Shown here in pieces: positions 1-64,000 of a stretch of DNA of 64,000 nucleotides. Source of the DNA: Anas platyrhynchos (taxonomy: Eukaryota > Chordata > Aves > Anseriformes > Anatidae); contig NC_092613.1 of the NCBI RefSeq assembly GCF_047663525.1, positions 8,519,501-8,583,500 on the forward strand, given 5' to 3'. The translations under genes were made by a program, and so were the position numbers. Numbering within the stretch: position 1 is the first letter of the stretch; every line of letters starts with the position of its first letter. Below the pieces are notes generated by a model. That model saw only the letters and a list, made by a program, of their open reading frames with translations. It ran no database searches and was not told the DNA's origin.

Positions 1-2761
1 GACACAAAGCGGGGCTCGCCCTGAGCACTTTGGGGCACCCAACGCAGGAGAACCAGCATCTCCTCTCCCCATGCCAACCCCGAGGTGCCGAGCTCACACC
101 ACAGCCTGCAGGGGAAGCAGGAGGGGCCGGCAGCCCTGCTCCAGGTCCCCCTGCACACCCAGGTCCTGGTGTGACCCCATGGGGAAGCGACTCACCCCTG
201 CACTCCGGGGCAGGGCCGCTCCACACCAGGTTCTCCCCGTCGGTGGAGGTGCAGTAGATGGACTTGTCCCCGATGAGGGACAGACCCGCGGCACAGCTGT
301 ACGTCACCTCCGATCCGTAGGGGAAGACCCCTGATCTCGAGGCCGTGTACTGCCCGCTGGTGATTTGTGGAGGGGGGTCACAGCCTATGAAACAACGGGA
401 ATTGATACAAAATAAATAAAACTTTAAAAAAATGTGTGATTGTCGCATTCAGGTGAGACCCAAATCAGAAATCAGTGCAGGGGTCAACTTCATGCTTGTA
501 AGAACAAAAGCACATGTAGGGTCACTGCCCAGCTTCTTGCTGGCTCAGGCCCCAGCGCAGCCCCTTCCACCACCCATGATTTCTCCTTGGCGATGCCGCT
601 GCTGAGCTCGTACCTTTGTCACAAAACGGCACCGAGGGAGTCCAGTTCTGGTCAGCCTTGCACTCGATCTGCTCGTCGCCTCTGAGGACGTAGCCTTCAT
701 CACACGTCATCGTCACGCGGGTCCCGACGCTGTAGTCGTTTTTGCTCTTATAAACCTCTCGCCCATGGTCAGTAACGGGCTGTGGGCAATGAGGTACTAG
801 AAACAGAAGAAAATAAAGGATTTCATGTATTTTCAGAAAGAACTCCAGCGAAGAAGCTTTCTGTGGAAAAGACAGCTATCATCATCTAAGGCTTGTAGAT
901 TTCTGCACACATTTTTCCAGTGCTGGTAGCAGACAGGGACACCGTACAGTGACCCAAATCTTTGCGGAAGGCAGAAATCAGCAGTCAGCCAGCCAACACG
1001 CCCCACCAGCTGCCTACCTGAGGTGCACTCTGTTACTGCCGGGTCCCACGTGCCTTTGTTTGTGCACCGAAGCACAACGTTGCTGCCATAATCCCGGATA
1101 GTGTAGCCTTCATTACAGCTGATACTGACGGTGTCTCCATACATGTATTTGACGGGTTTATACCACACATTTACAGGCCTTGCATTCCCGACTACTGGAT
1201 CCGGGCAACTAATTTCTGAGAAATGCTGAATATTAGCAAGAGAGAAATCATAGCAAAGGCTCTGTAAGACAAACAAAGGTCCATTTTCTGACACTCCTAG
1301 AGGAAGTTTTATTTTCTGGGCGTACACAACCAGTCATCACATCCTCCCACAATAGCTGACGGGCAAGGCAGGCCCATCAGGAGCTCTCCTGGACACACAT
1401 TCCTCCTCCTCCTCCTCCTCTCCTGGGGGCCCTGGCAGCTGCTGGTGGGGCAGCACCAAGCCAGCCCATGCCTCAGACGTGGTGGTAAATGAAGCAGGTT
1501 GCAGACTATTTATTTGGGAACGGTTTTGCCCAACCACATGGGAAATGAAGCTGAAGGGACGTGCACTCACTGTTGCAAGAAGAGGGAGCCTCACTCCAGG
1601 TCAGGTCTGCCAGGCACGTAATGTGCCGCGTGTTCTGTCCGGGGCTGAACTCGTAGCCCGGCTCACACTCGTAGGTAACCACAGTACCAGCAGGGAACAA
1701 ATTGCCTGCGAGTCTCGCTTTAACAGCACTAAACACGTCAGGAGGGTCATCGCAGCTGCCTAGGAGTGAAATCAGCCATTTGAGGACGTTGCCAGCGATA
1801 AACCAGTGAGGCCCGTAACAGCACGCAGAAAAGAGAATTTGGGGAAAAACAGGGGCTCACGTTGTTCTTTGAGATCCACTTAAGGCAATTGCCTGAGTTC
1901 AGTGATGCTGGAGAGTGAATGCAATGGAAATAAATGAAAATGTACAAAGAGTTTCAGACCATGCAGTAATTTACACTACTATGTTATAACGAGGTGAGAT
2001 CTAACAAAGTTTATACTATGTGAGGCTCTGCCCTCACCTGCCAATGAACTTTAAAAATATTAAATATAGAAAGGTCAGCTTAGTTGCTTTGAGTTCTACT
2101 GAGAAATGCTCACCAGCCTGAGCAGGACAAGACTCTAGCTTTTGTGGCCCAAAGTTGTAAATTCCTACACCTACGTTCCTATATCCCATTCCTCTATCAT
2201 CTCCAGCATGCTGCCAGGAAAGAGGAAATCAAAAGCCACCGTGGCACAACAGATTTGCTAAGGAATAAAATAAAAAATAAAGTAAAGTGAAGTAAAGGGA
2301 ATTAAAGTGAAGTGAAGTAAAATGAAACAAATAAGTATGAAAAATGAAGTCCTGCCGGCTGACGCTTGGAGGCTCTGCTGTCAGCCCTGTGCGGGTCGGG
2401 CACTCACTGCGCTGGCAGAGCGGCAGCGGCGGCTCCCAGCTCCCGGCCTCGCTGCAGGTGGAGGTGTCGCTGCCCTGCAGGGTGTAGCGGAACTCGCAGT
2501 CGAACACGACGGTGTCACGGTACGTGTACTCGGCCCTGTACCCACTCAGCAGCTTCCCGTTCTCAATCTGGGGGTGCTGGCAGCCCACCACTGCAGAGAA
2601 ACACCAGCGCTCAGCCCGCGGGCAGCCACGCTTACAGGAGAGATTATTAAAAGCATTTCTTGTAGCACACATTTGTGAAAAGGGATGAAAATGGACAGGA
2701 CAAGGTAGCAGGCTGACACGATGTTTTTGAACTCTTAATTCTATACTACAGCGTTTTATAT

Positions 2762-2800
<39 letters not shown>

Positions 2801-5800
2801 CACGCATTTATTAAGGCAAAGCACAAGAGCAAAGGAAAGGCAGCAGGCACCACAGCAGATTTCTGAATTCTTTGCAGGCACCCTGTTTCTTCCCAAAGCT
2901 CAGATAAGACCCAGAATCACAGAATTGTAGGGGTTGGAAGGGACCTCAAGAGATCATCGGGTCCAGCCCCAAAGTCCCCAGCCCCAGCTGGTGCTGCTGC
3001 GGTGCCTGGGCACTTTGCTGCTCACCTTTGCACTCCGGGGCTGGCTTGTTCCAGATGCCGTTCAGGTTATCCACAGTCGTGCAGAAAATCGAGGGATCCC
3101 CCACCAGCGAGAAGGCTCTCTCCCCCCTGCCAGCAGAGTTGCAATGATAGGTGACAGAGGATCCGTAGCTGAAGACGGTAACGTCGCCTCCGTTGTGCTC
3201 TCCGTTCTCTATTTTTGGAGGGGGTGAACATGGGATTGCTAAAAAAAAAAAAAAAAAAAAAAGGTGAAAGACTCCTTTTAATCAAAGGTCTGGTAAAAGA
3301 GAAGTTGAAATACAATGAGTGAGGGGTCAGAAATTCAAGGCAGGTCCCCTACGTGCCAGGCCCTACTCAGCAGAGCTCTGCCTCGCAGCTGGGTGGCTTT
3401 GGGGTAATCCCTCTTACGTGCAGCTGCCTTGCTTCGACTTTTTCACAGGGTGACACAGGAATAAAAACACCAAGAAAAAATGTTTTTCCAGGCTTCACCA
3501 GGCCATGAATTATGAAAGCCCTCCATGGGGTGAAGCGACTGCTTCTCCTTGCATCCCCAGTACCATCTAACGAGCAGCTCAGCTGGGGGACTTGACTTAC
3601 GCTCACAGAAGGGAACGTCTCCATCCCACGTAACTTGCCCATTTTTAAGCACGCAATGAAGTTGGGAATTTCCGATCAGTCTGTACCTGTGTGAAATAGA
3701 GGGGAGGGAATTTCTTGTCAAGCTCAGTTTTGATTTTTTTGATTTTACCTAAAACATCAATAGTAGGATTTTTTTGGCTTTGTTATAATCCAAGCTGATC
3801 AGAAATTTGCCATCAATGCCTTTTTTTTTTTTTAATGATTTTTTTTTTTTTTGACAAAGCAAAATATTACATGGTTTCCATAGGAAAATGTCCATTATTT
3901 TATTTATTATCTGTGCAACATCAAGATGCAGTTAATGATGGCTCATCACATTTGCACCTGGGAGATCTCACACTTTCCTCTCCCGTCCTTGTTGTGAAAG
4001 AGGCAGGGTTAGAGGTGGCCCTGTCTCACCAGGCATCAGCCCCAAGCAAACTAGCAGAACGGTCGGTAGCAGCTGCAGGAAAACTACAGCGGTGTGACCG
4101 ATTCAGAAACACGCTTTCTTAAATAAGGATTCCCCTCTGCAGGCTGCTCAGCTGGCTGTAACTATCAGTAAAGCTCTGACTTCAGTACTGATGTATTTCC
4201 TTCAGAAAATGTTGGAACATTGGGAAGGGTTTAGAAAGGCCCTGGAGAGCTGGAGTTTGGGAAGAACTGCCTCAAAGGATGAGGTTAAGAAAACTCATTC
4301 TTCAAGTTTTCAAAGGAAAGTTTAGGAGACACTTTGATTGCAGTCTGCAATTACATACGCTAGTACAAGGCTTCTGCTAGCACGAGCTATCACCAGGGAG
4401 GACAAATGCCTTTTTTCCTGGTGCCTGACTTGTAATTAACGGTGAGCATGAAGAACCAAAACTGCACCGTGTGTTGGACTCTCCTTTTGGGTCCTTAAAC
4501 ACAAATCGGAGGAGTTTCCAGGCAGCGTGTTGTAAGTCAATCACGACAAGCTGGCTTGATAGCAGAGCCCGTGCTTTAGCTCTGCAGCCACTATTGTACA
4601 GAAAGTTGGACTGGGCATCACCTCGGGGTCACAGGGACCTGTGCCCTGAGCACTGCTGGCTTACCCCATGTCGCAGGTGTAGTTGGCTATTGAGCCAAAG
4701 GTGAACAGCTCCGTTTCCACGAGTCTGCCATTGGCCAGGTCTCCGGGGTAGCTGCATTGCTTGGCTGAGGGACAACAGGACCGGGGTGAGGGCTTTGGCT
4801 CCTGAAGGAGCAGGAAAATCCAGCAGGAGAGCAGAAGACCCCTCCAATATTTAACAAGGGGATGGACGACCCTCACGCCCTAAATCCTACCCTGTATCAC
4901 GACCTGCAGTCAGCCTCTGCAGCCTAAGGGAGGTTGCAGGACCTCTGCCAAGCATTTCTTCACAGCTAAAGGGTTCTCTTACTGACAGTTTAAAAAACTT
5001 GTTTTGAACTAAGAGTTACTAAGTGCCTGAGCAGAAGAACCTGCCTTTGAATATAGTCAGAGTCAATGGTCAAAGGCAGCAGATCTCAGCTCTTGCCACC
5101 GTTGCTGGTGCTCAGCAGAGCACTGCCGGTGCTGTGCCACCCTCGCTCAGCTCCTGCCACCCCACACAGCCCCTGGGATGCTGACAGCACCTGCACAGAA
5201 TCAAAATCAACTGAAAATGTACTCACGTGAACAGAAGTCGGTCGCTCCTTTCCACCTACCATCCTCTCCACAAACAAGGCTGGCCCGGAACTTACTTCTC
5301 GTGTAACCTGGTCGGCAGGTGTATTCCACCTTCTCCGAGTAGGAAAATTTGGTGATGCGCTGGTAGCTCTCCTTCAGTTCTGCGGATGGGATACGTGGCG
5401 GAGCATTGCAGGAACCTGCCAGCAGAAATACCTTCAGAAAGATGTGGGGAAAAAAATGGGAGTTTGGGTCTGCCTTGCTCTGAAGGTCCAGGCGAGGAGG
5501 CTTTGGTGGCCTTAACACCCCTTAAAGCTAGAGGCAAAGAGGAGGAAGGGAGTCTGTGACTCAGGACAGCCACCAGGGAAAGGGAAGGAGCATCACCCCC
5601 GGTGTTCTTCGCTCCTCACACTTCATCCAGCAGTTTGAAAGGCTGGTGCCAAAGTCCAGACTAACTGCTCCCTATCTCCAAACCAGTGCCCCTTTTTAAG
5701 CTAGAGTGACCTGACAGCCGTTCTGCACAGGAAAGAAAAAAAGGCTGAGGAGGATGGATTCTGACCAGATCCCTGAAATGCAAACAACGAGGAAATGAGG

Positions 5801-5989
5801 AGCATCAACAGTTTGTGAACCTTGGGAAACAATTTCCCTTTGAGGGAGCTCGGTTTGTCTGATGGACTCTTTCCCCTCTTGCGTTCACTTACCCTGCACG
5901 GCCACAACGAGGGCAGCAGCGAGGAGCAGCCTGAGGACAGCGGCACGGCCCCTCGGCCTCCCTGCCCCTGGAGCTGGCATCATCCTCAT
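1..5989 (-). CDS. C4BPA: C4BPA-like complement regulator, 5' part (signal peptide and CCP1-CCP8), runs off the left edge
   Basis: This gene encodes a secreted or surface regulator of complement activation made of CCP/sushi modules, the family that binds C3b/C4b and acts as factor I cofactor or decay accelerator. Coding exons in gene order are 5989-5893, 5415-5227, 4764-4665, 3686-3601, 3238-3026, 2590-2408, 1759-1571, 1215-1018, 796-614 and 384-196. All junctions are GT-AG, the frame stays open, and at least 542 residues are read. Every module has four Cys and the Trp before the last Cys. Modules are phase 1-1 exons, except CCP2, which is split in phase 2 over two exons, as in mammalian C4BPA. 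CCP1-CCP5 resemble human C4BPA modules 1-5, and the gene lies beside PFKFB2 in the same orientation, as in mammals. The C-terminus (oligomerisation tail, GPI signal or membrane segment) is outside the window, so a differently named avian RCA gene (CREM, CREG and CRES are names used in chicken) is possible. Confidence 0.75.
196..384 (-). CDS. C4BPA: C4BPA-like exon: CCP8
   Basis: This 189-nt phase 1-1 exon encodes one CCP module (about residues 480-542). It starts GCDPPPQI, has [11 protein letters not shown] in the middle and ends WSGPAPEC. The acceptor is catAG and the donor G|GTGAGT. It resembles CCP3 of the same gene (PPP after Cys1, YGS.VTY.C, LIGD/LVGD, W..PAPEC), which hints at an internal module-block duplication. 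The gene continues to the left. Confidence 0.85.
614..796 (-). CDS. C4BPA: C4BPA-like exon: CCP7
   Basis: This 183-nt phase 1-1 exon (about residues 419-479) begins VPHCPQPV, contains [14 protein letters not shown] and ends [11 protein letters not shown]. All four Cys and the Trp are present. The acceptor is ctAG and the donor AAAG|GTACGA. Confidence 0.85.
1018..1215 (-). CDS. C4BPA: C4BPA-like exon: CCP6
   Basis: This 198-nt phase 1-1 exon (about residues 353-418) begins [13 protein letters not shown], contains [15 protein letters not shown] and ends [10 protein letters not shown]. Four Cys and the Trp are present. The acceptor is ctcAG and the donor TCAG|GTAGGC. Confidence 0.85.
1571..1759 (-). 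CDS. C4BPA: C4BPA-like exon: CCP5
   Basis: This 189-nt phase 1-1 exon (about residues 290-352) begins SSCDDPPDV, contains [14 protein letters not shown] and ends TWSEAPSSC. The acceptor is cctAG|GCAGC and the donor ACA|GTGAGT. The spacing and the GTV..Y.C.PGY core match C4BPA module 5. Confidence 0.85.
1760..2407 (-). other. intron between CCP4 and CCP5
   Basis: This 648-bp intron contains the imperfect purine-rich repeat at 2263-2335. I see no other gene-like signal in it. Confidence 0.7.
2263..2335. repeat. imperfect A/AG-rich simple repeat
   Basis: The plus strand reads AATAAA-like units that grade into AAAGTG/AAGTGA units (for example near 2281-2322). It is low-complexity intronic DNA. 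Confidence 0.7.
2408..2590 (-). CDS. C4BPA: C4BPA-like exon: CCP4
   Basis: This 183-nt phase 1-1 exon (about residues 229-289) begins [17 protein letters not shown], contains YRDTVVFDC and ends [10 protein letters not shown]. The acceptor is tgcAG and the donor [18 protein letters not shown] closely parallels C4BPA module 4. Confidence 0.87.
2755..2800. repeat. (TTTA)n microsatellite
   Basis: About eleven TTTA units lie in the intron between CCP3 and CCP4. Confidence 0.9.
2911..2972 (-). mobile_element. CR1 LINE fragment, 3' end, minus orientation
   Basis: The plus strand reads AGAATCACAGAATTGTAGG and then GGTTGGAAGGGACCTCAA and GATCATCGGGTCCA. This is the reverse complement of the conserved CR1 3' terminus typical of bird genomes. 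It is a short 5'-truncated copy about 55 bp downstream, in the sense direction, of the CCP3 exon. The family is assigned from memory of the consensus. Confidence 0.8.
3026..3238 (-). CDS. C4BPA: C4BPA-like exon: CCP3, with an insertion
   Basis: This 213-nt phase 1-1 exon (about residues 158-228) is the longest module in the gene. It begins [18 protein letters not shown], contains [11 protein letters not shown] and ends [10 protein letters not shown]. Between the second Cys and the FSLVGD strand there are about eight extra residues (SAGRGERA) absent from CCP8, its closest relative. The 3' splice site directly follows a 22-T tract on the sense strand. Confidence 0.85.
3241..3262. repeat. homopolymer A22 (T22 on the gene's sense strand)
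   Basis: Twenty-two A on the plus strand form the whole polypyrimidine tract of the CCP3 acceptor. The AG lies immediately next to the tract. Confidence 0.95.
3601..3686 (-). CDS. C4BPA: C4BPA-like exon: second half of CCP2
   Basis: This 86-nt exon (phase 2 in, phase 1 out) encodes [11 protein letters not shown] through [11 protein letters not shown]. The acceptor is cacAG|GTACAG and the donor GAGC|GTAAGT. With exon 4764-4665 it completes a 62-residue CCP. A split of this kind in module 2 is known for C4BPA. Confidence 0.85.
3687..4664 (-). other. intron splitting CCP2
   Basis: This 978-bp intron contains two short T-runs near 3823-3852. I see no recognisable gene or mobile element in it. 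Confidence 0.7.
4665..4764 (-). CDS. C4BPA: C4BPA-like exon: first half of CCP2
   Basis: This 100-nt exon (phase 1 in, phase 2 out) encodes [17 protein letters not shown] through NYTCDMG. The acceptor is cctcAG and the donor ATGGG|GTAAGC. NYT is a potential N-glycosylation site. Confidence 0.85.
5227..5415 (-). CDS. C4BPA: C4BPA-like exon: CCP1
   Basis: This 189-nt phase 1-1 exon (about residues 33-95) begins [13 protein letters not shown], contains [11 protein letters not shown] and ends ATDFC. The acceptor is tggcAG and the donor TTCAC|GTGAGT. Y.C.PGY.RS is the hallmark of C4BPA module 1. Confidence 0.87.
5893..5989 (-). CDS. C4BPA: C4BPA-like exon 1: signal peptide
   Basis: This exon encodes 32 residues and a split Gly. 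An Arg-rich N-region is followed by a hydrophobic core ([14 protein letters not shown]) and a likely cleavage around Gln-Gly-Ser before CCP1. The ATG at 5989 is followed by two more in-frame ATGs at 5983 and 5980, so the exact start is uncertain by up to three codons. The donor is CAGG|GTAAGT. An acceptor-like site (tatttttcacAG) at 6034-6035 suggests the exon may begin at 6033 after an upstream non-coding exon. Confidence 0.8.
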
Positions 5990-8086
5990 CCCAGCCTGCA
6001 GACGTTACCACATTCTTTTTCTAGGCCAACTACCTGTGAAAAATAGCAGAGGGGGGGATGAAGTTCTGTCTCCATGCAGTGCCCATAGGGCAGGAGGGAA
6101 CGAGGAGCTGCAGATGCCCCAGCAGGGGACAAGAAGCTTGGCAACAGCCCCTCACTGGCAGCACGGGAACAGGGAAACCAATTGTGGATGCTAAGCATCC
6201 CGTAGGCTTTCCTCCGCTAGTCCTTCATTCACGTTGTGTGAGAAGCTTTTAATTAAAATTTTTAAAAGATGGGAAAAAAAAAAAAAAAAAAGCTCCACTT
6301 TGATTGTAACAAATACTTCATAGCTTGTTGGGTTTACTTAAGAACACTAAAACCAGTAAGAAATTCTTTTTCTTCCCAGCCAAATAACCAAATTAATACC
6401 TGCAGGGTCATTTCAATTCATTTATCCTTCCAGAAAAATTACCTTGAAACTTAACTTAAGGACAAAACATTTTGCTTTAGCAATAAATCTCCGGGAAGCA
6501 AATCCACAGGTAGGAGAAATCCTCCTGCTGTAGTCAATACAATCTCCTAGTAACAAATTACATGCAGAGAAAGGAAAAAATACCTAAGCAGAAAGCTACA
6601 AGCATATGCACAAAAGGGTTGCGCAGATTGTCACATTTTACCAGTTGAAGTAAGGCTCCGAAGCATGCAAGTCATTCAGGAGACTGCTTTACGAAACAGA
6701 ATGTAAGTACAATTTGACTAACCTGGCTGTGCTGGCGATCAGGCAGAACCCTCTCTAACTTCCTCTAATTTCTAACTACCCGGCATCATCATTTATGAAC
6801 CTAAACCTTCCCAGCACTGTGCCTGCCTTCCTTCTGCAAACCAGGCAGCCTTTCTTGATGCTTTCTACATTGCACAGGCTTAGACCAAAGGTGACCCTTA
6901 CAACCAATTAGTAACTAAAAGAAAGGAAAGCACCTCTTTCTAATCAGCTTGCATCCCTATTTTTTCCACCGCTTCGCCCTAAACCTGACACTTCTGGCTT
7001 TCCCTCAGTCCTTACCACAGCTTTTGGCTGAATTCCTTCATCCTTGTGCCCGCTGGAGCTGCAACAAAACTCCAACACAGCTCCGAGAGCAACAGCACCC
7101 GAAGCTGGGCGGCTCAACTCATCTTACCTGGGGGTCCGTCAGTGGGGGAGCCGACCAGCCTGGGCTCCTTGGAGGCACAGGAGCGAGTTCCTCACCGCTG
7201 CCCCCGACACCGGGCAGTGCCGAGCCGCGGGAAGCGTCGCACTCTGCAGACACTGGGCTTGTGCCAGCTCGCCTATAAATTATTAACTCTTCCAAGCACG
7301 AAGGAAGTCGTTTGTTCAGCCTACAAAACGAAACACTGTAGGCAGCTGAATGCAGCCCACTCGGATGGTGAAATCGTTTGCTTTCTGCGCCCAGCTGCCA
7401 GCGCTGCGCTGAAATGATCTGGAGGTGAAGGCACCCAGAGCCTGGCACCGCTCCACGGCCTCCTCGAGAGGCTCACACCAGCTCCACCACGGCTCGTGCC
7501 TCCTGACCCAAAAGCCTCACGGCCAGCCTCAGAATTAGGGTTTCCTCAGCCCTCTCTCATCCCACTGAAGTCACAGTGGCCAAAGAGCCAGCACCGGGCT
7601 CAGCAGCGCTCGGGGCCCCAGGGAGTGCGCAGGTCAGCGATGGGAAGCAGCTGGGCCCCGCTGCCAGCCCGTTTTCCAGTAACAGTTCTGGCAGAGGCCA
7701 CAACCATTTGCTCCTTTTGCACTTTGGCTGCACGGTTTCGTTTAGGATTGCATTGCCACCATGAACTCCACAGTGGCCGTTACCCTGCATTGCGTTTCTT
7801 GCACTTAGCTGTTTGTTCTGTCAGATCTGAGCTTTTTTTTTCCCCCGAAAATTTAGTAAAGTGGGCTGGCAGCAGCAGCAGTTCCAGGGTAGAGCATCCA
7901 CTGCCCCCAACCCACCTCTCCTGCTCCCAAGGGCTGGGGGCACCTTGCTCCCTGCGCAGCCTCTTCCTTCAAATGCTTCCCCCAGAATTCCTGAACTCGG
8001 TGCTATCTCCCCAAAACCATCACACTACAGGTAGTTACAGCAAGTATCAGTGGAACACAAGAGGAAGCAGTTTGGTTTTTAATCTC
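5990..8086. other. 5' flank of the C4BPA-like gene and gap to the PFKFB2 3' end
   Basis: This stretch should carry the promoter and any non-coding first exon of the complement gene (minus strand). I see an A18 run at 6274-6291 and moderately GC-rich DNA at 7040-7250, but no convincing TATA box for the minus strand and no coding exon. Open frames here show no family similarity. Confidence 0.5.
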
Positions 8087-8092
8087 TTTATT
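8087..8092 (-). terminator. PFKFB2: candidate PFKFB2 polyadenylation signal
   Basis: The minus strand reads CAATAAAGAG, a canonical AATAAA. It is followed downstream in the sense direction by GT-rich sequence (CTTGTGTTCC near 8051-8060). If used, the 3' UTR would be about 6.8 kb. Confidence 0.45.
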
Positions 8093-11000
8093 GTAAATAA
8101 ACGCTCATGGGGTATTTCTGCATAAACGCAAAGAATACACAACACACAGCACAGGTTTGCATACACTGCTTTTTTTCCTAAAAAGCTTAAAAAAAAATCA
8201 TTAGAAAGCGGTAATGTAGCAAAATGGCAAGTAAACACGGAACATCCACCTCGCCATGCACGCCACGCAGAGATGCAGCTTGCGAGCGGCGCTGAGCGAT
8301 GCAGCAGCAGCGAGGCGCAGCGCTGCCAGCACCCCGAGACCAGCACGGGGCAGGGCCCCAGCCCTGCTGGCAGCAGAAATTGAACAGATTTTGCACGAGT
8401 GATGACATTTTTCTCAAAACCAGGACGTAACGCTGCTGTGACAGCAAGTGCCCAGAGCACAGGGACGGCATTCACTGAGGCAGTGCTCACTGCCACCTCT
8501 GACACTGAACATGGATGGAGAAAGACAGGGAAATACAGAAAAATCACAAAATCACAGATCGAGTCTTGGTGCAACACTCATGAAGCAGACAAGTCCACTT
8601 CCACACACCTACACTCAGCCCTTCGGGAGCTACTGGAGTGCTTTGAACAGGGCTTGGATCTGCTCAGCCGAACACAACGGCTCTGCTATGACCAACAGCA
8701 CAAGCCCCTGCTAATCTTAAATTCATGTAAATTGTGCAATCTTTGTGTATTCTGGGGTATTTGCGTGAATAGTGCCAAGGAAATCAGGTGGTTTCAAGGA
8801 AATACCTGGCACCCACCCGGCCGTTTGGGCATGGGGAGAGGCATGCGCTTGCTGGCATCACCCGTACGTGGTCTCCACAAAATTTTCCAATGCCCTGCTT
8901 TACAGACACACATATTTACACCTTTTACAAGTGCAAAAGCAGGAGGAGAAGCTATAATTAGGCTTTAAAGCACTGAGGCTCGCATCCTGACTCCTGCGGG
9001 TGGGTCTGGGAGGCTCCATCCTGATTTTTAGCAGTGATTTAAAAGTTGTGACTGCTGATGTATCAGCAGCTACATTCGTGAGTTCTGGCAGGTAAAGAGA
9101 GACATCTGTCTCGGTACACTCATTAGCCACTCACTGATACAAACAGAATTAACTCCTTATCACCGTGTGTTATGACAGTGTGTTGTGCGTGACGTCTCAC
9201 AGTGTTTCCACGGGCTCCTCCCGTGCAGCAGGTTTGCAGGGGCAGGCAGCCCGTCCCGGCACCACTTTGTGCGTTTATTACTGCAGAAAGGGGCAGAAAG
9301 CATCAGCGAGTACTGCTATGCTATGCAGGCTATAAACAAACCTCTTCCTTCATTATTTTTTCTCCCCCTTTCCCTCCTTCCCTTTTTTTCCGGTGTATTT
9401 CTAAGCACCGTAACCGTGGCCCTCTCTGTCTCAGCTTTAGAGAATTAAAGCTCAGGGAATGTTTAAAATAACTGGCTCTGAGCTCTCCAAATCCCCAGGT
9501 AAACCTCAGGCTTCAGGCTGCTGAGCTCTGTGGCAGCAAGGTCAGAGAAAATCTGCATTTCTGGGGCTCAGGTGGGGTGTGCCTGGCATTTATTTACGCC
9601 TTTCCAATAAGCGGCCTGGGTCCCAGAGGTTGCTCACACAGATCCTGGAGTTACTGGAAGCAGCAGGTCCGTAACAGCCTCCTGCTTGTACCTAAACACT
9701 CATTTCTTCACCTAACCTCAGGACTGCAAGCCTGACAGTTCTGTCTTTGTTACAAAAGACAGCAGGAGTCAGAGAGCAGCAGGAGTGAGACAAATGGAGT
9801 TTGGCAAAACACAAGCCAAGGCTCATGGGACAAAAACTGAACATCTGGGGGGTCGCTGCGTGCCCCCCAGCTCAGCAGGGTGCTCCAGCAACTGGCAGCC
9901 AGCACCGCAGGAGTTGCACCATGTCCTAGGTACTAAAAGAGCTTCAACCCTCTGAAAGGCAGCGTTAAACAGCAGTAACTTTCACAGCTTAATTGTGTGC
10001 AAGTTTAGAAATGTGTCGTGGGCCTAAAGCTTGGTACAAGGGACAACAAATAAAAAACCACGTGCTGCTTACAACCCTGCACGCATGGCCTCCTCCTCAC
10101 CGCACCCACAGCCTCTGAAAACAACAGTAACTTGAGAAATAGGAAATGTTCTGCAGAATTAATCTTACTCAACCTTGGTCTACAAAGCAAGCCCTGTGGA
10201 TGCACTGCTCGTGTGCGAGCACGCAGGGACAAACATCCGAGCTTATTTTGAGAGGTTTTGGCTCAGGTAAAAGAAACGGGACATTAAATGTGGAATGCAG
10301 AGGCAAGATAGTGCAGGGCAGAGAGAGGATTTTCTGTTGCAAGAGAGAAAAGCATCCACAGAGCCCAGCAGAAAGCAGGACGGGGCGAGGCTTGCAGCAG
10401 GGGCAGCAGCACTGGCAGCTCGGCTGTTCACAGAGGGCAGCGGGCACTTCTGTCCCCCCATTGGGGGCTTCTCCCGGGATCAGCCGACCCCATGCACACC
10501 TCCTACATTGCCACGTGCAAAAAAAATAATGTTCCCAAACCAAAGGAAGAGGCTCAGGTCTGGGGATTCAAATCAGCAGCCACAAAAGCAAAGTTAAAAG
10601 GGATTAGGCGTGCTGAGAACATCTTCCAATAAAAGCTACTTCAGCAAGTACAGAAATGTCCAGAAAACAGCTTCGTCCTCGCACGCGCTGCAGATACTCA
10701 CGGCATCCGATGGGAGGAGAGGTGCAGGGGATGACCCCGACCCCCGCGGGGCCGAGCAGCACGCACCTCTCCCAGCAGGCTCAGGGATGCGCTCGCTCCT
10801 GCGCACACACGCACATTAAAAGCGGTTTAAAAATCTTCGTGATAAAATCTCCCCAGTGTCACTGGTAGACGTTTCAGCATTCGGAAGGACAGGACACAGA
10901 GGCTGCGAAGCACACGAGCGAGGACACTGCTGGCCGGAGTGCCCAGGGCTCACTGTGCTCCCCGCGGTGCCGCCGGCTCCAGGCTCCCCGTGCTCCTCCC

Positions 11001-14000
11001 GGCTGCCTTCGAGGTGGAGCCACTGGCCTCTACATGGCTAAATCAGCCATCCTCTGTGAATAAGAGAGAAGTGGTACGGGTTATCACACGGCTAAAGCAG
11101 GGCATGGTAAATCCTGGGACAGAGCCCAGGATGGACACAGGCACTGTGCAGCAGTCTGACAGCACCACACAGCTCTGCTACCTGGCAGATCTACCCGAGG
11201 CAATAACGAAGCCACTTGGTACTGGAGGTTACTCGGTTTTATTCACCTTCCCCACAGGAAATTACACTTCCAGGACAGATGTAAGAAACATTACAGTAGT
11301 AACTTTGCATATTAGCCACGATAAATACTTCTAGCTCTGATAAAATGCCTTCCACTGCCTCCCTGAGGGTCGGAGAGCAGACGAGAGCACACTCGTGTCA
11401 GTACAAGTGAGGTGGATACGTACAAACGCACAAGCACGTAGATTAAAACCTGGCAGCCAGGATGGCCTAAAGCAGCTGCTGCTCACTCCATGGCTTGGAG
11501 CAAAGCAAATGATCTCAAGGGAGCTGAGCCACAACGCTCAGTGCCCGCTCTGCTCGGCTGCAGCGTTTTTGGAGGCTGCAATGGATGTGCCAGCCAGGCC
11601 GGGCAGTTTGTCTTGTAACCCAACCAGTGCTGTTTTGCAATAAGGAAACAGCACAGCTGTCACGCTGACAATTAACAATAAGCATCAGCAGTTTGATCCA
11701 GCATTCAGGAAACTCAGACCCCACATTCTTTCCATTTGCAATTGGAAAAAAAAAATAAAAATCTGAACAGCTTTCCTGACAGCAACACCCAAAACCATCC
11801 TCAGATAAGAGTTAATTCACAAGAACTGCCCACATGCTGTTTTCTCAAGCAAAACACCAAGATAAAGACAGAATTTGTACAGGAATCAAGGAAGTTGGAC
11901 CAAGCTCCCTTCCAAGGAATCTTTTTTTTCTTCTTTTTAACAAAGGGAAAACAAACACTTTAAGCACAGAGTTAGAAAAGCAATTTTTCAAAGCTGGCAT
12001 ATACATTCATTTTCTAAACACAGCTCCTTTCGGTTCAGAGTATAAAGGCAAAGCTGAGCGGGTCGGTAAGGCTCGACTTTTGGCCTGTAGGCATTTTTCT
12101 CTTATTTGATTCTAAATTAATGCTACTCAGCACAGGAACAACCTGATGACTTATCAGATTTATTGCCGGCTCCCCCCACCCAGGTTCTTCCTGCTTTTCC
12201 CCCAGTCTTCACCATTAACTCTGAAGCCTGTGGAGGCAGGCAGGGTCAGGAGGAAGGCCCCAGAGCTCGCATCGTGACCCGCTGGGCAATTCCAGGGAAA
12301 GCCCCGGCACCGTGCGAGGCGCTTCCCCAACACCCGAGCTGACGTTTTGTGCGCTTCTGCAGCTTTGGCAGGACAGTCCTGCAGCTTCATCATAAAAACA
12401 GCTCCTCTGCAGCATGATTAAGGATGCCATAAAGCCAAGGAACAGGAAAGATACATCTAAGATCGATCGTCAGATCAAAATTGGCCCTTTTTATCCCAAG
12501 AAATGCATACAGTTACTGGCTGTGCAGAAAGGCCGGGGAGTATCATTGAAGAACAGTTGGAAGAGCTTCACTTTGAGGATAAAGTGCAAAATCTGACTTC
12601 TGGCAAAACCAAAATCTGTTCATCCAAATCTCCAATTACATTCCAGCAGGAGTACTGAGACGTGGAGGAACACCACCCGGGCAGAAACCTTTCTCCCTCC
12701 GTTTCAGCAGAAGCTGTGCCTGGGTTCCCCCAGCCTCCAGGCAAAACCCAGGCACAATCTCCCAGCCAAACCTTAATCTTCTTTTCTTGATTTGCCAGGA
12801 AATGGGACTGGCTACCACTTTACTTTCTTTACACTAAACTCAGTTCTTCTCTGAATTTGAAGGCAACACACCAGCAGCCAAGAGGATTTGCCGGCAGCCC
12901 CAGGGCAGCAACACCCAACACCCGCCTTTGCGGCAGCATGGGTACAAAGCCCAAAGCTTCCCAGGGCCACAACGTTTCCAAGGATAAGTAAAAGCAGGCT
13001 GGAGCTCGGGGGGCATCCTGAGCACACGGGGAACAGCGTGGCACTGTGCAGGGAAGCCAGGCACGGCGCCTGCCCAGAGCCATCCCACAGGGAAACAGCA
13101 CGCTGTACAGTCAGGTCCACAAAAATAAACGGCGACAAACTTCTACAAGACAGAAACATCAACGCTGCACGTCCTGCATGGGGAGAAGCATCTGCTAAGC
13201 CCAGTGAGGGGTCGCGCCAGGGGACGGCCTCGAGGCCAGTGGGGCGAGGGCACCCCCGGCAGCAGCAAGGTCTCCTCCGCCCGCCTCACTCAGAGGCCGA
13301 GAGCGAGCCCGGGGTCTCCTGGGTGATGCTGGCTGCTGGCTCCCTGGAGAGGGGCGACAGACAAGAGAACGTCCTCCCGTTGTGGTGGGAGAGAAGCCAG
13401 CCCTGCCCTGCTCACCCCAAAGGTGCCCCCGCGGGGCCGTGACAGCGAGGAGGCGGTGGCGATGCCACCAGCACAGCAAGGCTCGTTCACAAAGCTGCTT
13501 TCCAAGCGTGCTCCCCACAGCACAAACCAGAGCCCCCTTGCCATGCAGCTCACTTTGAGACACAGGCATGCAGCACCAGATGCCTCCTGCGAGGCCCCGT
13601 TACGGCAGCACCCCAAGGCTGACAGTGGGGACGGGACATGGACGGGACTCGGGGTGCTCAGGGCAAATTCCAGCACCCTGCTCTGGGGCCATGCACGTGC
13701 ACCAGCGGGAGCCCTGCAGAGCAGTGGTTCCCCCTCCACAAGGGATTTTTACACAGCCAGACCTCCTGCCCCGAGCAGCCGCCTTTCCCCAAAGCTCTTT
13801 CCATGCACCTCGAGTCCAGAGGCCTACCCGCTAACCACAACACGCAAGCTCTTGTCAGCGGTACTCACAGGCAAGCACTTCCCACTGGAGGCTGCAAAGG
13901 AAAAAGAAACAGCACAGGAGAGCTCGTAGTGCATTTTCGAGGTGGTTTGGGAGCAATAGGAACAGCACCGAAGCCGGTTGAGGAATGAAGTGAAGCAACC

Positions 14001-14916
14001 CAAGGGGCTCAGGGCAGGGAGGGCGCCGCGGCCTGGTGGGACAGCCGCTGCCACAAGCCATGCACGCCGCCTGCAAGCCATGGACTTGCCCACTTCTGCC
14101 TCCCCTGAGCCACAAATGCTGGACACAGGCTCTGCACTGACCCCTCCTGCAGTCTGGGGCCAGGAACTGACACATGGGGCTGACAACAAGCGGGGCCAGC
14201 AGCTGTCCTGCTGCAAGGAGCTGCACCGAGGGGAACCCAGCCAGGAGCCCCTGTGCCTCCTCTGCCTCATGTGAGGGGAGGTGGCATGCAGCCTGTTCTG
14301 CCTCCCAGGCACACAAAGACTCCTAACTTAGCAAAGAGAGACAACTTCTAATGAGCAAAGAAGCAAACAGGGCTTCACATGCAATCCCAATAAGGTCCTA
14401 CGTGCTGGGCCCAGGAGCTGGACTCGATGATCCTCGTGGCTCCCTTCCAGCTCGGGATATTCTGTGACTCCCTCGTTCTTTCAAGCCAAAAGAAATGCCA
14501 GCTGCCAAAAACCAAGCAGCCCCCAAACACCAGAAGCCCAAACTTTGCTTAACCACCTACTGATGGGATCTGTAGGAAAACGGGCTCCATCACCATGAAC
14601 ACAAAGCCTTCCCAACCTGCTGTGCTACAGCTAGAGCAACACTCTGCTGTCACTGTTAAACCCTACCAAACCTGGACAGAGAACTCTTCATCTGTAGCTC
14701 TTCCCAGACAAGTTCTTGCTGGAAAGCAAGATGCTACCCAGAACCAACCACCCTACAAAAACCCCGTGGTGCTGACAGGAACTTGCCTGCATGGAGCCTG
14801 ATTTTGTAACCCTCTGACACCACAACTCCAGTTTAGCGGGGTGATTTATTATCATTATTATTTTAAACAGGGCACCTAATCCAGCATGATTTTTGAGGGG
14901 AATCAGTGGCAGCATC
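8093..14916 (-). other. PFKFB2: probable long PFKFB2 3' UTR
   Basis: There are 6.8 kb without a supportable coding exon between the PFKFB2 stop and the AATAAA at 8087. Long 3' UTRs are known for mammalian PFKFB2. Other minus-strand AATAAA hexamers at 14845-14850 and 12159-12164 could give shorter mRNAs. A CR1 fragment lies at 14405-14474. ORFs here on either strand lack domain signatures. Confidence 0.5.
14405..14474 (+). mobile_element. CR1 LINE fragment, 3' end, plus orientation
   Basis: The plus strand reads GAGCTGGACTCGATGATCC, then CTCCCTTCCAGCTCGGGAT and ATTCTGTGACTCC. This matches the conserved CR1 3' terminus, including the start of its terminal ATTCTGTG-type repeat. It is antisense to PFKFB2, inside the probable 3' UTR. 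Confidence 0.82.
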
Positions 14917-23947
<9,031 letters not shown>

Positions 23948-23965
23948 GGCCCCGCCGCGCGCTGC

Positions 23966-23984
23966 ATGCAAATGAGATGCAAAT
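23966..23984 (+). promoter_or_regulatory. tandem octamer (POU) motifs
   Basis: Two perfect ATGCAAAT octamers lie at 23966-23973 and 23977-23984 with 11-bp spacing, in a larger duplicated ATGCAAATGA unit. They lie 19-37 bp upstream of the PFKFB2 ATG and may fall in its 5' UTR. Confidence 0.8.
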
Positions 23985-24033
23985 GACCCGCACACCGCGC
24001 GGGGCCGAGCGGGCGGCGCGAAGGCGCCCCGCG

Positions 24034-24041
24034 TGACGTCA
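24034..24041. promoter_or_regulatory. CRE palindrome TGACGTCA
   Basis: A perfect 8-bp cAMP-response element (CREB/ATF site) lies in the shared promoter. Confidence 0.8.
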
Positions 24042-24140
24042 CAAAGGGGGGCGTGCCCGCCGCGCGAATCAAACCGAGGCTCGGCGGCCGCGCGCGCGCC
24101 CTCCCCCCCCCCCCGCCGGCCCCGCGATGGCGGCGCCCTG

Positions 24141-24145
24141 ATTGG
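24141..24145 (-). promoter_or_regulatory. CCAAT box (minus strand)
   Basis: The plus strand reads TGATTGGCC, an inverted CCAAT box facing PFKFB2 (NF-Y type). Confidence 0.6.
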
Positions 24146-24187
24146 CCGCAGCCCCTCGCGGGGCCGGGTGCCGGCGTCGCCCCGCGG

Positions 24188-24192
24188 CCAAT
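24188..24192 (+). promoter_or_regulatory. CCAAT box (plus strand)
   Basis: GCGGCCAATGA is a direct CCAAT box 122 bp before the YOD1 ATG. Confidence 0.6.
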
Positions 24193-24211
24193 GACGGGGC
24201 GCGGAGGGAGA

Positions 24212-24221
24212 TCTCGCGAGA
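24212..24221. promoter_or_regulatory. TCTCGCGAGA palindromic core-promoter motif
   Basis: This perfect 10-bp palindrome is known from CpG-island, often bidirectional, TATA-less promoters (the CGCG element, bound by BANP). Confidence 0.8.
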
Positions 24222-24239
24222 GCGGGCGGGGGGAACGGG

Positions 24240-24246
24240 CCGGAAG
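24240..24246 (+). promoter_or_regulatory. ETS-type site CCGGAAG
   Basis: CCGGAAG is followed by a second GCGGAAG; this is a typical ETS/GABP cluster near a YOD1 transcription start. Confidence 0.55.
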
Positions 24247-24313
24247 CGGAAGCGGCGGCCAGTCGGGGCGGCGGAGGCGGTGGCGGCGGCAGCGCGGGGC
24301 GGCCCCGCGCACG

Positions 24314-24521
24314 ATGCTGCGGCTGCGCTGCAAGGCCCGGGGCGGCAGCCAGCCGCTGCCCGGCCTCACCGCCCACTCCCGCCTCCGCGACATGCAGGCC
24401 ACTCTCGCCGCCCTCACCGGCGTCCCCGCCCCGGCCCAGCGCCTCCTCCTCGGCTTCCCCCCGCGGAGCCTCGACCTCAGCGACGGCGAGCGGCGGCTGG
24501 GAGACCTCGGCATCCACTCGG
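24314..24521 (+). CDS. YOD1: YOD1 exon 1: UBX-like domain
   Basis: This 208-nt exon encodes [20 protein letters not shown] through LGDLGIHS. The donor is TCGG|GTGAGG. The ATG context ACGATGC has A at -3. Confidence 0.88.
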
Positions 24522-25470
24522 GTGAGGGCGGTGGCGCCTCGGCTCCGCGGGCCTGGCCGAGCTGCTGCCGGGACGGGCCGGGCTCTCCTCTTCCTTCGGG
24601 GCAGCTCTGCGGGGCCGGGGAAGGCGGGGGGCGGGCTGTGGCCGAGGTGTCTTCGGAGGGGACGAGGCAAGAGAGCGCGGTGACGGGCTGCTTGGGTTCC
24701 CCCCCCGGCAGCATGGTTAGCTCCCACCCGCGTGACCCTCTCAACCCCTCTCTCTCCTGACAGGGGACACGCTCATCGTCGAGGAGGATCCATCCAAGCC
24801 CGGCGCTGACCCACCTGCGGTTGCAAAAAGACCCATGGCCAACTCGGTCAGGGAAGCGGTGCCGGTGCTGGCACGGAGGGTGGTGCCGGCAGATAACTCC
24901 TGTCTGTTCACCAGCGTGTACTATGTGGTGGAGGGGGGCGTGTACGACCCCGGCTGCGCTCCAGAGATGCGCAGCCTGATAGCGCAGATAGTAGCGAGCG
25001 ATCCCGAGTCTTACTGTGAGGCCGTGCTAGGGAAAACCAACAGGGAGTACTGCGACTGGATCCGGAGAGAAGAAACCTGGGGAGGAGCCATCGAAGTGTC
25101 CATTTTATCCAAGTTCTACCAGTGTGAAATCTGCGTGGTGGACACGCAGACCGTCCGAATCGACCGCTTTGGGGAAGATGCGGGTTACACCAAGCGGGTC
25201 CTGTTGATTTACGATGGGATTCACTACGACCCCCTTGAGCGTAGGATCCCTGACTCAGACGTTCCTCCCCAGACCATTTTCTCTACCACTGACGATGTTG
25301 TTCTTGCACAAGCCTTGGAGTTAGCAGATGAAGCCCGACGGAAGAGGCAGTTTACTGATGTGAACCGCTTCACGCTGCGCTGCATGGTGTGCCAGAAGGG
25401 ACTGACAGGACAAGTGGAAGCCAGAGAACACGCCAAGGAGACGGGACACACCAACTTCGGGGAAGTGTGA
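24314..25470 (+). CDS. YOD1: ubiquitin thioesterase OTU1 (YOD1)
   Basis: YOD1 is an OTU-family deubiquitinase that works with the p97/VCP segregase in ER-associated degradation. The coding exons are 24314-24521 and 24764-25470 (phase 1 junction), giving 304 residues. The N-terminal UBX-like fold (residues about 1-75) binds p97 in the family; [19 protein letters not shown] and [14 protein letters not shown] are seen. The OTU domain follows, with catalytic Cys116 in PADNSC and His223 in [10 protein letters not shown]-terminal C2H2 zinc finger has CMVC and then H...H in REHAKETGH. The protein is shorter than human because the human N-terminal extension is absent. The ATG at 24314 aligns with an internal Met of the human protein; in-frame upstream ATGs at 24053 and 24191 have no resemblance to the human extension. 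PFKFB2 lies head-to-head upstream. Confidence 0.95.
24764..25470 (+). CDS. YOD1: YOD1 exon 2: OTU domain and zinc finger
   Basis: This 707-nt exon, with acceptor ctgacAG|GGGAC, carries the whole OTU domain, the zinc finger and the stop (TGA at 25468). It ends [10 protein letters not shown], the same C-terminus as in mammals. Confidence 0.95.
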
Positions 25471-27865
25471 CAGCTGCATGAGGATGGGTACAGCTACTAC
25501 CTCACTGATCCAGAATAAGATTCTGGATTTCCAGATAAGCTGTATGTAATCATAAAATTCCGTTCACAGAGCTTGAAAAGCGCATTAACTTAACGATGGC
25601 CGAGGTGCACAGGTTTGCTGTGGTTAGTGACTTTGCCAGCTGGTTTGAAATAGGTATCTTCTCGCATGCTAATTTATAGTACTCTGGCAGGTGGTATACA
25701 CTGGCAGCTAAAACCTGATTCCTGAAATAATCTTTCCTTTGTGTGTCTGCTCTGAGCAGGCATACAAAACCAGGCTTCAACACTAACATAACAACGTAGC
25801 CTCTCAGTTACAGAATTAATCTCTCTGCATTATGTTTTCAGGGTAATTAAATTGATCTAAGGGTTTGGGAAACATCTATTGGCATTGTTTATGCTAAAAA
25901 ACAGACTCTGCACATACAAGCAGACCTCACGGGGGAAACTGCTCACCTTGTGCACAGTTTTTAGTGGAAAGAACATCTCCAAAGCTGCCCTATACTAAGG
26001 TACCATCAGAAATAGAATGTATTGTTTGTGTGAAGTCATGGCTTTAGAGAGAGAAATGGCCTTTAAGCTTTAAGGTAGCCTTCTTAAAATTAACGAGTAG
26101 TTGGTAAAGTGTTGAATAAACTTATTAATCCTCCATAGGTAGTTTTTAGTTGCTTGAAAAATAACTATCAACCCCTTGGTGTTTACACTGCATCGGAACA
26201 TAGGCATGTTTCTTGAAATTCTTGGATTCTTCTTTATAATATCTCAACTTCTGGCAAGAGGGCAATAGAGTAGCTAGGGAAGTAACTTAATTTGTATCTG
26301 TTACATATATTCAAACAGATTTGGCTTGGGTGTAGCTGATCTCACGGCCACAGTGTTACTGAGCTGTAGCAGATTCCAAATACTGTAAATTAGCACTTTA
26401 AGGTATGGTTCTCATTCTTTCCAGGTAAGACGTTTTGCCCTTTTTACAAGGGCAGAGTGCTAATCCAGAAGGGAGGCTCAAGGTTTCTTCATCTGCATTC
26501 TGCCTTAATGCGTTTGATTTGTCACTGATGACTGTTCAGCAGCAAGACTTTAATTCTGATAATGAAGGGTGCAGTTTAATTGCCAGAACAAAACAAGCTG
26601 GGTAAACTGCCCTACTTCTCGTACTACTCAGAATCAGGGAGGTTGGAATTGGTTTAATAAATCTTACCTCACAGGAAGGTTGTGAGGCTTAACAGTAAGT
26701 GCTTTGAGGCCTTTTAAAAGGTGCTGTAAAGGTGCATATTACTGAAAGGGATTTTCTTTTTAATGCCTGTGTAATAAGTGCTTGTTTTTAATGAATTTTA
26801 AAGTACTCTTAGCCTTCTATTCTTTGCCACTCTGTTTTGAGTTCTTTCTCTTGCACTTCTCCAAATGGGGAGCAAAGAGGTTCGTTTTCATTTTGAGGCA
26901 GAAATAAGCCCACTTTCCTAATGGGATCAGCCTAGCTAGCTTTAAAGGCCTCTGTTGGGTAAGGCATCTAGCTAAACTCCTGGTGCAGCAAAAACTTACT
27001 TTCTGCAGGAAGCGTGTTCAACTGAAGTTCTCGGCTGAGGTTGAAATACCTTAAAATACCGAAGGGGTCTTACTGAAAATGGAACATAATTATGTAAGTG
27101 CTTTGCTAAAGCAAATCATGAATAATTAAGGATTAATTGCCAAAAGCACTGAGGACCAAGTTTCTTTTCAATTCAGTATTAAAGTAGATATTCACACTAT
27201 TGGGAGTTCCCAACAGAAAACCACTTAGCTTCCAGTGTTAAACCCCACTTTGCTTAGCCTATCATGAGGAAAAAAAAACAAAAAACCTGTAGAAGCTGAT
27301 GCTTTTATGAACCTAAAGAAATAACCTGACAGTTCAAAGGAACTTGAAGATTACACTGTGTTAAAACTACTTGAGATGCAATGCTGTCTAGGAATGAGAC
27401 CAAGAGACTATCAATCCTAAATCATGTTCTCAGCTTTCACACTGAAGAGGTGAGGCGCCTTGGACAAGGAGCTGTTCCTCACCACTTGCCACCTGTAAAA
27501 CGGACAGAATACCTACCTCAGAGAGGTGCACAAGGTGACTATCTTTGGGTGTCTTTGAAGCAAAAGTGCTGTAGAAGTGGAAGTATTTATTGTCTGCCAT
27601 GTTTGCAAATGTGTTGACGTTTGGGAGCAACATTTAGATTTTTTTAGCTTTGTATCTTGGATGGATTTCTGAAAGTGTGTAAAAACATTTTTTGGGATAT
27701 TTCTCAGTTGCAGTATTTTTAAATTTAAACTTAGTTTTATTTAATCCAGAGTGTTTAGCTTTGCTTTATTGTATTTGCATAGCAAATCCACTAACAGAGT
27801 GCGAGTTCCATCTGAGGGCGATGTGTCAGTATCACTGCGTGGATGTTTTCCTTAGTTGCCTAGCC

Positions 27866-27871
27866 AATAAA
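27866..27871 (+). terminator. YOD1: candidate YOD1 polyadenylation signal
   Basis: CCAATAAAGAG gives a 3' UTR of about 2.4 kb. Alternatives lie at 28509 and 28897. Confidence 0.4.
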
Positions 27872-28896
27872 GAGATTTTGGTTAAAAAAAATACCAACTG
27901 AACTGCTGTAATTCATCTGTGTAAGAGCTGATGCTGTTACAGGCTGACACACTGTTCTGAAGAACAAGTAACAAGGGGATAGTGGTGGAGTTGGCAAACC
28001 TTGTGTAGTTCTGAACTCTCCTGAACAGAACGCATTTAAAGGACAACTCCCCTTTAAAAAAAAAAAAAAAGATTGTGAAAGTTAGGGATTTTTTTAATAT
28101 CTTCTTACCAGCATTTATCTGTCCTTAATGGTACAGTTATGGAAGTGTCACAAAAGTGGCATCCTGGTACTAAAAGGATGGGTTTCTAAACATCACTAAT
28201 ACATTGGCACTGATCAGTTATTAATTGTGCAGCCAGGTCTCAGTTACAGGTGTTTAAGAGCAGATGCCTTGTGGGGCACAGGCTCAGTCCAGAAAGCCTG
28301 CAAGACGTGGCTCTGTCCTTACTGTTACCACTTATTCCCATAAAAATTTAAAGCAAGCACTAATTTCCTTGCTGAATACTTCAGCACATAGGTCAATAAT
28401 TAAATGGGCCCTGGAAACAAATTTTTACTTTGGGGGTTGGTTTGCTGAAAGCTGGGTTATTAATGCTGTTTTTACTGGGCAATACAGGTGTTGTGTTTTT
28501 TTTGCCTAAATAAAGAATTTCAGTTTCCTGCTGCTAGTCTGGCCCTTTCACCAGCACTAAATTCCTTTAACTAAAGAGGAGCCTAACACACTCGAATCAC
28601 GTGGCCTTTCACGAGCATTTTACATTGTATGAAGAGATGCACATCTCATGGTCCTAACAGCACTTTAAAAGCCTGGCCGAGCTGACACGTTTAGCAGACG
28701 TCGAGCAAGGACTTTCACTGATGACAGTAGTGCGTGTTCCCGTTGCAGCAGCGAGCGGTGTGAGCAAATGTTCCTACAAATCTTACCGATGTAACCCAGT
28801 GGTACAACCTTCTGCTTTGTGTCATCAGCTCAGATTGTTGGGAATAACAGACTTCCTTAAACACGTACCCCGAACTGCAGAAATTGTTGATGCACC

Positions 28897-28902
28897 AATA
28901 AA
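28897..28902 (+). terminator. YOD1: candidate distal YOD1 polyadenylation signal
   Basis: CCAATAAACG is followed by the T/G-rich TTGTTTAGTGTAGTCTC, a good downstream element. Confidence 0.45.
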
Positions 28903-31900
28903 CGACTGATGCATGCGTACTTGTTTAGTGTAGTCTCTGTCTCAGTTCTTGAATTTTGTTTTTTTACCCTATTCACTCCTGTTCACCAGTGTATTTAAGG
29001 CCTTCGCACCTATATAATGCAGTCTTGGAGTAATTTACGTCTGCTTTCCCCTATCTTGTTCCTTTTTTCCTTTGACACTGAGAGGCAGTCCCATCGGGAG
29101 GGACTCAGCCTCGCAGCCTGCTCAGGCCTTCTTCTCTTTCAACTTGTTCAACAGCAGCATTGTTTTTAACAGTAAAACACTTCCTCTGTGTACCCTGTCA
29201 GGCATCAAGCAGAACAACTCCTGAAGGTTTTACATACCTCCCCAGTCATTCACGCAGTTACGTGTATAAGTCATTAAACAAGAGTTCAGGAAATTTTCTC
29301 TTTGTGACATTCCCGTGCATTTCATGGGAGCAATCGCCCAAAAGGCCAGCCACAGGAGGAAGTGGGCACTGCTCTGAATTCCCCAGGCGCTGCTGCCAGC
29401 AGGTGGGTTGCTGGCTGCCTGTGCGCCTCTGCAACTTGGATTGTAGAAGCAGCTCCTTTGCCATGCCCTTAACAAGAACCAGTTCTTTATGTTTCTTTCA
29501 GGGAAAGGGAACAAATTCTGCTAAAGCAAAATAGAGGCATTTGGGAATGGATTTTTGTTGTAGACTTCAAGGGATATTACAGCATAGCATGAACAGAACA
29601 GCGTGGGTGCTGCCTGTTAGCCCAGGGAAACACGAGGGATGCTGCACATCCTCGGAGCTGACAGCACCTGACTGCCTCCCCTGTTCCTATTTCTTTCTTT
29701 GAGAGCAGAAATTACACACGGTTTGTGATAATGACCGCAATGTTTTCGTATCAACTCAACAAGCACACACAACAGCAGAGAGAGAAATTGGATTCCTGAG
29801 TCCTGAGTAAAGTTACATAAAAAGGACGACGGGGGAGAGGAGGAAAGGGCCATCTCGTGACGTGGCACAGGAGCAGTTCCTCCATTCACATCTCCTCGTG
29901 TGCACTCACAGCAGGGTTTGCTCGTGGCGTTTTTGGAAGTGTGTCCCGTGTGCCCACCCCAGTTTTCGTAGTGACCTGTTCAGGACTATCACAGCGCAGC
30001 AATCATGATCGGCTGTGGGGTGACAAAGCCCTTGTCAAACTGCGCTCCCAGCCCAGGAACACAGCAGGCGTTGTTCTGACCGCCTGTGACCTGGGCAATG
30101 TCATTATTTGCTCTAGGATTGAGGAAGCAGGGCCGAGGGCACGGGCACAAACGAAGGAAACTTCTGATTCTTTGCAGAATGTCTCTGCTGACCGCCTTTA
30201 GCGCAGAAACCATGGTGCTGGTGGATTTGGGGGATTTCAGACCTGGGTGCAGAGCTGATGAAGGCATCTGTCTTGGCTGCGCGGCCCAGCAGCCCTCCCC
30301 CTGGCAGGGAAACTCGTTAATAAGAGGAGCACGGAGTTTTCAGCTTGCTTTTTTGAAAATTACAGCTCTGTACCCTACAAATTAAACGTCTGCCTGTGCC
30401 TTGAACGGAGCTACGCCTCCAGCCTCAGACCTGCCATCAGGTTTTGCTCTGCTCTGGACAGGGCAGAATAAAATGACTTTAAATTTGCGGAAATCAAGGT
30501 TGCTTTTTTACTTTTCCAAGTCTGAGCACCAGAATGGATTCTGTAATGACAGAATAGGGGAGTTCACAAAACTAGGTTGTCCAGGACCGCGGTGTCCCTG
30601 TCTATTATTTTTAATTAAAGCCTAGGGGAAGGTGCTGGGGAGCTGTATTACACAGCAAGCCCTGGCTCCTGGTTTCTCAGGTAGAGTTAGTGCTAACCAA
30701 GCTGTGGAAACAGACCCAGACCGCCTCGGCTCTCTGCCCCTCTCCTGTAAGATAGGGATGATAAACAGGGCTCCTTGCTTGGTGGGGATGATAAGCAGGG
30801 CTCCCTGCTCGGTTCACAGCCTCACCAAGGCGCAGTTACTGCTCCGCACTGCTGCATAATACGAGCTATTGATCACCCAGGGTTATTCATAATTAATTTA
30901 TCAGCATACACAGCACTGTACATACAGCTCGGTGTGAGGGAAGTGTTCAGCAGCCCTACACAGACACATGGACGTGGCTGTGCTCACAGGGATCTTTGCG
31001 ACGCCGTACGGATGCGCTTCCTTCAGCGCCAGAACTGAATCACGCCTGCCCTGTTGTTTATGCAGAGGGTGAGGCTCCAGGGGCCTGTCAGCATGCCAAA
31101 GTCCTTCCGTAGCCCTGCCGAGAGTTTTCTTTGCATCACTTGACTACTTGCATATGCCTCATACCACGTACGTGAACTCATGCTTTATTTTGGGTAGTAG
31201 CTATTTTTATTTGTTGGAGGAAGAACACAGAGAGAGACCAGGTTCTTTCCAGGCATCCAGTTCAGAGAAGCTGAGCTTTCTCAGCAGCTCCAGGCTTCTC
31301 TGCATGGATCAGGATATTTTCCTTGATCTATATAGAGCCCACACAGCAGCTCCACATATCCTATTGCATAGGTTTAGGTCCTGGTGCTATCAGCATCACG
31401 CTCTCAGAACACACTTGCCCTGCCCTGGGGCGTTCCTTGCCCTCTGTATCCGTACACACAATACAGAAATATCTGGGTTTGATTTGCTCCCTTGTTACGA
31501 GCAGGCTCAGAACTAAGCACAACTTCACAAAACCATCACAAACCCGACCGCTTAAACCACCACAGCACTGAGCACCACCCCAGGTACCGCTTCCAGCGGC
31601 GTTTGGACTAAGCCTGGCACCTGGCTCCACAACAACCCCTCGTGCCCTGCTGCAGCTCTGGACACATCCACGCACGTTCACAACTCTTACCTTTGCTGCA
31701 GGCCAGGGTGGGAGCACTGAGCAGAGCTGGCACGAGGCTCCCAGGAGCCCCCCCATTTGCTGTGATTTGCCTTTTATCCCACCCGGCCCTTTTGTAACCA
31801 GGCACAGCTGCAGCTTGACGGGGCTGGTGGCAATCTCGGGGCTTCCTGGCTCATCGCCTTCCATCCATCCTACCGCAGCTTTAAATAACTGATGTTTCCA

Positions 31901-34900
31901 CTTCCCTGTTCTGTGTAGCAGGGCACATGTTGCGACACGATATTTAAAAAAAAAAAATCACCAAAGCATGAAAATGTGAATGAATCTGGTGGCTGTATCA
32001 GACATGGGAGTTTGCTGCAGGGATTCTGCTTGAATATTTGTTTTTTTTTGGACTCTCTCTCACAACACCTTGCAAGGAAACATTTCCAGTAGGAGAGCTG
32101 GGGGTGAGCCTGCAGAGGGGCTCCACGTCGCTCTGCCCCTGCAACGGGGGAGCTGCAGGTCCGCAGCTGTCTGTGCGAGCTGAGCATACCTGGGCTCCTC
32201 ACCCCTCCTCTAACAGGCAAATACAGGGCACTGGTGAAGCTTTCCTTCCAAAATGGCTTTTTATCGTGGCAAGCAGCAGCAGCAGGCAAATGTTGGGTTT
32301 CTGGGATAGCTTTGGTGATACGCGACTCTCTGTTGGTTTGGGCAACAAATCTGTGCTTTTGGAGCTGTGAAGGAACCCCGAGCTGAGGGACCCAAACGAG
32401 GGAAGGGAATCAACCTGCTGCGAGGGAATGCATTCGGCAGCACCCAGCGCGGGATTTAATTACCATGTGCAAAAAGCGCTTGGGTCAGGGCTGCGCGCGC
32501 GACTCCTCCAGATGTCAGCGAGCAACTATGCAGCCGAACAGGATGTCAGATTAAGGAGTCTCCGCTGAAACCCGTGCCGAGGCCGGCAGCCAGAGCCAAA
32601 AAGGGAGGGCTCTGGGTGGTGCCGAGCACCCGCAGCCGCTCGCCCGCCTCTGCCCTCCCGGGCACGGGGTGCTGGCGTGGCCACTGCGCCCTGGCAGAGC
32701 TGCTCCCGCGGGGCTACGACGCACGCAGCCACCGCGCTCCTCCGGGGCTGAGCACGGAGCTGGGCTGGGCCGTGACCCCAAGCTGGCCCTGCTGCTCCTC
32801 CTGCTGCAGCAGCGCCCGGCAGTGAGGAGCTCGCCGTGCTCGGGATGAGTTCGGCTTGGCGTGGCTGCAGGTGAGGAGCTGGCTGCTGCCACGCGTGCCC
32901 GGCGAGCCTCGCACAGCCTTATCTCTGCTGGGAGGGCGAGTTAATGTGTAACCTGGCCCTGTTTGGTTAGCACGGAAAAGCAAAGAGGTCCTGGGATAGG
33001 CACGGCCAGGACAAGGATTTGGGCACCGCGGAACGACAGCCATCCTGGTAAAAGAGCCCGATGATCTCTGTTCCTTCTCGCCCTCTGCTCTCTGTCCTTT
33101 TCCTGCTGAACGCGGCCGCGGTGAGGAGCTGGGCGCCTCTTCCCCCGGGGGGACACGGGGGCTGCGGGCACCCTCACGGCTGCTTTGCTTTGGGAGGAGA
33201 AGGGTGGCGGAGCTGTCACACCACGGTGGCACTGGGGAAGGGACGGGGTGGCCGCAGGAGGTGGGGGGGGAGCTGGGGAGACCCAGCGGCTGCTGGTGGC
33301 CGTGCTGGTAAAACTCGTACTCGGGACAGCAAAGTCAGCTCGGGGAAGTGCGACGTGCACCCGATTGATTTGGTTAAATAGGAGGAACTGGGATCTGCTG
33401 CCATTGCCTCCTCGCTCTTCTTCGTGTTTGGGGCTGGCAGGATGAGACCCTCTGCCAGCAGGTGTAAGGCACGGGGTGGAGCTGCACTGCCTTGGGCAAA
33501 AAACCCACCGACGTCCCCAAACATTGCTGCAGAGCTGCGACTGAGCACTCGTAGTAACTCTGGGCTTAAAAGAAAGTGGCCTCTTCACTTAAAGCAATTA
33601 GCATTAATTGCTACCCAGAGCCTCTTTGATGTTTGAGGGCTCAGCAAGCTCTGTGGAGGACAGTTAGGGCAGCTGTTGCAAAAGCTGCCCAAACTAGCTT
33701 TTATTTCAGATAAAAAGTTGCCTCTTACAAAAGCATTTTTGGTGGGGGAAGAATATGTCACCAGAGCCAGCTTTTCAGAGACCACGACTTTTAATTTAAA
33801 GGCTCGGTCATTTTCATTTCGTGGCGGAGCTGCTGTTGTGTGAAAGGAAGGAGCCGTAAAACCCTCCTGAATCCTAAAAACAGATTTTTTCAGGGCTGGC
33901 TTCCCTTTCCCCTCTCCTGAGTCAGATGAATGTGTCAGAGCCATAATCTGCTCAGAGAACCAGCGCAGACCAAAATGAGCCTCTTGTTCCTGCGCAGATC
34001 CCAACGTGCTCTGTGCTGAACTTTGCCTCCTCCCGGTGCCCGTTCTCGGGGCTGGTTTTGCAGCCCCTGCACATGGGTGGGCTCAGGGTGGGGGGCTGCC
34101 AGCCTCTGCTCCTGCAACATCCTTCGAACGAGATTTATTCCTTCTGACACTCCAGCTGCGGGCGTCAAGTTCAAGCAGGACTTTCGCTTCCCTGTGCCCG
34201 CTTTGCTCCCTGGGGTTTGTGCGGTGAGGAGGGAAGCAGCAAGGAGCATTGCAGCAATCCTGCGGGTCCCGAGCGAGCAGCTGAGCACCAAGAGCTTGCT
34301 GCAAGCAGATTTCTATTTCACATCACAAATGTTTGGGTTCACAGCAAAACCACGCAGCCTGCAGAAGCCTGAAAACCCCCAGACCCACACCACATCCCTG
34401 CTTCCTGACAGCTGAAAGCTGTGACCTTATCCAAATTCAGAGAAATGAGGGTGCTGCTGCTCCAAAACATTGCTTCCTCAAATGCGTCCTGGGCAGTAAA
34501 CACTGCAGAAGTGAGGCTGAAACACTCGGCTCTTCCTGGGTGGAAGCGTTGGATCTCTCGGGGCGTGGGCGGTGAAATCTGATTTTCGCGGCATATCCCA
34601 ATTACAAAGGAATTCTTTCAGGGTCCGGCTCTCTCAGCAAGGAGCCAGTTCTGCTCGCTTATCGCCAGATCTAAATCCCTGATCCTGCTTCCATAAAAAA
34701 AAAAAAGCAGCAGTGTGCTGCCGTGCGCCACGGCCAGGTTACGGCACAAAGAGCTCCTCTGTCTGCTCCCGCGTGGGACGGGGAGCGCTGGGGGGGGCGT
34801 TTGTTTGCTGCTCTCAGCAGCCTCCGCAGCCCAGAGCCCTCCTGGAGGACGGGCGGTGCGAGTGAAGAAAGCCCCTAATTGGCGGCGGTGGCGGTAAATT

Positions 34901-35326
34901 TTGGAAGATTACAACTTCACGGCTGTAATTATGGCTTCTGTAGGCTGCTCGGCCTTTCTCCCAGGCAGCGCAGCTCTCTTTGCTGGGCGCCCTGTGAAGA
35001 TAAGCGGCTGGCGTGGGACCCCCGGGGTGGCGTGGCAGGGAGAAACCCCACTCAGCTCGGCACTGCTGGTGGGCTGCGTGTGGTATTGGCAAAGCAGGGG
35101 ACATCAGGGGACGCCAGCACATCGCTGCTGCCCATCGCCTGCCCAAACGCACCCAGGCACCCTCCTGAGAGCTCCGTGGCTATGGAGGGAAGCAGGCAGC
35201 AGCAGGGCTGCTCCCCTCTGGGAGCAGCCTAAGGACGAGCGCCTTTGCACCCTGCAGCCCCCCTGTGCTCCCTGTGGCCCCACAAGCAGCCTCACAGCCT
35301 AACACATCTCCTTTCTTCTGCTCCAG
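28903..35326. other. gap between YOD1 and the first coding exon of C1orf116
   Basis: This stretch has no supportable coding exon. It probably holds the C1orf116 promoter and at least one non-coding exon, since the first coding exon starts at a good 3' splice site. GC- and CpG-rich patches at about 32450-33330 and 34700-35000 are the best promoter candidates. A 30-bp tandem duplication lies at 30755-30814. Confidence 0.5.
30755..30814. repeat. 30-bp tandem duplication
   Basis: GGGATGATAA followed by CAGGGCTCC occurs at 30755 and again at 30785, diverged at a few bases. Confidence 0.85.
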
Positions 35327-35370
35327 CCGGGCTATCCCAGCCTGTGCCAGCCACCACAGCAGCCTGTGAC

Positions 35371-35463
35371 ATGCCTGGGAAGGAGCTGGGGCTGGGGATG
35401 GCTGGCTGCAACTCCGACAGCTGCGACAGCATGGTCAGCACGGCCTCCAACCACTCGCAGCGG
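35371..35463 (+). CDS. C1orf116: C1orf116 exon 1 (first coding)
   Basis: This 93-nt coding part encodes MPGKELGLGMAGCNSDSCDS and MVSTASNHSQR. The exon starts at 35327 after ctgctccAG, so its first 44 nt are 5' UTR. CDSMVSTAS.HS matches the mammalian protein. Confidence 0.87.
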
Positions 35464-38400
35464 GTAAGTCACCCCGTTGCACCCAGCCCAGGCACAGCTC
35501 ACCCCTCTCAGCACAAAATTTGGGTCTCGTTTCTACTCTCCTCAATTTCTGTTCTGCTCAAAGCCTCTCCCTGCAGGTGCTGTGGCAGCGCCCAGGGAGC
35601 CCGGTGCCAAGGGCAGCACAAGGGCCCCAGGAATCTCTGCCCCAAAGCACTCGGAGTCCTGCATGGCAGCGATGGAGCAGACCTCACTGCAGCTCAGATC
35701 CCTTGGGGAATAAAACCGAGCTGCAAGAGCTGCCGGAGGGGCAGGGGCGGGTTGTCCTGGCACTGGGCAGGAGGAGCCTGGTGGTTCCTCCATGCAGGGT
35801 TACACCAGCTGGAGAACTGGGTCAGAGCAGCTCCAGCAGGGTGACTTCACCTGGAAGAGACACCGAGACTCCTCCCCAGCTGACAGGAGATTGATTTAGG
35901 AGTTAAGGCAGGGACGAGCTGGGGTGATGGGTGTAGATGCGCAATTTTTCATTATCTGTTTCTTAAAACTTGTTTGTCTCCAAACACTGATTCCAAGATT
36001 GATGGCCTAATTACATCCTGTCTGACTTGGAGCATAATTGATATGTGCTAGTGCAGAGCTCAGTCCCGAACAGGTTTTCCATTTGATGTATGGCAAACCA
36101 GAACCAAACCCTCTAAAATTTATTAGGGACGGACAAACTGGTTGCAATATTGCATGGTAAAGGCTTTGGGCAGGTGCCTCTGCAAAACAACTCCACCTGG
36201 GACAATTTACCCCCCAAGCTTGTTGATCTGATGCACTCTCCGTCCTTTCCCCCGCTCCAGCTGTTTGATGATATATCGTTGTGGTGCCTTCTGACTTGGC
36301 ACTTCTCCAGCGATCGTATCTCACGAGGCTTGAAGTGCAACAACAATTAAGCAGGATCTTGCTGTACGCCTTTCTAAGCTGGGGTACAAATGGGAGAACA
36401 AGAGACCACCCTCCCCAGGGAGCCTTCAGTATTTACGATGTTTAGACAAGCTTCTAGGATTCAGCACCGCTGGTCAGTACAGATGCCAGCATCTACAGAC
36501 CACCCACGGTACCAGCCCTGTCCTGTTTCAAAGGAAAACAAAGAACTGAGAGGTGGAGGCCAAGTTTCCAAAATGAGAACAACCTGTCTAATGATGCTCG
36601 CTGTAGGGCGATACAAGAGTGTCCCTGCAGCACCATCCTCGTTAGAGGACATTCTCTGGTTGCCTGCAGCTGCTCAGCACCCATGTCTAAATAGTCACTG
36701 CCCAAGTCCCAGGGCCTGGACTCGTGCCCCAGGTCTCCCCTGAATTGCTGGGGTTTTGAATAGAACCTGTGTCTCCCATCCTCACCGCCTTGTTCCTTTT
36801 CAGAGCGATAACAGCTACGACTACTTGTCTGTGGAAGAGAAGGAGTGCTTGATGTTCCTGGAAGAAACCATCGGCTCGCTGGATGCCGAAGCCGACAGCG
36901 GGGTTTCCACCGATGACACCGACTACGCGGAGCCCCCCAGGCCACGGCCCAGGAGAGACGCCGCTGCCCGGGGTGAGCTGGGGATCACGCTCCTACCTGG
37001 GGTGCACCTCCTTGGCAGGCAGGGAAGGAGCAGGGCCCCAGTTTTATTCACATAAGCAAAAACCAGCCGGTTTCCATCACTCTGCGGGTAAGAGGAGGCT
37101 GCAGGGAGCCATAGGTAGGGCACCAGCTGCCTCCTCCCAGCTGTTGCATGCAGGAGCTGCCAGCAGCTGTCTACGAAGGCAAAGAGCACTGCATCCTCTG
37201 TGCTCTGAACACGCGCGCCAAGTTAAGGCTCCTCACCACGTGTGCTCTGTCAAACCCGAAGTATCTGACCTTTACAGCCAGAGCACTTTAGCTGGGGTCA
37301 GGGTAAACACTGGGTGCAAGTACTCCATTGTACTGCACTGGTTTAATCGGGCATGGAGTGTTCTGTAGGCAGCCAGATATCCTGTGTCCACATGCAGAAC
37401 GGTGCGTGACTTTTCCCCTTTCTGCCTAGATTTGGAGAACGGGGCTCCCGCTCCCAGCGCAGGCCAGCAGCGTGCAGCTGAGCAGAGGGGTGGCGAGAGC
37501 TCCTCCGGCTCAGCTCCAGCAGCAGGTCCAAGCCCAGGCTACTACAGCCTCCCAAGGAGCATCACTGCAGCCAGTGCACAGAGAGCAAACCAGGCTCCCG
37601 ATGGCAAAGCAGCTGCACGTGTCGTGGAGGACCCAGCGCCACCAGGTAAAGCTTCCCAGGAGACGGCTGAGGAGGACAGGCTTGGCCAAGGCAACCTGAG
37701 AACCCAGGCGAAACCCCTGCTTATCCCCCCTCCAGCTCCCTTCCAGGACGACGTGCTGAGCCATGAACAGCAGCCACAGAGGAGCAGCTTGGAAACCAAG
37801 TGGGAAAACACAGAGGAAAGCTGGACACGGGCTGTGCCACCCCGGCCAGCCCCAGAGCACGCGTCTGTCCCCGACCTCACGTTGCCAACACACCAGGAGA
37901 TGGGGAGGGAGAGCGCAGCGCTCCCTCAGGGCCCGCTGGAGCAGCCGGCACCCCAGGAGGCCCCTCAGGACCCTGAAGCCAAGCGTGGGCCTCCAACAGC
38001 CCCCAAGCCACGCAAACTGCCACCAAACATCATCCTGAAAACCAGCAAAAACAGCCCGGTGCTGCTCGCCACAGAGCCTGGCCAGAAGGTGAAAATCCCC
38101 CCTCCGGCACCCGCCGGCTCTCAGCCCGGCTCCGCCAGCGATTCTGCTGCAGAAAAGGCAAATTCAGGGCAGCTCGACCCCAAGGAGCGGCAGAAAGCCA
38201 GGCGGGAGGCGCTGGAGAAGCTGGGGCTGCCCCAGGACCGCGGTGAGCCCCGTGCCCGCCTCGGCCCTGCCCCTGCTCCCCGAGGGACAACGACGGAGAG
38301 CACGGCCCCGGGCGCACGGGCGATGCACTTCAAGTCCAACACCCTGGAGCGCTCCGGCGTGGGGCTGGGCAGCAGCATGGCCAGCACCAAGGAGCCGGGC

Positions 38401-38685
38401 ACCAAGAGCAGCGGCTCCCTGGGCAAGATGTCCTTCATCGAGCGCCTCGCCCCCAGCTTCCTCCGCAGCAGCCGCCCCCGGCCGGTGTCCCTCGGCGCTG
38501 GGAAGGACTTCGCGGCTCTGAAGGAGCCCCCCGAGCCGGAGAAGAGCAGCAAGCGCAGATCGCACCCGCTGCAGAGCTTCCCCCGGCCGCCCCGCTCCTG
38601 CGTCAGCGTCAAGATTTCCCCCAAGGGAGCCACCGACGAGCACCGGCGCGAGGCGCTGAGGAAGCTCGGCCTGCTGAAGGAGTAA
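35371..38685 (+). CDS. C1orf116: C1orf116/SARG orthologue (specifically androgen-regulated gene protein)
   Basis: Coding exons 35371-35463, 36804-36972 and 37430-38685 join in phases 0 and 1 to give 505 residues (human is about 600). Molecular function is poorly known; in mammals the gene is epithelial and androgen-responsive. The protein is Pro/Ser-rich and probably disordered, with conserved islands: an N-terminal acidic block (NSYDYLSVEEKECLMFLEET then IGSLDAEADSGVSTDD), SPGYYSLPRSI, PKPRKLPPNIILK, MHFKSNTLERSGVGL, a SFIERLAPSFLR/SRPRPVSLG block and a C-terminal PRPPRSCVSVKISPKG. The motif RREAL.KLGL appears twice, once internally before PQDRGEP and once at the extreme C-terminus. Gene order C1orf116-YOD1-PFKFB2 matches mammals. 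There is no signal peptide or membrane segment. The ATG at 35371 is the first in its exon. Confidence 0.93.
36804..36972 (+). CDS. C1orf116: C1orf116 exon 2
   Basis: This 169-nt exon, with acceptor ttttcAG and donor CGGG|GTGAGC, encodes the conserved acidic block (SDNSYDYLSVEEKE and on) and an Arg/Pro-rich end. Confidence 0.92.
37430..38685 (+). CDS. C1orf116: C1orf116 exon 3 (last)
   Basis: This 1256-nt exon, with acceptor ctgcctAG|ATTTGG, encodes the Pro-rich central region and all C-terminal conserved blocks, ending HRREALRKLGLLKE. The stop is TAA at 38683. Confidence 0.93.
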
Positions 38686-38821
38686 GCGAGACCCCCGGCA
38701 CGAGGGGCTTGCCCCACGGGGATTTCCTTGGGGTGCGGCCATCAGAACCTGCTGCTGTGAGCCCAGCACCTCAGGAGGGGGGACATCGGGTCCTGCTGCC
38801 CCCGGAGGTGTGCTCTTGCCA

Positions 38822-38827
38822 AATAAA
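38822..38827 (+). terminator. C1orf116: C1orf116 polyadenylation signal
   Basis: CCAAATAAAGCGG lies 137 bp after the stop and is followed by GTGCCGCCTGT. A second AATAAA at 39486-39491 could extend the UTR. Confidence 0.65.
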
Positions 38828-41800
38828 GCGGTGCCGCCTGTACATAAGGTTTTGGACGTAGCAAGGAGCAAGTTATTTAAGGAAGCTGGCAGTCAGGACT
38901 TGGATGGGGTGGATTCTCCTGCAATGTCCTTAACGCCTCTGGGGTCTGTCACAGCGGGGAAACTGCGGATTTTGCTTGTTTTAACATGGGTTGCCTCTGG
39001 ATAAAAGCTCTCTGGGGAGAAGTGCTGGACTCTGCTGCTCACTTTGGGATTTTATGTGGTTTTGTTTTTTGGTTGTTTTTTTTTTTTTTTTTTTTGGTAA
39101 ATTAATCAAAAGCCTCCAAGGCCCGAGCGCTCACCTGCCCCATGCATCCCCCTCCCCAAAGCCACGACTGCCACACGCAGACCTGCCAGGCTGACGGGAG
39201 CTGGAGGCACGCAGCAGCGCTCCTCAGACAGTGACTGTGCTCACAGCCAGCCCTGATAACGCTGGGTACACCGCTTAGCAATAAGCCACACACATCAGTG
39301 CTCATCACGAAAAGAGAGTTAGGAAGTGACAGATTGTGTTTTGGTGGCAGAACCAGAAATGCTGCCCCAAACCTGAGAGATGCAAATCAGGGAACACCAT
39401 CTCATTCCCTTCCAGCTCTCCCCGCATCCTTGAGACCCAAAATTTACGCTGTGCACCTTTCATGACAAAGGTGCTTTACTCCTGTAATAAAATTCATGTG
39501 ATCGTAAAATAACCCTGTGGTACGGATTTACTCCTGTGTGGCAGTCAGAGCTCTGGTGAGCGATGAGTTTTGCCCTTGATGTGCCCCCACCCCACCTGCG
39601 TCACCTCCTGGCTCTGCAGGGACGTGGCCCATGGTGGTTAACAGCAGCTTGGCTTGAAAGGGCCATTTTATTTTCTTCCCCCCCAAAAAAACCAAGTCTT
39701 TCATGAGACCCTGGTTTTCAGAGCTGGACTTTTAGAAAGAGCCTCTGCCTAATAGAGCAAGCGCCTTTGTTCCTAGCAGGCGATTTCATTTCCAAACTAA
39801 CGCAGGCTTGTTTTGGAAAGAGGGGCTGACCCGTGGAGGCAACTGCACGAAACAATTTACTGATGTTAATTAACTGCTGGCATTATTAAGATAAAGTTGC
39901 ACTCTACCGTTTTCCTAGCTGACCTTGCAGTACAATTACTTTTTAAAGACAGTGTTGTGAATACTAAACAGGCTCATACCACAGAACCCAGAGCCGGGTT
40001 TCTAATTCCTCTCTGAGCAGGCATAAGCAGAGCTTTGGTTTTGCATGGGAAGGGGGAAAGCATCCCTCTGCACGAGCTGCACCATTTCTGAACCCCACGT
40101 AACAGAGGTGTGCACTGGTGGTGGGAAGAGTACAAATTAAAGGCACTGACCCACATCAGGAATCCAAGGAATGCAAGAAAATATCTGATTAGCTGCACTT
40201 TACGAAACCAGGGAAATGCTTGTTTGTAGTTAAGCAAATAGCTTAATTAGTTTGGGGCTGGCCGGCAGTAATGCAAACCTAGAGAGGAAGCCAGGAGCTG
40301 CATGGGCTAAGGTCCAACCGAAAACTCGGTGTTTTGCTCAGTAAACACCATGCTGCAGGGGCCGGGCAGGATTTACAGCTCCTTGCAGGGAGAACTGAGC
40401 AGGGTGCAGGTCCCATGCACGGCACCTTGGGCACAAGAAGCTCACAGTAACGGGTCAGAGTGAAGGTGTGCTCCATGAAAATTGGTACCCTTGGCCTTGG
40501 GAAAGGAACAAAGAGCCGGGGATGCTCTGCTTTCATGATTTCGGTGCTTGCATCCCAGCTGTCCCACCCCATCCTCCCCAGCCAGCTGCCTGCACACAGG
40601 GCCGAGGACACCCCAGCCAGAGAAAAAAGGCAGAAAGCACAACTTGGCTTGAGAAAACCCCTCCCAGATATTGCAAAAGGCTCCGCAGGCTGCAGCTGCC
40701 CCCTCCCTGTAACAGCAGGATCCGTCCCCGTGTCCGCAGCAGCCCCAGCTCCGGGCAGCACCACGCACCCGGTGGCTGCTCTTGCGCAAGGAGTCACACA
40801 GCCCGCGGGGATAAACACCTTCCCTTCCCTTCTAAGGGCTGCAAACACACCTCTCCTGTCAATTGCTGTATTTTTGCTCGCAGGATTACACAGCAACGCC
40901 TGCTCTCAGCAGGGCTGGCCCAGGGTGAGCGATTACACCCAGAGGACCCAAGGCCAAGAGAAGCACTTCGCCCTGGGAAGAGGCACAGCTCTGGGAGTTC
41001 AGAGAAGGGACACCACTCATCCGTGCAGCTGCTTCAATTTATTCCCTTTTGTTTGCATTTCACACCAGCTGGGCCATGTGCACAGCTCCTGTAATCGCCA
41101 ATCGCTCCTGTAACTGACCATCACCCCATGCCCTCGGGGCTGAACATATAACCTTTAAAGCAAATTTTCTGCCAAGATAGCCAACCAAAACTTCTCCTCT
41201 TTCATTTAGGCCATGAAAAGGCCACTCCTTTAAAATCAGTCATTTGCACTTGAAAGTCAAGGGCCTGGGGAGCACAGCACCGGGTGGAAACCTCTCCTGC
41301 TGCACCCCGGGAGGCAGCTGCAGCCCCTGGGAGCAGGGCTGGGGGCCAGCATCAGCCACATCAGCCCCGTGCTGGCAGCCTCCCAGGCGATTTCTCCCTC
41401 CACACCAGCCAGTAAAGACCACAGGGAGCAGAGATCTCCTGCTCAGATGTAACCTGTAATCCATAGGCTCAAAGGGAAGCTTTACCTCTGCTCCGACCCA
41501 GCCCACGCCACTCAGCAGCAGTCTCCAGGATGAGCTGCTCTGCAGCCAAGTGCCCGCAGCATCCCCGCCATCACCTGGTGCACAAGCAGCCCAAACAGCC
41601 CCACTTTGCAGACTAGAAGAAGCCCGAGCAGAGCACTTTGTGTCTCTTTTATAGGGCACTGAGGTCAGGTGCCTGGCTGCTGCCTTCATCAAGCCCAAAG
41701 CCTTGCCCAAGCACAGCTGGTGCGAGGGGCTGTAGTGATTGCTGCTCTTTGCACAGAAACGTGGTCATTTTTAACCTAAAAGTACTGACACAGTGTGCAC

Positions 41801-43989
41801 AGAGACTCAATGACACGATAAAAAGCACTTGGCAGAGCCATGGTGGGTGCTTGGCTTTCCCAGGGTGTCCGGGAGATGAGCAGGAGAAAAGAAAGAACAA
41901 AACCAAAATCCACATTCATCCGGACTCCAGATGAGTTCCTGGGCTCCTGTCTGGGTACCTCTGAAAGCAGACTTGGTACCATTTAATTCCGGGCATAATG
42001 TTCCTGAGTTGTGTCTGGAAGGTAAAATTACAGCAAACCCTAGACAAAAAAGTAGCCATGAAGAGAAAACATAATATTAAAAATGTAACATAAAGAGTTG
42101 GCAAATGTACCCTCGATGCCTGGATTATGCAGGCTGTGTTTACACAGTGCAACAATCTTAGTAAGGATCCAAAGAAAACACTCAGCTTTGCATTTTGCAT
42201 AGACTATTTATCCACTTTTTAACTATCAGTCCCGCACTGGCTCAGACGTGTCATTTCCATGTCTATGTGAGTCTGTCGAGACCTGCTAGCCCAATTAAAG
42301 CGTTCTTGCACACATCTTTCATTACAAAGATCACTTTCAGGAGAAGTGGTTTGTTAAATTCTGGTGGTATCAGGAAGCTGCCTTGTCCCTGCTCTGGTCA
42401 GGATGTGACAGTTCAGCCCCAGTGAGCCCCTGCATCTCCCTTGGCAGGCCGGTGTGGGTGAACACGCTGCTGTGAGATTTCAGCTCTTTGTTTTCAAATG
42501 CCCTTTAGCTTTGAAGTTCAGTAAGAGACAGAACGGGTCGTTATTGTTCCTGACACAGGGGTTCGTGCGCAGCGATAACGTATCCGACTTGTTTCAACAG
42601 CACTGCCCTAGCTCCAATTTAATTATTAACTCCCATGGACGCTGCAGAACAAGCAGGGGGTGCTGGGATTTACTGGTAACAGCTCTGAGCACAGGGAGGC
42701 TGTGCGGAGATGCTGCCAGAAGCCTCCAATGCTGCTGGTTGGGAGAACACACACCAGGTCCCAGCACGATGCCCATCCGTGTGGCACAGGGCCACTGCTC
42801 AGGGGGAAGAGATTTGCTCGTCATGGTGTGCTCATTACAGGAAGGAAGAGAAATTTCCTTCACAGGCATAGCTCAGAAGAGCAAATTCTGAAAGTCAGCT
42901 CTTGTTTAGCAATAGGAGAAGCTGCAAGGCCATGAAGAGCTGCTGTCGCTGTCCCCGCGCAGTCCCTGCCTCTTGCTGTGGTCACTGTCACCCTGCCACG
43001 GCGTGCTCCTCGCTTCAGGAGTGATGCTCTGAAAATGTCCCTCGCTGCTCCAGAGCTGCTGAATCTGTTTGTTTTTCTATCTGAAGGAGGTGGAGAGCAC
43101 AGCTGTCCAAAAGCTGGGGTCAGCTCGGGACACCCGGGACCTTGTGCAGAGAGCCCCGGGTGAGCGAGGAAGCAGCTCGGTGCTAGCGCTGCTTGTTAGC
43201 ACCCCTCACAGCATCCCTGTCACCGCCAATCTGCCTCCACCCACAATATCTTGCCACCTCACTGCTCTTCAGAGTGACTCAGGACGTGTTACCCGGCCCG
43301 ACCGGCTCCTCTCGGGAGAGCTCGTCCGACAGCAGCCGCTGCCTTTGATCTCAGCAGGAGCTCACCGCGCTGAGCTCCTTCCCAACGCAGCCGTGGCTGC
43401 TCCAGCAGCTCCTGCAGCTCCCACTACTGGGGCAAACCAGCCCCTATCCACAGGGCTGGGATTCTGCTGCGACTTTACATATCATAAATCCTTCTCCTTA
43501 TCCCCCAGAGGTTGCTCTTTTCTCCCAGTTCCCCAGCGATTCTGCTCGTTTCCATCCATACACAGGCTGCAGCACTCCCTGCAGGACGTAGCAGCCCCAA
43601 GCTGCATTCATTACCTTCCGTAAGGAGCCCACGGGATGCCAGGTGCTGGCGGCTCACCTGGTGGCAGCAGGTTTTGTCACCCATGGATCCCACCGTGCCC
43701 CTGCAGCAGGCTGGCAGCACACAACACCCCAGCAGACACCCCGCAACAGCGGCTGCTCCTGGTGCTGAACACCCTCAGGCTGAACAAGGCAGGGAGCAAA
43801 CGGAGGAGCCTTATCCCCTCCCGCCCGGCCACACTTTGCTCACACACCTCCCTCCCTTCTCTGTACTGAGGTACAGAAGTGCCCCTTTCTGGACTCGGGG
43901 AAATGCAGAAGCGGAGCCGGGTCCCACCCACGTACCCAGAGAGGTCAAGAATTTGCATCCAAATAATAATATAAAAAAAATACAAAAAA

Positions 43990-44052
43990 TAACTCTCTAG
44001 AAGACCTGTTTTCCAAAAAAATGACTCTCTAGAAGAGGTGTTTTCCAGCTGT
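43990..44052. repeat. 32-bp tandem duplication
   Basis: ACTCTCTAGAAGA followed by CTGTTTTCC or GTGTTTTCC starts at 43992 and again at 44024. Confidence 0.85.
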
Positions 44053-44099
44053 GGCCTGGAAACTGGGGGTCTCCCTTTTGATGGATCCAGAAGTACCAT

Positions 44100-44560
44100 C
44101 GGGCAGAGCATGCACTCGGGTCCGGAGCGAGCAGCTCCCGGCACCAATCCTGCGGGCTGCGAGCCCCGACAGCAGCCCCTTAGCCCGGGTTTAGGGGCAG
44201 GTGGCAGCGCCAGGACTTTTCCCTGCTCCCGGCACCGTTCCCCGCGGTGCCAGCAAGGTGTCGCCAGGGCGCAGCGGCGACAGCTCCGCGGAGCGACGCG
44301 CGGTGGCACTGCGCGCCCGCGGGGAGCGCCACCCGCCCGGGCACGGCCGGGGACAGCCGGGCAGGGCCGGGGACAGCCGGCACCCGTGCGCTCCCCGCAT
44401 CTGAGCTGTGCTGCGAAGGCATTTTGAGCCCAGGAGCCCGGAGGCGGCCGCGGCTTTTTGCTGCCGGCAGCGCAAAGCGGGCGCTCCCCCGACCCCCGAC
44501 CCCCTGCCAGCCCCAGGAAGAAGCAGAGGGCAGGGGGGATCCTTCCTTGCTGTGCCCCCT
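44100..44560. promoter_or_regulatory. isolated CpG-island-like patch
   Basis: This patch has a high density of CG dinucleotides (for example 44260-44400, GCGACGCGCGGTGG and CCCGCGGGGAGCG), far above its surroundings. It includes a duplicated GGCCGGGGACAGCCGG. No known gene starts here, so it may be an unannotated transcript promoter or simply GC-rich DNA. Confidence 0.4.
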
Positions 44561-47500
44561 CCGAGCCGCACCGAGAGCCGGGGTCTGGCCCCACAGAGGG
44601 GACTTGGCCTTTCCCAGCACTAGGGGCAGACGAATATTTAGGGAAAGGTAACGAAAGCCGAACATGGAGCAGTTAACCCAGCACCACAGTTAAAATGAAT
44701 TATTAACAGGTGTGGAAGTAGGCTTCGTCTTATCAGGGGCAATAAAACAATTGTGAGAGCAACCTTTGAGCATGCCGAGTGCTTCCTGAAATGAGGACAC
44801 AAATCTGCACCCAGGCCCCTTGGACCTCCTGAGCCCAGGTCTCTGCACCGAGGCTGCAGCCCCTGCAGTGCCTTGGGTCCCGGGGGACACTGGTGCTGTG
44901 CAGGGCTCATCAGCTGAGGCAGGCACAATTTTACCCAAACTGTCAGCCAGGTGAGGACAACTGGGGTGATCAGGCTGTTGGAGACCCTCTCAGCCTTGGA
45001 TGTGGTTTTCCCAAAGGGCAAGGAGAAGCAGCTCAGCTCCCATCCTCAGCTCACCCTTGCAAATCCCACTGTGCCCCACAGAGGTGGCATCAGCTCTGCT
45101 TCTCCCTCAGCCCTTGGACACAGACCTGCAGAGGGTGCCAAGGGAAGGAGCTGCACCACAACCCTCCAGCTGCCCCTTCAGCACGGCTGGGGCTCCCCAG
45201 AGAGGGCAGCTTGTTGTGGGCTGAACATTTCAGCCACATCTGCTGCATGGATAAATAACACTCAACAGTCCTAGACGTTTCTTATCAGTTTTATGCATCG
45301 CATTTTATTGCTAGTACAAGGGCAATCCGCTTGCTTTGCTAACAATGCGGTAAATAAAAACATCCTTAGAGAGACCAATATCATTGCAGTAAAATCAATA
45401 TTGTGAGCTGGTTATTGCACAGGTTTGGAACAAAACAACAAAATTTACTGCAATATAAGTAATCATATCATGATAAAGAAAGCAAAACTACTTGATAGAG
45501 ATATGCCTTCAGCCAGGGAGATTCCAAAGTGCTTCAAACATTGACTCACAGAAAACATGATCACAGCCTTCAAAGCATGCCTGTGTACGAGGAGTGCAGG
45601 AGTCGGACCTCTGAACCCTGGCAGCGCTGCACCGGGGCAGACAAAAGCCTTCCAGTAAGTGGTTTCTATCAGCCCCGCTGTGAACGCTCTGAACCACATG
45701 CTATTTCTCACACTGCGATATCTTGCAGCCCCTGCAGATATGCAGAGAGGCAGGACCAGCCCAGGGTGTTCTCAGAACTGACACAGGGAGACTTTTTCAA
45801 CCCGTCTTTTTTATTTGAAAGAAAAACAGAGCAAAGTCCCCGCAATAACACAACCATTACCATGCACACCTAGCTTTGAAATAACAAGCGCCACATCCAA
45901 GCTTTAGCCGATTAGGATGACTTGGTCAGCGTGGAAGAGGAATTGCATGTGTGCAGGAACGAGCAGCCCTTAGCCACATCTCCAGCCCCTGCAAGGCAAT
46001 GAGCATGGCTATTGCCACGTGAACCAAGACTTTGGGCTTTGGTCACACCTCGACAAAGTTCTGGGCTTAGCAAGGAATGATGGTGCATTTCTCAAGGCCC
46101 TGCAACCCCCTGACTGCCCAACTTTAAATATGCAATGGTTGAGGCATAGCAAAATGAGAGAGCAGTTAATCACCACAAAATGGCAAGTAAAGGTGTTCCT
46201 GAGTCTGTGCCTTACTGACATGCTGCTTTGATTTCTCAACATTGATCTACTTCACTGATTGGCAATTTGGTTCAGTTGGGCTATGTAGCAATGCTCCGAT
46301 ATAATTTTCTTCAATTAACATGATTGTAACTGAAGCTGCCTACCTGGGAATTACAGCAGAAAGACAGCAGTGTTTAGCCCTGGAGAGCTGGGCTGGTTTG
46401 TGCTTCTTGGGTACCAGGGCCCTGAGCTTCCCAGAGCCAGCTTCTGGCCGCTTCCAGAGCTCTCAGGGTGACTTCTTCAGGCTATTTGAGTGAAGTCAGG
46501 ACTTGGGGTGAACCTGTGGGATGGAGCCCTGCAAGCAGAGATTAGCAGTGCATGGAAAACAAAAAAAACAAACCCCACAACCCCTTAAGAAAGAGTCTGA
46601 ACATTCATTTTATACAATTGTGAAGGCTGAATAGAGTTTTTCTGGTTATCAAGGCGATGTCCTTGTGGAAGAGGCATCTGAGTATGCTCTGCAGTGCAAA
46701 GGAATTACTAGAGAGAGAAAAAAAAAAAAAAAAAACAGACCAAAAAACAAGCAAACAAACATGTTAGTTAGGCAGGACTTTTATCAACAGGGCATCACTT
46801 GCTACGTTCTGCCTGCTTGGATAATTTTATAACAAACATCAGGGCAGAAAACAGCTTTTTATCCTGTATTCATACAGAGCACAGCACCAGAGGACAGGCA
46901 CGAGCTGGTGACCGCAGTCGGGTTCATTCAAACTGCAGAAGTTTGAGGTAACACACACGAAGTTTGTTCTTTATGTTAAGTTCTGCCTGGGAGCAGTTCC
47001 CAGCAATCACTGCTAGTGATTAGAAGCAGTCGTTTGGTGTTAAATCTTTGCAAGTTTTCTGAAAAACAGGGGAACTCCTCTCAAACTTCACAATTTCTGC
47101 TCCTGACCTCTTCAGTATTTTTCTTCCATGATGTTACCCACATCACTTGGTGGCTAAAAATGAACATTTTTCAGGTTCCACGTTCAGTACACTGGTGGCA
47201 TTTCTACCATTGTCTAAGTATTTTGGCCATCTCCAATTTGCTCGGCAAGGCATGCCTGGATTTTAAAAAGGGAATACACTTTTTTCTTAACTCTGGACAT
47301 CGGTATATTTTAAAAAATAGTTTAACATCAAGAACAGAGCAAAGACCATCTGAGCTGCAAGATACTTCATTAGACTAAATCTAAACCGGAGTGCAGTGCA
47401 GGAGGAAACTTCCAGCAGCAGAAGCATCTTAGCCTCAGGTGGGTGATCCTCAATTTGTTCTTAATTCACTATTTACTATTACTGTAATGCTATCAGGCAG

Positions 47501-49688
47501 CATTTTTATGTGCCACTTTGATGGATTTCCCTTACAATATGCATCAGATCTGATATTTAAGGTAATTATTTCTATAGCAGTAAGCGTAGCATAAATTATT
47601 TATGCTGAAATATATTTTTTTAAGCTGGTGTAACTATTTTTTTTAAGTTATAAATTAGATTGTTTTGTTTGTTTGTTTTAAAAAAAGAACACATTAAAAA
47701 AATGAGATAGATGAGGCAAGTTCTTCTGCACACCCACACAGAGAGACCCTTTGTCCAGTTAGTGCATAACAGCAGCTAGCTTCCTTCAGATGGGAGCAGG
47801 CTGGTGGTTTAATCAGATAGGTGAAGAAAACTGTGCATATAAACATTTTCACACAACAGAATTGAATTGAAGTCAGGAAAAAAAATCCGTGCTTCTCAGT
47901 AAGGCCTGCTCTTCCAGGATTTATAACTCTGTCTCTCTTTTCACTTTCTGCTCTGTTACTGGGGTGAGAAATGCCTATTTTGCTGGTTAAAAACAAAACA
48001 CCCCCTCACCTAAATCCTGAAATTAAAAGAATTTAAAATTTATCTGACAGCTCTGTGTCATCGATAGGAAACCAAGTCCACTCTCCCCCATCAGTACTCC
48101 CCCTATTGAGGATTTTTCACAACAGACCCCACAGAGAGCACAAAAAAAGCAGCCCAGCAACCCAACAGTGCTGCAAGCACAGACAGGCAGGTGAGAAAGA
48201 CCTCACTGAAGGTGCTTTATTTTAGCTTCCATCTAACCCATAAGTCATTTGCAACATGGGCTAGCTGCCTGCACACCAGCCAGCCATCTCCTACCTGCAG
48301 CTCCCTGCCAGGGGATGCTGTAAATAACCCCCAAAGCACACGTTTCATGCTGAGGGCTGAATGAGCGGGGCTGGCACTCAGCTGAAGTTACACAAGATAA
48401 TTGGACTAGCTTTTCTCCTGGAAAAAGTGAAATCTCCTTGTTAGCAGCTTGAAAGCCCTTCATGGTGGTCCTGGAGGGCACGGCTCAGGCTCTTCGCTAA
48501 CGCCCTGCCTGTTGCTGCAGGGTGGGAAATGGAGGAGTGAATGAGTGGGGTTGCAAATTAATTGTCCCTGATCTTTAGAGATTGCAGCTGGGTGATTGTG
48601 CAAGTGTGGCACCCACCTCTGAGAGAGGCAAGGAGCTCTGTGGGCTTGCAGACACTTCACATCTCGTGGCCTGATGCCAGAGGGAATTTAGCACGTTCAC
48701 GCCAGCACAGAATTCATCTGCTTAGGAAAAAAAGCCTTGTGTGGATGCTAACCTGAACGCCAGGATCATAGCAGCTGGGCCAGCTAAATGATGGAACTTG
48801 GGCCTCTAGTTGGCAAAACCAGCACCTTCTTCATTAATTTTGGGGTGCCAGGACTTCTCTTCACGTCCCCAGCCCCAAAACAAGGAACAGAGCAAGGCGC
48901 TGGCTCAGCTGTAGTGGTGTACAGTGGAGAAGCTGCCCCACCACAGCGCTTCTGCCTGTGTTGAAAGGGGAAGAGCCCGTTTCTGCTGCCCTGACCCACG
49001 CTTCCTACCAGGCCGAGAGCTGGGTGGGAGCCAGGTTTGCAAGCCCAAAGCTCACAGCTGGGGGGGTCACAGCTCCAGGAGAGATGCACATCACCCCCAA
49101 AGCCAGGCGTAGAGAGAGCATGAGAGCTGCGTGTCCCCTTGTGCCCTGCAGACCGAGGTGGGCAGCAGCTGAAGCGTGGCCCCCGCGGGCACCCAGCCCC
49201 AGGCACCGCCGCCAGCGCTGGCAGCCAGGGCTCAGCTCTGCACCGTGACGGGGAGTAAGGCCCATGGTGGCTTTGTGCTTCTGACATTTCCTTGTTCATA
49301 TCTCCAAAACGCTTTGAAGTGATCTCAATGTGTTAACAAGAATGAAATAAATCACCTGGTTTGTACCTATCAAGGTTTTAACCATGGTGGGGGTTATGCA
49401 AATCTTAAACAAAGAATTTTAGTAGGGAGTCTGGGATAAAACTGCAGTAATTAGAGGTCAATTTTTAACCCAGACAAGGAAATAATTCCCTTCCTAATCA
49501 GAGACACTCAAACACCGTTTCTATTCAGATCTGAAAGCAGATAGCAGCAATCTGCCCAAAGATTTTCTGCAGGAGGTTGCAGGGAAGAAAAATAAAAAGG
49601 CAGGAAAGATGATTGCAATTGGGCAGGAGGTGTTTAAGGAGTGCTGTTGGCATTCCCGAGAGCTGCAGCATGTTTGTTGCACTGGAAG

Positions 49689-49807
49689 AAAAATTAAATT
49701 AAATTAAATTAAAATAAAAATAAATAAATATAAATATAAATAAAAATAAAAATAAATAAAAATAAAAATAAAAATAAATAAAAATAAAAATAAAAATAAA
49801 ATAAAAC
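49689..49807. repeat. A/T-rich microsatellite (AAATT, AAAAT and AAAT units)
   Basis: About 120 bp of AAATT units pass into mixed AAAAT/AAAT units. Translation gives meaningless Phe/Tyr/Leu runs. Confidence 0.92.
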
Positions 49808-50288
49808 TTGATGCCTGTAGGTCTGGCTGCAGGAGGCTGGCTGCAGGTCCTGGTGAGGTGTTGTGGCTCCTGGTGCTGCTTTGGCGAATGCCACCATGGT
49901 CCTCAAACCCCTCCGTGCGTGCCCACCCTCAGGCAGTGCTCACACAGGTCTCAGCCTGTGGTGCTGGGTCTGCAGCCTGGTCCCTGAGCTTTGGCTGCCT
50001 TTGAGTGTTCATTACCAGCAACGTCTGAGACCATCCTGCCAGGGGATTAATGCAGGATCGCTACGAGCACTTGTTTTCTTTTTAAAATTCTCTTATCTTG
50101 CACTGTGCCATGTCCCGGGGTGGGAGCTGTGAGGGACGTGGGTGGTCTGCGTCAAGGGGGTGCCAGAGACAACCTTGGCAGATCACTGCCACAATCTCTC
50201 TTCTGTTTGGTAACAGAGACATCAGCAAAATCCAGCGTCCAAAGTGAGATTTGGAAGTTTGCTGAGCAAACATTTGAGGAAGGTGGAC

Positions 50289-50325
50289 ATGGAGGTTCTC
50301 CTTCTCTTTGTAGCTTTGCTGCAAG
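50289..50325 (+). CDS. PIGR-like exon 1: signal peptide
   Basis: This exon encodes MEVLLLFVALLQ and a split Glu. The Kozak context GACATGG is strong and the donor is CAAG|GTGAGT. It ends in phase 1, as expected before a V-domain exon. Confidence 0.82.
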
Positions 50326-53300
50326 GTGAGTCGCCAAGAAACCCTCCAGCCACCTACCGTGAGAACAGATGAATCTGGAGGCGCAGGGGACAGGGGCACA
50401 GCTCCTGGTAAATCCCTGCTACCAGCAGCCAACCCCGGCTGCAGAATGGGGCCAGGTCAAACCCTGCTGGCACGGGCTCGGCCCCGGGCAGGACCCCGCT
50501 GCTCCGCGCTTTGTGCGGCCGCCTGCGCAACGCCGCTGCGGGGGGAAGAAAGCTGCCAGAGCGGGCAGTCTGCAAACACCAAAGGTCAGCGCTGGCTGTT
50601 TGCTGTTGACTGCTGCCCCTGACACTTCACTCCGGGCAGGAGGGTCAGGGCTGGTGGGAGCTCTGCCCTCGGAGGAGCTGGACACCCTGCTCCGGAGGGT
50701 TTCCCCACCTGCACAGTCCGTAATGGGGCAGTCAAGGAAAGTAAAATATCATGTCCAAAATGAACATTGGCCTTTCGGAGCCAGGTATCACACCAGTGCT
50801 CAGAGCCCCCCACTGACACGAAGGCATAGGGCTGATTTTGCCAGGGCAGAACCTGCCTGTCTCTAACAAACTTCTGTTTCCTTCTTTCCCCACAAAGAGC
50901 CGGTCTCGAGTACCTTGTACGGGCCCTGGTTTCTGACAGGCACAGTTGGCGGGTCGGTCACCCACCAGTGCTTCTACTCAATCACACCCAGCAACAAGCA
51001 CGACAGAAAATACTGGTGTAAAAGAGCAAGCAACGGAGTTTGCTACACCATCGTTTCCACAACCGGCTACGTCTCCAAAGGCCACGTGGGCCGGGTGTCC
51101 CTCGAGGACATCCCCCAGAATGGCACCTTCATGGTGACAATGACGGAGCTGGAGAGCAGCGACACGGGGACGTACCGCTGCGGCATCGGCAGCACCAACA
51201 GGGACCTCTACGTCAGCCTGAACCTGACGGTTTCAGAAGGTATGGCAGCTGGAACGGGGATAAAGGGTGACCCAGTATTTCTGCCCTTTGCTATTAAGCA
51301 CTCGGGCATAAACCCCCAGGTGTGACCGTGAGCAGCTGCTGACCCACACAAAGGGGACCACCACGCCTGGCTGTGCGTGACGGCGCCCACCTGCTCTCTC
51401 CCCACAGACCTGGGTGCTCCAAAGCTGGCCGAGCTGCTCCACGGGGAGCTCCGTGGCTCCGTCACCGTCCCCTGTCCTCCTGGGGACACCCGCAATGGCA
51501 CGAAGAGGTTCTGGTGCAAAGTGGGGAGCGCCGGCTGCGCTCTCATCGCCGACACCCATGGCTATGTGGCGAAGAGATACGAGGGACGAATCTTTATCAC
51601 CCCTCAGGACAGCTCTGGAGCATTCAAAGTGCTGATAAATGATTTAAGAAAGGAAGATACGGGGCTGTACAGGTGTGGGACAGGCAGGCTGGGCAGCCAG
51701 GACAGCCTGCAGGATGTGGCCCTGCAGGTGACCACAGGTAGGATTGGGCACTGATTCCCTGGGGGCTCCTCATGGCCTCTGAGCAGGGCACAAAATGCTA
51801 ATTAATCCACATTAATGCTGATGGCTTATCCCAACCTGCAGCCTCCTCCCCGCCCAGGAGCCCGAAGTTCCTGAGCGGCACGGTGGGAGGCTCGCTGTCG
51901 GTGAGGTGCCACCACGACCCCCAGGGCAGCTACGAGACGAAGTACCTGTGCAGGTGGAAGGCAGCCAGCTGCTCCCTGCTGCTGGATCTGGACGGCTTCG
52001 TGCACGAGTCCTACAAAGGGCGCATACGGATCGCCAGCAGCGACCAGGAGAAGGGGACGTACACCGTGGTGATGGGACCCCTGAGAGAGGACGACGCAGG
52101 GTGGTACTGGTGTGGGGCCAGAAGCGGGCACACGGAGCACACGTCCGCTGTGAAGCTGCTCATCCAGAAGGGTAGGCCACGGGGCAGCTAAGAACACAAT
52201 AATCCCTTTGGGTTTTTTAATCATTCTTCCCCCTACTCCTTCACGGGCACAAGGAGAGTAGGTTGTGCTTTTCTCTGTGCATAAACGTCACGGCGCCATG
52301 AGAAACTTCTGCTCTACATTTTGCCTTACGAGCAGGTATTGGCAAGTAACCGAGAGGGTGGCAAAGTTTGTAAAGGTGGGGCTGCAAGCTGAGCTTTCAG
52401 CAGGAACTTGGTTTGTTTGAATTCTATTATTGATTATGAAGCAAAACCCCAGCATATGACAACCTGAGCACAGCGTGTGCACCGTGGAGACAAAGGCTTT
52501 GCGCTGCAGACAAGCTGAGCGTTACCTTACAGCTTTAGAGACTGCAGCACATAAATACATAGATCCATGTCACTGCTCAGCTGTCAAAGACAGAAGTAGT
52601 GGGGTTGAAGAAAGAATTTTTGCCAAGTGTTAATGGTTTTTCATTAGTACTCCCAAATTGCTTTCCATAATATAAATGCTAGAGTTTGGTCATATCACGC
52701 TGCATACCTTTTCCATCAACTGCAAGGTGAAATGCACAAACTTTTGGTAAATCTAGAATGTTCTCTGCAAAAAGATGGGTATTCAAGCCTGAAAATCATT
52801 TTCTTTGCAGGAACCTGCACTTCACAAAACCCGGAAACATACACTCTTGGGAACCCCATTTTGCCATCCAGCCTGGCAGCCTACAGCACGCCAACACAGA
52901 GGAGCACTGCGGGCACCAGAAACACTGCAGGCACCACGTACACTGTGGGCACCACGTATACCACAGGCACCAAGTACACTGCAGGCACCACGGGCACCAC
53001 GGGCACCCAGCTGCCCACTGCCCCCCCCAGCACTTCGGTGACCTCCCGCAGCAGCATCTATCACAAGAGGTAAGCTCACGGCCACTTTTCTCCGAGACAC
53101 AAATTTGGTGGTTTGCACCCGTCTGCCCAATTCCCCTGGCCTCTACTTAGGTTGTGCAGAGGTTGCAAATTATAAACTCTGATAGAAAATAGGTGTAATT
53201 AGAAAAGCAGATGGCAAGCTTATCTCATGTCCATCTGTGGAGAGGATCTTTGAACTGGTCTCGAAATCTTCTGGTGCTGGTCAGTCCTGTAGATCAGCTG

Positions 53301-56148
53301 CCAGAGTCAACAGATGTGCTCCTGTCTGTTTTCCTTTGGTTAGTGTGGAGACAGGACATTAGGAAACATTAGGCTTGAGCAATAACGCTGGCAAATCAGC
53401 AGCTGCTACATACTTCATGGCGCACCTCATCCCAGCCATCATGGGCAGCCAGTACCCAGTGCAGTGTTTGGGTGCTCTGCGTTGCATAAGGACCTATCTT
53501 TGGACAAGGTTAATCAAAAGGCTGTGAGCTATTTTGGCCAGTTATTATTCCATGGGACTTCTCTAAAAACGCCATACCGCTCACCCCAGAGCCAGTTTGC
53601 CCCTGGTGATTTTAACTCTGGGTTTCCTGTTAGCCAGGATGGCTGTGAGCAGCCCTTAGGCCCTTCAACCCCGGCTATGGCCACCATCCAGTACCAGGTA
53701 AAGCGATTTGCATAGCTGGCAGAGATGTATCAGATATTGCAGTACCGGTCATAACTGAAGAAATACCACAGTCCACAAATCCAGCTCAATGTCCCGAGCA
53801 GCCCCTCTGCACGCTTGCGTCTGCCCCCCCAGCATGAAAAGCGCTGTCTCTACAACCCTGTTCTCCCCAGCCACTGCCTCCCCCAACCACATTTAGCTAC
53901 CAGCCAGCCAGCAGGAGCATGCTACCTACCTACCTTAAGTCACACTTGTATAAAGGGTCGGATTTTGCACCGTTCCTGGCAAAGCTCTATCCGCGTGTCG
54001 AGCTCTGATAGCGTTTATGGCATTTTCACAAGGAGATGGCACGTAGACACCCTGCAACAACATGACAGCCTACAAGAACTTGCAGAGAAAGAGTCTGAAC
54101 CCTGCTTGGGAGTTTGTATGATGAAAAAAGCACGTTTTCCTCTTGGAGGGGATAATTCATCAGGCAGCATAAGCCCCTCATGGCTGAGCAGAGGTAGCTG
54201 TAGAAATTACTTCCTCATAAGCCAAGCTCCAGATCAAACAATTTCATTTCTGCTTGACTTTGTTGACTGTTCTCCTTTGATTCAGTCTGTTTATAACTCT
54301 TTTGTGCTCTTTGGTGTAAAATCTACAGTCTCCATTCAACCACCCGGTCTTTAACTCGAAATCCAATTTAATTCCGACGGTTCATCTTTCCAGCTCATCG
54401 GGTGAATCACACCTGCTCCCAGTTGTGCTGTCGGCTCTGCTTTTGCTGATTTTCATCACTATCGCTATTCTCGTCCTTGCCAAAATAAAGCTTCAAAAGG
54501 AGACTGGTAAGTTGGCCAGGCACCACCTTTTGGGTTGCAGCTGAGCCTTTTGCAAGGGCTTGGCTCTTGCCAGAGCGTGACTCACTGACGATTTCTGCCT
54601 CGAGAGACACGCATCCATTTTGCTGGCGGTGCGACCGAGGTGGGTTTTAATATGCTTAAATGAAAAGCAAAGGAAGGAAACAGAAATTGTGGAGAACTAC
54701 CAAAAGCGTGGCTGCTTTTTGTGCATTGAACAGTTTTACAGCTCCAAGAGTGCTCAGAAATCCTGAGCATAAAGGGCAGGGACCTGTGCCGTGCGAGCAG
54801 CTGTGAGCCGGGCAGCTCCGCAGGGCCGAATCCAGCCCATTCAGTGCACAGCTGAAAAAGACATACCAGAAACTCTTTGTTAAAAACTGTCAAAAAAAAA
54901 CATACCTATACATTATTCTACAACATGCTGTGTCTCTGGTTAGAAATTTAGGGCCAAAAACCTTCAGTGGGAACAATGGTGAATAAAAACACAATTATTT
55001 ACAAGAACGAAACCGGGAAACAATGAGCCTAATCCAATGTCTGTAACAACATGCTCATAAATTTAAATAGGCTTTAGAGGAGCTTTTGCCTTCCATCACA
55101 AGCATATTTTTTTGTTAAGGACAAGAAAGAAGCACCCTGCGACATGCAGAAGCTGTGCTGGTTCAGGCTGGTCTAAACCCCGCAAAAAAGCAAATGGAGG
55201 AAACCGGGAGCCCAGCTGAAGCGAACGGATGCAAGACAGACTCGAGCAAATGTCGGTGGGTGTTTTCTGAAACTGGTGCTGCAAATGTTGGCTCCCTTGG
55301 CAGAAGAGAGTAAAACCATATTTTAGGCAGAGGATCTGCCACTGCGCGTGTAAAATGTCTCCATGGGACAGACGTTGGGTTTGCAGTCCAGGAATTGCAA
55401 CCCTGCGATCCAGGATAGATGATCAGATGTGGAACTGTTGTCCTTATTCCTTACCAACAGACATTGAGCCATAGATTTCAAAATAATTTGATTAAATCCT
55501 TTATGAGCTTTATAAATTTATTATAGCATTGATGATAACTTATTGCCTACACATAGTAAGCATGTTATCACTCTTCCTGCTTGCTTGTTCCAACAAAATC
55601 TGATTACTTGGAACCTCTTGCAGTATTACACAGAAGCAATTCTTGTTCATTATGTTGCAATCATATTCTTTTTTTTTTTTGCCTTACATCTGCAGGATAA
55701 TCTATGCTATCCTTGGAAGGTTCAGGAGGACCAGCTTATGCGTAAGTGTCTGTCTTCTGGCAAAATATGAAAGCAGTGGAGCTGTCATGGAGCTAATCTT
55801 CAGCAAGAATCTCTTACAGAAAACATCTGGGAAGATAATTTAAAATATGCACAATTCGTAGAAACTCGTATCAGAGAAATGCATTCTCCTCCATTAAAAA
55901 AATAATCACTTGGTGTAATAGTAGTTCAAAAACTTTGGCCTAACTGCCCTCTTAATTGGAGTATGAGGGTGGATTCCAGAAGTCCCCTCCTACCCTGTGC
56001 AAAAAAAAAGTTTGTGTTCTCAGGACTTCCTGAAATATCAGACCCATTTAAAATACCTGTTAGGCATAAAAAACAAACACCATTAAAAATATTGCAGAGG
56101 CAATACCACGGTAACAGCTTTTCTTCTGTTTTTACAGGGATCCTGTGA
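50289..56148 (+). CDS. PIGR/FCAMR-like receptor: three V-type Ig domains, Thr/Gly stalk, transmembrane segment, minimal tail
   Basis: Coding exons are 50289-50325, 50898-51239, 51408-51737, 51842-52171, 52811-53069, 54394-54506 and probably 56138-56148. Phases are consistent and about 473 residues result. The signal peptide (MEVLLLFVALLQ) is followed by three V domains (about residues 13-126, 127-236 and 237-346). Each has the canonical disulfide Cys pair and the extra C-C' pair (YWC...C) of the PIGR/CD300/FCMR family. V1 is most like PIGR D1; its CDR1-like loop reads SNKHDRKYWCKR, close to the RHTRKYWCR pIg-binding loop of mammalian PIGR. V2 resembles PIGR D3 and V3 resembles D4/D5. A Thr/Gly repeat stalk and a 23-residue membrane helix (440-462) follow. 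The tail is only KIKLQKETG or two residues longer. The locus matches FCAMR-PIGR next to C1orf116 in mammals. With no transcytosis tail it is probably not the epithelial PIGR itself; the last exon is uncertain. Confidence 0.78.
50898..51239 (+). CDS. PIGR-like exon 2: V domain 1
   Basis: This 342-nt phase 1-1 exon encodes GTVGGSVTHQC, DRKYWCKR, GYVSKGHVGRVSL and DTGTYRCGIG. It has two N-glycosylation sequons (NGT and NLT). The acceptor is cacaaAG and the donor GAAG|GTATGG. Confidence 0.88.
51408..51737 (+). CDS. PIGR-like exon 3: V domain 2
   Basis: This 330-nt phase 1-1 exon encodes LRGSVTVPC, RFWCKVGSAGC, YEGRIFITPQD and RKEDTGLYRCG. The run GRI...PQD..G.F.V.I..LRKED closely follows PIGR D3. 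One sequon, NGT, is present. Confidence 0.88.
51842..52171 (+). CDS. PIGR-like exon 4: V domain 3
   Basis: This 330-nt phase 1-1 exon encodes TVGGSLSVRC, KYLCRWKAASC, GFVHESYKGRI and DDAGWYWCGA. The acceptor is ctgcAG and the donor AAGG|GTAGGC. The WYWCG ending is like the membrane-proximal PIGR domains. Confidence 0.88.
52172..52810 (+). other. intron between V3 and stalk exons
   Basis: This 639-bp intron contains no further Ig-domain exon, so no fourth or fifth V domain is hidden here. Confidence 0.7.
52811..53069 (+). CDS. PIGR-like exon 5: Thr/Gly-rich stalk
   Basis: This 259-nt exon (phase 1 in, phase 2 out) encodes a Thr/Ser/Pro-rich, probably O-glycosylated stalk with hexapeptide repeats of the form GTTYTx. 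One Cys near its start (GTCTSQ) could form a dimer bond. The acceptor is tttgcAG and the donor AAGAG|GTAAGC. Confidence 0.8.
52912..53010 (+). repeat. coding minisatellite, 18-bp unit
   Basis: Four 18-bp units (52912-52929, 52930-52947, 52948-52965 and 52966-52983) encode GTRNTA, GTTYTV, GTTYTT and GTKYTA. Three 9-bp half units (GTT, GTT, GTQ) follow. The period keeps the frame. Confidence 0.93.
53070..54393 (+). other. intron between stalk and transmembrane exons
   Basis: This 1.3-kb intron holds a 179-codon plus-strand ORF at 53815-54354 that has no recognisable domain; I treat it as chance. Confidence 0.6.
54394..54506 (+). CDS. PIGR-like exon 6: transmembrane segment
   Basis: This 113-nt exon (phase 2 in, phase 1 out) encodes SSGESHLLPVVLSALLLLIF then ITIAILVLAKIKLQKET. 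It has a clear uncharged membrane helix with a stop-transfer KIK. The acceptor is tctttcCAG and the donor ACTG|GTAAGT. Confidence 0.85.
56138..56148 (+). CDS. PIGR-like last coding exon (probable)
   Basis: The acceptor tgtttttacAG leads to GG ATC CTG TGA, so the tail would end ...KETGIL. An alternative acceptor at 55694-55695 (cttacatctgcAG) reads GA TAA, ending ...KETG. Both give a tail of about nine to eleven residues. A longer tail encoded elsewhere cannot be excluded. Confidence 0.45.
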
Positions 56149-56398
56149 GGAAAAGAACACTTTTCAGCACAATTGATCAAGACTTGAGGAAAATAAGGCA
56201 GAACTCCCAGCTGTCAAACCACTCCATACATAAGACCAGAGCTTCTTTATCAAAAGCTGAGGCATCGCGATAAACCCCAAAGCACACAGCACCATATTTT
56301 CCTTGCTCCCCACTCTGAAGCTGAGTATCCTGTGCAGCAGGTCCAAATCTGAATCACTGCAGGCTGCCCAAACGTCACTTGTTTGTGGTTTGTAGAGA

Positions 56399-56404
56399 AT
56401 TAAA
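56399..56404 (+). terminator. candidate polyadenylation signal of the PIGR-like gene
   Basis: ATTAAA (variant signal) lies about 250 bp after the probable stop. Confidence 0.35.
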
Positions 56405-58275
56405 CAAGGCATCTGACCAAGCTACTCCTGTGTGCAGCCCTTAATGCCTCTTGTAGCAGCTGAGCTTCCTGGTGGGAAGGAAGCTCAGACCAAACCAGTA
56501 GTTTTGGTGTGCATGCTCAGATTACATCCCATGCTGTATACTGCGCTTTGGCTCCTCCAAAAAAGCAAGGTAGGGGTTGTTTGTTCTCTGGAGAAGCCAA
56601 AGTGCTTTGGAACCTGTGACTTGGCAGAAGGACATTTCCTTGTCTGTTAAAGCAAGTAAATATATTTGCGTAATTCCATCTTGTTTGGAGACAATAGATC
56701 AGTTTTACCAGAAACTTCAAGGGCGAAGACAGTGCCTTGCTTAAAGAAACTGTTAATCCCCACCTGGGACTACCTCTTCTTGCCCAAGATTCACAAGTGG
56801 CTGCAGGTCCCCATGGGCTGGTTTCTGCCAGGGCTTCTTCCTCTGCCTGCGGCCACGCCGCCTTCCTCGGTGCTTCTGCACATCTCGGGGCAACCTGCAG
56901 GGCCAGAGCAGCCGGGTGGGGAACCCCCTGGCATCCAAAAGGGAAAGGTGCCCACAGGAATGGGAGCTGTAGGAAAGGCAAACACACCTGTGTTTATCAT
57001 GGCCAGTTGCAACTCCATGCCCAGGAACTCAAACCAGCCATGCCAGCCGCGGCCAGCGGAGCAGTGGTGGGAAGGACACGGCTTGCAAAGGGACGGGTGT
57101 TATTCCTGCCGGGGAGAGTGACCACGGCTGGACCCGATCCCAGACCCCGCAGCGCACCCTGTGTGGGTTCGGGCACGGCCGCGCTCCCCACGGCAGCTCC
57201 TGCCCTGCCGCAATGGCTGAGCCTTCCTGCGGAGGAGCTCAGCACCCTCGGTGAGAGGAAAGGTGCTTCCAGATGGCTGTAGGGTCTGACAAGCTGTAGG
57301 ATGTCCCAGCCCCAGGTCAGGATCCCACCTGCTCTCAGCTAGGGCAGGATTGCCCAGAGGTGCCGTCTTGCTTGAACTCCTCAGCTTTCCCTATGAGTAG
57401 AGGAGAACAGCTTCATGTGACCCCCCCAAGTTAAATGAAATTACTGCTTTTGAATCATTAGTACAAGGTAAAGCAGGTTAACGATTCATCCTACACAACA
57501 AACGCTTCCATTTTCATTAATTCTAGTTTCTCATACCATTCAATTTCTGACAACCTCAGTCTTTGCAGGAGAATTCTTGCACGGGCCCCTCGCATGCCTA
57601 CAGCAGGATAGCAAAGCGACAAAGCTGAAGATGGCAGCAGAGCACCTGCGGATTTTTCAATTTAAAGAACTTGCCGTGTTCTCGTTTTGCACAGACGAAG
57701 CCAGCCTTGGCCCACCCGGGCTCCTGCTCTGCCCGCGGGGCAGTGGGGAGGCAGAGGGGCTGGGGGCAGAGCTGCCCTCCCAGCGAGGCCAACCTGCTCT
57801 GCCAGGAGATACAACGAGCCCGGGCCTGCTTAGGGCACTGCTTTCCAAAAACAAAATGGAAAACCAGTGGGAAAAAAAAATGGTTTTGCACAGGTTTTCC
57901 CTACAAAACTATTGCTCTGCAGGCAGGGCAGCCACAAGCTGCCTTGCGGGTACCCACTGCCGGCACAGCAGCAGCCTACCCATGTTCCTGACCCTAAACC
58001 TGGCTGCGTTGGGCAAACATCCTGCCCGAAGGCAGTGGAAGTGCCAGGGCAGCGCCCACGGCCGAGGCCAGAGCCCACTCTTGGTTGCACAACGGGAGGG
58101 TGTAATCAGGAGGCAAACAGCGACGTGCGCCCGCTGCCCTGCCAAGTGTCAGCGGTGCCGGGACGGGCATTGGCTGTCCCCGCTCCCACGTGGCACCCTG
58201 TGCACCTGCGAGGCTCTCGGATGCTATTCCTTTAAGGCACAACAGGTGGAAATGCATGGCTGGAGGTACGAGGAG

Positions 58276-58450
58276 TATTTAAAACAGGCTGGCACTGCCC
58301 GAGCTCAGTGTCCAGCCGCAGCGGGGAGGCAGGACAGACAGACACCCACGCACAGCCAGGAGGTCCCGGGGTCAGCTGCCAAGGTACCAGCAAAGCCAGC
58401 CTGAAGGAGAAAGCAAGAAGTGCAAAGCAGTCTGCAGGAGTAACCTGAAG
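58276..58450 (+). promoter_or_regulatory. candidate promoter and non-coding first exon of the next gene
   Basis: TATTTAAAAC at 58276-58285 is TATA-like. An exon starting near 58306-58312 would end at AAGT|GTGAGTAAA (58450/58451) or CCAAG|GTACCAG (58383/58384) and contains no ATG. Mammalian PIGR begins with a non-coding exon, which fits the position, but this is inference. Confidence 0.3.
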
Positions 58451-61400
58451 TGTGAGTAAAGCTTCTTCATTTTCCTCCTAAAGCATGAAATCTTCTGCAC
58501 TGTAAGATACAGAAGGAGCAGAGCACAAAGCACGGGGCAGTTCAGGTCCCTTCCCCTCACATGTGCGCAGGGAACTCGCTTTGAAGCAGCAGTAAATGGA
58601 CGTGAAGCTCTTGCTGGTGAGGAGAAAGTTTTACTTTAGAAGACAGTCAGAGAAATAGGATCAAGCTTGTAATTTTTACTTTTTCTTCTTTGCCTTAGAC
58701 TTTTAATCTTCCCTTTCTGGCTATAAGGTAATTATCATTACAATATTTGCATTATGTTTTAACATAGAAAATGGCAAATGTTAGTAAATACAACTGCAGT
58801 AATCTGAACTGCTGCAACTCAGTCTGTGGTCATTATGACTTTTTGTATCACAGCACTGCGATGGTCATAAGGAGATGGATTTGGAAATTTAGGAAGGGAA
58901 TTGGTAGGGCTAACTCCTGAAAGAGCTCTGAAAAGCTACCAAACGTGTACAGTTAAAGGGCAGATAAATAGATACCGCAGCATAAGGGCATGGGGTGGAC
59001 ACAGAGCCCTAAAACAGGGGAGACAAAGCTGACAGACTCCTCTGCCTTGTACCACAGCAAAGGGCTGGGTTTCTGCAGGCCTAAATTCTTACCTCCAGAA
59101 GGACCTGATTTATTTTGTCTGAAGTACAGTGAAAAAATACCTCCTAACTGCAATTGTGCTGCTGCTAAGGACGGGTGCTCTGATGCTTTCCATCCACCCA
59201 AACTTCTACAGCACACTCCGTAGCAGTACAGTAATTGCTTTGGGTTAGCACAAATTCCAGGAACATGAATAGTTTTAAGCTACAATAACAGTTTAATAGT
59301 GCCAAAGTTGGTTTCACTTTCCAGCTCAAGAAACAAACAGTAAGAAACGAGTGAACCATGAGAATCCTATCTGAAGAGTAACAAACCAGTAGACAGTGCA
59401 TCTAACAGCTTACGGGCACTTAAAATTAGGTCATCAGGACAACCTCAGTGGAAATTTCAGTCATTAATAAGGATTATCTGGCCAGTCTTTTCCATTTGTT
59501 TTCCAGAATATAGTGCTCGCTTAGCACAGCATTTAGCTGGAACAAACACAGATCCTTAACTAGGAAGGTTACGGGACTGCAGAAATTCCTAGAGACGGTT
59601 GATTTCATTGCAAGTCCTGATAACTTTTGATCAGATCTGCCTAGCTATCTCTGCTCAGCCTATCATAAAATCAGCACATCCTGTTTACTCTTTCCATGTT
59701 GCAAAGCGGGCATCAGTTTGGAAGCAGAAATTTTCTGCGTGTGTTTAGGTCAGGCTGATCTTTTATCTTCAGGAGCTCACTGCTCGCTCACCTCCACAGA
59801 GCACAATGAGCGTGCGCTATCCAAGCGGACGGACGGCTTTTCCCCTCCCACTCTAGCAAATAACTCTGGCAATACGGCCACCAGTGCAGCAATTTAGGAG
59901 GATGTGGAGAGCCCCGGGGCTGCTCAGCAGGATGGCCGCTGCTGTGTCCTGCTGCCAGGCGCCTCCACAAATCACCCCAGCTCCTCCTCACTGCCCAGTC
60001 CTGGTGCTGCTGCTCAGCGCCACGTACGTCTGCAACGGTTTGCATCTGTGCAGCTCACTCATGGTGTTAGTCGGTCTGTCTTTAAAAGGATTTGAGGGGC
60101 AAAAATGCCCATTGCTCCATTCCGTCTGCTGTTCCTTAAATGCGTGAATACCAGCAGACTTTCCGCAAAGCAGAAGGTTCCTGCAGTGAAATCAGAAGCA
60201 TGGCAGTGAACTCTTCGTGTTTCATTGGTCCCATGGCACATCCTTGACACTGGTCGTTGTTAAGAGCAGTAGTTAATGGCTAATAGATTGGCCTGTTGAT
60301 CCCTGGCAAGCCGCACTGTGAGAGCGCCAGTTTCTCAAAGCTCAACCCAGCAGCTGAGACAGCAGAATTTGGGAATTGATCTGATTTTTTTTTTTTTACC
60401 CAGTCAGAGCAGCTGCTTGCTTGCGTTTGCATAACTCGGTTCAGGTCCCAATCTCCTCTGCACCATTATATATCTGAAGACATTCCTCCCGAGTGCTCAG
60501 AGTTGCAAAAGCACCGTGGAAACCCAGGGAAGGTCTTGTAATATTTAGAAGAGCTAACATGGTTTGAGAGCCCCTGCTCCCCCAGCATTTTATGCCAGGA
60601 ACCTGAAAGCATCATTTCAGAATTCAGGCCTGCCACACAGCTGGAGAGGAAGGCGATGGTCCCAACCCTGACAGCCCCTGCAGTGCTTTCGGCATGGGGG
60701 ATCCAGGGAAATGCCCACACACGGTAGACCAGGAAACCAAGCCCAGGGATGCCTCATGCCATAACTACTCCAGACCAATGTCCCAACACCCTGCAACAAA
60801 GCAAAAAAAGGCCATTAGGTTGTAAAGGACCTTGCAATTTTCCCATTTGCACTTTTTTTCACACCAAACCCACTTTGTGGCACATCCAGATCCAATTTTG
60901 TGCCAACCAGCAAAGCCTGACTGGCACCTTCAGTGCAGCATGTGCATGCACCGAGCTCTCACACACTGAGGTGGTAGGGAAAAACCAACAAAATCCAAAT
61001 TATGGAAGCCTGCTACAGGTCATAACGAGTAGTCAGTCACCTGTTGTTATGGCATAGGTATATTTAGGTTTCGAGTGCTTGCATACTTTAGATTTCTCTT
61101 GCACTCGCATGCCTCTGCAGTTGGCCTCTGTGGGGTTCTGAGCAGCTGCTCGAGCTCGTGGTCATGTACCCGGCCACTCCGTGAGCATGTAAGGGGGCAA
61201 CTAGGGGAGATTTAACTCCATTTACCTGGTAACGGCTGTATCTCCTGCTTTAAAGCATATTACAACTAAATATCTTGATTGGCTAGAATTAATTTTGTTA
61301 ATAATTAGCCTGTCCAGTTCTCAGTTTGTCCAACATAAATCTTTGCAACCCCTGTTGCATTGCACACAAACAGCAGCACACTGCAGCCAGCCCTGCCTGG

Positions 61401-62673
61401 CAAAGTGTCTCGGGACAGCCCCATTGCCCTGATCCTGGGGACTTTGGAGTCCTGAAGGCAGAATCCTGCCTGCTGAGTTCAGTTTTTGTGCTGTAAAACT
61501 TCAATACATTGCTTTGGGACAGGGCAGAGGAGGAAGCCAGCAGTTCTGATGATGCAAAATGAGCCAAATCCACTTCAGAAAAACAAGATTTGAGTTATCT
61601 AATAAGATAGAGGAAGAAATGAGTACAGCCCCAGCGCACAGCTGGTACTATTCCAAAGACAGTCACCATTGCAACAGAGCTGGGGGTTTGTGCCAGGGAG
61701 GGGGGCAGCCTTCTGACCACAGCAGGGATGTTTGAGCACCGGGCACACACACACTCAGGCAGCCGAAAGCTTTCCCCTTGGCTGTTTCTCTGCTCACCCC
61801 GTGCTGCAAAGGGTATGGAAAAGAAATAGGATGCTTCATCATTCCCAGCACCCCCCACCTGCCCCTTTACCCATCAAAAAGTTTTAAACTAACCACGAAA
61901 ATTGATCCAAAAGGGCTGGAGGAGGCTCTGCCAGCTTGGCATTTCCCACCTGTGGTATCTTTGCCCCGTGCTGCAGACCTGCTTTGGAGACGCCTTCCCA
62001 GCGGGAACCTTCCCCCGGGCTCCCTCTCTGCCTTCCCTCCTGGCCAGCCCATGGCACCACCTCCCACGCAGTTTCTCTCTCAGTTTTTAATACGCGAGGC
62101 TAAGGCAGCACATGCAAAGCACTGGGATGAGCATCCCAAAGAAAAAGCCCTTCTCCTGCATCGACAAAAGCAGCAGGGATATTATCCCCCGTGCAGGGGG
62201 TAAGTGGCTTCTGCTGGAAGATGCTGGGAGCACTGCACCAGCCCCACGCTTCATGTCAGACCTCAGACCTCCCCCCAAGGACTCGAGGGCCCTCCCAGGA
62301 CCAGTCACAGCATCACTGCCTGGGGTGAATTCCTGCATTTTCCTTGAAGGAGCTGTTGCTGCCAGACACATGCAGATAATCTCCAACCCCACGTCCATGC
62401 CATAAACTTGCTTCCCAGATACCCTGCAGGCAGCACACTCTGCTTCAAGCCTCCTGACTCTCTCACAGCCCCCTGCAGCCATTTGCTGTCCCACCTCCTC
62501 TCTAACACCCCCCACCAGCAGCAGCACTAATGCAGGTCCCTTGCACAGCCACTTACTTGCACGCCCTTTCACACCAGCTCAGCAGCCTTTCCCTTATCTG
62601 GGCTCTGAGGTTTGAGTCTCACGCTCTGACTGCAGGCAGCCGAGGCAGCAGCAAAAGTTCTCTGAAAGCAAGG

Positions 62674-62718
62674 AGCAGCAGGAGCTGTTTTAGCAGCAGG
62701 AGCTGTTTTAGCAGCAGG
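62674..62718. repeat. 18-bp tandem repeat, 2.5 copies
   Basis: AGCAGCAGGAGCTGTTTT is repeated at 62674 and 62692, followed by a partial third unit. Confidence 0.9.
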
Positions 62719-64000
62719 CTGTTAGGAATTCTGCCCCAGCATCTCCGGGGAGGCCGGGCAGCATCACTCGGCGTGCAGGGCAGGGGGTTTCCACTCGCCC
62801 CGCTCAGGGGGTTGGTGTGCAAGTGCCCGGCAGAGCTTTTTGCGTAAGAGGCGGCCGTGCCTGCTGGGACTTGCTGCCTCCATTCAGCAAGCAGGGAGGG
62901 CGTTGGTGCCAGAGAGCAGGACCAGGGGCAGTCGGAGCCACACGTTGCTGGTGGCAGCACACACAAGCTGTCACTCTCGTGTAGGCACAAGTTGGAGAAG
63001 GATGCCCAAATCCTCTCCTGCTCGCACACACGCAGACCTCGCTGCCACCACTCTTGCACACATCTTTGTGTTCTTTCACACTGCTCGATCTTCATTTCCA
63101 AGCGAGGTCTCCGTAATCCTTCCCCGCCTGGCAAGATGCTGCAGTCGGTAACCCTGACACAGCTGATTGCTTCAGGAAGGAGTCAGAGCAACCGATCACA
63201 CAAATTTTACCAAGAAGGGGAAAATCTGGACTGGGACCTGTCCTTGCCCCTTGCCACCACAGCTGGCAGTGCCCGGTGGGGGCGGGAGGGCAGCGGGGGG
63301 CAAAGCGGGGCCTTGCTGTGCTGCGCTGTTTGCCTTTGGCACAGCGTGCTTTGTTTGCCTTGCTGGCTACCTCGGGGATATGTATGAAAAAGCATTTTTC
63401 ATGCTCAGTGAGTAAATTATTAACCATAGACAAGTGGACACTGAGCAATTAGAAATCACAATACAAGGAAGAAAGAACAACAGAACACCTTTCATCTTAA
63501 CACGGAAGCGAAGGCATTTTTCTTCTGCTGGGAATTACCCCTCATAAAATAAAACCTGTCACCTGATGCCCTGAAATCAAATTCCTGTGAACATTCATAA
63601 AGACTTTCCTTGGCATCTGTCATCTCTAGAGCTTGGAATAATAAACAGGTAGATCAACATTTGTGCTCAGAAGTGCATCCTCTCACCACAGCACCACGCA
63701 GTGTCCTGCAGCACACTCGGTTCGGGCCAGGGAAAACCACTTAGGGAATTAAAAGCCTTGGCTTTCCCTGCGCCATCAGTCAGAACAAGACATGGAAAGA
63801 TCAGAAATATTCATCCTGCTGGCTGGGGACACATTTCAAGAAACAGGCAGCTTGGCTTGGCATTCCCACCAGCCATCACTTTGGCTAGGATTTAGTTTTG
63901 GTGCAGTAGTTTTGGTCAGATGTACCAGTGATTCTCTGGGGGGTTTAAATCTCTGCACCCTGACTTTATCAGCAGCCAAGGAAAGAAAAACCCAATGTTT

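What the first reader, a model, noticed from the sequence alone, without database searches (positions are those of the whole stretch)
50289..56148. A tail-less, three-V-domain PIGR relative that keeps a pIg-binding-like loop
Seen: signal peptide, three V domains with the family's double disulfides, stalk, membrane helix, and a cytoplasmic tail of roughly ten residues by either available 3' exon. V1 carries SNKHDRKYWCKR, close to the PIGR/FCAMR loop that contacts polymeric IgA/IgM. Known: PIGR needs a long tail for basolateral sorting and transcytosis; bird PIGR has four Ig domains. Inference: this is a separate membrane Fc receptor for polymeric Ig (an avian FCAMR/FCMR analogue) or a PIGR duplicate turned into a non-transcytosing receptor.
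Basis: partly seen in the sequence, partly recalled or inferred. Interest (0 to 1): 0.7.

Follow-up and report, generated by a model that had tools for sequence, protein, structure and literature searches.

The report
Bird antibody receptor at FCAMR locus
This bird gene makes a cell-surface receptor that probably holds IgM and IgA; it sits beside the true antibody-transport receptor gene, exactly where mammals keep their FCAMR gene, but has three binding-type domains where mammals have one.

Summary
The gene is real and intact: signal exon, three V-set domains (each with the four family cysteines), Ser/Thr-rich stalk, membrane helix. Just past the window lies the true PIGR, with four V domains and a long tail, so this is not the sole PIGR. 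Gene order (complement repeats, PFKFB2, YOD1, SARG/C1orf116, this gene, PIGR, IL19/20, IL10) puts it in the slot mammals fill with FCAMR. Its domains correspond to PIGR D1, D3 and D4; V1 falls outside the bird-plus-mammal PIGR D1 group (98/97). Best reading: the avian FCAMR-locus receptor, an immobile surface receptor for polymeric Ig. It keeps a nine-residue CDR1 and 7 of 12 named PIGR contact residues (PIGR next door keeps 11), lacks D5 and has lost the V1-V3 salt bridge. Chicken FCAMR is already in print as the red-cell E blood-group gene, so the gene is not new; its three-domain build and its age are the interesting part.

The parts
50289..50325 (+). Exon 1: start codon and signal peptide (MEVLLLFVALLQ)
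   Evidence: Open frame, donor CAAG|gtgagt
50898..51239 (+). Exon 2: V1 domain, counterpart of PIGR D1, with nine-residue CDR1 and the SNKHDRKYWC loop
   Evidence: 45.5% identical to this genome's PIGR D1, 40.5% to human D1; PDB best match PIGR; PIGR D1 is its best match in the genome after itself, E 7.4e-28
51408..51737 (+). Exon 3: V2 domain, counterpart of PIGR D3
   Evidence: 36-41% identical to bird, human and mouse D3; tree group 95/96 with the D2/D3 domains
51842..52171 (+). Exon 4: V3 domain, counterpart of PIGR D4; Glu392 of human PIGR is Lys here
   Evidence: 35-38% identical to D4 domains; alignment; its place in the trees is unresolved
52811..53069 (+). Exon 5: Ser/Thr-rich stalk with 18/36-base repeats
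   Evidence: 87 residues counted, 43% Ser/Thr; tandem repeat 52905-53007
54394..54506 (+). Exon 6: membrane helix without charged residues, then KIKLQKET and an open phase-1 donor
55696..55741 (+). Exon 7 candidate; acceptor 55696 gives an immediate stop, acceptor 55720 keeps the frame open; gtaagt donor after 55741
   Evidence: pyrimidine content before the acceptor 0.76 (55696) against 0.65 (55720)
56138..56273 (+). Last coding exon candidate: ends the 60-residue tail (via 55720), or adds GIL and a stop by direct splicing
   Evidence: not distinguishable from non-coding DNA; ATTAAA at 56399
37369..38682 (+). Neighbour SARG (C1orf116), synteny anchor on the 5' side
   Evidence: Pfam SARG, E 2.7e-73
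58276..58451 (+). Inferred promoter (TATTTAAA) and non-coding first exon of the next gene, PIGR; its coding exons begin about 700 bases past the window's end
   Evidence: Read by eye from sequence, untested; PIGR coding exons in L009

Best explanation
It is the avian gene at the FCAMR locus: a type I membrane receptor made of PIGR-type domains D1, D3 and D4 on a Ser/Thr-rich stalk. V1 most likely grips polymeric IgM and IgA with the same CDR1/CDR3 face as PIGR D1. D5, which in mammalian PIGR helps hold a closed form and can bond covalently to IgA, is absent, and the D1-D4 salt bridge is lost, so V1 should be permanently exposed and binding reversible. It would hold polymeric Ig or Ig-coated particles at the cell surface rather than carry them through epithelium. 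Shown: gene structure, domain correspondence, gene order, contact residues. Inferred: orthology with mammalian FCAMR, ligand binding, cell type (red cells, if chicken FCAMR, the E blood-group gene, is its counterpart), and lack of transcytosis.
For: Human order PIGR, FCAMR, C1orf116, YOD1, RCA genes: PMC9235356, figure legend. Of 12 D1 contact residues named in PMC4786434 V1 keeps 7, including Asn30, His32, Arg34, Arg99 and Leu101; recalled FCAMR keeps 8, FCMR 5. Arg31 is Lys. CDR1 has nine residues and CDR2 is not shortened (PMC7873564). Chicken FCAMR, near the RCA genes, encodes blood system E (PMC11188259 and PMC9957549, passages).
Against: Mammalian FCAMR has one V domain; this has three. 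V1 keeps only 7 of 12 named contacts while the neighbouring PIGR keeps 11, so its ligand may differ. No verified FCAMR sequence could be fetched; that row rests on recall, and in the 21-row tree it is the outermost D1-type row, not the sister of V1. V2 and V3 trees are unresolved. Akula 2014 (PMC4016189, passages) found no FCAMR outside mammals and counts two PIGR copies on chicken chromosome 26, which fits a PIGR duplicate equally well. No ligand, expression or cell-type data; no chicken sequence to prove that chicken FCAMR is this gene.
Confidence: 0.65

Rival explanations
1. A tandem duplicate of PIGR made within the bird or reptile line, which lost D5 and the sorting tail and landed by chance in the FCAMR position.
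For: It lies directly beside PIGR; its best genome relative is PIGR D1 (46%); exon phases agree through the V, stalk and membrane exons; AU tests do not reject V1, V2 or V3 as sisters of the bird PIGR domains (p 0.078, 0.167, 0.221); Akula 2014 calls the chicken copies two PIGRs.
Against: All three domains fit worse as sisters of the bird PIGR domains (5.7, 5.7 and 4.1 log units); V1 sits outside the bird+mammal PIGR D1 group at 98/97; V2 and V3 are at least as like human D3 and D4 as bird D3 and D4 (41.0 against 36.4%, 38.3 against 36.4%), though by alignment score the bird domains come first.
Confidence: 0.24
2. A transcytosing or endocytic receptor after all: the real transcript uses the 55720 acceptor or further exons and has a long working tail. 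(About the tail only; it can hold together with the best explanation's view of origin.)
For: The 55720-55741 plus 56138-56273 path is open for 60 tail residues; the exon ends in a gtaagt donor; CTTAC, a branch-point-like word, lies about 9 bases before the first AG, which could make the splice skip to the next AG (inference).
Against: Open frame not above chance and codon score low; no similarity to the recalled FCAMR tail (shuffle p 0.74) and only marginal to the PIGR tail (p 0.04); no PIGR-like tail exon between 54.4 and 64 kb (best E 0.15); no dileucine in the 60 residues (read).
Confidence: 0.25
3. An avian FCMR (IgM-only receptor) or CD300-type receptor.
For: FCMR and CD300 domains are the next most similar solved structures; a review says FCMR appeared probably in early reptiles (PMC6509151, passages).
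Against: CDR1 of nine rather than five residues (PMC7873564); three V domains; no charged His in the membrane helix, which FCMR has (PMC6509151); not in the FCMR place; the other V1 relatives of this genome are far less similar.
Confidence: 0.03

Closest known systems
FCAMR (Fc alpha/mu receptor; mammals, and the chicken gene of that name)
   Same: Position and strand between PIGR and C1orf116; PIGR D1-type V domain with nine-residue CDR1; membrane protein with a stalk. By recalled sequence also the TIVST, CGIGS and NLT-S words in the V domain.
   Different: Three V domains instead of the single one of mammals (Akula 2014); tail unresolved. The domain count of chicken FCAMR was not seen in print here.
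PIGR (bird, four domains D1, D3, D4, D5)
   Same: Each of the three V domains has a PIGR counterpart; same exon phases; 7 of 12 named D1 contact residues
   Different: No D5 (so no covalent cysteines and no D1-D4-D5 closed form), Glu392 to Lys, no PIGR tail exons found; V1 lies outside the PIGR D1 group
FCMR (Fc mu receptor)
   Same: V-set domain with two disulfides, at the same locus in mammals
   Different: Five-residue CDR1, one V domain, charged His in the membrane helix, other side of PIGR (gene order recalled in part)

Membership tests
FCAMR | Locus between PIGR and C1orf116 | tested here: met
   SARG at 37369-38682 +, PIGR next downstream +; human order from PMC9235356; human strands recalled
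FCAMR | PIGR D1-type V domain with two disulfides and nine-residue CDR1 | tested here: met
   CDR1 lengths from PMC7873564
FCAMR | V domain groups with mammalian FCAMR apart from PIGR D1 | tested here: inconclusive
FCAMR | Single V domain (as in mammals) | tested here: not met
   Three V domains. It is therefore filed as the FCAMR-locus gene, not as a canonical mammalian-type FCAMR
FCAMR | Binds IgM and IgA | not testable with these tools
   7 of 12 named PIGR contact residues kept; no assay
PIGR | D5 with CDR1/DE-loop cysteines for covalent SIgA | tested here: not met
   V3 is D4-like and lacks the D5 cysteines
PIGR | Long cytoplasmic tail with sorting motifs | tested here: inconclusive
   Tail 9, 11, 20 or 60 residues by splice choice; no PIGR-like tail exon found
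PIGR | Sole PIGR orthologue of the genome | tested here: not met
   Four-domain long-tailed PIGR is the next gene
FCMR | Five-residue CDR1 and single V domain | tested here: not met

The most novel reading that the evidence does not exclude
FCAMR is not a mammalian invention: the PIGR/FCAMR pair already stood side by side in the ancestor of birds and mammals, FCAMR then being a three-V-domain receptor (D1, D3, D4) without D5; mammals trimmed it to one domain, while birds kept the full form and display it on nucleated red cells (blood group E), where it could capture polymeric-Ig-coated particles, much as primate red cells use CR1.
Probability: 0.3. Interest if true: 0.65.

Novelty: new member of a known kind. 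Interest (0 to 1): 0.4.

Why it matters
A published survey holds that the IgA/IgM receptor first appeared in monotremes (PMC4016189); the gene order and the V1 tree argue that it is older. It also suggests how a one-domain receptor could arise from a multi-domain one, and gives the chicken E blood group a plausible molecular job (holding polymeric antibody on red cells) that can be tested with one recombinant ectodomain.

Tried and rejected
FCMR or CD300 identity: rejected on CDR1 length, domain number, position and score. FCMR in its mammalian place: 21 domain rows against the DNA between PIGR and the IL19/20-like gene gave only scraps (human FCMR row none; best 25 bits over 33 residues to mouse PIGR D5). 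PIGR-like tail exons between 54.4 and 64 kb: none convincing (best E 0.15). Similarity of the 60-residue tail to the recalled human FCAMR tail: none (p 0.74); to the bird PIGR tail: score 32, p 0.04, not trusted. Coding statistics for the last exon: uninformative. A solved FCAMR structure: none so named among the 12 matches or the 60 shown of 92. Other bird genomes: no collection on hand was found to hold them. Structure prediction of V1 (alignment A1): never started, machine full, so no fold evidence. Literature: ten searches; the J Immunol 2022 paper on chicken A and E systems and the Poultry Science 2025 review are not held, so the domain count of chicken FCAMR was not seen.

Full report
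What is there. A plus-strand gene at 50289-54506 plus an uncertain 3' end: signal exon, three V-set exons, stalk exon, membrane exon, with GT/AG borders and one open frame. Pfam finds three V-set stretches. The four cysteines of the family's two disulfides are invariant across its three domains and the four of the neighbouring PIGR. The stalk is 87 residues with 43% Ser/Thr and has 18/36-base repeats. The membrane helix has no charged residue (read).

The tail. From KIKL on, the acceptor at 55696 gives 9 residues, direct splicing to 56138 gives 11, intron retention 20, and the acceptor at 55720 gives 60. None can be chosen here. The 60-residue frame is open by a margin that chance often gives: 706 of 3035 non-coding windows of 132 bases (23%); 899 of 3482 when the SARG exon is included and 1212 of 4060 nearby. 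Its codon score is low, but so is that of the membrane exon. The 55696 acceptor has the better pyrimidine tract (0.76 against 0.65); a branch-point-like CTTAC about 9 bases before it could favour 55720 (inference). "Tail-less" should be read as "tail unknown, not shown to be PIGR-like".

The surroundings. On the 5' side come complement-repeat exons (-), a PFKFB gene (-; called PFKFB2 by position), YOD1 (+) and SARG/C1orf116 (+; Pfam SARG E 2.7e-73). Just past the window's end, in L009, is a complete PIGR: signal exon, D1, D3, D4, D5, stalk, membrane exon and a long tail with ISMSDFESVKEYGAND. Then come an IL19/20-like gene (-), IL10 (+) and MAPKAPK2 (-). The human order PIGR, FCAMR, C1orf116, YOD1, RCA genes is given in a figure legend of PMC9235356; FCMR lies beside PIGR and FCAMR in humans (PMC6509151); the finer human order and strands are recalled. 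So this gene occupies the FCAMR slot. The FCMR place gave no V domain and no match to human FCMR, though a very divergent one could be missed; PMC6509151 states that FCMR appeared probably in early reptiles.

Relatives. By pairwise identity V1 matches PIGR D1 (bird 45.5, mouse 40.9, human 40.5%) and human FCAMR as recalled (44.5%); V2 matches D3 (36.4-41.0%); V3 matches D4 (34.9-38.3%). There is no D5. In a tree of 19 domains without FCAMR or FCMR rows, bird, human and mouse PIGR D1 form a group (98/97) and V1 lies outside it. Tying V1, V2 or V3 to the bird PIGR counterpart costs 5.7, 5.7 and 4.1 log units (p 0.078, 0.167, 0.221); none is significant alone, all point the same way. In a 10-row set with the recalled FCAMR row, V1+FCAMR costs 0.04 (p 0.37) and V1+bird D1 costs 8.0 (p 0.048). 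In the 21-row tree FCMR falls among PIGR D1 with weak support, and FCAMR is the outermost of the six D1-type rows, not the sister of V1. Genome-wide, V1 has 21 matches at E 0.01 or better; after itself the best is PIGR D1, and the others are domains of these two genes or clusters on C19 and at C27:6.10-6.13 Mb (the search scores only its best candidates).

How it should work. PMC4786434 (passages) names D1 residues tied to binding dimeric IgA and pentameric IgM: Tyr24-Asn30, His32 and Arg34 in CDR1 and Arg99-Leu101 in CDR3. Of these 12, V1 keeps 7 (Tyr24, Thr27, Asn30, His32, Arg34, Arg99, Leu101); the neighbouring PIGR keeps 11, mouse 11, recalled human FCAMR 8, human FCMR 5. So the core is kept but the rim has changed more than in PIGR, which speaks for a related but not identical ligand face. 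Arg31, thought to touch IgA directly, is Lys. CDR1 is nine residues as in PIGR and FCAMR, unlike the five of FCMR (PMC7873564, passages), and CDR2 is not shortened. In mammalian PIGR, Arg34 is held by Glu392 of D4 and His32 by D5, giving a closed form opened by ligand. Here Glu392 is Lys and D5 is missing, so the closed form and the covalent lock should not exist. The reading is a constantly exposed, reversible receptor for polymeric Ig that stays at the surface. Binding itself is inferred.

What is known. Akula 2014 (PMC4016189, passages) reports two PIGR copies on chicken chromosome 26 and no FCAMR outside mammals. Later papers attribute chicken blood systems A and E to C4BPM and the nearby FCAMR (PMC11188259 and PMC9957549, passages; the original J Immunol 2022 paper is not held). 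A chicken gene of that name at that place is most likely the counterpart of this one, which would put the protein on red cells; no chicken sequence was available to prove it. The gene is therefore known in kind; whether the three-domain build is in print I could not see, in ten searches (listed under Tried and rejected).

Verdict. Sound observation except for the tail; interpretation half right: an FCAMR-locus receptor rather than FCMR, and probably older than a bird-only PIGR duplicate by the weight of gene order and the V1 tree, but not proven.

Noticed in passing
L009 2720-9064 (window coordinate = L009 position + 62000): Complete four-domain PIGR next door (D1, D3, D4, D5) with a stalk of repeated APSNA-like units and a tail that keeps words of mammalian PIGR (recalled) such as ISMSDFE and GANDN.
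   Followed up: yes
L009 9065 to L010 3300: The stretch between PIGR and the IL19/20-like gene, where mammals have FCMR, gave no V-set domain; the best scrap is 25 bits to mouse PIGR D5 over 33 residues.
   Followed up: yes
G000:C27:6100928-6132698 (loci L020, L022, L023): Tandem array of V-domain exons, in pairs at roughly 5 kb spacing, best matching PIGR and teleost PIGR domains at about 30-35%, TREM- or CD300-like in look (family recalled), with long GGGAA-type simple repeats near by.
   Followed up: partly
G000:C19:3843877-3849238 (loci L018, L024, L025): Small cluster of V-domain receptor exons, CD300-like in look (family recalled); with the C27:6.1 Mb array, the only relatives of V1 listed outside this locus.
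   Followed up: partly
window 200-5410, minus strand: Run of complement-control (Sushi) exons, probably the RCA cluster; in chicken the C4BPM gene of that cluster is blood system A.
   Followed up: no
window 49689-49806: A-rich AAATAA-type microsatellite just upstream of the gene's first exon.
   Followed up: no
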